Made by a program: the position numbers and the translations under genes. From Clostridia bacterium (lineage in GTDB: Bacteria > Bacillota > Clostridia > Oscillospirales > CAG-272), in contig JAFTQX010000074.1 in assembly GCA_017462545.1 (NCBI GenBank), forward strand, positions 1-45,635: a DNA stretch of 45,635 nt, written 5' to 3'. Shown here one piece after another: positions 1-45,635 of this stretch. Position 1 is the stretch's first letter; each line of letters opens with the position of its first letter. Below the pieces are notes generated by a model, which did no database searches, was not told where the DNA came from, and saw only the letters and a list, made by a program, of their open reading frames with translations.

Positions 1-114
1 CAGCTCCTGCCCTACCTGATAGGTAATATCCTGCTCACGCAGGCCGTTTCCCTCTGCCCCTGTATTGGGGCTCATGGGGTTATGCCCCTGGTCAATATAT
101 ATTTTAATAGCCAT
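1..114 (-). CDS. N-acetylmuramoyl-L-alanine amidase, N-terminal fragment
   Basis: Only the first 38 codons lie in the window; the gene runs off the left edge. The peptide starts MAIKIYIDQGHNP and continues with GAEGNGLREQD. This is the opening strand and zinc-site region (first His in DxGHxP, then a Glu-containing loop) of the Amidase_3 family, which cleaves the bond between muramic acid and L-Ala in peptidoglycan. An AGGAG lies about six bases before the ATG. There is no signal peptide at this start, as is common in clostridial cortex or mother-cell amidases, although a non-classical exit cannot be excluded. It is divergent from the ttcA-like gene. The family is fairly clear from the motif; the exact role cannot be judged from 38 residues. 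Confidence 0.75.
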   Translation of the reverse strand, partial: MAIKIYIDQGHNPMSPNTGAEGNGLREQDITYQVGQEL

Positions 115-191
115 ATTTACTCCTAAGGCCGCCCCAAAGGACGGCATGCATGTTCTAGTATCATTCTATGCAAGAAGAAGGCATTTGGTCT

Positions 192-944
192 ATGAAGGAA
201 ATACAAAGAATACTCAGCTTTACAAGACGCGCAGTAGATGATTATCAGATGATTGCCCCCGGCGACCGCATTGCCGTTGGCATTTCGGGAGGCAAGGATT
301 CGCTGACACTGCTGACCGCCCTGCGCGAGCTGCAACGGTTTTACCCCATCCCCTTTTCGCTTTGCGGCATACTGGTGGATATGGGCTTTGAAGGGGCCGA
401 TTACACCGCGATAGACAACTACTGCAAGGAGCTTGGCGTTGAGTTTCGCGTGGTGAAATCAGACATTGCCGAGATCGTATTTAACATCCGCAAGGAGAAA
501 AATCCCTGCTCGCTTTGCGCCAACATGCGGCGCGGCGCGCTGCACGCGGCGGCGGTAGAGATGGGCTGCACGCGGGTGGCACTGGGGCACCATTTTGACG
601 ACGTGGTCAACACCTTTATGCTCAATCTGTTTTTTGAGGGGCGTATTGGCTGTTTTTCTCCGGTTTCCTACCTTTCCAATACCAAGCTGCACCTCATTCG
701 CCCCCTGCTCTACGCGCAGGAGAAGGATGTAGAGTACTTTGTTCGCCACGCGCCTTATCTGCCCGTGACAGCCTCTCTCTGCCCTGAAAACCACGCCACC
801 GAGCGGGAGAACATGAAAAACCTGCTGCACGAGCTGGAGAGCAAAAACAAGGGACTGCGGCACCGCCTGTTTGGCGCGCTCTGCCGTGGAGAGATCGACG
901 GCTTTAAGCCTGCGGGAAAGGGACTGCGGATCTATGAGGACTGA
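192..944 (+). CDS. TtcA-like tRNA 2-thiocytidine biosynthesis protein
   Basis: A 250-residue PP-loop ATPase. The ATP-pyrophosphatase loop SGGKDS is at residues 32-37. A CxxC pair (Cys106, Cys109, in PCSLC) and a later Cys197 match the three cysteines that hold the [4Fe-4S] cluster in TtcA, which thiolates C32 of some tRNAs. The GHHFDD motif further along also fits the family. An upstream in-frame ATG at 168 has no ribosome binding site, whereas the ATG at 192 follows a purine-rich AGAAGAAGG, so 192 is preferred. Many clostridial TtcA homologues are annotated only as tRNA 2-thiocytidine or ATP-binding proteins, and the target nucleotide here is inferred. The next gene starts within a few bases of the stop, suggesting co-translation. 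Confidence 0.8.
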   Translation: MKEIQRILSFTRRAVDDYQMIAPGDRIAVGISGGKDSLTLLTALRELQRFYPIPFSLCGILVDMGFEGADYTAIDNYCKELGVEFRVVKSDIAEIVFNIRKEKNPCSLCANMRRGALHAAAVEMGCTRVALGHHFDDVVNTFMLNLFFEGRIGCFSPVSYLSNTKLHLIRPLLYAQEKDVEYFVRHAPYLPVTASLCPENHATERENMKNLLHELESKNKGLRHRLFGALCRGEIDGFKPAGKGLRIYED

Positions 945-948
945 ATCC

Positions 949-2118
949 ATGCTCCCCAAGGAACAGGATGTCCTGCAATCGTGGGATCATCTGATTTTGT
1001 ACTCACTACACGAAAAAACCGACCTGCTTTACGGACATACGGTCGGGGATGAAAAAGCCTTTCCCACCGCCGCGGAGATTGCCGCCTACCGTCCCAACCC
1101 TTGCGGCTACGGCACGGGCTTGGATGACTCCATGATCGACGGTGGCACCATGCTGGACGCCTGTCTTTGTCGCTATGAGCGGGAAGGATTCGAAGAAGCG
1201 GCCACGCTTGCAAAGCGCCTTGCACGCGGGCTTTTGCGCTGCGCGCAGGCGGCGAAGAGCGAAGGGTTTATCCCCCGCAGCCTGTCACCCTTGGATGGCA
1301 AGAGCCACTACCCGGACTCCTCACGTGATCAGTACACCATGCTGGTCTTTGGACTTTATCGCTATCTCCGCTCATCGCTATGTACCGCATGGGAGGCTGC
1401 GGAGATTGCCACGGTGCTGGTGGGTGTGGCACGGCGGTGTGAGAAAAACCTGACCGCCGACAACGGATATGATCTTTTGAGAGAGGACGGCGGTCCATCT
1501 CTTTACACCACCATGTGGGGAACGGGACTCGGCAACCACGAATACTGCCGTCTGCCGATGATCTATCTGGCCGCCTGGCGCGCAAGCGGCGATGACCATT
1601 GGCTGTATGCCTATCATACCATTCGCGACGAGGCACTTACCCATGCCCTGCCGATGAGCAGCTACTGGCATCTATACGCCCTGCAGCAAATGCAATGCGC
1701 CTTATGGGTATGCCGCGATGCAGAGCCGGAGGAGGCATACAAGGAGCGATATACCGCGCTGATGAAAACGGTTGCCGACTACGCGCTTGAGCGTGTGGAA
1801 GAGACAGCAAGAGCGATCGAGCGGGTCTCCCCTCTCCCCTCGCAAACGGTTGACTACCGCGCCCTGCGATGGGAGGAGAGACCGAACAAAACATGGGGTG
1901 ACCTGCCCTCCTTCTACCCCTGCGGCAGCAACAATACCGATGATTTTTATCTGGTACAGGATGCGCCGAATATTTTGATCGTTGCTTCCCTTGCGAGCAC
2001 GCCCGTAACGAAAGAGGCACTTGCACTGTTTGCCCGCGCCTATGAAAAGATCTTGCCCGATCGCTACCGTGGCACAGCCGCTGTGCATTTTTTGGCGGCC
2101 TATTACCGCAACAAATAA
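949..2118 (+). CDS. Unrecognised ~389-residue protein, possibly alpha/alpha-toroid
   Basis: I do not recognise this gene. It is rich in Trp, Tyr and Leu, has no signal peptide or membrane segment, and shows blocks such as DDSMIDGGTMLDACL, FIPRSL, SSRDQYT and GSNNTDDFYL spaced among helical stretches. That pattern recalls six-hairpin glycosidase-like (alpha/alpha toroid) proteins, including acidic residues in loops, but this is only a resemblance. The start is ambiguous: the ATG at 949 follows GAGG by nine bases, while the ATG at 934 overlaps the ttcA-like stop region with AAAGGGA further upstream. Either way it is translationally coupled to the ttcA-like gene. It ends in a strong shared terminator facing cca. 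Confidence 0.7.
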   Translation: MLPKEQDVLQSWDHLILYSLHEKTDLLYGHTVGDEKAFPTAAEIAAYRPNPCGYGTGLDDSMIDGGTMLDACLCRYEREGFEEAATLAKRLARGLLRCAQAAKSEGFIPRSLSPLDGKSHYPDSSRDQYTMLVFGLYRYLRSSLCTAWEAAEIATVLVGVARRCEKNLTADNGYDLLREDGGPSLYTTMWGTGLGNHEYCRLPMIYLAAWRASGDDHWLYAYHTIRDEALTHALPMSSYWHLYALQQMQCALWVCRDAEPEEAYKERYTALMKTVADYALERVEETARAIERVSPLPSQTVDYRALRWEERPNKTWGDLPSFYPCGSNNTDDFYLVQDAPNILIVASLASTPVTKEALALFARAYEKILPDRYRGTAAVHFLAAYYRNK

Positions 2119-2160
2119 GCAATAAAAAACAGCGTACTGCGTACGCTGTTTTTTATTGCT
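2118..2160. terminator. Bidirectional terminator, perfect 20-bp stem
   Basis: Positions 2118-2137 and 2141-2160 are perfect reverse complements around a 3-base loop. The stem has a GC core (ACAGCGTAC) flanked by an A run on the left and a T run on the right, so it works as an intrinsic terminator on both strands. It overlaps the last base of the upstream gene's stop codon and the stop codon of cca, and so serves both convergent genes. Confidence 0.92.
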
Positions 2161-3406
2161 GTGCCTGAAAGTAGGCAAGCAGCTGTTCTTTTTCGTTTTC
2201 TACGCGACCATCCAGCACGGCGGCAAGCAGGGCGCGCAGGGCATCCCCCATCGGCTTGCCGGTGGGGCAACCAAGGGCGGCAAGATCCTCGCCACGCACG
2301 GCAAGATCACGCACCGTGCAGCAGGCGCCCTTTTGCAGCAGCCCTTCTACCGTTTTGGCAGCGCGAGTAAGCGATTCCGCACGGTCATGATCGCCCTCCG
2401 CCACGGCCAAGGCCCAATGGAAAGCTAGCAGCAGTCGTGCATCCTCACCGCCAAGACCGGCGACAAAGCGGCGCAACGCGGCAAGATCACCCGTGCAGGG
2501 GTCTTTTCTATGCGCCAGCAGCTTGCCGATCCGCTCTCGGGTGCGGCGATCAAAGCGCAGGTCTGCCATCAAGCCATCTGCTGTGGTAAGATCGTCACCA
2601 AGCGGCAAAAGGAAGGCTGTAAAGCGTGAAATCGGGTCGTTTGGCACGGCAGCCACGCGTGCAGCGAGCGTTGCAAAATCCCCCCTTGCCGCGCAATACC
2701 AGGCAGGCAGAACGGGAGCAAGCACATCGGCGTAGGTCGTCAGCACCGTCTGTACGTTTTGCCCGCAAAGCAGCTTGCGCAGCTCCTCATGGATGCGCTC
2801 TGCCGAAATATTTTTGAGAAGATGCGCACAGGCATGCGCGGCAACGGCCGTTTCTTCTTCAATCGAAAAATCAAGCACCGAGGAGAAGCGCAGGGCGCGC
2901 AGAATGCGCAAGGCATCCTCCTCAAAGCGACGGCGCGGCTCGCCCACCGCGCGAATGCGGCGGGCGGCAATATCCGCGCACCCATCAACATAATCACGCA
3001 TACCAAGATCAGGATGGTAGGCAAGCGCATTCATGGTAAAATCACGGCGGGCGACATCCTCGCGCAGATTGGCCGTAAAGCGCACCTCGGTGGGGTGGCG
3101 ACTGTCCCGATAATCGCCATCCACACGATAGGTCGTCACCTCAATGGGCATACCGTCTGCCAGCACGGTCACCGTGCCGTGCTTGATGCCGGTATCAATC
3201 AGGCGATATCCCGCAAACATGCGGTGCATATCAGCGGGGAGCGCATTGGTGGTCAGATCGTAATCATGCGGGGTCACACCGCGCAAAAAGTCACGCACAC
3301 AGCCGCCGACCAAAAAGCCCTCATAGCCTGCCATGTGCAAGCGGTGCAGCACGGCGAGCACGGGCACAGGGAGAGGAAAACAAAACGTATTTTTTTCTTT
3401 CTGCAT
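2153..3406 (-). CDS. cca: CCA-adding tRNA nucleotidyltransferase
   Basis: A 417-residue class II nucleotidyltransferase that adds or repairs the 3' CCA end of tRNAs. The N-terminal head has the LVGGCVRD motif (Gly34-Gly35, Arg38) followed by HDYDLTT, where Asp48 and Asp50 are the metal-binding catalytic pair. Further on, RRDFTMNALAY and the RRFEEDALRILRALRF motif (template-binding arm) are typical of this family. The C-terminal half is helical, as in the HD-less or degenerate-HD bacterial type. It lies 25 bases downstream of murC on the same strand with its own AAGGGGAG site, so the two probably share a transcript. The stop sits inside the 2118-2160 terminator. Confidence 0.95.
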   Translation of the reverse strand: MQKEKNTFCFPLPVPVLAVLHRLHMAGYEGFLVGGCVRDFLRGVTPHDYDLTTNALPADMHRMFAGYRLIDTGIKHGTVTVLADGMPIEVTTYRVDGDYRDSRHPTEVRFTANLREDVARRDFTMNALAYHPDLGMRDYVDGCADIAARRIRAVGEPRRRFEEDALRILRALRFSSVLDFSIEEETAVAAHACAHLLKNISAERIHEELRKLLCGQNVQTVLTTYADVLAPVLPAWYCAARGDFATLAARVAAVPNDPISRFTAFLLPLGDDLTTADGLMADLRFDRRTRERIGKLLAHRKDPCTGDLAALRRFVAGLGGEDARLLLAFHWALAVAEGDHDRAESLTRAAKTVEGLLQKGACCTVRDLAVRGEDLAALGCPTGKPMGDALRALLAAVLDGRVENEKEQLLAYFQAQQ

Positions 3407-3431
3407 CCCGCTCTCCCCTTCTCGTTTTCTT

Positions 3432-4868
3432 TTATTGTATCACATCTTTTCCCGAAATACAAGGCTCTTCGGTTCGGATATGCTCAAAAAGACGAAATAC
3501 ATCGCCCGCCCCCATCACGACAAGCAGGTCATGCGGGCGGCATTGCGAAGAAAGATAGTCGGCAGACGCGGCAAAATCCGACATATAACAGGCGTGTGGG
3601 ATCGCATCTGCCAGCTTTTGCGAGCTGACGCCGCTTTCGTTTTTCTCTCGGGCGGCGTAAATATCCAACAGCAAGACTACATCGGCAGAAGAAAAGCTCT
3701 TTGCAAAATCATCAAAGAGTGCTGCCGTACGCGAATAAGTATGCGGTTGAAAAACGCAAAAGAGACGCGCCCCTTGGTTTTTTTCTTCCATCATGCGGCG
3801 CAGAGTGGCAAGCGATGCGCGGATTTCGGTGGGGTGATGGGCGTAATCCTCATATACCGTTACCCCCCGCCACACGCCGCGCGGCGAGAGACGACGATCT
3901 GTTCCCGAAAAGGCGGCAAGCGCACGAGCAGATGCCTCAAAGGGCAGATGGCAGGCCTCGGCCACCGCCAAAGCAGCCAGCGCGTTTTGCAGGTTATGCT
4001 CACCGGGGGCGGCAAGACGCACACGCCCACGATACACGCCGCAAAAGTAGTAGTTAAACGCGGCACAGCCTTGCTGATAGGTGACCTCTACCGCACGCGC
4101 GTCAGCCGCCGGGGAGCAACCAAAGCGAAGAACGCGCATGCCGCTTGTGGGGGGCAGATCGCGCTGCTTACCATCCGCCGGCAGAATGACCAGCTGTGCG
4201 CGACGCATATATGTATGAAAGGATGCCTTGACCTGATCTAAGCTTTTGAAATAATCCGGGTGCTCCCATTCACAATTGAGCACGACTGCTATGGTGGGGT
4301 ACAGGCACAAAAAGGAATCCTTATATTCACAAGCCTCACAAAGAAAGATTCGCCCCCTTCCCTCCTGCGCCACGCTGCCGTCAGGGCTGATGGCAGCACC
4401 TGAAACGACAGTAGGCGACAAGGCTGCCTCACGCATCACGGCATGCAGCATGGCGGTGGTGGTGCTTTTACCATGCATGCCTGCCACGCCAATACGCACA
4501 GGGAAATCAGACATCAGATAGCCAAGCAGATCTGCCCGTGAAAGGCATGGAATTGCTGCGCGGCGGGCGGCTACCAGCTCGGGCGTTTCACGATCAACAG
4601 CAAGCGTATAGATCAGCAGCTCGTAGCCGCGAATATTTTCTTCTCGGTGCCCGATGGTAACAGGGATCCCCGCCGCACGCAGACGCTCTATGCCCGCAGA
4701 GGGAGCACGGTCAGAGCCACCGACGAGAAAGCCGCGGCGAGAAAAAAGCAACGCAAGCCCCTGCATCCCGATTCCACCAATTCCGACAAAAAAGATCCTT
4801 TTACGACGGGAGAATATTCCCCGCATCGTAGCAGGATGCGTAAATGTATTCAAAAGCGACAAAATCAC
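3432..4868 (-). CDS. murC: UDP-N-acetylmuramate--L-alanine ligase MurC
   Basis: Cytoplasmic Mur ligase that adds the first amino acid of the peptidoglycan stem peptide, with ATP. Visible motifs in order: the N-terminal Rossmann loop FVGIGGIGM, the ATP loop MHGKSTTTAML, an EACEY segment, VLNCEWEHPDYF (metal and acyl-phosphate region), GEHNLQNALAA, and the C-terminal EDYAHHPTEI. The length of 478 is normal for MurC. The start is a GTG preceded at short distance by AGAAGG; the first ATG, 14 codons on, has no ribosome binding site, so GTG is preferred. It forms a two-gene unit with cca and is divergent from spoVG. Confidence 0.93.
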   Translation of the reverse strand: MILSLLNTFTHPATMRGIFSRRKRIFFVGIGGIGMQGLALLFSRRGFLVGGSDRAPSAGIERLRAAGIPVTIGHREENIRGYELLIYTLAVDRETPELVAARRAAIPCLSRADLLGYLMSDFPVRIGVAGMHGKSTTTAMLHAVMREAALSPTVVSGAAISPDGSVAQEGRGRIFLCEACEYKDSFLCLYPTIAVVLNCEWEHPDYFKSLDQVKASFHTYMRRAQLVILPADGKQRDLPPTSGMRVLRFGCSPAADARAVEVTYQQGCAAFNYYFCGVYRGRVRLAAPGEHNLQNALAALAVAEACHLPFEASARALAAFSGTDRRLSPRGVWRGVTVYEDYAHHPTEIRASLATLRRMMEEKNQGARLFCVFQPHTYSRTAALFDDFAKSFSSADVVLLLDIYAAREKNESGVSSQKLADAIPHACYMSDFAASADYLSSQCRPHDLLVVMGAGDVFRLFEHIRTEEPCISGKDVIQ

Positions 4869-4888
4869 TCAACCTTCTTCCTCAAAAC

Positions 4889-4917
4889 GTAATATTTGTG
4901 ACCAAGATGTTTAACAA
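4889..4917 (-). promoter_or_regulatory. Candidate murC-cca promoter
   Basis: On the minus strand, TTGTTA (4912-4917) and TATTAC (4889-4894) are separated by 17 bases. Each matches four of six consensus positions. The transcript would begin only about 14 bases before the GTG start, just ahead of the ribosome binding site. Confidence 0.4.
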
Positions 4918-4938
4918 AACGGTACATTTCTATTTCTA

Positions 4939-4966
4939 TTGTATTCATATTTTTCTTTTATACTGT
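4939..4966 (+). promoter_or_regulatory. Candidate spoVG promoter
   Basis: TTGTAT (4939-4944) and TACTGT (4961-4966) with a 16-base, T-rich spacer, about 45 bases before the spoVG ATG. The match is weak. In Bacillus spoVG is transcribed by sigma-H, and no clear sigma-H element was found here. Confidence 0.35.
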
Positions 4967-5012
4967 ATCTGTCACCAACCAAAAAATACAAACCACGAGG
5001 AAGGACAAGCCA

Positions 5013-5327
5013 ATGCAGATCACCGATATTAAGATCAGAAAGTTTTTTGACGAAGGACCGATGAAGGCGGTTGTATCCGTTACCTTTGACGATGCACTTG
5101 CCGTACATGACATCAAGGTTATTCACGCCCGTGAACGTTTCTTTATTGTGATGCCCAGCCGCAAGAACCCGGACGGTACCTACCGCGACATCGTTCACCC
5201 CATCAACGCCAACTTCCGTGCGGAGCTGGAGAACGCTGTGATCGATGCCTACCATGTACAGCTTGCTGCCGCAGAGGCAGAGGCCAGTCAAGAGGCTGCT
5301 ATGCAGGAAGAAGGCGCACTTCTCTAA
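5013..5327 (+). CDS. spoVG: SpoVG, RNA-binding sporulation/septation regulator
   Basis: A 104-residue protein whose first 85 residues follow the SpoVG pattern closely: MQITDIKIRKF, MKAVVSVTFDDALAVHDIKVI, then FIVMPSRKNPDGTYRDIVHPIN. Family members bind nucleic acid and influence septation, spore cortex formation and capsule or surface gene expression in Firmicutes. The C-terminal tail is Ala/Glu-rich, as is usual. AGGAAGGA precedes the ATG. A strong terminator follows at 5344, and the glycosyltransferase/CsaB fusion starts 93 bases after the stop. Confidence 0.96.
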   Translation: MQITDIKIRKFFDEGPMKAVVSVTFDDALAVHDIKVIHARERFFIVMPSRKNPDGTYRDIVHPINANFRAELENAVIDAYHVQLAAAEAEASQEAAMQEEGALL

Positions 5328-5343
5328 TCGCATGATCGCCATC

Positions 5344-5390
5344 CGCCGCAGCGGAAATCCGTCAGGCTTTTCCGCTGCGGCGATTTCTTT
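5344..5390 (+). terminator. Intrinsic terminator after spoVG
   Basis: A 14-bp perfect stem (5344-5357 with 5369-5382, core CGCCGCAGCGG) and an 11-base loop are followed by ATTTCTTTTTCT. No promoter can be seen between it and the next start codon 30 bases on. Confidence 0.88.
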
Positions 5391-5420
5391 TTCTACAATT
5401 GGTAAAAAAAGGATATTTTT

Positions 5421-7580
5421 ATGAAAATCTTGATGCTGACCGACCGCCTTGCCCTTGGTGGTGCAGAAACACATATTGCCGCGCTGATACATGGGCTGCG
5501 CGCGCGTGGCGTTGTGGTAGAGATTGCCAGCGCAGGCGGTACCTATGCCGAGCATCTGGAACGCGATGGCGTATGCCATCACACGATCGATATGGCGTCA
5601 CACACGCCAAAGGCCTGGCTGCATGCCAAGCATCGCCTGCACGCCCTGCTTCGTACGGGGAACTACACTCTTGTACACGCACACGCACGGCTTCCCGCCT
5701 TTCTGTGCACGCCTATTTGCCGCCGTATGCATATACCGCTGGTGACAACGGCACATTGGGTCTTTCGCACAGACGGTTGGCGGGGGAGATTGAGCTGCTG
5801 GGGAGATTATACCTTGGCGGTAAGCGAGGATATACGCCGTTATCTGATGGAAAGCTACGGCCTTTCTCCACACCGCATCGCCCTGACGCGCAACGGCATT
5901 GACACAAAGGTCTTTTATCCGCGCGAGCATGAGAAGAGCTACAACGGTAGATTGATTCATGTAAGCCGTCTGGATAAAGGACGTGCCGCTGCGGCCGAAG
6001 CGCTGATTTGTCTGGCACCGCAGCTTGCTGCGGTAGGGTATCAAGGGCTGACGATCGTGGGGGATGGCAACTGCTATGCCGCGCTAAAGGAACAAGCAGA
6101 TGCCATCCATGGCATACTGGGGCATGATTTCATTCACATGACGGGAGGCGTGACCGAGGTTGCGCCACTTTTGCGCGAGCATGATACGTTTGTTGGCGTT
6201 TCACGCGCGGCGCTGGAGGCAATGGCCTGCGGCCTGCCTACCATACTGGCAGGAGACGAGGGATATCTTTCACTCTTTTCACCCGATTCTGCCCCGCACG
6301 CAGAGGCAAGCAACTTTTGTTGCCGTGGCGCACCAACTCTTTGCAAGGAGCAATTGTTCTCTGACCTTGCCGCGCTGCAAGGCGACGACAAAAGGCGGCA
6401 AGAGGCAGGTCAGTTTGCCGCCGCCTATATCGAAGAGCATTACCGCGCCGAACAAATGGCAGAGGACGCACTGCACGCCTACCGCTTTGTATTGAAGCGC
6501 AAGGCTCCCCCTGTTATCATATGCGGCTATTACGGCTTTGAGAACACAGGTGACGAGACGGTTCTTTCTCATCTGATTGCATGGCTCAAAAGGGAGGGGG
6601 CTTGCGAGATCACGGTGCTTTCGGCCACGCCGGAAAGCACGCAAAGCCTACACGGGGTATCCGCCTGCGGGAGGTATGCGCTTTCTCGTGTGCGCGAGGT
6701 CGGCAAGAACAACGGGATATTCTTGCTGGGGGGAGGAAATCTGCTGCAAAATGAAACCAGTAGCCGTTCCCTTCTCTATTATACGCAAATGATGCAATAC
6801 GCGAAACGACATGGCTGCCGTGTCATCGTGATAGGGGGCATCGGTAAGCTAACCGAAAAGGGGGAGAAAATCACCCGTCGCGCGCTGCGCGCAGCCGATC
6901 TCTGCTTTGGTCGTACACCGCGTGATGTCGCCCGTTTTCAGCGTCTATGCCAAAAGCAAACACCTGTGCACCTTTTGCCGGACGGTGCTCTGTGGACCAA
7001 GCCGGCGGATAAGCTCCCCGCCAATCTTCCAACAGAACCGTTTATCCTGCTGGCACTACGAGGGGATACCGATCAAGGCCGAGAAAACGCCGTGATCGAT
7101 GCCTGCGCAGCGATAGCACGGCACGAGGGACTGCAAGTGGTGCTTGCCTGTATGCACCTCAAGCAGGATACCGAGCTAGCGCGGCGAGCGATTTTGCGCA
7201 TCCCGTGCGCGCGACGGCTCCCTCCGCTGACAGCAGGAGAGTGGATCACCCTACTGCAAGCAAACGGGCGTTTGGTCATTGCCACGCGTCTGCATATGCT
7301 GCTGTTCGCCGCGGTGGCCGGTGTGCCCGCCATGACCTTTTCCGATGGCGGCAAGATCGACGACTATGCCGCCTACGCAGCAAAATGTGACATCGGCGAT
7401 CACCCCATGCTCGTTGCCTTGCAAACGGAGGAATGCATCCAATCAACCATCCATCAAGCCCTGCACGCGCCCCACAGCAAGGACCAGCGACGACGCTTTC
7501 TCTCCAATCTTCGCGCAACGGACAAAGGCGTTTCCCTTTTACGAAAGACAGAAAGCAAAGCACAAAAAAACCACCAATGA
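5421..7580 (+). CDS. GT4 glycosyltransferase fused to CsaB pyruvyl transferase
   Basis: A 719-residue two-domain protein. Residues 1 to about 355 are a GT-B glycosyltransferase of the GT4 type: the start KILMLTDRLALGGAETH is the usual GG loop, a VSRLDKGR segment opens the second Rossmann domain, and SRAALEAMACGLP is the nucleotide-sugar E-x7-E region. From about residue 364 a second protein begins with ICGYYGFENTGDETVL, followed by LLGGGNLLQNETSSRSL and a conserved HLLPDGAL. This is the polysaccharide pyruvyl transferase CsaB, which ketalises a secondary cell-wall glycan so that SLH-domain proteins can bind. The two activities are normally encoded separately, so this single chain probably builds and pyruvylates the same glycan. 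No signal peptide. AAAAGGA precedes the ATG. The transcript may depend on read-through from spoVG. Confidence 0.85.
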   Translation: MKILMLTDRLALGGAETHIAALIHGLRARGVVVEIASAGGTYAEHLERDGVCHHTIDMASHTPKAWLHAKHRLHALLRTGNYTLVHAHARLPAFLCTPICRRMHIPLVTTAHWVFRTDGWRGRLSCWGDYTLAVSEDIRRYLMESYGLSPHRIALTRNGIDTKVFYPREHEKSYNGRLIHVSRLDKGRAAAAEALICLAPQLAAVGYQGLTIVGDGNCYAALKEQADAIHGILGHDFIHMTGGVTEVAPLLREHDTFVGVSRAALEAMACGLPTILAGDEGYLSLFSPDSAPHAEASNFCCRGAPTLCKEQLFSDLAALQGDDKRRQEAGQFAAAYIEEHYRAEQMAEDALHAYRFVLKRKAPPVIICGYYGFENTGDETVLSHLIAWLKREGACEITVLSATPESTQSLHGVSACGRYALSRVREVGKNNGIFLLGGGNLLQNETSSRSLLYYTQMMQYAKRHGCRVIVIGGIGKLTEKGEKITRRALRAADLCFGRTPRDVARFQRLCQKQTPVHLLPDGALWTKPADKLPANLPTEPFILLALRGDTDQGRENAVIDACAAIARHEGLQVVLACMHLKQDTELARRAILRIPCARRLPPLTAGEWITLLQANGRLVIATRLHMLLFAAVAGVPAMTFSDGGKIDDYAAYAAKCDIGDHPMLVALQTEECIQSTIHQALHAPHSKDQRRRFLSNLRATDKGVSLLRKTESKAQKNHQ

Positions 7581-7603
7581 GCAATGCTCATTGGTGGTTT
7601 TTT
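7565..7603. terminator. Bidirectional terminator overlapping the fusion-gene stop
   Basis: Positions 7565-7582 and 7586-7603 form a perfect 18-bp stem around a 3-base loop, flanked by A and T runs. The left arm contains the last codons and TGA of the GT4-CsaB gene. The same hairpin can end the convergent LRR lipoprotein transcript, whose stop is at 7621. Confidence 0.93.
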
Positions 7604-7620
7604 GCGAAAGCGAATGGAAA

Positions 7621-10557
7621 TTACTCTTCCTCCTCGGTGGGATCAAAGGGCTCAATTTCCAACTCATATTCATACATTGGGAACTTCGCGCCGATCAGCT
7701 TATCATTACCATCGGCAAAATCAACGGCCAGCCACTCCTCCAATGTACCGGAGAAGTTCATGATATTCAAAACATCACAGTTGTAGAAAGCATTTTCACC
7801 AACCGACTGGATGCCGGCACCTATCGTAACGTTTCTCAACGCTCTGCAACGATAGAACGCATTGCTCGGAATATGCACGATCGAACCGGGAATATAGATT
7901 TTTTCCAGCGAGATGCAATCGTAGAATGCATATTCGCCAAGATAGGTCAAATCAGAGGACATACGAACGGCGGTCATTGCCTTGCATCCGCTAAAGACAT
8001 ACGCACCGATATACGTCGTTGCATCCGGAATGCGAATGTTGCGAATGCCGGAGTTTTGGAATGCGCGATCGGCAATGGCGATCGTATCAGCACGAAGAAC
8101 AACATTGTAAGGATTGACAATCGGCTCTTCTGCATCAGCAGGCTGCTCCTTGATGGCAGCCTCATATTCATCATAGGTCATTTCGGGGGTGATGAAAGCA
8201 TAAGCAATACGGCCTACATACACCAGACCGGCAGGCTGATTGGCAAACCAAGCAGTCTGATGCAGTGCTTGACCCGCGATATAGGAAATATCCTCGGGAA
8301 TAACCAGCGTTTCCACCGACATGCAGCCGTCAAAAGCACCATGACCAATACGGTCACAGGTCTCCAACAGCGTAACGGACTTCAGCGTTGTGGGCACAAA
8401 GCTCGACGAAACGACCGAAGAGGTAGCGCCAAACAGATAGCCAAGGAAGGGGTAGTTCTCACCGGTGGCATCGGCACCGATAAAGGGAACGGTGATCGAC
8501 TCCAGCTGGCAGTTCATAAAGGCACCCTCACCAATATTGGTGACCGATGCGGGGATCGTAACAGAGACAATATTGCAATCTGCAAAGGCACCTGCCGCGA
8601 TACCGGTTACGGTGTCGGGGATAGAAACATTCTCACCCGACTCACCCTTGAACTTATACAGCACGTTACCCGTATAAACAACGCCATCCGGCTGTGCGGC
8701 ATACCAACCGGTACCATCAAACGCGCCGCGGCCAACACTAACCAGCGCATCCGGGAAGTTAACGGTGGTCAGCTTTTCAATACCATAGAACGCCTCTTTG
8801 CCTACCGTGGTCAGCGTTTCGGGCAGCACAACAGAGGTAATGCCAACGCAGCCGCGGAACTGACCGTCAGCGATCTCGGTAATGTTAAGCAACGTAATAT
8901 CGCCCGTAATGGCCATGGGAACGGCAATCAGATCATCGCCTGCCATGTTGTATACGAGCTGGCTGTCATTCTTGTAAGAGGTGTTATCGGCAGAAACCGT
9001 AATGCTTGCAAGATTGGTGCACGCAAAGAATGCATCCTTAGAAATGGCATTGACACCGCTGCCGATGTTCACGGCAGTAAGCGTGTTACAGCCATAGAAG
9101 GCACGTTCGCCAATCGTCTTGCAACCGTCATACAGGGTCACGGTCTTCAGCGTAGACGGCACATAAGCGGCATTCTCATCCGCAGTAGCGGCGCCAAAAA
9201 TGTAGCCGAAGTGCGGATTGGCGGTTGCTTCGGCGTTTTCACCAACGAACGGAAGCGCGATCTCGGTCAAAGCACTGCCTTCAAAAGCAGCAGCACCAAT
9301 GCTGATAACCGTATCGGGAATCACCACCGAGGTGATCGGCAGCCCGGCAAAGGCACCGCCGGCAATGGCGATAGTACCATCCTGAATGACGATATCGGTG
9401 TTGTCACCAAGCTCGCCCTTGTAGGTATACAGAACACGGTCTACATATACCAGCCCCTCAGGCTTTGCCTCAAAATACGGGGTGTTGGTGAACGCATTCT
9501 CACCGATATTGATGATGGTGGTGGGAAGATTGATCTCCTCCAGCGCCGTACAATCATTAAAGGCGCCCGCACCGATGGTGGCGCAGCCCTCGTTGACAGA
9601 AAGCTTTTTCAGCGTTGCGGGAACAAAATCCTTGTTCTGGGCATAGCTGGAAGCACCAAAAATATGACCAAGATAACCAACTGCACCGGTCTGATCAGCA
9701 CCAACAAACGGGAGCACAGCCTCTTCAACCGGGCAGCCGACATAGGCACCAACGCCCACCGCAGCCACATTGTCAGACAGGTTGATTGCCGTAATGCTAC
9801 AGCGAGCAAACGCATAGGAGCCAATGGTGGTAATATGCTCACCAACATTGACCGTTTTGATCGACGTGCAGTTATCAAATGCAAAGGATGCAATGCTCGT
9901 TGCGCCGGCCTTCTCGGTCTCACCCGCTTCATTCAAAACGGGGGCGATACCGGTAACGGTAACAGTCGTCAAGGTCGCAGGAACAACATCTGCATTTGCG
10001 GAAAAGGTCTCGCCGCCAAAGATATAACCAATAAAGGTGTTGGAGGTCGCCGAGCCGCCCACAAACGGAACAGTCAGCTTTTCAAGAGCCACGCACCCCT
10101 CAAAGGCGCCAAGGCCAATGCTCTCGACAGTATTGGGGATCACAATAGAGGTGATATATTTGCAATTGAGGAAAGCACCGGCATTGATGCCTACCACAGC
10201 ACACTCTTCATCACCGATGGTATAGGATGCGGGAATCACAATCTCCCCTTCACCCTTGCCCTCAAAGCCGGAAACAACACACTTGCCGGCAGAGGTACGC
10301 TGATAGAGCGGCTTAAATGCGCCGGTAGGCTCTTGCTCGTCGCCCTCATTGCCACCGGTCTCACCGCCGGTCTCACCACCGGTTTCGCCGCCGGTCTCAC
10401 CGTCACCCGACTCGTCACCACCCGGATTGTTGCCGCCGGGGTTTTCTTCACCTGCGGGATCGTCAGCAGGCTCCTCAGGTCCTGCAGCGCAGGCGAAGAG
10501 GGTTGCCGTGACCGCCAAAATCAGGAGAAGGGCAAGCACGATCTTACTGAATTTCAT
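7621..10557 (-). CDS. BspA-like leucine-rich-repeat surface lipoprotein
   Basis: A 978-residue secreted lipoprotein. Residues 1-23 are a signal peptide with a lipobox ending LFAC (acylated Cys23). A Gly/Glu/Pro-rich spacer (about 24-75, including GGET repeats) is followed by LRR_5 (BspA or Treponema type) repeats of the form IGxxAFxxCxxLxxVxIPxxVxxIG. Four of the repeats carry a longer insert: a PF(V/I)G loop, a GYIFG-type turn and a VPxTLKxV strand. Three others carry a WxxxPxGxVY...LY hairpin. There is no C-terminal anchor. Such proteins are usually adhesins or scaffold surface proteins in gut bacteria. The ATG at 10557 follows AAGGAGG, so the longer frame upstream is not used. A consensus promoter lies about 90 bases upstream. 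Confidence 0.92.
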   Translation of the reverse strand: MKFSKIVLALLLILAVTATLFACAAGPEEPADDPAGEENPGGNNPGGDESGDGETGGETGGETGGETGGNEGDEQEPTGAFKPLYQRTSAGKCVVSGFEGKGEGEIVIPASYTIGDEECAVVGINAGAFLNCKYITSIVIPNTVESIGLGAFEGCVALEKLTVPFVGGSATSNTFIGYIFGGETFSANADVVPATLTTVTVTGIAPVLNEAGETEKAGATSIASFAFDNCTSIKTVNVGEHITTIGSYAFARCSITAINLSDNVAAVGVGAYVGCPVEEAVLPFVGADQTGAVGYLGHIFGASSYAQNKDFVPATLKKLSVNEGCATIGAGAFNDCTALEEINLPTTIINIGENAFTNTPYFEAKPEGLVYVDRVLYTYKGELGDNTDIVIQDGTIAIAGGAFAGLPITSVVIPDTVISIGAAAFEGSALTEIALPFVGENAEATANPHFGYIFGAATADENAAYVPSTLKTVTLYDGCKTIGERAFYGCNTLTAVNIGSGVNAISKDAFFACTNLASITVSADNTSYKNDSQLVYNMAGDDLIAVPMAITGDITLLNITEIADGQFRGCVGITSVVLPETLTTVGKEAFYGIEKLTTVNFPDALVSVGRGAFDGTGWYAAQPDGVVYTGNVLYKFKGESGENVSIPDTVTGIAAGAFADCNIVSVTIPASVTNIGEGAFMNCQLESITVPFIGADATGENYPFLGYLFGATSSVVSSSFVPTTLKSVTLLETCDRIGHGAFDGCMSVETLVIPEDISYIAGQALHQTAWFANQPAGLVYVGRIAYAFITPEMTYDEYEAAIKEQPADAEEPIVNPYNVVLRADTIAIADRAFQNSGIRNIRIPDATTYIGAYVFSGCKAMTAVRMSSDLTYLGEYAFYDCISLEKIYIPGSIVHIPSNAFYRCRALRNVTIGAGIQSVGENAFYNCDVLNIMNFSGTLEEWLAVDFADGNDKLIGAKFPMYEYELEIEPFDPTEEEE
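10351..10402 (-). repeat. 12-bp tandem repeat coding for the GGET spacer
   Basis: About four tandem 12-base units (ACCGCCGGTCTC-like on the plus strand), in frame within the LRR lipoprotein, encode Gly-Gly-Glu-Thr repeats between the lipid anchor and the LRR domain. Changes in copy number would alter spacer length without shifting frame. Confidence 0.8.
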
Positions 10558-10645
10558 AACTTCCTCCTTGGTATGTAAAGAACTGCGTGCGCAAAACGCA
10601 CACGATGCCGCGCGCACGCGCGAGGCACAAAAATATACATATTAC

Positions 10646-10674
10646 ATTTTACAACAAGACGCGCATTTTGTCAA
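10646..10674 (-). promoter_or_regulatory. Promoter of the LRR lipoprotein
   Basis: On the minus strand, a perfect TTGACA (10669-10674) and TAAAAT (10646-10651) are separated by exactly 17 bases. Transcription would begin near 10639, giving a leader of about 80 bases with GC-rich inverted repeats before the AAGGAGG site. Confidence 0.85.
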
Positions 10675-10740
10675 GATGCTTTTGGTCATTTTGACAGACA
10701 AATCGCGAGAAAAATTGTAAACTATTTTTGCATAACGCAA

Positions 10741-10770
10741 AAACGGCGCGGCGGCACGCGGCCGCCGCAC
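10741..10770 (-). terminator. Terminator after the PRPP synthetase gene
   Basis: GCGGCGGC (10748-10755) pairs with GCCGCCGC (10761-10768) across a 5-base loop. On the minus strand this is followed after a few bases by a short T run. It lies 12 bases after the gene and upstream of the lipoprotein promoter. Confidence 0.7.
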
Positions 10771-10781
10771 CGCGACGCAAA

Positions 10782-11903
10782 TTACTTGGAAAGCATTTCC
10801 TTATGCTTGTTGACCAGCGTGTGAATGCGCTTGGACTGATCAAGCAGACCGCTGATGGTCTGGTCATGGTTCAGCGTGTCAATGATATAGGCAACGTACT
10901 TGCACATATTGACATCGGCATACCACGCTCTTGCCAGCAGCTCAGGCATCTGGTAAACCAGGTTGGTGGTGAAGATACGCGTGAAGAGCCCCTTCTCATA
11001 CGCCTCATCCATTCTCTCAAGACCGTTGCAGAACAGGCCGAAGGTGGCAAATACAAAGATGCGGTTTGCGCCCTTTTCCTTAAGCTGCAGCGCAACATCG
11101 ATGATCGAATCGCCGGAGGAGATCATATCGTCTACGATAATCACATCCTTACCCTTGAGGTCGCGACCAAGATACTCATGTGCCTCAATGGGGTTCTTGC
11201 CGTTGACGATGATCGAATAATTGCGGCGCTTGTAGAACATACCAAGCTGAATGCCGAGCATGGAGGAATAATACATGCACTTGGCCATACCGCCCTCATC
11301 GGGAGAAACGATCATGATCTTCTCGGGGTCAAAATCAACATCGGGATACTCACGAATAAGTGCCTTGATCATCTGATAGCTGGAGCGTACGTTATCAAAA
11401 CCGGAAAGCGGAATAGCATTCTGCACACGGGGGTCGTGCGCATCAAAGGTGATAATGTTGCTCACGCCCATATTCACCAGCTCCTGAAGTGCCACGGCGC
11501 AATCAAGCGACTCACGGCTGGAGCGCTTGTGCTGACGCCCCTCATACAGCATAGGCATAACCACCGAAATGCGTCTTGCCTTGCCCTCTGCTGCCTGGAT
11601 AATACGCTTCAGATCCTGATAATGGTCATCCGGGCTCATGGGAACCTGTTTCCCGTACATGGTGTAGGTAACACCGTGATTGAACACATCGGAAATGATG
11701 TAGAGATCGTTACCGCGAACGGAATGGTTGATCAGACCCTTGGCCTCACCGCTGCCAAAACGCGGGCAATCTGCCTGGATCACATACGAGGTGTCGCCAT
11801 CGTGACGGCGCCACTCGGTCAGATAGGAGTTTACTTGATCGACAAACCCCTCACAGCCCTTCATGCCGATGATACTCAATTCTCCGAACAGGGATTCCTT
11901 CAT
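10782..11903 (-). CDS. prs: Ribose-phosphate pyrophosphokinase, long divergent type
   Basis: A 373-residue PRPP synthetase, longer than the usual ~315 residues. It makes 5-phosphoribosyl diphosphate from ribose 5-phosphate and ATP for nucleotide, His and Trp synthesis. Seen: ITFDAHDPRVQNAIP (counterpart of the D-H-x-x-Q segment), VSPDEGGMAKC, KRRN, and the PRPP loop VIIVDDMISSGDS at residues 254-266. The loop differs from the usual DDxxDTxGT form, and the N-terminus has about 40 extra residues. The C-terminus is also extended. I know such long forms from clostridial genomes, but whether they are standard PRPP synthetases is inferred. GGAGG precedes the ATG and a consensus promoter lies 66 bases upstream. 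Monocistronic. Confidence 0.85.
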   Translation of the reverse strand: MKESLFGELSIIGMKGCEGFVDQVNSYLTEWRRHDGDTSYVIQADCPRFGSGEAKGLINHSVRGNDLYIISDVFNHGVTYTMYGKQVPMSPDDHYQDLKRIIQAAEGKARRISVVMPMLYEGRQHKRSSRESLDCAVALQELVNMGVSNIITFDAHDPRVQNAIPLSGFDNVRSSYQMIKALIREYPDVDFDPEKIMIVSPDEGGMAKCMYYSSMLGIQLGMFYKRRNYSIIVNGKNPIEAHEYLGRDLKGKDVIIVDDMISSGDSIIDVALQLKEKGANRIFVFATFGLFCNGLERMDEAYEKGLFTRIFTTNLVYQMPELLARAWYADVNMCKYVAYIIDTLNHDQTISGLLDQSKRIHTLVNKHKEMLSK

Positions 11904-11968
11904 GTTTTTTCCTCCGCTACACTGTTACTTTTATTCTTTTGTCTGCCCTACGGCTATAAATCATGTTT

Positions 11969-11997
11969 ATTATAACAGTTTTTTTGCCGCAAGTCAA
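11969..11997 (-). promoter_or_regulatory. Promoter of the PRPP synthetase gene
   Basis: On the minus strand, TTGACT (11992-11997) and a perfect TATAAT (11969-11974) with a 17-base spacer lie 66 bases before the ATG. Confidence 0.85.
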
Positions 11998-12103
11998 GCA
12001 CCGAACCCGCTTTTTCCCGAGAAAAGAAAAATTTTGTCGATAATAACCAATCCACCGACAGCGCATATGCTGTATTGAATGTTTTTTCACGAAAGGAGTC
12101 TCT

Positions 12104-12520
12104 ATGCCTACTTCCCCCTCCCCCACCCGTTCTACGGGCACGCTGACTATTGTCGTGCACACCGCAGGAGATGCCCTGCCTGTGCCCGGTGCGCAGGTAA
12201 CGGTAACGACAGTAGATGAAAGCAACGGCGGCTTTCTTCGCACCGTGATGACCGATGAAAACGGCCGAACACCAACCTTGATTTTGGAGACACCGCCCGC
12301 TGCCGGCTCGCTCACACCGGGCGGCATTCGCCCCTATGCCGTATACCGCATACGGACGCAAAAGGACGGCTTTTACACCAATGAAAACCGCGAGGTGCCG
12401 CTGTTTGCAGGGGTCAACTCGGTACAGCCGGTAGAGTTGATTCCAAAGCCACCGTACGAAAGTGAAGAAATCACGCCCACAGAGAACACCGATTTTACCT
12501 CGGGGCAGCAGTTATATTAG
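12104..12520 (+). CDS. Small prealbumin/CarboxypepD_reg-like protein
   Basis: A 138-residue protein with one beta-sandwich domain of the carboxypeptidase regulatory or prealbumin-like type. A strand TGTLTIVVHTAG leads to VPGAQVTVTT, then GGFLRTVMTDENGRTPTLIL, then YAVYRIRTQKDGFYTNENREVPLFAGV and a final VELIPKP strand. There is no signal peptide and no catalytic signature. It sits eight bases before the SpoIID-like gene in the same direction, with its own AAAGGAG. In clostridia such small genes are often seen before this PG-binding protein, so a structural role with it in the spore or mother-cell envelope is likely but inferred. The C-terminal ~20 residues look disordered. Confidence 0.7.
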   Translation: MPTSPSPTRSTGTLTIVVHTAGDALPVPGAQVTVTTVDESNGGFLRTVMTDENGRTPTLILETPPAAGSLTPGGIRPYAVYRIRTQKDGFYTNENREVPLFAGVNSVQPVELIPKPPYESEEITPTENTDFTSGQQLY

Positions 12521-12528
12521 GAGGCCAC

Positions 12529-13944
12529 ATGCCAAACACACCCTACATACCCGAAACCATTACCGTACACCTTGGTGCGCCGAGCGCACCCGCCCAAAAT
12601 GTGACGCTCAGCTTTCCCGACTATATCAAAAATGTCGCCTCCAGCGAGATATACCCCACCTGGCCGGAGAGCGCCCTGCGTGCCAATATCTACGCGCAGA
12701 TCTCCTTTGCCCTCAACCGTGTGTACACCGAATACTACCGCTCTCGCGGCTACCCCTTTGACATTACCAATTCTACCGCGTTTGACCAATCCTTTTATTA
12801 CGGGCGGGATATTTTTGAAAACATATCCGACATTGTAGACGAAATTTTTAACAGTTATCTTGTGCGACAGGGATTTATTGAGCCGCTTTTTGCACAATAC
12901 TGTGATGGGGATCGCGTAACATGCGCCGGTCTTTCGCAATGGGGCTCTCTTTCGCTTGCACAGCAGGGCTATACGCCCTATGAGATCCTTACTTACTATT
13001 ATGGTGACGATATCGACATCGTAAAGACCAATGATATTCGCGGTATTACCGCCAGCGTGCCGCCCGTTCCCCTGCAGCGCGGCAGCTCCGGCCCTGACGT
13101 TGAGCTGATCCAAAATCGTCTGAATCGCATTGCCACCAACTATCCCGCCATTCCGAAGATCTATCCCGTCAATGGTGCCTTCGGTGAGACGACCGAGGAG
13201 GCGGTGCGCACCTTTCAGCGAGTCTTTGGCTTGAGCGAGGACGGCATTGTGGGGGAAGGAACCTGGTACCGTATTCAGTACATTTACAACGCTGTCAAAC
13301 GCTTGAGTGACCTGTATTCGGAGGGGTTGACGCTTTCGGATATTTCCACACAATACCCCTCTGCGCTTTCGCTCGGATCAACCGGGCAAGGCGTAGAGGT
13401 TCTGCAATACTACCTACGCTATGTCGCTGACTTTCTGCCAACCGTTCCGTCTGTGGAGGTAGACGGTGTCTTCGGCCCGTCTACCGAAAACGCTGTGCGT
13501 GCGTTTCAATCTGCCTACGGATTAACACCGGACGGTGTCGTCGGCGAGCTGACCTGGAATCGCCTGTACAACGTATACCTCGGATTCAATGCCGCCACCT
13601 CCTATGATGAGCTTGACGGGCTTGCCCTCCCCTTCCCGGGGCGCAATCTGCAGCCGGGAGACACCGGCGAGGAGGTGCGGGCGCTGCAGCAGTATCTCAA
13701 CTATATCGCACGCTTTTATCCTACCATTCCAAGCATCACGGCAGACGGTGTCTTCGGCCCTGCCACATCTCGGGCAATTGATGCCTTTGAAGAGCAGTTT
13801 GGCTTGCCGGATGTGCGGGACGTAGTAAATGCCGCCGTGTGGAACGCCATAACACGTGTATACGATGACCTATATCTTTCCCACCAGACAAGCGAGGGGC
13901 AAAACCCGGGCTACACCGTCAATGAAGAAAGGGAGGACACATGA
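12529..13944 (+). CDS. SpoIID-like domain protein with three peptidoglycan-binding repeats
   Basis: A 471-residue protein. Residues ~20-175 hold a SpoIID/LytB-like segment (IKNVASSEIYPTWP, then ALRANIYAQISFALNR and DITNSTAFDQSF), where the Glu in SSEI corresponds to the catalytic Glu region of SpoIID-type lytic transglycosylases. Three PG_binding_1 domains follow at about 180-262, 280-350 and 370-445, each with a DGVFGxxTExAVRxFQ-type helix. It has no signal peptide or membrane segment. In spore formers this architecture is annotated as peptidoglycan-binding or cortex-lytic-like, and presence in the mother cell or spore is inferred. It overlaps the next gene by ATGA. AGGAGG precedes the ATG. 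Confidence 0.82.
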   Translation: MPNTPYIPETITVHLGAPSAPAQNVTLSFPDYIKNVASSEIYPTWPESALRANIYAQISFALNRVYTEYYRSRGYPFDITNSTAFDQSFYYGRDIFENISDIVDEIFNSYLVRQGFIEPLFAQYCDGDRVTCAGLSQWGSLSLAQQGYTPYEILTYYYGDDIDIVKTNDIRGITASVPPVPLQRGSSGPDVELIQNRLNRIATNYPAIPKIYPVNGAFGETTEEAVRTFQRVFGLSEDGIVGEGTWYRIQYIYNAVKRLSDLYSEGLTLSDISTQYPSALSLGSTGQGVEVLQYYLRYVADFLPTVPSVEVDGVFGPSTENAVRAFQSAYGLTPDGVVGELTWNRLYNVYLGFNAATSYDELDGLALPFPGRNLQPGDTGEEVRALQQYLNYIARFYPTIPSITADGVFGPATSRAIDAFEEQFGLPDVRDVVNAAVWNAITRVYDDLYLSHQTSEGQNPGYTVNEEREDT

Positions 13945-14468
13945 TGTACAATCTCACAGACCAACGAAACGCCATCCGTGAGCTGCAGCGCTATCTGCTG
14001 GAGATCTCATACGCAACAGACGGCATCCCCCGCCTTTCCATTGACGGGATCTATGGGAAGGAAACCCGCAGGGCGGTTACGTCATTTCAAGAGCGCAACG
14101 GTCTTCCCCCAAGCGGAGAGGCGGACTTTGCCACCTGGCAGGAGATCTATCGCCAGTTCCTACAGGCACAAGCTGCCCGCACAAGCGCACCCATGCTGTT
14201 GCCGCGCGGCATACTGCCGCTTGCCCTGCACGCGCAGGGAAGCGAGGTAATGCTGCTGCAAACGCTGCTGTATGCCATGCGTGAGACGATGGCGACCATC
14301 CCCCCCATCAGTCAAAACGGACATTTTGACCCCGAGACACAACGCGCCCTGCGCGCCTACCAGACCAATCGCCATCTGCCCCCATCCGGTGTGTTAGACC
14401 ACGAGACGTGGGCAGCCCTGACAAGAGATTACCAAAATCGCACAAGCATGCCACATCATGCGGGATAA
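13941..14468 (+). CDS. Two-domain peptidoglycan-binding protein
   Basis: A 175-residue protein made of two PG_binding_1 modules: residues ~5-75 (AIRELQRYLL, then IDGIYGKETRRAVTSFQ, then GEADFATW) and ~90-165 (VMLLQTLLYAM, then NGHFDPETQRALRAYQ, then GVLDHETW). It has no catalytic domain and no signal peptide. The start overlaps the previous stop (ATGA), and GGGAGG lies five bases upstream, so the two are translationally coupled. It looks like an accessory binding partner of the SpoIID-like protein. Confidence 0.85.
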   Translation: MMYNLTDQRNAIRELQRYLLEISYATDGIPRLSIDGIYGKETRRAVTSFQERNGLPPSGEADFATWQEIYRQFLQAQAARTSAPMLLPRGILPLALHAQGSEVMLLQTLLYAMRETMATIPPISQNGHFDPETQRALRAYQTNRHLPPSGVLDHETWAALTRDYQNRTSMPHHAG

Positions 14469-14508
14469 AAAAAGCATACCGCCCTACGGCAGGGACAGGA
14501 GGAAAAAC

Positions 14509-16938
14509 ATGGAGAGATTTACAAAAAAAGCAGAAAGCATTCTCAACAATGCCTTAAAGGAGGCGCGTGAATTCGGGCATACCTATGTAGGCAGCGAGCA
14601 CCTGCTGCTTGCCATCTGCGAGGAAGAGAGCTGCACCGCCGCCGAAATGCTTGCCGCGCACGGGTTGAGCACCGAGCGGCTGCGCGTGGCCATTTTAGAC
14701 GCGGCGGGTAGCGGCAGCCCCTTTCCCGTCTCGGCAGCAGACATGACACCACGCCTGCGTGCGATCATTGAGCATGCAGCCGCCGCCGCCCTGCGGGGCG
14801 GCGCGGTCTATATCGGCAGCGAGCACCTGCTGTACGGCATAACGGAAGAAAGCGGCGCTGCCGCTTACAAGCTGCTCGCTGCCCAAGGGATCGCCCCCGG
14901 TGAGCTGCATAACGAGCTGACTGTGCTGACAGCTCCCGAAAAACGCGAGGCGGGCAGCGAGAAGGAAAAAGGCACGCTTTCCGCCACACCAACGCTGGCA
15001 GGCTACGGTCACGATCTGACCGCGGCTGCGCGGCGCGGTCTGCTTGACCCTGTGATCGGGCGAGAAAAGGAGAGTGAGCGGCTGATCGGCATTCTTTCCC
15101 GCCGCCAGAAAAACAACCCTTGCCTGGTAGGTGAGCCGGGTGTTGGTAAGACGGCGGTGGTAGAGGGACTCGCCCTGCTGCTTGCCGAGGGAAATGTCCC
15201 CTCCTCGCTGAAGGGAAAAACCATTGTCTCGCTGGATCTTGGCTCCATGATCGCGGGGGCGAAGTACCGCGGCGAATTTGAGGAGCGATTGAAAAACGCG
15301 ATGACAGAGGCGGTGGCGCACCCGGAGATCATTCTGTTTATCGACGAGCTGCACACCATTGTGGGCGCGGGCGCAGCCGAGGGGGCGGTGGATGCTGCCA
15401 ACATCATGAAGCCCGCGCTCTCCCGTGGACAAATTCAGGTCATTGGTGCCACTACAATGGTAGAATACCGTCGCCATATTGAAAAGGATGCGGCACTTGC
15501 GCGGCGTTTTCAGCCGCTTGCGGTAGAGGAGCCGACCGAAGAGGAGAGCCTGCGCATCCTGCAAGGGCTGCGTGAGCGATACGAGCGGCATCACGGGCTG
15601 CGCCTTTCGGATGCTGCGCTGCGCGCGGCGGTCACGCTCTCCCGCCGCTATCTGCCGGATCGGTTCCTGCCCGACAAGGCCCTGGATCTTCTCGATGAAA
15701 CGGCCGCACGGATGCATATGCGTGCTGAAACACAGCCACGCCAATTAAACGAGCTTACCCACGCCCTGACGAAGGTCGGCGAAGAAAAGGAGGCCTGCAT
15801 CCGCGCGCAAAATTTTGAAGGGGCGGCCGCCGCACGCGATCGTGAGCGGCAATTGCGCTTGGAATACGAAGAAAAAAAGGCGGCATGGCAAGAGAAAGCA
15901 GCCACCCCCTGCGTAGGCGAAGAGGATATTGCCGCCACCCTAACCGCATGGACAGGGATTCCCGTAGAATCCATTTGCGAGGAGGAAAGCAGTCGGCTTG
16001 CCCGCATGGAGGCAGAGCTTGGTGAACGTGTGATCGGACAAAGCGAGGCGATCTCCCGCCTCTCGGCCGCCATTCGCCGCAGTCGCCTTGGGCTGCGGGA
16101 TCCGCGGCGACCGGTTGGCTCCTTTCTCTTTCTTGGCCCCACGGGTGTGGGGAAAACCGCTCTTTCACTCGCCCTTTCCGAGGTTCTGTTTGGCGAGCGA
16201 CAGGCATTGTTTCGCATAGATATGTCGGAATATATGGAAAAGCACAGCGTCTCTCGCCTGATCGGCGCGCCACCCGGCTACGTTGGATACGAGGCAGGCG
16301 GCGTGCTGACCGAGGCGATTCGCCGCCGCCCGTATTCGGTGCTGCTGTTTGACGAGATTGAAAAGGCACACCCGGACGTGTTGAATATCCTGTTGCAGAT
16401 CTTGGAGGACGGCAGCCTGACCGACGCGCAAGGCAAGCGTGCCGATTTTTCCAATGCTGTCATTATTATGACGAGCAACGTCGGCGCACGCGAAACACAC
16501 CACCTCGGCTTTGGTGACGACGGAGAGCGAGAAAGTGCGCGTGCCCGCCTGCACGAGAGTCTGCGAAGCAGCTTTCGTCCCGAGTTTCTCAACCGCATTG
16601 ATGATATTCTTCCCTTCAAGCCGCTGGACAGCGAGGCGTGCGCTGCCATTGTGCGCCTTTTATTAGAGGAAAGCCGCACACGCGCGGCATCTGCCGGCAT
16701 CACGCTGGAGTATGACGAGAGTGCTGTTCTTCTGCTTGCCGAGCGCGGCTATGATAAGGCCTACGGTGCGCGGCCGCTGCGCCGTCGCGTGACGGCAGAG
16801 GTAGAAGACCCCCTCTCTGACCGTCTGCTGTGCGGCAGCATTCGCCGTGGTGATCACATCTTCCTGCATGCTGAGGGAGATGCGTTGGTCTTTTCTGTCA
16901 AAAACGAGCCTGACCTTGCACTCTCTTTGCAAGAATAG
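14509..16938 (+). CDS. clpC: ClpC-type AAA+ chaperone/protease ATPase
   Basis: An 809-residue double-AAA+ Hsp100 unfoldase. Residues 1-145 are two Clp_N repeats (FTKKAESILNNALKEA and GSEHLL, twice). The first AAA module has Walker A GEPGVGKT at 208-215. A UVR-like coiled segment at about 425-460 (EEKEACIRAQNFEGAAAARD) marks ClpC rather than ClpB, which has a much longer middle domain. The second module has GPTGVGKT at 543-550. The LGFG tripeptide loop at 666-669 is the ClpP-docking site, so it probably feeds ClpP. The ATG at 14509 follows AGGAGG; an earlier in-frame ATG at 14458 lies inside the preceding gene and is not preferred. No ctsR or mcsAB is adjacent; the neighbours are spore-type peptidoglycan-binding genes. 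Confidence 0.93.
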   Translation: MERFTKKAESILNNALKEAREFGHTYVGSEHLLLAICEEESCTAAEMLAAHGLSTERLRVAILDAAGSGSPFPVSAADMTPRLRAIIEHAAAAALRGGAVYIGSEHLLYGITEESGAAAYKLLAAQGIAPGELHNELTVLTAPEKREAGSEKEKGTLSATPTLAGYGHDLTAAARRGLLDPVIGREKESERLIGILSRRQKNNPCLVGEPGVGKTAVVEGLALLLAEGNVPSSLKGKTIVSLDLGSMIAGAKYRGEFEERLKNAMTEAVAHPEIILFIDELHTIVGAGAAEGAVDAANIMKPALSRGQIQVIGATTMVEYRRHIEKDAALARRFQPLAVEEPTEEESLRILQGLRERYERHHGLRLSDAALRAAVTLSRRYLPDRFLPDKALDLLDETAARMHMRAETQPRQLNELTHALTKVGEEKEACIRAQNFEGAAAARDRERQLRLEYEEKKAAWQEKAATPCVGEEDIAATLTAWTGIPVESICEEESSRLARMEAELGERVIGQSEAISRLSAAIRRSRLGLRDPRRPVGSFLFLGPTGVGKTALSLALSEVLFGERQALFRIDMSEYMEKHSVSRLIGAPPGYVGYEAGGVLTEAIRRRPYSVLLFDEIEKAHPDVLNILLQILEDGSLTDAQGKRADFSNAVIIMTSNVGARETHHLGFGDDGERESARARLHESLRSSFRPEFLNRIDDILPFKPLDSEACAAIVRLLLEESRTRAASAGITLEYDESAVLLLAERGYDKAYGARPLRRRVTAEVEDPLSDRLLCGSIRRGDHIFLHAEGDALVFSVKNEPDLALSLQE

Positions 16939-17002
16939 ATTTCATTTGTTTCATTTTTTCATGTTTTTTTGCATTTTTTTATTATTTTTTGCATGATTTA
17001 TA

Positions 17003-17031
17003 TTGACAAATGGCATTTATGCGTATATAAT
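17003..17031 (+). promoter_or_regulatory. Promoter of glutamate dehydrogenase
   Basis: A perfect TTGACA (17003-17008) and perfect TATAAT (17026-17031) are separated by 17 bases, 31 bases before the ATG. It is the closest match to sigma-A consensus in the window and suggests strong expression. Confidence 0.93.
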
Positions 17032-17062
17032 AATAGCATCTTGATTTTTAGGAGAATAAATC

Positions 17063-18415
17063 ATGGCACTGACAAACAAATACCTTCTCGGCGTTTATGA
17101 GCAGACCGAGAAAAGAAACCCCGGCGAAAAGGAATTTTTGCAGACTGTATATGAGGTGTTTGAATCACTTGAGCCGGTTGCCGAGCGCCGCCCCGATCTG
17201 ATCGAGGCCGGTATATTTGAAAGAATCGTAGAGCCCGAACGCATGATTACCTTCCGCGTTCCGTGGGTAGATGACCATGGCAAGGTGCAGGTGAACCGCG
17301 GCTTCCGCGTACAGTTCAACTCTGCCATCGGCCCGTACAAGGGCGGCCTTCGCTTCCACCCCTCGGTAAACGCCTCGATTATGAAGTTCCTTGGCTTTGA
17401 GCAGACCTTCAAGAACTCCCTCACCTCTCTGCCCATGGGCGGCGGCAAGGGCGGCTCTGACTTTGACCCGAAGGGCAAGTCGGATGGCGAGGTTATGCGC
17501 TTCTGCCAGAGCTTTATGACCGAGCTTGCCAAGTATATTGGCCCGGATACCGACGTGCCCGCCGGTGATATCGGCGTTGGCGCGCGTGAGGTTGGCTATC
17601 TCTTTGGTCAATACAAGAGACTGCAGAACGAGTTTACCGGTGTACTGACCGGCAAGCATATCTCCTCGGGCGGCTCTCTCATCCGTCCCGAGGCAACCGG
17701 CTTTGGTGCCGTTTACTACACGCAGGAGGTTCTTCGCTCCTTTGGCGAGGAGGTCAAGGGCAAGACCTTTGCCATCTCCGGCTTTGGTAACGTAGCCTGG
17801 GGCACGGTTATGAAGATCAACGAGCTGGGCGGCAAGGTCGTTACCCTCTCCGGCCCGGACGGTTACATTTATGATAAGGACGGCATTTCCACCGAGGAAA
17901 AGGTCAACTTTATGCTGGAAATGCGCAATTCCTGTCGCAATCGTGTAGAGGACTACGCTGACAAATTCGGTGTTCCCTTCTTTGCCGGCAAGAAGCCCTG
18001 GGGCGAGAAGGTGGATGTGATTATGCCCTGCGCAACCCAGAACGAGGTTGATGTGGCAGAGGCAGAAATGATCGTTGCCAACGGCGTGAAGTACTACATT
18101 GAGGTTTCCAATATGCCGACCACCAACGAGGCTATGGCATACCTGAAGAGCAAGGGGCTTGTTGTTGCTCCCTCTAAGGCGGTCAACGCCGGTGGTGTTG
18201 CGGTTTCCGGTCTGGAAATGTCGCAGAACTCGATGCGCTACAGCTGGACGGCCGAGGAGGTTGACGAAAAGCTGAAGGCGATTATGAAGAACATCTACAA
18301 CGCCTCTGTTGCTGCTGCCAAGGAATATGGCATGGAGGGCGACCTGGTTGCCGGCGCAAACATTGCAGGCTTCCTGAAGGTAGCGGAAGCTATGAAGTGG
18401 CAAGGCGTGTGCTGA
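17063..18415 (+). CDS. gdhA: Hexameric glutamate dehydrogenase
   Basis: A 450-residue small-type hexameric enzyme that interconverts glutamate with 2-oxoglutarate and ammonia. The substrate domain shows YKGGLRFHPSVN and PMGGGKGGSDFDP, with catalytic Lys129. The dinucleotide domain shows ISGFGNVAWG and then TLSGPDGYIYDKDGI, and the C-terminus has NAGGVAVSGLEMSQN. The segment after the second Rossmann strand resembles, from memory, the NAD-dependent Clostridium symbiosum enzyme more than the NADP type, but cofactor choice is not settled. Codon use is strongly biased and the promoter and AGGAG are near-ideal, as for an abundant central enzyme in an amino-acid-using anaerobe. Monocistronic, with a strong terminator. 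Confidence 0.96.
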   Translation: MALTNKYLLGVYEQTEKRNPGEKEFLQTVYEVFESLEPVAERRPDLIEAGIFERIVEPERMITFRVPWVDDHGKVQVNRGFRVQFNSAIGPYKGGLRFHPSVNASIMKFLGFEQTFKNSLTSLPMGGGKGGSDFDPKGKSDGEVMRFCQSFMTELAKYIGPDTDVPAGDIGVGAREVGYLFGQYKRLQNEFTGVLTGKHISSGGSLIRPEATGFGAVYYTQEVLRSFGEEVKGKTFAISGFGNVAWGTVMKINELGGKVVTLSGPDGYIYDKDGISTEEKVNFMLEMRNSCRNRVEDYADKFGVPFFAGKKPWGEKVDVIMPCATQNEVDVAEAEMIVANGVKYYIEVSNMPTTNEAMAYLKSKGLVVAPSKAVNAGGVAVSGLEMSQNSMRYSWTAEEVDEKLKAIMKNIYNASVAAAKEYGMEGDLVAGANIAGFLKVAEAMKWQGVC

Positions 18416-18429
18416 TCTGCCAACCATAT

Positions 18430-18461
18430 AAAAAAGAGAAACCCACGGGTTTCTCTTTTTT
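18430..18461. terminator. Terminator between gdhA and the ABC transporter
   Basis: A 14-bp perfect stem (18430-18443 with 18448-18461, core GAGAAACC) with a 4-base loop, A run on the left and T run on the right. It serves gdhA and the convergent ABC transporter, whose stop is at 18468. Confidence 0.93.
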
Positions 18462-18467
18462 ATTGCG

Positions 18468-21185
18468 TTATCGATCTCTGATCGCATCGATCGGCCGCTT
18501 GGAGGCGATGCGCCAAACAGGCAGGAAGGAGGCGACCAAGGCCACGCCGAGGCTGATGGCAAACAAGAGCAGGGCCTGACGAATGCCAAAGTTCAGCAGT
18601 GTCACAAGCAAACCGGTATTCTGCCGAATGATACCATTGATGACAACGCATATGAGCAGCGTGCCAAGTGTGGATGCTAAAAAGCTGATCATGGCAATGA
18701 TAAAGCTCTCCGAGAAGAAGATGCGGAACACATCGCCCGAGCGAGAGCCGATGGCGCGCAGAATGCCGATCTCGCGTCGCTTGTAAATGACGCTGGTGGC
18801 AATAAAGTTGGAGAACAAGAGTGCCGCAAAGACGGCGAAGCCGACACCGATATAGAAGAACACCACGCCAAGGATCTCCAACAGGCTGCTTGTAATGCTG
18901 ATCTGGTAGGAAACACCGTTTTGCAGCTCATAGCCTGTTCCCTCCTCGGTTGCATTGGCATAGACATACCGTACAAGGGCATCGATTTCAGCACGCTCGG
19001 TAGGCATGGGTGCAGCAGCATAGGCGTAAATGCCGGTGTCCGCCACAAAGGTGGCGTAATCCGCTTCCGCGCAGTAGAGCGTGTTGATCTTCTCGGAATA
19101 TTCCCCGTTTGGCATGATAAATCCTACAATACGGTAGCTGCCAACCGTCATGGGCTCCCAGCTGTCCTCATCAAAGGTAATGGCATCCAGCACATTGTGC
19201 TCCTTCAAAAACGCTGCCCACTTCTCTGCTGTTCCCGCTGTCATATCCGGCACATCCGGAGCGGAAGCACCCATTCCCGCCAGCGGCACGACCAGCTCAC
19301 CGGGCGTAAGGGATGTGCGCGCTGTGCCGTCTAGCCATACGACCTCTTGACTACCGATTTGGGCAAGAGGCGCAACGCGGTCGGCGTGCAGAGAAAGATA
19401 CACCTCTCCCTCTGTCTTGGATAAATAGGTATTGCCGCGCATGGGGGCAACATGCGGATGCACGGAAAGATACCGTTCAAGAAAGCCCTCACCCACACAG
19501 GCGGCACCCGTAAAGCCGTAGCCGACATCATAGGAAAATTCATTGAGCAGGATGAAGGCACCGAGCATTTCCTCGGTCGTCATCTCCTCCATATCCTCGC
19601 GCAGAAGGGCGTAGTGCTCCATATCAAAGCCGCTGTTAAAAATGCCGGTAATGGCATATGCCTCACCATCCGCAAAGGCAAGCGTTTTTCCGATCAGATC
19701 GTCGTAATTGGCAATGGCTTGATAGGTCTCCTCTCCCGGCGCGGCATAGCCGCAGGCATGATACAGCTCGTAGACATAGAGGCTGAGGGCAATTTCGTTT
19801 TTGCCGCCGTCCGGATAGCGACCGGCTACAAAGTCATAGCCCATCTCTCGCATGCCATCTTGGGTGACCTCGGCAAAGCCGGAAAGCGAATCGGTTGTCA
19901 GCATACCAAGGGCTGCGTACCCCTCGCTCTCTGCATCCATGGTGCCATAAAGACTCATACCGTCTACGGGGGTATAAACGCCCACAAGGGGCAGACCGGT
20001 ATCCGTCCGCAGCGTGGCAAGATCCGCCTCTGTCAAGGAAAACGCCGTATAATTTTGCGTTTTCATCAGCGAGGCGTGCCGCACGCCCGAGTCTACCAAC
20101 GAGGATGTCATCGTGCGAATCGGATCATACGACGCAATGGTATCCGAAAGGCCGAACAGAATGAAGGCCACGACCGACAGTAAAATCGTAAATACCAGGC
20201 GCACCCGCTTATGCCCAAGTGCGCTGGCACCAATACGAAAGGCAGAGCGCATTGGCAGGCGGGATTTGATAAGACGGAACTCTCGATTCTGATTTCTTGC
20301 CTGTGCAAATACATCTTCCGTTTCATCAACAAACTCTTCTGTTTTGACAAAGCGGGAGGTTGGCGCGGCTACATGCAGTTTTCCCCCTTGACGATCGCGC
20401 AGATAGGCATTGATCGCCAGGCGATCCTCCTCTGTCAGCTGATAGTCCGCAGGAATCTCGACCGTCTCTTCGGTATAGGTCAACCCGGTGGAGGTGGCCG
20501 CCGTTTCGCCCTCCTGCGCTGTACGGTCATCAATCACGCGACCATCCGCCAGCTCGATGATGCGATCACCATAGGTCTCGGCAAATTCGCGGTCGTGCGA
20601 AACAACCAGCACCAATCGTTTCTCAGACAGCTTTTTCAACGTCTCAAACACGGCGCGGCCGGTAGCGGCATCCAGCGCGCCGCTTGGCTCATCTGCCATG
20701 ATGATATCCGGTCGCTTCACCAGCGCACGCGCAATGGCAACACGCTGCTTTTGCCCACCTGAGAGCTCATTGGTGCGGCGGTTGCCGTAGCCAACAAGAT
20801 CTACCTCGCGCAGGATACGGTTGATCTCCTCGTCCTCTGCGCGGCGGCCCTGCAGCTCAATGGCGAGCGCGATATTCGCGCCGACGGTAAACTCGTCAAG
20901 CAGATTGTATTCTTGAAAGATAAAGCCGACGTAGGTATTGCGGTAGGAATCAAAATGCACCTGCCGAAAATTCTTGGTGGATGTGCCATTGACGATGATA
21001 TCGCCGCTGTCATACCGATCAAGCCCGCCAAGCAGGTTGAGCAGGGTGGATTTACCGCTACCCGATTTGCCAAGCAGAAAGACCATGCCCGTATCGGGCA
21101 GGGTAAGTGAGATGCGATCAATGGCACGTACCGGCAGCCCCCGCTTGGGGCGGTAGGTTTTATAGAGATCCTTTACTTCGATCAT
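18468..21185 (-). CDS. MacB-type ABC exporter, ATPase fused to FtsX-like permease
   Basis: A 905-residue fused ABC protein. Residues 1-225 are the ATPase: Walker A GKSGSGKS (39-46), signature LSGGQ (141-145), Walker B ending at Asp165-Glu166, and switch His197. After a charged linker comes one membrane helix (RLVFTILLSVVAFILFGL), a large external domain, then three C-terminal helices of the FtsX fold with the cytoplasmic SVIYKRREIGILRAIGS turn. This four-helix arrangement is that of type VII (mechanotransmission) ABC systems such as MacB and the BceAB/LolCDE group. These move lipoproteins, peptides or signals rather than small solutes. AGGAG precedes the start. It follows the sialidase-fold gene by 11 bases and shares its promoter. 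The substrate is unknown. Confidence 0.93.
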   Translation of the reverse strand: MIEVKDLYKTYRPKRGLPVRAIDRISLTLPDTGMVFLLGKSGSGKSTLLNLLGGLDRYDSGDIIVNGTSTKNFRQVHFDSYRNTYVGFIFQEYNLLDEFTVGANIALAIELQGRRAEDEEINRILREVDLVGYGNRRTNELSGGQKQRVAIARALVKRPDIIMADEPSGALDAATGRAVFETLKKLSEKRLVLVVSHDREFAETYGDRIIELADGRVIDDRTAQEGETAATSTGLTYTEETVEIPADYQLTEEDRLAINAYLRDRQGGKLHVAAPTSRFVKTEEFVDETEDVFAQARNQNREFRLIKSRLPMRSAFRIGASALGHKRVRLVFTILLSVVAFILFGLSDTIASYDPIRTMTSSLVDSGVRHASLMKTQNYTAFSLTEADLATLRTDTGLPLVGVYTPVDGMSLYGTMDAESEGYAALGMLTTDSLSGFAEVTQDGMREMGYDFVAGRYPDGGKNEIALSLYVYELYHACGYAAPGEETYQAIANYDDLIGKTLAFADGEAYAITGIFNSGFDMEHYALLREDMEEMTTEEMLGAFILLNEFSYDVGYGFTGAACVGEGFLERYLSVHPHVAPMRGNTYLSKTEGEVYLSLHADRVAPLAQIGSQEVVWLDGTARTSLTPGELVVPLAGMGASAPDVPDMTAGTAEKWAAFLKEHNVLDAITFDEDSWEPMTVGSYRIVGFIMPNGEYSEKINTLYCAEADYATFVADTGIYAYAAAPMPTERAEIDALVRYVYANATEEGTGYELQNGVSYQISITSSLLEILGVVFFYIGVGFAVFAALLFSNFIATSVIYKRREIGILRAIGSRSGDVFRIFFSESFIIAMISFLASTLGTLLICVVINGIIRQNTGLLVTLLNFGIRQALLLFAISLGVALVASFLPVWRIASKRPIDAIRDR

Positions 21186-21196
21186 ATCATCTTCTC

Positions 21197-22945
21197 CTAT
21201 ACGGACTTTTTCAAAAGCTTGATCAGCGTGCCCTTCGGGTCTTCCTCCTCTGCCAAGGTTTGTATGTGCAGATAGGAAAGACCGTTTGGCGCGGTCTGCT
21301 GCAGGGGCAGCTCATAGCGCTGCTCTCCCGCCGTCACAAAAACGGTGCCGGCTTGGGTATCATACGATAGCACAACGGTCATCCACCCCTCGCTATGCGT
21401 GATGGGCAGACTGACATGTGCCCCCTCTGCTACCGTCTCATCAGCAGGGTTAAACCAATGGTCAGAAAGCGAAAGTCGAACGCCGCTGCCGAGCACGGAA
21501 AGCCTGACCTCTACCCGGCCTTGAGGCGAAGCAGGAAAGTTCCATACAGCACCCTGCTTTTGATAAACCAGCCGCTCATCCTCTACACGGCAGATCTGCA
21601 GCACCTCTTCAAAATTTCCTGCCGGGTCGGGAACAAGCAAAGCGCCGTTCGTGCGGTTGTAGGCACAATGGCCGGAAAAGCCGTGAAAGCCGCCGAGGTT
21701 GCTTTTGAGGTACATCTGCGTAGAGAGGTTTCCAAGACCGAGGCGAAAATCCTCTTCCCGTTCCTGCTCATAAAGCCAAGCAAGATCAAGAATGACAACC
21801 TTGCGCGCGCTGACATTCTGCCCGAAGTGAACGAGCAGCTTGTTATACGGCAGCTCCAGCATTTGTGCCTGGTGGACACTTTTATCATTCGAATTACGGC
21901 CGCCAACCGAGCGAAAATCCGCATCGTTACGCAGCTCATTCAAAAACAGCTCACGAAAGCCCTGCCACGTACGCATATCATCTGCGGTGATCGCAAGATG
22001 GTTGGCATCCCGATTGGTGAATACGTCCTCCCAAATGCCGTTGACCTCATCTGCCCCAAGCGGGGGAAAGACCGTGTTCAGGTCAAGCTCGGGCATGGGC
22101 TGGGTATTACAGAAGAAAAAGACAATGCGCCCATCCGACAGCTTTTGTAGCACCGGCATGGTGATCGTGCCGTGAAAATCGGTTTGCGTAGGACCTTCCC
22201 AGCTTGTGCCATGATCCTGCGAGCGGTAACGATAATAGTAATCCTGCGAGGTACGGACGAACATGACAAGCTCTCCCGAAGACAGCTCAACCACAGTCGG
22301 CTCGACCGAATATTGCTGCCACCGCGTGCCCTTGTGCGGGGGCTTGACCTCAAAGAGCGGTGCCGCTTTGGGCATCGCGATTTCCTGCCAGCTTTCGCCG
22401 TCATCGTCGGAATAAAAGGTAACGATCTCTTTTCTGTGATCGGGGTAAGTATATTCTCCAACGATCAGCCAACGGCTACAGCTTTCCAGATAATAGGGCA
22501 GTTTGAGAACGTGAACAAGGCGATCCGTAAGCTTGACCGTGCGATTGTTCTTGTCGTCAAAGCCTTCGTCGTTGAGCACCGCCCAAGTACCTGGCAGACC
22601 AATGCTTTTCTTCCATTCCGGGCGAAATTCGCTCGGATAGACCGAAATGCACCGCCCCGTTCTCGGATTTCGCGTAGCGGGACCAAGTGTTCCTTCTTCC
22701 GTGAAATGTGTTTTCCAAGTCAGGCCGCCGTCACGCGAGGCAATGTAGACCGGTTTGCCCACGTCGGTCGGTTCTTTTTTATCCAACGCGCCGTAAATAC
22801 GAATCTCGCCATCGGGCGTCACGCACATGCTCCGGCAAGCGTCCGAGGGAGGCACCGCAACCACACGCGGAGCGTAAACGGATTTGAGAAATTCTCTATC
22901 TTCCTTTGAAAGGTTATTTTCGATTTGCTTGATATATTCGTACAT
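21197..22945 (-). CDS. Sialidase-fold (BNR repeat) beta-propeller protein
   Basis: A 582-residue protein of the sialidase superfamily. Three Asp-box motifs (S-x-D-x-G-x-x-W) occur at about residues 70-77 (SRDGGLTW), 179-186 (SDDDGESW) and 242-249 (SQDHGTSW). An EPTVVELSSGELVMFVRTS segment gives an Arg suited to carboxylate binding. The last ~130 residues form a beta-sandwich resembling GH32-type or LamG-like C-domains. No signal peptide, so it should act in the cytosol unless exported unconventionally. The FRIP motif of classic GH33 is not visible, so the substrate may not be sialic acid. The ATG at 22945 follows GGAGG by eight bases; an upstream in-frame TTG overlaps the ribosome site. First gene of a unit with the ABC exporter. 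Confidence 0.8.
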   Translation of the reverse strand: MYEYIKQIENNLSKEDREFLKSVYAPRVVAVPPSDACRSMCVTPDGEIRIYGALDKKEPTDVGKPVYIASRDGGLTWKTHFTEEGTLGPATRNPRTGRCISVYPSEFRPEWKKSIGLPGTWAVLNDEGFDDKNNRTVKLTDRLVHVLKLPYYLESCSRWLIVGEYTYPDHRKEIVTFYSDDDGESWQEIAMPKAAPLFEVKPPHKGTRWQQYSVEPTVVELSSGELVMFVRTSQDYYYRYRSQDHGTSWEGPTQTDFHGTITMPVLQKLSDGRIVFFFCNTQPMPELDLNTVFPPLGADEVNGIWEDVFTNRDANHLAITADDMRTWQGFRELFLNELRNDADFRSVGGRNSNDKSVHQAQMLELPYNKLLVHFGQNVSARKVVILDLAWLYEQEREEDFRLGLGNLSTQMYLKSNLGGFHGFSGHCAYNRTNGALLVPDPAGNFEEVLQICRVEDERLVYQKQGAVWNFPASPQGRVEVRLSVLGSGVRLSLSDHWFNPADETVAEGAHVSLPITHSEGWMTVVLSYDTQAGTVFVTAGEQRYELPLQQTAPNGLSYLHIQTLAEEEDPKGTLIKLLKKSV

Positions 22946-22965
22946 GGCATGCACCTCCAAATTTG

Positions 22966-22994
22966 ATTATAACACGCCAAGGAAAAAATTGCAA
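22966..22994 (-). promoter_or_regulatory. Promoter of the sialidase-fold/ABC exporter operon
   Basis: On the minus strand, TTGCAA (22989-22994) and a perfect TATAAT (22966-22971) with 17 bases between. The predicted start is at about 22959, so the leader is only about 14 bases and begins at the GGAGG site. Confidence 0.75.
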
Positions 22995-23039
22995 CCGTAA
23001 TCGGTTTTTACGCGATAGAAAATAATTCTGCCGCGGGTG

Positions 23040-23068
23040 TAGACAAAAGCAAAAAAACGTGGTATAAT
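23040..23068 (+). promoter_or_regulatory. Promoter of the MBL hydrolase-glnS operon
   Basis: TAGACA (23040-23045) and a perfect TATAAT (23063-23068) with a 17-base A-rich spacer, 32 bases before the ATG and divergent from the sialidase-fold promoter. Confidence 0.8.
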
Positions 23069-23100
23069 AACAAAATAGTAACAAGAAAGGAAAAAGACGG

Positions 23101-23724
23101 ATGAAGATCGAATGCTACGGCGGACGAGGCTATGAATCCAACTGCTATCTGATCATGGACGATGGCGAAACGCACGCGCTGGTGTTAGATCCGTCTGTTG
23201 ATTTCCACACGGTGTTTCGACAGCGGGGCAAGAGCCTGCCGCCCATTGACAAAATTCTGCTTTCCCACGCGCATTTTGACCACATGCTGGCAGTCGACGA
23301 TTGGCGTGAGAAAACAGGGGCACCGCTTGCCGTGCATGAGGCAGATGCTGCAGCGCTCGGTGACGGTGAGAAGAATGTCTATCGCCTGTTTACCGGCCAC
23401 GATGGCGGCACAGCCCCTGCCGAGCAGCTGCTGCGCGAGGGAGACACGATTGCGGTAGGAGACGAATACTTGACCGTGCTGCACACGCCGGGGCACACGC
23501 CCGGCTGTATGTGCCTGTACGCCCCCGGCATTCTGCTTTCGGGCGACACGCTCTTTGCCGGTGATATTGGCCGTTCTGACCTGCCCGGCGGGCGGACAAG
23601 CGAGCTGATGGCTTCCCTGCGTGAGCTTGGCAAGCTGCCACCCGACACCAAGGTATACCCCGGTCACGGGCCGCAAACCACCATAGAACGAGAGAAAAAA
23701 TACAATCCGTATATAGGAGAATAA
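23101..23724 (+). CDS. Metallo-beta-lactamase-fold hydrolase, glyoxalase II-like
   Basis: A 207-residue cytosolic MBL-fold enzyme. The metal motif HAHFDH gives His56, His58, Asp60 and His61. LHTPGHTPG supplies the next His, FSGD-like ILLSGDTLFAGDIGR supplies the bridging Asp, and YPGHG supplies the last His. The order and spacing fit the hydroxyacylglutathione hydrolase-like group, which in Firmicutes acts on various thioesters or unknown substrates; true glyoxalase II activity is not implied. AAGGAAA precedes the ATG. The glnS ATG follows the stop after six bases, so the two are co-transcribed, with no obvious functional link. Confidence 0.9.
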   Translation: MKIECYGGRGYESNCYLIMDDGETHALVLDPSVDFHTVFRQRGKSLPPIDKILLSHAHFDHMLAVDDWREKTGAPLAVHEADAAALGDGEKNVYRLFTGHDGGTAPAEQLLREGDTIAVGDEYLTVLHTPGHTPGCMCLYAPGILLSGDTLFAGDIGRSDLPGGRTSELMASLRELGKLPPDTKVYPGHGPQTTIEREKKYNPYIGE

Positions 23725-23730
23725 CCATAC

Positions 23731-25395
23731 ATGGAAGAGACAAGATCCAATTTTATTCACGATATCATTGATGAGGATCTCGGCAAGAACCCCTCACTGA
23801 AGATCCATACCCGTTTTCCTCCCGAGCCGAACGGCTATCTGCACATCGGCCACTGTAAGGCGTTGGTCATTGACTTTGGCACGGCCCGCAAGTATAACGG
23901 CCTGTGCAACCTGCGTATGGACGACACCAACCCCGCTAAAGAGGACACCGAGTTTGTTGACGCCATCCAGGAGGATATTCACTGGCTGGGGTTTGACTGG
24001 GATGACCGTTTCTACTATGGCTCTGACTATTTTGAAAAGGACTATGAGCTGGCTGTTGGGCTGATCAAGAAGGGGCTTGCCTATGTGTGCGAGCTGAACG
24101 CCGAACAGATGCGTGACCCGAAATACTGCGGCGACCTGACACACCCGGCCGTTTCGCCCTACCGTGATCGCCCGATCGAGGAGAGCCTTGATCTGTTTGA
24201 GCGCATGAAGAATGGGGAGTTCCCCGAGGGGCGCTACACCCTGCGCGCCAAGATCGACCTTGCCTCCGGCAACTTCTGCATGCGCGACCCCGTGCTCTAC
24301 CGTATTCGCTATATTGAGCACCACCGCCAGGGCACCAAGTGGTGCATCTACCCGATGTACGACTTTGCCCACCCCATCCAGGACGCCCTTGAGGGGGTTA
24401 CTCACTCGCTCTGCTCGCTGGAGTATGAGATCCACCGCCCGCTGTATAACTGGGTCATCGACAACGTAGATCTTGAATATCCGGTGGTCAAGCCTCGTCA
24501 GATCGAGTTTGCCCGTCTGAACATGACCTACACCATGATGAGCAAGCGGTTTCTCCGTCACCTGGTGGAGAGCGGATTGGTTGACGGCTGGGATGACCCG
24601 CGTATGCCCACCCTGTGCGGTCTGCGCCGTCGTGGCTACACCGCCGCCTCCATTCTCGACTTCTGTGACCGCATTGGCGTAGCCAAGTCCAACAGCATGG
24701 TCGAGCTCGGCCTGCTGGAGGCCTGCATCCGTGATGAGCTGAACCGTACCGCGCCCCGCCGCGTAGCCGTGCTCAACCCGATCAAGGTTGTCGTAGACAA
24801 CTACCCGGAGGACAAGGTAGAATATTTTAATCTGCCGAACAACCCGCAGGATCCCGAGGCGGGCACGCGTGCCGTTCCCTTCTCGCGTGAGCTGTATATT
24901 GACCAAGATGACTTTGCCATGGTACCGCCGCCCAAGTTCTTCCGTCTCAAGCCGGAGGGCGAGGTTCGCCTGATGGGTGCGTATATCGTGCGCTGCGGCG
25001 AGATCGTACAGAACGAGGATGGCAGCATTCGCGAGATCCATGTCACGGCCGATCTGGAGACCGGCTGCGGCAACCCGGCTGACGGCCACAAGGTCAAGGG
25101 TACCATTCATTGGCTCTCCGCCAAGCACGCAATCGACGCGACCGCCGTGCTCTATGACCGTCTCTTTACCGTTCCCGATCCCGGCAACCTGCCCGATGGC
25201 CAGACCTATGATGATGTAATGAATCCCGATTCCCGCGTTGTACTGAACGGTGCCAAGTTTGAGCCTGCTTTGGCTGACGCCAAGCCGGGCGACCACTTCC
25301 AGTTCGTACGCACAGGCTACTTCACCGTTGACACCAAGAATGCAAACACCTTCAACCGCACCGTTGGTTTGAAGGATAGCTTCCCAAAGCAGTAA
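23731..25395 (+). CDS. glnS: Glutaminyl-tRNA synthetase
   Basis: A 554-residue class I synthetase that charges tRNA-Gln with glutamine. The N-terminal RFPPEPNGYLHIGHCKA contains the HIGH motif (residues 38-41), DDTNPAKED follows, and the KMSKS counterpart is MMSKR (269-273). PPEPNG, rather than the APSPTG of GluRS, marks it as GlnRS. The C-terminal half has the two beta-barrels of the anticodon-binding domain (FNLPNNP, EVRLMGAYIV and so on). Many Firmicutes lack GlnRS and make Gln-tRNA by the GatCAB amidotransferase route; scattered Clostridia have it, so its presence is informative. AGGAG is 11 bases before the ATG. It ends at a clear terminator. Confidence 0.96.
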   Translation: MEETRSNFIHDIIDEDLGKNPSLKIHTRFPPEPNGYLHIGHCKALVIDFGTARKYNGLCNLRMDDTNPAKEDTEFVDAIQEDIHWLGFDWDDRFYYGSDYFEKDYELAVGLIKKGLAYVCELNAEQMRDPKYCGDLTHPAVSPYRDRPIEESLDLFERMKNGEFPEGRYTLRAKIDLASGNFCMRDPVLYRIRYIEHHRQGTKWCIYPMYDFAHPIQDALEGVTHSLCSLEYEIHRPLYNWVIDNVDLEYPVVKPRQIEFARLNMTYTMMSKRFLRHLVESGLVDGWDDPRMPTLCGLRRRGYTAASILDFCDRIGVAKSNSMVELGLLEACIRDELNRTAPRRVAVLNPIKVVVDNYPEDKVEYFNLPNNPQDPEAGTRAVPFSRELYIDQDDFAMVPPPKFFRLKPEGEVRLMGAYIVRCGEIVQNEDGSIREIHVTADLETGCGNPADGHKVKGTIHWLSAKHAIDATAVLYDRLFTVPDPGNLPDGQTYDDVMNPDSRVVLNGAKFEPALADAKPGDHFQFVRTGYFTVDTKNANTFNRTVGLKDSFPKQ

Positions 25396-25401
25396 AGCGA
25401 C

Positions 25402-25434
25402 AAACCACCCGCAAAAAATGCGGGTGGTTTTCTG
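25402..25434. terminator. Terminator after glnS
   Basis: A 12-bp perfect stem (25402-25413 with 25419-25430, core CCACCCGC) with a 5-base loop, followed by TTTTCTG. It lies between glnS and the convergent AraC gene, and probably works mainly for glnS. Confidence 0.88.
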
Positions 25435-25435
25435 T

Positions 25436-26182
25436 TTATTTTCCCTTCTCTGCCTCTCGCCGTACACGGTTGAAGGTGCGCACCGATTGAAAGCCGCTGT
25501 CAAGTGCGGCTTGGGTAACGGTCACACCGCCACGCGAAAGGCGCGCAAGCGCATCCTCCAACCGGTATTGATTGACAAGATCACGAAAATTCATCTGCAT
25601 CACGGAGCGAAAGGCACGCGAGAGATACTGCTCATGGTAGCCGAGTGCGACGGCCATCGTATGCTCGGTGATCGGCTCACGGTAATGATCCTCAACATAG
25701 CGAATGATCGAGAGCACAAGATCATCCCGCTTTTGTCGTGGGGCAAAGGTGACCTGCTTGAAGAAATCGGCACATAACAAATACAGCGCACCGCGCAGGG
25801 TATAGGCATCCGGCTCGCCGGTGTAAAAAAACCGTTCAGAAAGAAAGGTGCGCACATCTTCACCGGGGCGAAAGACGGGATCAGACGGACTTTGCTTTTG
25901 CGCAAGCGCGTGCAGCTCTGGCACGTATTCGCCCGAAAAGACCGAAACGAACAGCGCAGTCCCCTCTTCCACGCGAAAGGCGTGCGATTCATACGGAAAG
26001 ACCAGACAGCAATCGCCCTCTCGCAGACGGTAGGGTCTCTCCTTCACAAATACGGTGTTACTGCCCCGTCGTGCATACAGCAGCTCAAAGCTCTTGTGAA
26101 AATGGGCGGGATAGCAAGCATCGGTATAGAGGGCGGCATTATAGATATGCGAGCCAAAGGTGTTGTGCGGCTGGTGGAACAT
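25436..26182 (-). CDS. AraC-family transcriptional regulator
   Basis: A 248-residue regulator. Residues 1-100 are a cupin-like sensing domain (HFHKSFELLYARRG, then LREGDCCLVFPYESHAF). Residues ~150-248 carry two helix-turn-helix units; the first includes HTMAVALGYHEQYLSRAFRSV and the second VTQAALDSGFQSVRTFNRVRR. Such proteins usually bind a sugar or small metabolite and activate a nearby operon. It is divergent from the glycyl radical activase and enzyme, the most likely target. The divergent region holds overlapping promoters and a direct repeat. The ATG at 26182 has only a weak GAGAGA site. The final helix ends soon after the second HTH, so the protein is slightly short of the usual ~270-290 residues. 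Confidence 0.92.
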   Translation of the reverse strand: MFHQPHNTFGSHIYNAALYTDACYPAHFHKSFELLYARRGSNTVFVKERPYRLREGDCCLVFPYESHAFRVEEGTALFVSVFSGEYVPELHALAQKQSPSDPVFRPGEDVRTFLSERFFYTGEPDAYTLRGALYLLCADFFKQVTFAPRQKRDDLVLSIIRYVEDHYREPITEHTMAVALGYHEQYLSRAFRSVMQMNFRDLVNQYRLEDALARLSRGGVTVTQAALDSGFQSVRTFNRVRREAEKGK

Positions 26183-26216
26183 GGCATCTCTCTCAAAAAG
26201 TTTATTTTTGTCTTAT

Positions 26217-26245
26217 ATTATACAAGAAAAGTCTATATTTTGCAA
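26217..26245 (-). promoter_or_regulatory. Promoter of the AraC regulator gene
   Basis: On the minus strand, TTGCAA (26240-26245) and a perfect TATAAT (26217-26222) are 17 bases apart. The -35 box lies inside the first copy of the TTTTGCA repeat, so the regulator may control its own gene. Confidence 0.75.
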
Positions 26246-26263
26246 CCCCTTTTGCACTATAAT
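26234..26263 (+). promoter_or_regulatory. Candidate activator-dependent promoter of the glycyl radical genes
   Basis: A perfect TATAAT (26258-26263) is paired only with a poor -35 (TATATT at 26234-26239, 18-base spacer). Promoters activated by AraC-type proteins often have weak -35 boxes. It overlaps the divergent regulator promoter. Confidence 0.5.
26238..26256. promoter_or_regulatory. Direct repeat TTTTGCA, possible AraC-type operator
   Basis: TTTTGCA occurs at 26238-26244 and again at 26250-26256, a 12-base period, between the two divergent -10 boxes. Placement next to the weak -35 fits an activator site, but the spacing is short for two full AraC half-sites. Confidence 0.4.
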
Positions 26264-26287
26264 GAAGGTGAAAAGGGGGGGATTTTT

Positions 26288-27121
26288 TTGAAAGGACGCA
26301 TCTTTTCCATTGAAGAATTCAGCATCTTTGATGGAGACGGCATTCGCACCACCGTCTTTCTCAAGGGCTGCCCCTTACGCTGTGCCTGGTGTCACAGCCC
26401 GGAGGGGCAAGACTTCGTGCAGGAATATCTGCGCTCGCCGAACGGCTGTCTTTCCTGCGGTGCTTGCCTCGCAGCGGGGAACGGAAAATTGAGCGCAGCA
26501 TCGATCGATGCCTGCCCACGGGGGCTGATACGCGCCGCGGGCGAGGATATTGAGGCGGCGGCATTGGTCGGGCGGCTTTCACGCCATTTTGATACGCTGA
26601 ACCGCGCCGGCGGCGGCATCACCTTTTCGGGTGGAGAGCCGCTTGCGCAGCCTGATTTTCTTTACGAGTGTCTCTCTCTTTTGCGCGGCAAGACCAATCG
26701 TGCCATACAAACCTCCGGCTATGCGATGCAGGATACGTTTACCCGTATCGTGGGAGAATGTGATCTGATCTTGTTTGATCTGAAGCTGATGGATCCCATC
26801 ACGCACAAGCGCTACACGGGTGTAACGAACGAGCCCATTCTTACCAATTACCGTGCGGCAGCAGAAAGCGGTGTCAAGCTGTTGACGCGAGTGCCGCTCA
26901 TTCCCGGCGTGACGGATACCGAAGAAAACATAGAAGGCATCTGCCGTTTTATGCGGGAATGCGGCGTTCACTATGCAGAGCTGCTCCCCTATAACCGCAT
27001 GGCGGGCAGCAAGTATCCACTGGCGGGCAAAGTCTATGCACCGCCGTTTGATGCCGAGCAGACACCCACCGCACGGCAAGAGATCTTTGCCGCCCACGGC
27101 ATAGAGACTAAAATTTTGTAA
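26288..27121 (+). CDS. Glycyl radical enzyme-activating radical-SAM protein
   Basis: A 277-residue activase that uses S-adenosylmethionine to abstract hydrogen from the glycine of its partner. The radical-SAM motif CPLRCAWC gives Cys28, Cys32 and Cys35. A ferredoxin-like insert follows, with one CxxCxxC set (Cys54, Cys57, Cys60) and Cys76, enough for one extra [4Fe-4S]; many activases carry two. Later, TFSGGEPLAQ and VPLIPGVTDTEENI are family hallmarks. The start is a TTG seven bases after a GGGGGG ribosome site; the frame is open upstream but the earlier part overlaps the AraC promoter and is not protein-like. The partner enzyme begins 14 bases downstream. Confidence 0.92.
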   Translation: MKGRIFSIEEFSIFDGDGIRTTVFLKGCPLRCAWCHSPEGQDFVQEYLRSPNGCLSCGACLAAGNGKLSAASIDACPRGLIRAAGEDIEAAALVGRLSRHFDTLNRAGGGITFSGGEPLAQPDFLYECLSLLRGKTNRAIQTSGYAMQDTFTRIVGECDLILFDLKLMDPITHKRYTGVTNEPILTNYRAAAESGVKLLTRVPLIPGVTDTEENIEGICRFMRECGVHYAELLPYNRMAGSKYPLAGKVYAPPFDAEQTPTARQEIFAAHGIETKIL

Positions 27122-27135
27122 AAGGAGAAAAGGCC

Positions 27136-29145
27136 ATGACAGAGCTCGTACAATCCTTTCTTGACTATTTCCGCACACGCTCCTATCGCAAAGTGCGCAC
27201 TACGCTGCCACCCATGACCTTCACCGAAGTAGAACGCGACCGCGACCGCTACTTTGAAGCCGTTCTTGCCCGCATCACAGAGGCAGAAACACCCGTTTTG
27301 CGCCATACCGGTGACATCTTCGGCTTTAATCGCACAATTGCTATGCGCTTTGAATGGGATGCCTATATGAATAACCATACACCGGATTACGCATGGGCAA
27401 TCGAGCGTGGCTTTGATGCGATTCTTGCCGATTTTGCGCAAAAAGCGCTCAGCGCGGACGAGGAAGGTCGCGCGTTTTACACTGCCGCAAGCAAAAGCAT
27501 CATGATCGTGCTGGACTTTTGCGAGCGCTATCGGCTGGCTGCCGAGCAGACAGGCTGTGCGAAACTGGCAAAGGCACTGGAAAACGTGCCGCGCAAGGCG
27601 GCCCGAAATTACTACGAGGCACTGGTATTTATGAAGATCTTGATCTTCTCCCAGCGCGCCTCGGGTGTGCAGCATCTGACCCTTGGACGGTTTGACCAAT
27701 ATATGTACCCCTATTATTTAGCCTCGCTGGAGGCGGGGGTGAGCGCAGATGACCTATTAGAGGAGACAGAGCTGTTCTTTATTTCTATCAATTTGGATAC
27801 CGATGTCTATTTTGGTATGCAGCAGGGAGATAACGGACAAAGCCTGATGCTTGGCGGCTGCACCGCAGAGCAGGAGGATGCGTTTAATGCCTTGAGCGAG
27901 ACTGTTCTGACCGCATCCGAAGAGTTATGCCTGATCGACCCGAAGATCAATCTTCGTGTTTCTGCCAAAACTCCGCTTGAGCGCTACGTGCGAGCCACGC
28001 GCCTGACGGCCAAGGGACTTGGCTTTCCGCAATACTGCAACGATGATGTGGTTATTCCCGGGCTGGTGCGGCTCGGTTACGATTATAAGGATGCCTGCCA
28101 ATACACCGTGGCGGCCTGCTGGGAGTTTATCATCCCTGCGCGTGGCTACGATGTGCCCAACATCCGCACACTGAACTTCCCTTTGGCGGTGCGCGAGGCG
28201 ACCATGGAGAGTCTTGCGGATGCCGAGACCTTTGAGGACTTTTTTGCGGCGGTGGAGCAGAAGATCTTTGCCCACTTTCAAGCAAAGCGGAGAGCGGTGA
28301 CATCCAGAAAGGATGATCTTCACCGCATGCCAAAGAACCCCTATGGCTCGATCTTTTTGACCGACTGCCGTGAAAAGGGGCGTGACTATACTGCCTGCGT
28401 GACAAAATACAACAACTATGGCATACATGGTCTTGGCGTTGGCCCGGCAGTGGATGCGCTGACCGCGATCTGCCGCGCGGTATACGAGGAAAAGAGCGTT
28501 GGCAAGGATGAGCTGCTTGCGGCACTGGAAAATGATTTCCGCGATGCCGAGCCGCTGCGCCGCCGTCTGCTGGCCTGCCCCAAGCTTGGTAGCGGTGATG
28601 AAGTACCCGAGCGGCTGATGGTGCGTATGCTGCAATTTTACGCCGGAGCTGTCAATCTGACACCAAACGGCATCGGCGGCATCTGGCGTGCGGGCACGGG
28701 TGGCTCGCTGGATTACGTCACCATGTCGCGTGATGTGGGTGCCACAGCAGACGGCAGACACGCAGGTGAACCTTTTCCCTCCAGTTTTTCGCCCTCAATC
28801 GGTGTGCGGGCGGCAGGGCTGCTTTCGGTGATAGAGGCATTTACAAGACCGGATATGAAAAATCTGATCAACGGAGGCCCCTTGACCATCGAACTACACA
28901 CAAACGTCTTTCGTAACGAGGAAGGCGTGCGCAAGGTTGCCATACTTGTCTCGGAGTTCATTCGCCGTGGGGGCCATGAGCTGCAGCTCAACGCCCTGCA
29001 CCGCGATACACTGATAGAGGCGCAAAAGCACCCCGAGAATTACCCCGATCTGATCGTGCGCGTGTGGGGGTGGAGCGGCTACTTCTGCGAGTTGGATCTC
29101 CCGTTCCAAAATCAGATCATCTCCCGTACCGATTATCAGGTATAA
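27136..29145 (+). CDS. Atypical short glycyl radical enzyme (not pyruvate formate-lyase)
   Basis: A 669-residue glycyl radical enzyme, shorter than the usual ~750-850. The C-terminal radical loop is RVWGWSGYF with Gly645, 24 residues from the end; the usual form is RVxG(Y/F)(S/A)xxF. The active-site segment AACWEF has a single Cys328 followed by Glu330. Cys-x-Glu is typical of the dehydratase and eliminase branch, whereas pyruvate formate-lyase has two adjacent cysteines. Other family segments are present (FGFNRTIAMRF, GGCTAEQEDAFN, LDYVTMSRDVGATADGRHAGEPF, GGHELQLN). The protein is cytoplasmic, activated by the preceding gene, and probably controlled by the divergent AraC protein. The substrate is unknown; the absence of a two-cysteine site argues against formate production. 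AAAGGAG precedes the ATG. Confidence 0.9.
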   Translation: MTELVQSFLDYFRTRSYRKVRTTLPPMTFTEVERDRDRYFEAVLARITEAETPVLRHTGDIFGFNRTIAMRFEWDAYMNNHTPDYAWAIERGFDAILADFAQKALSADEEGRAFYTAASKSIMIVLDFCERYRLAAEQTGCAKLAKALENVPRKAARNYYEALVFMKILIFSQRASGVQHLTLGRFDQYMYPYYLASLEAGVSADDLLEETELFFISINLDTDVYFGMQQGDNGQSLMLGGCTAEQEDAFNALSETVLTASEELCLIDPKINLRVSAKTPLERYVRATRLTAKGLGFPQYCNDDVVIPGLVRLGYDYKDACQYTVAACWEFIIPARGYDVPNIRTLNFPLAVREATMESLADAETFEDFFAAVEQKIFAHFQAKRRAVTSRKDDLHRMPKNPYGSIFLTDCREKGRDYTACVTKYNNYGIHGLGVGPAVDALTAICRAVYEEKSVGKDELLAALENDFRDAEPLRRRLLACPKLGSGDEVPERLMVRMLQFYAGAVNLTPNGIGGIWRAGTGGSLDYVTMSRDVGATADGRHAGEPFPSSFSPSIGVRAAGLLSVIEAFTRPDMKNLINGGPLTIELHTNVFRNEEGVRKVAILVSEFIRRGGHELQLNALHRDTLIEAQKHPENYPDLIVRVWGWSGYFCELDLPFQNQIISRTDYQV

Positions 29146-29521
29146 GTCATGACCACCGGCCGTGCCGGTGGCTTGCACAAGCCCCCTTGGGGCCTATTAC
29201 TAGCAGAGCCTATAGGCTCATGAAAGTCCGTCACGTGCATGATTTGCCCCGCCACCGCAAATGTGGCAGTTGTCACCGCCTCCCTTGTGTAAAGGGAGGT
29301 GGCACGACACCGTCAGGTGGTGTGACGGAGGGATTGTTGCTCTTTCCATTCCCTTTTTCCCTCGTTTCATTGCCCCCAGATCAATCCCTCAGTCTCGCAT
29401 TCGCTCGACAGCTCCCACCCCCAAGGGCTCCCAAAATGGTTTTTGCGAAGCAAAATCCGTTTTGGGAATGGGTGAAACAAGGGAGCCTTCCGCTGCGGCG
29501 GGACTACGCATAGCTAAAGCT
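29146..29521. repeat. Gene-free stretch of nested palindromes, likely dispersed intergenic repeat
   Basis: There is no credible gene between the glycyl radical enzyme and the terminators near 29528-29622. Inverted repeats seen: 29153-29160/29164-29171 (CCACCGGC), 29181-29185/29189-29193 (GCCCC), 29206-29210/29215-29219 (GAGCC), 29279-29286/29292-29299 (CCTCCCTT), a CGTCA/TGACG pair near 29311-29327, and an imperfect hairpin over 29429-29466 centred on GCGAAGC. The block around 29279-29335 (CCTCCCTT..., then GTGACGGAGGG) resembles, from memory, palindromic repeats scattered between genes in gut Clostridia. The short open frames crossing it look like chance translations. Confidence 0.6.
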
Positions 29522-29527
29522 TTTTGG

Positions 29528-29553
29528 AACCACCAGTCGCACTGGTGGTTTTC
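29528..29553 (+). terminator. Hairpin terminator downstream of the glycyl radical operon
   Basis: AACCACCAGT (29528-29537) pairs perfectly with ACTGGTGGTT (29541-29550) over a CGC loop and is followed by TTC. It is about 380 bases beyond the glycyl radical enzyme stop and may end read-through from that side. Confidence 0.6.
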
Positions 29554-29591
29554 GAACGAAGCCTTTTTACAAAGTCTTCGTTATACAAAGT

Positions 29592-29622
29592 AAAAGCGTT
29601 GACCGAACCGGTCAACGCTTTT
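29592..29622 (-). terminator. Terminator of the SGNH-proBAC-GH3 operon
   Basis: A 14-bp perfect stem (29592-29605 with 29609-29622, core GCGTTGACCG) with a 3-base loop, T-rich on the minus strand after the stem. It starts four bases after the GH3 stop codon. Confidence 0.9.
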
Positions 29623-29625
29623 GTC

Positions 29626-31788
29626 TTATACAAGTGTAAGGGGCACCGGCTCACCCGATGCGGCATCAGACGCGGCCCACAGGTGGAAGTCACCCGTTTC
29701 GGCCTCGATCTTGCCGCTTTCGGTACGGAAGGCCAGCATGTCTTCCTCAACCGTAAAGGTAACCGTCCTTTCTTCTCCCGGGGCCAGCGTGATGCGCTCA
29801 TACCCACGCAGCTCGCGCACCGGGCGCACAAGCGAGGCAACCAGGTCACGGATATAGAGCTGCACCACCGTGGTACCTGCCACATACCCCGTATTCTTAA
29901 CCGTTACGGAGAGCGTTACCTGCTCGCCGCTTCCCTTTTTCAGCGTGTTCGCGCTGAGAATCGGCTTGCCGTAGGCAAAGGTCGTATAAGAGAGACCGTA
30001 GCCAAACGGGAAAAGAGGCGCATTGGGGCAATCCACATAGCGGCTGACATAGCCCATCGTTGAGTCATCTCCCGGCTTCGGACGGCCGGTATTCATACGG
30101 TTATAATAGATGGGGGCCTGCCCTACATGATAGGGGAAGCTCATCGTCAAGTGACCGTTGAAGTTCACGCGGCCAAGCAACAGGTTGGCGGCGGCAGAGC
30201 CGCCCTCAGTACCCGGCTGCCACATGGTGAAGAAGGCGGGCGCATCGTTGATCACATCACCAAGGGCAAGCGGACGACCGTTGAATAACAGCACCGCCGT
30301 ACGCGGATTGGCGGCAACAACATGCCGAATCAGTTCCTTTTGCGCGGCAGGCAGACCGACATCGGCACGGGAGTTGCCCTCGCCGCTCCAGCCCTCCTGC
30401 TCACCAAGGCAAAGAATGACTGCCTCGGCCTCGCGTGCGGCGGCAATTGCCTTTTCAAGCATCGTGTCGTTTGAGGAATCATGCAGACCGTCGGTGCAGC
30501 CGGCGGTGCAGGTAATCTCCGCATGCGGCAGGGCCGCACGCAGGCCGTCAACCACCGATACGGACTCCTTGGTGTCCCCCTGACAGCTCCACCAGCCATT
30601 CATGCCGCAAGCAGCAAACGGGCCGATGACCGCGATGCTCTTGATATTTTCGGAAAGGGGCAGCACGCCCTCGTTTTTAAGAAGAACGGCGGCCTGCTCG
30701 GCAGCACGCCGGGCAAGTGTGCGGTGCTCCTCGCACAGGCAATATTTCGCCTCCTCCTCGACCGAGGTGGCGCGAAGCGGATTTTCAAACAAGCCGAGTT
30801 TTTCCTTCAAGCGCAGGATGCGCAGCACGGCACGGTCGATCTGCTCCTTGCGAACCTTGCCCTCGTCAATCAAGGCTTTCATGTGATGAATGTAGGTAGA
30901 GGACATCATTTCAATGTCTGTACCGCCGTTGACAGCCTTTTCGGCCGCCTGCTTGCTGTTTTCGATAAAGCCGTGGTTAATCATCTCATAGAAGGAGTTC
31001 CAGTCCGAGATCACGACACCGTCAAAGCCCCATTCGCCACGCAAAAGGTCATTCACAAGCCATTGGTTCCCCGCACAGGGAACGCCGTTGAGCGCGTTAA
31101 AGGAGGTCATGACCATTTCAACGCCCGCATCTACTGCCGCGCGGTAAGCGGGCAGATAGTGCTCATAGAACGTATAATCGCTCATGTCGGTGGTGTTATA
31201 ATCACGGCCGCTTTCTGCCGCGCCATAAGCGGCAAAATGCTTGACGCAGGCGGCAATATCATATTTCCCCTTCAGATCGTCTCCCTGATAGCCCTTGACC
31301 ATGACAGCGCCCATGCGGCTATTATACCAAGCGTCCTCGCCGGTGGATTCCATATTTCTGCCCCAGCGGCAATCGCGAACCAGGTCTACCATCGGAGAAA
31401 AGTTGACGGTAATGCCGGAGACGGCCGATTCTTTCGCCGCCATACGACAGCAATCGTAAACAATCTTCTCATCCCACGTAGCACCCATGCCGAGCGGGAT
31501 CGGATAAATCGTACGGTAGCCGTGAATAACATCACGCATGAAAAGAAGCGGAATTTTATTGGGGTCCTTTTCAAGATGCGCCTTCTGCATGGCAATGACC
31601 TGCTCGGCCGTACCGCTACCAAGCGTAGAGCCTGCGGCGGCGATATGCTCGGCCGTCAGACCAAGATCTCTTGCAGGGCCGGTTACGTCATCCGCTGCGC
31701 CGCTATCAAGCACGCTGGTGCCATACTGCGACATCTGCGCCAGCTTCTCCTCCAGCGTCATGCTCTTTAATAATGCATAAATATCCAT
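29626..31788 (-). CDS. GH3 beta-glucosidase (BglX-like)
   Basis: A 720-residue family 3 glycoside hydrolase that removes terminal beta-linked sugars from oligosaccharides. The TIM barrel shows EEKLAQM, RDVIHGYRTIYPIPLGM, MESTGEDAW, VKHFAAYGAAESGRDYN and the nucleophile in VVISDWN (Asp262). The second, alpha/beta sandwich domain (VILCLGEQEGWSGEGNSR) carries the likely acid/base region, and a C-terminal fibronectin type III-like domain (LSVTVKNTGYVAGTTVVQLYI) closes it. No signal peptide, so it acts on imported disaccharides or xenobiotic glycosides. CAGGAG precedes the ATG 12 bases after proC. Being last in a proline operon is odd for a glycosidase. Confidence 0.95.
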   Translation of the reverse strand: MDIYALLKSMTLEEKLAQMSQYGTSVLDSGAADDVTGPARDLGLTAEHIAAAGSTLGSGTAEQVIAMQKAHLEKDPNKIPLLFMRDVIHGYRTIYPIPLGMGATWDEKIVYDCCRMAAKESAVSGITVNFSPMVDLVRDCRWGRNMESTGEDAWYNSRMGAVMVKGYQGDDLKGKYDIAACVKHFAAYGAAESGRDYNTTDMSDYTFYEHYLPAYRAAVDAGVEMVMTSFNALNGVPCAGNQWLVNDLLRGEWGFDGVVISDWNSFYEMINHGFIENSKQAAEKAVNGGTDIEMMSSTYIHHMKALIDEGKVRKEQIDRAVLRILRLKEKLGLFENPLRATSVEEEAKYCLCEEHRTLARRAAEQAAVLLKNEGVLPLSENIKSIAVIGPFAACGMNGWWSCQGDTKESVSVVDGLRAALPHAEITCTAGCTDGLHDSSNDTMLEKAIAAAREAEAVILCLGEQEGWSGEGNSRADVGLPAAQKELIRHVVAANPRTAVLLFNGRPLALGDVINDAPAFFTMWQPGTEGGSAAANLLLGRVNFNGHLTMSFPYHVGQAPIYYNRMNTGRPKPGDDSTMGYVSRYVDCPNAPLFPFGYGLSYTTFAYGKPILSANTLKKGSGEQVTLSVTVKNTGYVAGTTVVQLYIRDLVASLVRPVRELRGYERITLAPGEERTVTFTVEEDMLAFRTESGKIEAETGDFHLWAASDAASGEPVPLTLV

Positions 31789-31800
31789 AAAAACTCCTGT

Positions 31801-32598
31801 TTACTTTTTACCAAGCTCCACGGTGCGGTGATACGCGGCGGTAACCGCATCCATCACGGCGGCACGCAGGCCGCCCTTTTCAAGCGCGTGAACGCCGGCA
31901 ATGGTACTGCCGCCTGCGCTGCAAACCGCATCCTTGAGGGTGGCGGGATTGCCATATTCCTCTACCATACGGGCAGCACCGCACAGCGTGCGCGCGGCAT
32001 AGGCGATGGCCTTATCACGCGGGATGCCGCACTCTACGGCGGAGTCTGCCAAGGCCTCGACAAAGATATAGGCAAAGGCGGGGCCACAGCCGGAAAGAGC
32101 ACTGGCCGCATCTATACGGCTTTCTTCAATTTTATCGATCATGCCGGCGGCTGCAAAGTGGGAAAGGAACGCCTGCTCCTCCGCCACCGTAATGGCATCC
32201 GGCACATACAGAATAACACCCTCACCAAGAGAGGCGGGCGTATTGGGCATGATGCGAATCACACGTGTGCCTGCCCCACAGTATTCCCGCAGGGTAGCAA
32301 TCGAAACGCCGGCCGCCATGGAAATGACCACCTGCTCCGAGCGCAGCAGCGCACGGAAGGTGCTGACAGTATCAGCAAGCACCTGGGGCTTGACACCCAG
32401 CACCACAAAGCGACTTTCACGCACAAGCTCCTCTACACTGACAGCGGCAGCACCGATATCGCTTGCGAGGGCACTTGCTTTTTCGAGCGAGAGATCGCAA
32501 AGCGCAATCCGCTCCCCTGATACATTTTTTGCCACGGCACGGGCGAGCGCGCCACCCATATTGCCACAGCCGATAAATCCAATCTCGTATTTCATCAT
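31801..32598 (-). CDS. proC: Pyrroline-5-carboxylate reductase
   Basis: A 265-residue NAD(P)H-dependent enzyme that makes L-proline from pyrroline-5-carboxylate, the last step of synthesis from glutamate. The N-terminal Rossmann loop is GFIGCGNMGGALARA. VVLGVKPQ, IRIMPNTPASLGEG and ALSGCGPAFAYIFVEALAD follow, and the P5CR signature GGSTIAGVHALEKGGLRAAVMDAV is near the C-terminus. Two adjacent ATGs are possible; the first, at 32598, is seven bases after GAGGTG, which lies inside the proA end. It is the third of three consecutive proline genes. Confidence 0.96.
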   Translation of the reverse strand: MMKYEIGFIGCGNMGGALARAVAKNVSGERIALCDLSLEKASALASDIGAAAVSVEELVRESRFVVLGVKPQVLADTVSTFRALLRSEQVVISMAAGVSIATLREYCGAGTRVIRIMPNTPASLGEGVILYVPDAITVAEEQAFLSHFAAAGMIDKIEESRIDAASALSGCGPAFAYIFVEALADSAVECGIPRDKAIAYAARTLCGAARMVEEYGNPATLKDAVCSAGGSTIAGVHALEKGGLRAAVMDAVTAAYHRTVELGKK

Positions 32599-32604
32599 GT
32601 CATG

Positions 32605-33864
32605 TCACCTCACCTGTCCGTTTCCGCGGACGATATATTTATAGGAGGTCAGCTCCCTCAGGCCCATCGGCCCGCGGGCGTGCAGCTTTTGCGTAGAAAT
32701 GCCGATCTCACAGCCAAGCCCGAATTCCCCGCCATCGGTAAAGCGGGTAGAGGCGTTGTGATAGACGGCGGCACTATCCACCGCGCGGGTAAAGCGTGCT
32801 GCCGTTTCGCCATTGGCCGTCACGATTGCCTCGCTATGGTGCGTGCTGTGGGCGGCAATATGGGCGATGGCATCTTCTACAGTATCCACCACGCGCACAG
32901 CCAACACATAATCCAAAAACTCGGTATCAAAATCCTGTTCTCCTGCCGGCATACCATCGATGATGGCAGCCGCACGGGGATCAAGCCGCAGCTCAACAGG
33001 TACAAGCCCGGCCGCGCGACGGTCATCTACCAGCCGCGCCTTCAGGCGAGGCAGAAATTCCGAAGCAACCGCCGCGTGCACCAAGCATACCTCTGCCGCA
33101 TTGCAGACCGAGGGGCGACTGGTCTTGGCGTTTTCTACGATTGAGAGTGCCATAGAAGGATCAGCCTCGGCATCCACATAGATATGGCAAATGCCCGTGC
33201 CCGTTTGAATGCAGGGCACGCGCGCCTGTTCCACGCACGCGCGAATGAGGCCCGCGCCCCCGCGCGGGATCAGCGCATCCACATAATCGACCGCTGCCAT
33301 TAGGCGTGCGGCACTCTCACGCGAGGTATCCTGCGGCATGCTGACAAAATCCTCGGAAAGGCCGCATTCTGCCAATGCGCGACGCAGGATGTTCACGATG
33401 GTATACGAGGTGTGAAAGGCATCCTTACCGCCTCGCAGGATGCAGACATTTCCACTTTTGAGACAAAGCGCGGCGGCATCTGAGGTAACGTTGGGGCGGC
33501 TTTCGTAAATGATGGCAATCACACCAAGGGGAACCGAGACACGGGTGATCTGCAGACCATTCGGTCGCACGATCTCTTCGCCGATCAAGCCGACGGGGTC
33601 GGCAAGCGAAACCACATCCTCGATGCCTTTGGCCATGGCTTCAATCCGCGCCTCGCTGAGTGCCAGACGGTCAACCATCACGCTCCCCAGCTTTTCTTTT
33701 GCAGCGGCCACATCCTCACGGTTAGCGGCGAGAATCTCCTCTGCCCCCTCCCGCAAACGCTTGGCCATATGCAGCAGGGCATTGTTTTTTTCCTTGGTTG
33801 ACAGCATGGCGAGGTGCGGGGCGGCAGCCTTCGCGCGGGTAAGCAGCTCTTGCATGGCGTCCAT
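32605..33864 (-). CDS. proA: Glutamate-5-semialdehyde dehydrogenase (gamma-glutamyl phosphate reductase)
   Basis: A 419-residue aldehyde-dehydrogenase-fold enzyme that reduces gamma-glutamyl phosphate with NADPH. The catalytic Cys226 is in [15 protein letters not shown]; other hallmarks are [32 protein letters not shown] and the C-terminal [28 protein letters not shown] region. The ATG at 33864 overlaps the proB stop (TAATG) with AGGGAGGGG just upstream, so the two genes are translationally coupled; a frame extending upstream is overlap with proB and not used. Confidence 0.96.
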
Positions 33865-34640
33865 TACCCCTCCCTCTCCGCGTAAAAGCGGGTACAAACA
33901 GCACGATCGCCGTTGGTGATGGCATACAGCACAGAAGGATCAGCACCATTGGCAATGACCATATCACAGCCCTTTTCGTTGCAGATCTCGGCAGCGCGCA
34001 GCTTGGTGCGCATGCCACCCGTACCGAGCGAGGAGCCCTCCCCGCCCGCAAGCGCGCGAATGTCTTCGGTTATGCCATGCACGCTTTCAATCAGACTTGC
34101 GTTTTGATCTGCGTGCGGATCGGCGGTATAAAGCCCGTCGATATCCGAGAGCAAAACGAGCAGATCTGCCCCCGTATTGACCGCCACATAGGCAGAAAGG
34201 GTGTCATTATCACCAACCTTGATCTCCTCAGTGGCAATACTGTCATTTTCATTGATAATAGGGAGTGCCCCCATTTCCAACAGGCGCCCAATGGTGTTGG
34301 TAAAATTCTGCAATCGATCTGCGTGGTGGAAATCATCCCCCGTCAGCAAGATCTGTGCTACGGTGTGATTATATTCCCCAAACAGCTTATCATAGGTATA
34401 CATCAGCTCACATTGACCAACGGCAGCAGCGGCCTGTTTGGTCGGAATATCCGCCGGGCGGCTTTTCAGCCCCAGCTTGCCAACGCCCATGCCAATGGCA
34501 CCGGAGGAGACGAGAATGATCTCGTGCCCCGCGTTTTTGAGATCGCTGACGGTACGGCAAAGCTCCTCCGTACGACGAATATGAAGATGCCCTGTCGGAT
34601 AAGCCAGGGTCGATGTTCCGATTTTAATAACGATACGCAT
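33864..34640 (-). CDS. proB: Glutamate 5-kinase, short form without PUA domain
   Basis: A 258-residue amino-acid kinase that phosphorylates glutamate, the first and usually feedback-controlled step of proline synthesis. Visible: VIKIGTSTL at the start, [39 protein letters not shown] and the nucleotide-binding [13 protein letters not shown]. Escherichia coli ProB has an extra ~100-residue PUA domain at the C-terminus; here the protein stops after the kinase domain, which is common in Firmicutes. AAGGA precedes the ATG, and the SGNH hydrolase gene ends 14 bases upstream. Confidence 0.96.
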
Positions 34641-34654
34641 AACGGGTTCCTTTT

Positions 34655-35716
34655 TTAAATCAGTTTGGCAAGCACAGGCTCGATGCCGCGTGCCATGCGG
34701 TAAAAGCCAAGATCATTGGGATGGGCACCATCCACAGTGCAGCTATCGGCATCCTCACCGGCAAACAGCTCATCACCACCGATGAAGTAGAGATTTTCAT
34801 CCCCCTCCTCCTTGGCGCGCAGATAATTGGCATAGATCAGCGCACGCCGCGGCGCGTACTCAGACGGATTAAAAAGCACATCCGGTGCGGTCAGCATGAT
34901 AATCGGCAGCGTGGGGTGCGCCGCGCGAATCGCGCGGTAAAGCGGCATATGCGTTTTTTCAAGATACGCTACCGTCGGTGCGTTGTGATCGTAGTCACAA
35001 ACGAACACCGACATATCAAGCGAGGCAAGATAGGCAACCATGCTCTCCTCCGCCTTGCCGCTGCCCGAAAAGCCGAGGTTGATATAGTCAATATTCAGAC
35101 GGCGGGAAAGAATGGCCTGATAACAGTTGCCGGGGCGGGAGGCACAGCCGCCCTGCGTAATAGACGAGCCGTAATAGACGACCGGCTTTTCATTGCGGTG
35201 GGGAGCGGCAGGCTCGATCACCGCATCCTGCTTGAGGGCGATATACAATTTTTCTACACAATCGTATAACGGGAAATTGATGGTATATTCGGCCATCTGA
35301 CCGTCTACCGCACGACCGGAGGAATAGCCCTCCTTCATTCCGACGACCGGCATAAAGGTGCCCTTGTAAACCGGCGTCTCTCCTGCGACACTACGGTACA
35401 AATCAAAGCCGGATTGCCCTGCAAGCGTGAAATGCGCCATCGTTCCTTCATTTCTCATCACGGCGCGAATGCCGATAAAGGTAGAATTGGTGCGAAAGCG
35501 CACACGTCCGCCGGCTGTGTTGCGATTCAGAAGGGAAACACCCGGATTCACCGTATCAGCCACCGCCTGCGGCATTCTGACAAAGCATGTTTGCTGCTCA
35601 TCATACTGCACGCCAAGGATCGAAAAGGGGGCTGCCTGTGCATCCAGCCAAATGAGATCCGGCTCGGTGATATTGCTTTCTACACGAAGATTGTGATCAA
35701 TTTCCTCAATACGCAT
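34655..35716 (-). CDS. SGNH/GDSL-family hydrolase with N-terminal beta domain
   Basis: A 353-residue protein. Residues ~1-165 form a beta-sandwich-like domain (GGRVRFRTNSTFIGIRAVM, and YTINFPLYDCVEKLYIAL), and the rest an SGNH hydrolase: block I YYGSSITQGG with probable nucleophile Ser185, block II NLGFSGSG, and block V DGAHPNDLG with Asp329 and His332 three apart. Such two-domain proteins are often acetylxylan or other carbohydrate esterases. There is no signal peptide, so it would act on imported substrate. It is the first gene of the unit with proBAC and GH3, and the operon promoter lies just upstream. The two sugar enzymes at the ends of the operon suggest shared control rather than shared chemistry. 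Confidence 0.88.
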   Translation of the reverse strand: MRIEEIDHNLRVESNITEPDLIWLDAQAAPFSILGVQYDEQQTCFVRMPQAVADTVNPGVSLLNRNTAGGRVRFRTNSTFIGIRAVMRNEGTMAHFTLAGQSGFDLYRSVAGETPVYKGTFMPVVGMKEGYSSGRAVDGQMAEYTINFPLYDCVEKLYIALKQDAVIEPAAPHRNEKPVVYYGSSITQGGCASRPGNCYQAILSRRLNIDYINLGFSGSGKAEESMVAYLASLDMSVFVCDYDHNAPTVAYLEKTHMPLYRAIRAAHPTLPIIMLTAPDVLFNPSEYAPRRALIYANYLRAKEEGDENLYFIGGDELFAGEDADSCTVDGAHPNDLGFYRMARGIEPVLAKLI

Positions 35717-35750
35717 AAAAAACCTCTGTATAATATAAGATAATAGTATT

Positions 35751-35780
35751 ATTATAACACAGCAAACTGCAAAAAAGCAA
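35751..35780 (-). promoter_or_regulatory. Promoter of the SGNH-proBAC-GH3 operon
   Basis: On the minus strand, TTGCTT (35775-35780) and a perfect TATAAT (35751-35756) with an 18-base spacer, 34 bases before the ATG. The AT-rich stretch offers other possible -10 boxes. Confidence 0.6.
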
Positions 35781-35847
35781 TGCCTTTCGGTGAAAATACC
35801 GTTTTTCTGCCGTTTCTTCCTCCTTTTTGCGAAAAATTCAAAAAAGA

Positions 35848-35863
35848 TGTTGACAGGTCAACA
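35848..35863. promoter_or_regulatory. MarR-type operator, upstream copy
   Basis: The inverted repeat TGTTGACAGGTCAACA (7-base arms, 2-base centre) contains the whole TTGACA -35 box of the marR promoter. Binding here would block RNA polymerase. Confidence 0.8.
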
Positions 35864-35878
35864 AATGTGTAGTATAAT
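35850..35878 (+). promoter_or_regulatory. Promoter of the marR/acyl-CoA synthetase operon
   Basis: A perfect TTGACA (35850-35855) and perfect TATAAT (35873-35878), 17 bases apart. Predicted transcription start is near 35885, between the two operator copies. Confidence 0.9.
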
Positions 35879-35887
35879 AGAGAATGG

Positions 35888-35905
35888 ATGTTGACAAGTC
35901 AACAT
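35888..35905. promoter_or_regulatory. MarR-type operator, downstream copy
   Basis: ATGTTGACAAGTCAACAT, a perfect inverted repeat with 8-base arms around AA. It shares TGTTGAC/GTCAACA with the upstream copy; the two are 41 bases apart, about four helical turns, so bound dimers would lie on the same face. Confidence 0.8.
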
Positions 35906-35928
35906 TGATCGATGAAGGAGGAACGACG

Positions 35929-36396
35929 ATGAATCCCACGCGTTTTATCCACTTTACCCAGATGGTGGATACCACACAAAAATGCGTTCGACGCTTAGAG
36001 CTTTTTTTTGCGCCGTTGTTTGATGTCAAGGGCGTACACATTTTTTGGCTGTATGAGCTGCAACAGCATCCCGAGGGGCTTACCGCCGCCGAGCTGGCAC
36101 ATCGCCGTATGGTAGATCGTTCTCTGATTTCGCGAGAGCTGGACGATCTCAAGCGCAAGGGGCTGATAGAAGCAAAATCAAAGGGCGGGAAAAATTATAA
36201 CACCCGCTTGGTACTGACCGACAAGGGCAAGGAGACTGCAAAGCGGATCGGCGAGGCAGCTCTTTCCATACAGAACGATACGAGTAGTGACATCTCTGAG
36301 GAGGAGCTTTCCCGTTTCTACGCTACATTTGAAAAAATCCGTGACAGGCTGATGGATATTGCTGTTCAGCTCGGCAATGAAACGCCCACCACATGA
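35929..36396 (+). CDS. MarR-family transcriptional regulator
   Basis: A 155-residue winged-helix regulator. The recognition-helix region is GLTAAELAHRRMVDRSLISRELDDLKRKGLIEAKS, followed by the wing (GGKNYNTRLVLTDKGKE) and a C-terminal dimer helix. It starts at the ATG at 35929, seven bases after GGAGG; an in-frame ATG at 35884 lies at the transcription start and in the second operator, so it is rejected. Two copies of one palindrome flank the promoter, pointing to autorepression. It is 16 bases before the acyl-CoA synthetase. MarR proteins of this kind often respond to fatty acids or aromatic acids, which fits its partner, but the ligand is unknown. Confidence 0.94.
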   Translation: MNPTRFIHFTQMVDTTQKCVRRLELFFAPLFDVKGVHIFWLYELQQHPEGLTAAELAHRRMVDRSLISRELDDLKRKGLIEAKSKGGKNYNTRLVLTDKGKETAKRIGEAALSIQNDTSSDISEEELSRFYATFEKIRDRLMDIAVQLGNETPTT

Positions 36397-36412
36397 AAGA
36401 AGGTAACTAGGC

Positions 36413-38128
36413 ATGAATAACAATCTAAAGCATAATTACCCCCTGGAAAAGGGCATTCCGCTATATCGCGATATGCGCGAATTTCTGACAAAAAGCTGTG
36501 AGAAATTTGCCGACCGGATCGCCTTTACCTACCGTCTAAACGGTGGCGACAAGGAACCGCAGCGCATTTCCTTTCGCCGTTTTTATAACGATGTGCGCGC
36601 CATTGGCACCCACGCGCTGGCAAAGGGCTGTGCGGGCAAGCATTGCGCGCTGATCGGCCGTCTTTCCTACGAATGGATCTGCTGCTACTTTGCTCTGCTG
36701 TCAATCGGGGCGGTGCTTGTTCCCCTCGATCGTGAATGGACAGAGGCAGATCTGGTAGATACCGTCAAGCGTGCCGAATGCAGCTATCTCTTCTGTGATG
36801 GCGATCTGCAGGGCAAGGCCGAGGCCATCTGCCGCGAAAACAATATAGAAAGCCCTGTTTGCTTTGGCGCAGACTGGGCAACCTCGCTTGCCACCTATCG
36901 CGAGGAGGGTGAGGCGTTGCTGGCAGACGGTGACACCGGCTTTGACACCGCCCCCATCGACCCAAAGGCGCTGGCGCTGCTGGTCTTTACCTCCGGCACG
37001 ACCGGACAAGGCAAGGGCGTTATGCACAATCAAGCCGCGCTGCTGCACAATGTCTACGGTGCTTATAAGGTGCTGCGTGTTTTCCCGCGCACCATTGGTC
37101 TGTTACCGCCACACCACACCTTTGGCTCTACCATCAGCATTTTGGCCACCGTCTGTGGTGGCTCAAACATGTATATCTCCTCCGGCCTGCGCTATATTCT
37201 GCATGAATTGAAGGAGCACAAGCCGCAGTACTTGATTCTGGTTCCCTTGTACCTTGAGACCTTTTGGCGCCGCATTTGGTCGAGCGCGAAGGAAACGGGC
37301 AAGGATGAGCTGCTTCGCAAGATGATCAAAACCAGCAATGCCATGCGCAAGGTAGGCAGTGATATGCGCTCTACTTTCTTCAAAAAGAGCGTGCTTTCTG
37401 CCTTTGGCGGCGAGCTGTGCATGGCTGTCAGCGGCGGTGCGCCGATCAGCCAGGAGATCGTAGACGGCTTTGACGCGCTGGGCGTCACCGTTGTCAACGG
37501 CTACGGCATTACCGAGTGTGCCCCGCTGATCGCGGCCAACCGCCTGCGCTTCCGCACGCCCGGCTCTGTTGGCGTAGCAATTCCCGACGTGGATATCAAG
37601 ATCGCAAACCCCACCGAAACGGGCGAGGGCGAAATCTGCGTCAAGGGGCCGAACGTTATGCTGGGCTATTACAAAAATCCGCAGGCAACCGTAGCCGCCA
37701 TCGACGCGGACGGCTACTTCCACACGGGGGATATTGGGCGTCTCGACAAGGAAGGCCGCCTGTATATCACCGGCCGCCTCAAAAACTTGATTATCCTCTC
37801 CAACGGCAAAAACGTATATCCCGAGGAAATTGAAGGGCAGATCTCGGATATGGTTGAGGGCATCAAGGATCTTGTCGTCTATGAGGGCATCAGCCGCCGC
37901 GGCGTGGAGAACAACGCCATTGTGCTGGAGGTCTTCCCTGACGAGGACTATATGAAGAAGGAAGGCATTGAAGATTTTGAGGCCTACCTGCGCCCGTATG
38001 TGGAGCAGTATAACCGTACGGCCGTTCCCTACAAGAAGATCGGTATGATCCGCGTGCGTACTGAGGATTTCCCCAAGAACACCCTGCGCAAGATCACCCG
38101 CTTCAAGCTGGATCGAACCATTGATTAA
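36413..38128 (+). CDS. AMP-forming acyl-CoA synthetase/ligase
   Basis: A 571-residue member of the AMP-binding superfamily, which activates carboxylic acids as acyl-adenylates and passes them to CoA or another thiol. The P-loop TSGTTGQGK is at residues 193-201. The A5 motif is NGYGITECAPL, the A7 motif is YFHTGDIGRLDKEG, the A8 hinge is YITGRLKNLIILSNGKNVYPEEIE, and the catalytic A10 Lys lies near NTLRKITR. The length and hinge fit long-chain fatty acyl-CoA synthetases, but medium-chain or aromatic acids are possible. No signal peptide. It is co-transcribed with the MarR regulator and followed by a strong terminator. Confidence 0.93.
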   Translation: MNNNLKHNYPLEKGIPLYRDMREFLTKSCEKFADRIAFTYRLNGGDKEPQRISFRRFYNDVRAIGTHALAKGCAGKHCALIGRLSYEWICCYFALLSIGAVLVPLDREWTEADLVDTVKRAECSYLFCDGDLQGKAEAICRENNIESPVCFGADWATSLATYREEGEALLADGDTGFDTAPIDPKALALLVFTSGTTGQGKGVMHNQAALLHNVYGAYKVLRVFPRTIGLLPPHHTFGSTISILATVCGGSNMYISSGLRYILHELKEHKPQYLILVPLYLETFWRRIWSSAKETGKDELLRKMIKTSNAMRKVGSDMRSTFFKKSVLSAFGGELCMAVSGGAPISQEIVDGFDALGVTVVNGYGITECAPLIAANRLRFRTPGSVGVAIPDVDIKIANPTETGEGEICVKGPNVMLGYYKNPQATVAAIDADGYFHTGDIGRLDKEGRLYITGRLKNLIILSNGKNVYPEEIEGQISDMVEGIKDLVVYEGISRRGVENNAIVLEVFPDEDYMKKEGIEDFEAYLRPYVEQYNRTAVPYKKIGMIRVRTEDFPKNTLRKITRFKLDRTID

Positions 38129-38150
38129 CACCCCTCCTCAAAATAAAAGG

Positions 38151-38181
38151 AAGAGACCGAGCATGCTCGGTCTCTTTTTTT
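38151..38181. terminator. Terminator after the acyl-CoA synthetase gene
   Basis: The palindrome 38151-38176 (arms AAGAGACCGAG/CTCGGTCTCTT) is followed by a run of T to 38181. On the minus strand it is followed by CCTTTTATTTT, so it may also serve the convergent operon, which ends at 38197. Confidence 0.9.
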
Positions 38182-38196
38182 GTAAAAAGATATGCC

Positions 38197-41100
38197 TTAT
38201 GACTCTTCGTCGATGATTTCCAGCACACCCGCTTTCACAACAACGTGATAATTTTGCGTTACGACGTTGCCATCCTGATCGTAAATCTCCAAGGAGCCGA
38301 GGGTGTTATCTGCCGTTCCCGGCTGATCGATGCTGCCATCGGCCTCAGCCTTCATGTAATGCCCGTCTACCAAAGATCCCTTGGTAATATCAACACCCGC
38401 ATTCTGCAGGGGCTGACCATCATATACCTTGGTATCACTTGCGGTCGTTACCTCAAGGAAACGAGGATCCACCTTGATCGGAACATAGGTCTCTTGAGAA
38501 TTGCCGAACTTTTCAAAGACGATGCGATACTCATCCGTCACATCCTTGCCGTTTCTAAAAACGGTGTAGGAGACGTATTTCTGCAGATCGGCATTGATCT
38601 CCGCAAGAGCGATCGAGCCAACATTGGTCAGCGAAATATGCAGCGAAAGCTTCAGCTCAAGACCGGTCTCCATCTCCAGAATTTCATAATCGTCATCTCC
38701 GAAGGCAAGCGGAGTACCGTCATAATACTTCTGCAGCTGGTACAAATACAAGCGAATCACGCCAATATTCTTACCAAGCACCTCCAGAACACCGGGCAGA
38801 CAAACGATCTCATATTGGTCTGTCACATCGTTTCCGTTTGGATCATAGAGAACAAATCTCTCGATCGTGCTTTCACTTGTACCTACCTCTCGTTGCCGTC
38901 CACTGACAACAACCTCATAGGCATATCCACAAGACAGAAGCTCACTCAGTACCATATCGGCATCAATGAGGTTTTTGGCGACCAAGTACATACCATCATA
39001 GGTCTTGTACTGATAGCTGGGAGAAATGGTGATAGTCTGCTTCATTTGCTCGTTTTCACCCAAGCCACCGCCTGAGCCACTACCTGAGCCACCATTGCCG
39101 CCGTCTCCACCATTGTCAGAGCCGGTAACCTCAACCTGTATCCAGCCCACGCCGTCAATATATACCTCTACCCATGCGTGGCCGGGGTTCTTTACGTCCA
39201 CAAACTTGCCGCCCTCAGTCATAATCATAAAGCCATGCACATATCTGGCCGGAATGCCCAGGGCTCGATAAAGCAGGGTGGCGGCAGAGGCGTAATGCAC
39301 GCACTTGCCCTCTTGATACTTCTCAAGGAAAGCAATCACAACATTGCTCTCTTTATCCATGCGTTTATCGTATTCGAGGTTATAGGTTGCCGCATTCTGA
39401 ATATAGCTTGCTACCTTTGCAATCACGGCAGGATCTGATATGTCAAAGCCCTGTTCCGCAATCAAACGCTGCATATAGGCAAGCGTTTCGGCATCCACGG
39501 TGAGATAGTTGTCATAGACAAACCGACGATATTCCAATTCATAGGCAGCATATTCACCAAGGTGTCCCTGCAGCAGATAGGGATTATTCACATACTGCGC
39601 CATAGAATAGTAGGTCAGCGTATACTGCGCAAGATCATCTTGATATACCGTATCGCTTGCGGGCTTATTGAAGCTGCCATTCATACCAATATAATAGGGC
39701 AGCATATATGCCTTGCATTCGATCATTTCAGCCAATCGAACGGTTGCGCCGCTATTGATCAATGCGATCGTGGTGAGGAAATTGTAATTATACCCATTGG
39801 GAAGCAATTTGTCATACGGCGTGGCAACACCCCAACCGTGACCGGTATAATTGCCAAAGCTTTCCTGGCGCAGATAGACGATCTCGCTTGTATCCGACTT
39901 GAACTTGGCAAAGAGGAATGAAAAGCTTCCCTCGCCGCTATCCGGCGGCATTTCGCCCATATCAAATTCTCCACCAAGCGAACCCATGCCGCCGCTTCCG
40001 CTACCTTCGCCGCCGCCTTCACCGCCGCCTTCACCGCCGCCTTCACCGCTGCCTTCACCGCTGCCTTCACCGCCGCCTTCACCGCTGCCTTCACCGCCGC
40101 CTTCACCGCCGGATTCACCGCCATCTTCAGGTACCGGCAGAATGGTAATTGTACCGTGCTCTGTTCGAATGGCATAATTCGCGGTAACATCTTCTGCTCC
40201 CGCCATAATTTTTACTCTTCGCAGCTCGGACAAGGACTCGCCAACGACAATACGGCTACCCGAGGTAAACGAAGAAATGGTATGCCCTTCTACCAACGGA
40301 TATTCCGAAGAGGGTGCCACCTCCGGCCCGCCGCCAAACAGGGGCTTGCCGTCGTATACCTTTTCCACATCGATCGGTTTCAGGGCGATCGGACGCGGCA
40401 AAATCATCAGTGTGCCATACTCAAACGTCAGGCAGTAATTGCTCGATTGATCGGTGCCATCTTTCCCTGTGAGCGTGTATTCAAACACATTGCTCACGGA
40501 TCCTACATTGGTGATCGCGGGGGAGGATATCACAGTAAAGATGTCATTATCCGCAATGCCGAGCTCGGAAAGCACCGTATAGTCCGGAGCACGATGCGCC
40601 TCTCCATCATAGATCAGCATGAAGCCATGCGTTCCAATGATAACAGGACGTGGAGTCACCTCCAGCGTTCCCCAACGAACCGTAATATCGTAGTTGCTTG
40701 TTTTATACCTGCCGCTTTGCAGAACAGGCGATATTTCGATGGTGTATCGATTCTCCATCGTTCCGACATCGGTAATTTCGGAGGGATAGATCGCACGCAG
40801 CTCATGACCGTCTGCCAAGCCCAGCTCAGATGTGATCGTATATCCTGTACTGCTATGGGGGTAACTATCATAAACCCAGCTTTCGCTTGCCGTTTCAATG
40901 GTGATAGGGCGCGGCAAGACCGTCAGCACGCCATATTGGATCGTCACATCATAGTTGTAACTCCATCCAAATCCCGCCCCTGCGCTCATATCAATTCTGA
41001 TCTCAAGCACGTTTTCCGTGCGACCTACATCGGTAATAGCGGTATTGGAGCGCACAACAAGAGCATCTCCCTCTACCAGCCCCAGCTCGGAAATCACCTT

Positions 41101-42531
41101 GATCCCATCATTGGTATGGGTATAGGCATCATAGATCCATGTGTCGCTTGCTGTCAGGAGCGTGATGGGGCGAGGTGTCACCCTCAGCACGCCCCAACGA
41201 TTCGTGAAAACATAATTCTCGGTTACATCGGTTTCACCGCTCCAAATGGAAAACGTGATCTTATTATCCGCCTCTCCGCGGAATTTTATAAAGGTCGCGC
41301 TTTCCACACGAGCCTCATGCGAATCGATAAGTCCGTTGATGATATAACCTTCCCACGTATGCTCTGTACCGTCATACATCCACCACTGGCTTTCCGTTCT
41401 TACGGTAACCTCGCGCGGATGGATCACCAGCGTCCCCTCGTTGATAAGGAGCGCATAGTTGGCCGTCTTGTCTACCCCGCTGGCATCCACGATGCGAAGC
41501 TGCATGGAGTTGCTGTAGGTGCCGGCATTGCGCTGAGTCGTGGCTGCCACGATGACGATCTTATGCCCCTCGACAAGCGAGGTGGAAGGGTCGATCACGA
41601 ATTCCTCACAGCGAATATCTTCATCGCTGTATGTTGCCTCATAATCACCCGTGGTAATCACCAGAGGGCGTTTTTCAACCGTCAGATTTCCAATCTGCTC
41701 CGTGATAACATAATGAATGGTTACATCATCGCCGTTTTCATTGATGATCTGTAAAATCGGCTGGTTGACAACTGTGCCAACATCGGTCAACGATTGCTCA
41801 AAGCGCGCTTGGAGGTCATCTCCCTCCTTCAGCGTGCCGCCGCTGAGCTCATATTGGTCATAGGTGAACTTCATGCCATTGTATTCCTGCGAGGCATCTG
41901 CCACCGTCACGGTAATCGCGCGCTTTTCAATGGTAATCAGCTTTGCGGGCGTGTTAAGCCGATAACCGCGGGTTACATCCCTTCCTCTTGCATCGGTAAT
42001 GACCACCGCACTTTGATCGGCTGACACTTTCGTCTGCTCCAAGAGGATATTCTCATAAATAAAGCTGTCGCAAGAAAGCTGATCGCCTGCATTCAGCGCA
42101 GCCGAGGCCGACAGAGGCTCACCGTAAACAATGCGATCCTCGACAACGTGAATGTCAACGTCCTTTGGCAGAATGGTAAACGGCAGCTCCGCGCCGTACC
42201 GTGTGCCCCCAAAAGAGGCGTTGGCTGCCGCGCGGATATAATACTGCCCGGGGAAGCACGGCTCGCCCTCGCTCCATTCACTCTCCCCTTCTTCTCGGAA
42301 TTCAAAGCGCACGCCGCTGAGGAACGCGCTTGCCGAATACTGCAGATCCTCTCCGTAGGTGATCTGCGGTGAGCAGGTCGTTTCTCCTACGATGCCTTTG
42401 GTGGCAAGCAGCGTAATCGTTGTCGCCAGCAGGACAACCGCCGCAGCGATAATCAGCGGGAGAAAGCGCACGATTTTGGCAAGGATCTCCGCGATTCTTA
42501 AAATTCTATTTCGATAATGATCGTATAACAT
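38197..42531 (-). CDS. Membrane-anchored transglutaminase-like protein with MBG-like repeats
   Basis: A 1444-residue surface protein. One membrane helix at about 23-43 anchors it, with the bulk outside. From about 115 to 800 come about eight beta repeats of the MBG kind: each has a YDG- or YDx-type turn (VYDGKPL, IYDGEAH, WVYDSYP), a DVG or NVG turn, an NY strand and a final GTLxVxPRPI strand. A Gly/Glu/Ser linker follows (about 800-840), then a transglutaminase-like domain. Its catalytic Cys1077 is in GKCVHYASAATLLYRALGIPAR and His1118 in GHAWVEVY; the position where Asp is normal has Glu1134 (GWIQVE). A Gly-rich linker and three more MBG-like repeats finish the protein. No LPXTG or SLH motif. 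It is the last gene of the operon, 48 bases after its paralogue, with AAAGAAAGG before the ATG. Whether it crosslinks or cleaves is unknown. Confidence 0.85.
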   Translation of the reverse strand: MLYDHYRNRILRIAEILAKIVRFLPLIIAAAVVLLATTITLLATKGIVGETTCSPQITYGEDLQYSASAFLSGVRFEFREEGESEWSEGEPCFPGQYYIRAAANASFGGTRYGAELPFTILPKDVDIHVVEDRIVYGEPLSASAALNAGDQLSCDSFIYENILLEQTKVSADQSAVVITDARGRDVTRGYRLNTPAKLITIEKRAITVTVADASQEYNGMKFTYDQYELSGGTLKEGDDLQARFEQSLTDVGTVVNQPILQIINENGDDVTIHYVITEQIGNLTVEKRPLVITTGDYEATYSDEDIRCEEFVIDPSTSLVEGHKIVIVAATTQRNAGTYSNSMQLRIVDASGVDKTANYALLINEGTLVIHPREVTVRTESQWWMYDGTEHTWEGYIINGLIDSHEARVESATFIKFRGEADNKITFSIWSGETDVTENYVFTNRWGVLRVTPRPITLLTASDTWIYDAYTHTNDGIKVISELGLVEGDALVVRSNTAITDVGRTENVLEIRIDMSAGAGFGWSYNYDVTIQYGVLTVLPRPITIETASESWVYDSYPHSSTGYTITSELGLADGHELRAIYPSEITDVGTMENRYTIEISPVLQSGRYKTSNYDITVRWGTLEVTPRPVIIGTHGFMLIYDGEAHRAPDYTVLSELGIADNDIFTVISSPAITNVGSVSNVFEYTLTGKDGTDQSSNYCLTFEYGTLMILPRPIALKPIDVEKVYDGKPLFGGGPEVAPSSEYPLVEGHTISSFTSGSRIVVGESLSELRRVKIMAGAEDVTANYAIRTEHGTITILPVPEDGGESGGEGGGEGSGEGGGEGSGEGSGEGGGEGGGEGGGEGSGSGGMGSLGGEFDMGEMPPDSGEGSFSFLFAKFKSDTSEIVYLRQESFGNYTGHGWGVATPYDKLLPNGYNYNFLTTIALINSGATVRLAEMIECKAYMLPYYIGMNGSFNKPASDTVYQDDLAQYTLTYYSMAQYVNNPYLLQGHLGEYAAYELEYRRFVYDNYLTVDAETLAYMQRLIAEQGFDISDPAVIAKVASYIQNAATYNLEYDKRMDKESNVVIAFLEKYQEGKCVHYASAATLLYRALGIPARYVHGFMIMTEGGKFVDVKNPGHAWVEVYIDGVGWIQVEVTGSDNGGDGGNGGSGSGSGGGLGENEQMKQTITISPSYQYKTYDGMYLVAKNLIDADMVLSELLSCGYAYEVVVSGRQREVGTSESTIERFVLYDPNGNDVTDQYEIVCLPGVLEVLGKNIGVIRLYLYQLQKYYDGTPLAFGDDDYEILEMETGLELKLSLHISLTNVGSIALAEINADLQKYVSYTVFRNGKDVTDEYRIVFEKFGNSQETYVPIKVDPRFLEVTTASDTKVYDGQPLQNAGVDITKGSLVDGHYMKAEADGSIDQPGTADNTLGSLEIYDQDGNVVTQNYHVVVKAGVLEIIDEES
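40001..40122 (-). repeat. 12-bp tandem repeat coding for the GEGG/GEGS linker
   Basis: About nine to ten in-frame 12-base units (CCTTCACCGCCG and variants on the plus strand) encode a Gly-Glu-Gly-Gly or Gly-Glu-Gly-Ser linker before the transglutaminase-like domain. They are multiples of three, so copy-number change would alter length but not frame. Confidence 0.85.
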
Positions 42532-42579
42532 AAACCATACCTTTCTTTTAACCGATTCTCAACAAACGGTAAAAGGTAG

Positions 42580-45054
42580 TTATCCAAATGTTACCTTCAG
42601 CTTGCCGCACTCCAGCTTGATCTCATAGCAATCGGTAACATTTTCATCAGCTTCATTAAAAATAAGAATATCCACAATCAGGTTATCCGATCGGCCGATC
42701 TCGGTCTGCGAGCCTACTACCTTATAAGCAAAAATGTAGTCTGAGCCGATCAGTTCACCCAGTATAACAAGGATCTCCTCACATGTCAGGGCGGTACCGT
42801 CATACACCTTTTCCGCATCGCCTGCCTTGATCGTCAGCGCAGCGCGTGTGATATGAAGATGACCATAGCTTTTGTGAATCTTATACCACGAGGAAACATC
42901 CTCGCCGTTCTCGTCGGTAATGATGACGTCAAATCGATTGAGATGGTTGCCCGCAAGGCGGCTTGCCCGCGAGATCACCTTATAGGTGTGTCCCGGCAAG
43001 AACTCACCGCCGGTCAGGTAGCCGGTATCAACGTCTTGACCATCATAGACCTTTTCAAAGTCGTCACTTTCAAAATACAGTTCCTGCAAATACACATGAA
43101 CGTGCCCTGTGTTTATGTTCAGCTTGAACGTATTGGTCACATCCTTGCCGGTGACATCAAAAATAACAATGCTTTGGATGACACTATTACTACGCCCCGG
43201 CTCTGTTTGTGACCCGGTAATGACCACCTCATAGGTATACCCCAGCTTTTCCAGCTCTGACAGACCGATCACGCGGTTTTCCGCATACAGCGGCTTGCCA
43301 TCGTAACGCTTATCAACCGAAACGGGGGATATGTTATACACCTTGGGCTGCGTCACCGGCAATCCGCCTCCAATACCAACACCGGTATTGGATGAGCCGC
43401 CTGTACCGCCGGAGCCACCTGCTCCACCGGAGCCACCTGCTCCACCGGAGCCACCCGCTCCACCGGAGCCACCTGCTCCACCGGTGCCACCGGCAGAGCC
43501 GGTTACCTCTACCTGAACCCAGCCAATGCCGTTCAGATACACCTCGACCCATGCATGCGCTTTATCAGCCGTAATCGTCTCCCAAGAGCCGGCCTTTGCC
43601 TCGGCATAAACGCCTACCGTATATCGGGCGGGAATGCCCAGCGTTCTGTACAACAGCGTGGCGGCCGAAGCATAATGGCGACACACGCCCTCCTTGTACT
43701 GATCGAGGAAGGCCACTACAATATTCTCCTCATCGTCCATCGCACGATCATATGCCAAATCATATCTTGCCGATTGCTGGATATAGGAGGCAACCCGATT
43801 GATGATATCGGCATCGGTCTTTGAGAAGCCCTGCTGCGCAATGATCTTTTCCATATACACGCGCGTTTCATCATCAATGTTCAAATATTGATCATACACA
43901 AATTCGCGGTACAGCTGCTCTGCTGTCAGCAAAGAACGATCTAAACCGCTGACGGCACTGCTGTATTGATAATACGCGACCGCGTATTCAGAGATATCCA
44001 ACGAGCAGACCACATCGTCACCGCCAAAGGGCGAGCCGTCTGCCATGGCATAGTACGGAAGCGCAAACGGGCCGTTTACCAGCTTGATCTGCACCGTATT
44101 TTGTGGTGCCTGGCAATTTGACAACGAAAACGAGGTCAGGAAAAAGGGCGAATAGCCGCCAATGAGCTTTTTGTAAGCAGTAGCATCATCCCAGCCCTTG
44201 CCGTTATAGTCGCCAAAGCTCTCCATTTTTAAGTAGAGATTATCATTGATCTCGGAATAAATGGCGTACAAAACGATCGCTTGATCGTTGCCGATGCCGT
44301 CACCGAGAGTACCGCCGCCCAAATCACCGTTGGCTTCCAAGTTGCCGCCACCGCCGGAGCCACTACCGCTGCCGGAGCCGCTACCACCGCTACCGGAGCC
44401 ACTACCACCGCTGCCGGAGCCGCCTTCTCCTTCAAATTCACCGCCGCCACCGGAACCACCGGAGCCACTGCCACCGCTACCCATATTTCCCGTTTCATCC
44501 TTCTCATTGGTTCGGATGATCAGCTGATAGTTTCTGGTAACATCTGCCCCGTTTTGGTCATAGACCGTGGTGGTCAACGTGGTATCGGGCGTGCCGACAA
44601 CAACGACCTTATGCCCACGCACAAGCCCATCATATTCCCCGGAAACCGTATAGTCTCCCTTTTCATCCACATACACCACCAGAACGCGGGGATTGACGGT
44701 CAGTGTGCCGAAATCAAATCGGATTTTATAATCACCCGTCACATCCACGCCAAGCTCGTCGGTAATGGTCACCTCCATCGAGTTTTCAGCAACGCCTACC
44801 GAGGTGATCGTCCCCTTGAAATTGACCTGCATGGTATGCCCCGCACGCAAATTGCCCTTGGTCTTTTCCCATTGATGGTGCGTCAAGGGCATACCGTCAT
44901 ACAGGGTCTCCTGGCTGCCGGTCGATATCGTAAGATCGCTTCGATTCAGGCTGACAACGCCGCTGATCGCCAAGATAAACAGCACTGCCAGCAAAAACAC
45001 CACTCCAATGATCATGGAGCATAGGATATTGATCGATTTTGTTCGTTTTAACAT
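42580..45054 (-). CDS. Smaller paralogous membrane-anchored transglutaminase-like protein
   Basis: An 824-residue paralogue of the next gene in the operon. One membrane helix (about 10-31) is followed by one full MBG-like repeat (LYDGMPL to GTLTVNPR) and a partial second. A Gly/Ser-rich linker leads to the transglutaminase-like core, with Cys458 in GVCRHYASAATLLYRTLGIPAR, His500 in AHAWVEVY, and Glu516 (GWVQVE) where Asp is normal. A second Gly-rich linker and three MBG-like repeats (RYDGKPL, VYDGQDV, VYDGTAL) end the protein. The whole architecture matches the 1444-residue protein, with fewer N-terminal repeats. It starts 36 bases after the AAA+ gene. The ribosome binding site before this ATG is weak, so it may be coupled to upstream translation. 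Confidence 0.85.
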   Translation of the reverse strand: MLKRTKSINILCSMIIGVVFLLAVLFILAISGVVSLNRSDLTISTGSQETLYDGMPLTHHQWEKTKGNLRAGHTMQVNFKGTITSVGVAENSMEVTITDELGVDVTGDYKIRFDFGTLTVNPRVLVVYVDEKGDYTVSGEYDGLVRGHKVVVVGTPDTTLTTTVYDQNGADVTRNYQLIIRTNEKDETGNMGSGGSGSGGSGGGGEFEGEGGSGSGGSGSGSGGSGSGSGSGSGGGGNLEANGDLGGGTLGDGIGNDQAIVLYAIYSEINDNLYLKMESFGDYNGKGWDDATAYKKLIGGYSPFFLTSFSLSNCQAPQNTVQIKLVNGPFALPYYAMADGSPFGGDDVVCSLDISEYAVAYYQYSSAVSGLDRSLLTAEQLYREFVYDQYLNIDDETRVYMEKIIAQQGFSKTDADIINRVASYIQQSARYDLAYDRAMDDEENIVVAFLDQYKEGVCRHYASAATLLYRTLGIPARYTVGVYAEAKAGSWETITADKAHAWVEVYLNGIGWVQVEVTGSAGGTGGAGGSGGAGGSGGAGGSGGAGGSGGTGGSSNTGVGIGGGLPVTQPKVYNISPVSVDKRYDGKPLYAENRVIGLSELEKLGYTYEVVITGSQTEPGRSNSVIQSIVIFDVTGKDVTNTFKLNINTGHVHVYLQELYFESDDFEKVYDGQDVDTGYLTGGEFLPGHTYKVISRASRLAGNHLNRFDVIITDENGEDVSSWYKIHKSYGHLHITRAALTIKAGDAEKVYDGTALTCEEILVILGELIGSDYIFAYKVVGSQTEIGRSDNLIVDILIFNEADENVTDCYEIKLECGKLKVTFG
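43395..43500 (-). repeat. 18-bp tandem repeat coding for the second Gly-rich linker
   Basis: In-frame 18-base units (plus strand CCACCGGAGCCACCTGCT-like) encode Gly-Gly-Ala-Gly-Gly-Ser repeats just after the transglutaminase-like core of the 824-residue protein. About five to six units. Confidence 0.85.
44341..44482 (-). repeat. Degenerate Gly/Ser-coding repeat, first linker of the 824-residue protein
   Basis: Tandem CCGGAGCCA, CCGCTACC and similar short units encode a Gly/Ser linker with a few Glu residues, between the N-terminal MBG-like repeat and the transglutaminase-like core. Confidence 0.75.
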
Positions 45055-45090
45055 AGTTACATGCTTTCTGTATTTGAAATGTGACGCGCC

Positions 45091-45635
45091 TTATGCGTTT
45101 CTTTCCAGGCGGCGGATGTGCTCCTTACACAGCGGCATCTTATCCGCCCCGAACAGCTCTTCCATGTACGTAATCAACCCCTCTGCCGAATTGCGCAGAT
45201 AGATCGGGTTCTGGGTCTCCAGCTTGCGAATGACCTTCTTCGACAAAATATCGTCAAGGGCCACCAGCTCCTCGCCACCGCAGCTGACATAGACGGGAAT
45301 GTAGATGTTGATCTGCTTCATGATACGGTTACCAAACGTGATATGGAAATGGTCGATCAGATATTGATCCAGCTCTGCAAGCCGCGCACGGTTTCGTGCG
45401 CTGATCGAATATTCCTTCACCGCATCTGAAACCAGCTCTTCAAACTGTACCGCAGAGATCGGTCTCTTCTCCGTATGCGGTGCGGCAAATCGCTCGCACT
45501 TCGTATCCAGATTCAGGATCATCGCACGGTCGTACACCTTATCCGAGATCGCGAAGGTGGAGTCGTCGTTGTTCGCCGTTCCCACAAACCACATGTTCTC
45601 CGGCAGCTTCACGCGTCCGTCCTTCAGCTGAGCCG
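45091..45635 (-). CDS. McrB-like AAA+ ATPase, C-terminal part
   Basis: Only the last ~181 codons are in the window; the gene continues past the right edge, and the Walker A and B motifs lie outside. The frame runs in from the end (AQLKDGRVKLPENMWF) without a start codon that needs to be used. VGTANNDDST is the sensor 1 region and SDKVYDRAMILNL holds the arginine-finger-like Arg of McrB-type (AAA_5) ATPases. The remaining ~130 residues are a helical lid. AAA+ ATPases encoded beside transglutaminase-like membrane proteins are known from MoxR-type clusters (MoxR, DUF58, transglutaminase), and this could be an analogue using a McrB-like ATPase. It is the upstream gene of the operon with both paralogues. 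Confidence 0.8.
   Translation of the reverse strand, partial: AQLKDGRVKLPENMWFVGTANNDDSTFAISDKVYDRAMILNLDTKCERFAAPHTEKRPISAVQFEELVSDAVKEYSISARNRARLAELDQYLIDHFHITFGNRIMKQINIYIPVYVSCGGEELVALDDILSKKVIRKLETQNPIYLRNSAEGLITYMEELFGADKMPLCKEHIRRLERNA

Follow-up and report, generated by a model that had tools for sequence, protein, structure and literature searches.

A McrB-like AAA+ gene beside paired transglutaminase/MBG-like surface proteins at a clostridial contig end: candidate downstream end of a McrBC-related envelope system

The window analysed here is a whole stretch of 45,635 nucleotides from a Clostridia bacterium and comprises the entire contig C48 of a 2.0 Mb assembly that is 81% complete and divided into 78 contigs. 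Its final 7.4 kb encode three minus-strand open reading frames (ORFs): the end of a McrB-like AAA+ ATPase gene (AAA2) and two surface proteins with transglutaminase cores (TG2 and TG1). An earlier note on this DNA had described the three genes as tightly spaced, and the intergenic gaps are indeed 36 bp (AAA2–TG2) and 48 bp (TG2–TG1). The AAA2 ORF is still open at the contig end; only its C-terminal part lies in the window, with Walker A and Walker B outside. Gene calls in the locus scripts came from ORFs and composition, not from a trained gene finder. The features are as follows.

45091..45633, minus strand: AAA2, second McrB-like AAA+ gene, C-terminal part of 180 aa; GTANNDDST motif, DKVYDR finger and C-terminal domain, the N-terminal part being lost at the contig end
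42580..45054, minus strand: TG2, membrane-anchored MBG-like/transglutaminase protein of 824 aa (ORF, Pfam, hydropathy, repeat profile)
44515..44934, minus strand: TG2 N-terminal MBG-like repeats, aa 41–180, one full and one partial (single-unit repeat profile)
43507..43827, minus strand: TG2 transglutaminase core (E 3.2e-23), with Cys458, His500 and Glu516 at the triad positions; aligned to 6g49, E 4.5e-9
42592..43332, minus strand: TG2 three C-terminal MBG-like repeats, aa 575–821 (single-unit repeat profile)
38197..42531, minus strand: TG1, membrane-anchored MBG-like/transglutaminase protein of 1444 aa (ORF, Pfam, hydropathy, repeat profile)
40141..42138, minus strand: TG1 eight N-terminal MBG-like repeats, aa 132–797, the first partial (single-unit repeat profile)
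39130..39420, minus strand: TG1 transglutaminase core (E 5.6e-21)
38215..39036, minus strand: TG1 three C-terminal MBG-like repeats, aa 1166–1439 (single-unit repeat profile)

TG1 and TG2 are paired paralogues that share the layout read from them earlier, of membrane anchor, repeats, linkers and transglutaminase core. Both match Transglut_core far above the Pfam cut-off of 23 (70.5 and 78.0 bits). The core Cys and His of PF01841 are present in both, and the acid position holds Glu in both and either Glu or Asp among their relatives. In the PDB, the core is closest to 6g49 (E 4.5e-9), which we take to be TgpA and which has Asp where the window proteins have Glu. A pattern search across 41 TG proteins (39 relatives and the two from the window) found the Cys motif in 37 and the His motif in 36, one miss being a cut protein. 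Around the core, a single-unit repeat profile trained on TG1, TG2 and their counterparts in a relative (G356) finds MBG-like repeats arranged 8+3 in TG1 and 2+3 in TG2; in each protein one of the units ahead of the core is partial. Exactly three terminal repeats are thus found in both proteins, as first proposed. The idea that the paralogues differ mainly in N-terminal repeat number stands for the repeats (eight against two), but the cores have also diverged, to 38% identity over the aligned region. Pfam MBG (PF17883) reaches 15.1 bits in TG2, under its cut-off of 23.3, and does not match TG1, while Pfam YDG reaches 19 bits in TG1, again below cut-off; because these scores fall short, ‘MBG-like’ is, at the level of profiles, the apt description and ‘MBG’ is unsupported. 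By simple hydropathy, the N-terminus of TG2 has a single membrane segment and that of TG1 a pair lying side by side, and Gly/Ser linkers flank the core region on both sides in each. The reported lack of a wall anchor is confirmed in these two proteins, by motif search for LPxTG and by Pfam for SLH. Structure prediction of the TG2 core plus three repeats from two sequences gave a mean pLDDT of 32, and the model is unusable.

The ATPase was correctly called McrB-like. McrB is the best PDB match of the window AAA profile (E 1.4e-5), and E. coli McrB aligns with the window AAA family by hhalign with an E of 3.9e-9. The window fragment has no AAA_3 match in Pfam, and in AAA1 of G356 AAA_5 is the only Pfam family over the cut-off. 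The AAA motif reads NNDD, which fits NxD followed by D, yet aligns gap-free to the NxxD of E. coli McrB. The closest relatives of the AAA2 fragment are the two AAA copies of G356, to both of which it is 83% identical, and in both genomes the gene lies directly upstream of TG2. Between the window and G356 the motor is therefore more conserved than the surface proteins (83% versus 44–45%). In G356 and in another relative, G165, both AAA1 and AAA2 have membrane segments by hydropathy. The AAA domain also resembles PADLOC PDC-M26A, a profile of 724 positions with the status of a defence candidate only: the window AAA2 fragment matches it with an E of 1.2e-10, AAA1 of G356 with 4e-46 (155.9 bits), and an AAA from the clusters that encode a SipW-like signal peptidase (SipW type) with 125.8 bits. 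None of the other proteins scanned with PADLOC matched PDC-M26A.

The locus is larger than the three-gene system originally envisaged. In G356, the closest complete relative and a member of another genus of the window's family, nine genes separated by 12–42 bp follow one another in the order U498, U236, U223, GH3/AAA fusion, AAA1, DUF2357, AAA2, TG2, TG1. The first three encode membrane proteins, U498 being CvpA-like at a score below cut-off. The window's own genome holds both ends of this arrangement: the end of contig C55 carries the first five genes, AAA1 only as its first 104 residues, and the end of C48 carries the end of AAA2, TG2 and TG1. The two contig ends do not overlap. From synteny with G356 we infer that C55 and C48 adjoin and that the gap would hold the rest of AAA1, the DUF2357 gene and the start of AAA2. 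A DUF2357 gene was not found in the window's assembly, by a search whose controls were also empty.

The fourth gene encodes an unusual fusion. Its product matches GH3 enzymes up to about residue 640 (7ms2, E 5e-97), continues into a membrane hairpin and ends in an AAA-like domain that aligns with the AAA family by hhalign over 333 columns (E 1.8e-17). All 10 full-length fusions lack, at the aligned columns, the GH3 nucleophile Asp and Lys-His pair as well as Walker A, the Walker B Asp-Glu pair, the sensor-1 Asn and the finger Arg. A Walker A pattern is absent from all 18 proteins labelled as this type, which comprise 12 GH3-type fusions (two cut), five with a zinc-ribbon-like N-terminus (by eye) instead of GH3, and one mislabelled protein, L278, which is a true GH3 enzyme and was rejected. 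Judged by these residues, the fusion appears to be a pseudoenzyme subunit, dead in both its GH3 and its AAA+ domains; to our knowledge none of this kind has been described.

Between the twin AAA genes of G356 lies a gene for a soluble DUF2357-coiled-coil protein. The earlier note had proposed a search for DUF58-like or McrC-like partners; the second kind is represented by this McrC-family domain, between twin AAAs in relatives and off this contig, and the first is absent from the window's genome assembly. DUF2357 proteins of the TG type and of the SipW type are homologous (hhalign E 1.4e-34, 297 columns), and Pfam recognises DUF2357 at E ≤ 0.01 in 17 of 30 TG-type and 40 of 45 SipW-type members, the copy in G356 not being among them. 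The proteins run on into a long, charged, coiled-coil-like C-terminal stretch. Pfam lists no nuclease family, PD-(D/E)xK included, in these 30 and 45 members, a screen that weak or degenerate folds could escape. Direct matches to McrC were sought in three ways and not found: comparisons with E. coli McrC gave probabilities of 0.2% and 0.1%, searches against PDB sequences returned only coiled-coil matches, and a model of a SipW-type DUF2357 protein (good over about residues 11–320, pLDDT < 50 beyond about 410) gave 638 fold matches, none of them at E ≤ 0.001. The putative link to McrC thus rests on the Pfam domain and the gene pairing.

The gene order recurs in other genomes, as the earlier note had asked. 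We annotated 154 loci (143 and a further 11), fetched by an AAA or TG match and counted as contigs rather than genomes. TG/MBG genes occur in 37 of them (31 of the 143 and six of the 11) and SipW genes in 94 (91 and three, respectively), and no locus of the 154 contains both. Some loci are copies or parts of one another: L186 equals L097 at 100%, L175 and L176 are near-identical, L178/L179 and L181/L182 are each the two ends of one operon, and L299 and L300 come from one genome, so the TG/MBG loci represent 36 genomes besides the window's. There are 27 contiguous AAA-DUF2357-AAA sets, 20 of which have genes beyond AAA2. In 19 of these 20, an MBG and/or TG gene lies within two genes past AAA2; the twentieth is cut by the contig end (L175/L176 near-copies). 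The order AAA1-DUF2357-AAA2-surface protein is found in four families. TG/MBG carriers belong to two families of the order (f1 and f20) and, elsewhere in the class, include four f40 genomes and one f90 genome; an f34 genome has the upstream half of the operon (L305). Distribution within the window's genus is patchy: the 35 other genomes contain no homologue of the TG2 core (one matched the Gly linker), and 10 of them have an AAA relative.

Operon content varies among these loci. One variant has the dead subunit and two surface proteins, another the small membrane protein U186 and one TG protein, and in a third a TG-less MBG protein comes first. G597 (L253) reads AAA-DUF2357-TG-TG with no second AAA, and in G608 (L251) and G201 (L180) a single AAA precedes the surface genes and DUF2357 is missing, an arrangement that is either real or an assembly collapse of identical copies. 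The TG gene of G654 (L261) is on the opposite strand. In G1020 the motor genes are accompanied by MBG proteins and there is no TG domain; going by this one locus, the transglutaminase seems optional to the system rather than what defines it.

The twin AAA genes are nearly identical in the window's type. DNA identity is 99.65% in G356, 99.7% in L257, 98.5% in L258 and 99.9% in L259; it spans about 1.1 kb up to the stop codon, and the N-termini, which carry the membrane anchors, differ in all four in-contig pairs of this type. The main aligned piece (488–906 bp) of the 16 other AAA pairs is 69–77% identical, and these include seven U186-type pairs of the window's own family as well as G1020, which has the dead subunit. 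In the AAA tree, same-genome twins group together in three of the four window-type pairs (G356, L257 and L259); one L258 twin pairs instead with L260 of the same genus. The AAA1s of the 11 U186-type pairs in the tree form one group and their AAA2s another (support 96 and 99, by a quick method), and the duplication is therefore older than these genera. These comparisons suggest that gene conversion, restricted to a single clade, keeps the twins alike.

Such twins are a likely cause of assembly breaks like the window's. Among non-SipW loci, the contig end interrupts an AAA gene in 26 of the 44 that lack U186 and in one of the 14 that have it. Among SipW loci it does so in two of 80; these are the best 80 of at least 575 matches and mostly uncut, which favours the contrast. 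The AAA also lies at or near the contig end in five further SipW loci (L275, L288 and L306–L308) fetched via cut matches, so contig breaks are no proof of twins. The window's own contig was probably cut in the twin manner.

The closest kin of this motor lie in SipW clusters. When genome contigs were scanned with six relatives aligned to the window fragment, at least 575 stretches proved to encode AAA relatives. Across the best 80 of these plus six from the first search, a SipW-like signal peptidase is encoded in 86 of 86 and a DUF2357 gene in 82 of 86. Carriers among the matches listed include Ruminococcus albus and R. flavefaciens, and in the window's genus G344 has a contig identical to L097. 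The clusters often hold short secreted proteins that, by eye, we liken to TasA/camelysin. In a tree of 74 AAA rows (25 SipW, of which 22 random and three chosen, and 49 non-SipW), the two types fall on the two sides of one branch with a support of 100 by the quick method. The window-type AAAs are, on this tree, sister to those of SipW-signal-peptidase clusters.

The SipW-type loci fit CoCoPALM as far as that group is outlined in the main text of Bell et al. 2024 (PMC11090510). There, these McrBC relatives are briefly named as having a McrB-like GTPase/AAA+ domain with an NxD rather than NxxD signature and an N-terminal FtsB-like membrane and coiled-coil segment, an adjoining McrC homologue with a coiled coil, and an associated signal peptidase (PMC11090510). 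Measured against that outline, the TG type shares a McrB-like domain with an N-terminal membrane segment (by hydropathy in the relatives G356 and G165) and, in its relatives, a DUF2357 (McrC-family) partner with a coiled coil and a link to exported proteins. It differs in its twin AAAs around DUF2357, its MBG-like/transglutaminase proteins and its dead GH3/dead AAA+ subunit, and in that a SipW-type signal peptidase is encoded in none of the 37 TG/MBG loci within the fetched stretches. Because none turned up in these loci, we class the window's system as a sister of CoCoPALM, as outlined there, and not a member. Among open-licence PMC papers we found one article and its preprint on CoCoPALM and none pairing MBG with transglutaminase; the main text of PMC11090510 contains no occurrence of transglutaminase, glycos- or MBG. 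The suggestion of a candidate new system therefore survives in part: the TG/MBG type lacks a published match in this literature, but it belongs to a larger McrBC-related group, one branch of which fits the CoCoPALM outline.

Two other known systems bear comparison. E. coli K-12 McrBC shares the homologous AAA+ domain and, in relatives of the window, an adjoining DUF2357 gene; unlike it, the TG type has membrane segments, no listed nuclease family and no match to E. coli McrC. MoxR-DUF58-transglutaminase clusters, TgpA (presumably 6g49) included, likewise join an AAA+ ATPase, a partner protein and a surface transglutaminase in one operon, and their TG domains are related, with relatives in the same order. 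The ATPase here is McrB-like rather than MoxR (AAA_3), and the partner is DUF2357 rather than DUF58; the resemblance noted earlier, in logic and not in parts, is upheld. In a tree of TG domains, 48 of 50 linked domains form one group (quick-method support 96) apart from 31 other TG domains, provisionally taken as unlinked; the tree leaves out L227, L228, L231 and L233 (TG loci of linked genomes), L020–L022, and the linked L176 and L260. The two linked domains outside the group are first domains of double-TG proteins, on a long branch. Scanning two neighbour genes at five loci of the other TGs found MoxR-type AAA_3 in four, DUF58 in four (one just under cut-off) and both in three. Functional replacement of MoxR-DUF58-TG by the window-type system was not supported: DUF58 is over cut-off in 23 of 49 TG-type genomes versus 87 of 246 of the family. 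Some of the 49 are known from broken loci alone, and the two sets overlap in part. The presence of one system does not exclude the other. The bifidobacterial PFNA operon is a MoxR-DUF58-transglutaminase cluster whose transglutaminase is described as a many-pass protein (PMC6803598); the proteins here have just one or two membrane segments and carry MBG-like stalks.

We favour, with a probability of roughly 0.55, the reading that these genes encode a nuclease-free, McrBC-derived membrane NTPase machine serving surface transglutaminases, of which the window would be the downstream end. Its parts, mostly read from the sequences of relatives, are twin membrane-anchored McrB-like AAA+ NTPases flanking a DUF2357-coiled-coil protein, preceded in the window's type by the dead GH3/dead AAA+ membrane-hairpin fusion and followed by two membrane-anchored MBG-like stalk proteins with a transglutaminase core. 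The twins, with the dead AAA+ subunit, may assemble into a mixed ring against the inner side of the membrane, which the DUF2357 protein may stimulate as McrC does McrB. NTP-driven action through the membrane anchors would then place, activate or cluster the surface proteins, whose transglutaminase heads may form or cleave amide or isopeptide bonds, with surface proteins or wall peptides as substrates. The building or cross-linking of a surface layer that the earlier note suggested stays a hypothesis. In the related SipW clusters, secreted pilin-like proteins would be what this motor serves. A fuller version, which we put forward tentatively and at somewhat below even odds, has a Type IV restriction motor converted to work in the envelope: two McrB-like NTPases (identical motors kept so by gene conversion, with different anchors) in a mixed ring, joined by a doubly dead GH3/AAA+ subunit, would drive or gate the surface TG heads, the same motor with pilin-like cargo being widespread in gut and rumen Clostridia.

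Other explanations account for part of these data. With three genes visible in the window and the AAA cut by a contig end, the AAA of an unrelated system could lie by chance beside a surface-protein pair. Because 19 of the 20 sets that extend past AAA2 repeat the order, across four families, we reject this and regard it as nearly inconceivable. The surface proteins, as adhesins, wall peptidases or cross-linkers, might instead be the whole function, with AAA and DUF2357 only their quality-control or insertion factors in the manner of MoxR ATPases, which are thought to act on partners in these ways. The kinship of the TG domains with those of MoxR-DUF58-TG clusters in the same order speaks for this, as does the stronger conservation of the motor between the window and G356 (83% versus 44–45% for the surface proteins). 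Homogenised twin motors with different anchors and a dead GH3/dead AAA+ subunit are left unexplained by it, and we consider it rather unlikely.

The McrB ancestry of the AAA, seen by PDB and hhalign comparisons, also invites a defence reading, in which a McrBC relative senses infection and the surface proteins act as effectors or as a barrier to phage. Patchy occurrence in the genus, with no TG2-core homologue in the 35 other genomes, would suit such a role, and we keep the idea because the AAA matches the PADLOC candidate PDC-M26A. It nevertheless seems distinctly improbable: no nuclease family is listed for the DUF2357 proteins, membrane segments are present, the link to exported proteins recurs in both AAA branches, and the window's other genes look metabolic by eye.

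If the McrBC-derived machine serving surface transglutaminases is real, McrBC relatives would not be solely defence nucleases; one branch, present in common gut bacteria, would be a membrane machine that builds the surface and can exchange its cargo. Assemblies probably break within the operon at the near-identical twins, which would make it easily missed in metagenome-assembled genomes. On the same reading, the twin motors would let the construction of a mixed AAA+ ring be tested in a natural setting.

Some linked surface proteins, encoded beside the AAA/DUF2357 motor genes, carry two transglutaminase domains (L254, L257, L259, L278, L281, L282 and L284). At other loci, no transglutaminase domain was seen in one member of the surface-protein pair, although that member can have as many as 19 repeats (L279). 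Repeats of TG1 from G356, a genome of another genus in the family, exceed the Pfam cut-off for AgI_II_C2 (42 bits vs 27.1), a sequence match that provides a lead on the fold of the MBG-like repeats. The window's genome (G000) also encodes a short, third transglutaminase-like protein away from TG1 and TG2.

L173:3104-7513, G356 TG1 with AgI_II_C2-matching repeats
G000:C56:8985-9275, third transglutaminase-like protein (373-aa frame)

In the GH3/AAA fusion, a likely subunit, a membrane hairpin lies between a GH3-like domain that lacks catalytic residues and an AAA+ domain that has no Walker motifs. In genome G299, its gene directly follows that of a U223-like protein (1902 aa in total) containing a long BspA-type leucine-rich-repeat region.

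L184:15408-18791 (G000:C55), GH3/AAA fusion gene
L172:12790-16155, GH3/AAA fusion gene
L187:6981-10577, GH3/AAA fusion gene
L187:1184-6892 (G299), U223-like protein with BspA-type leucine-rich repeats

The window's genus also contains a more distant AAA class (605-607 aa; L049, L050 and L051), ∼35-38% identical to the window's AAA fragment. All three loci share a distinct cluster encoding proteins of ∼430, 270-365, 530, 820 and 340-385 aa.

Within the sister branch, the gene order SipW-AAA-DUF2357-SipW is widespread among gut and rumen Clostridia (L065-L144, 80 loci taken from at least 575 stretches encoding AAA relatives). A GGDEF-EAL gene follows the SipW cluster in both loci scanned, which suggests that these two clusters are under c-di-GMP control.

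L046:13586-16033, GGDEF-EAL protein, SipW-type locus
L048:13203-15479, GGDEF-EAL protein, SipW-type locus
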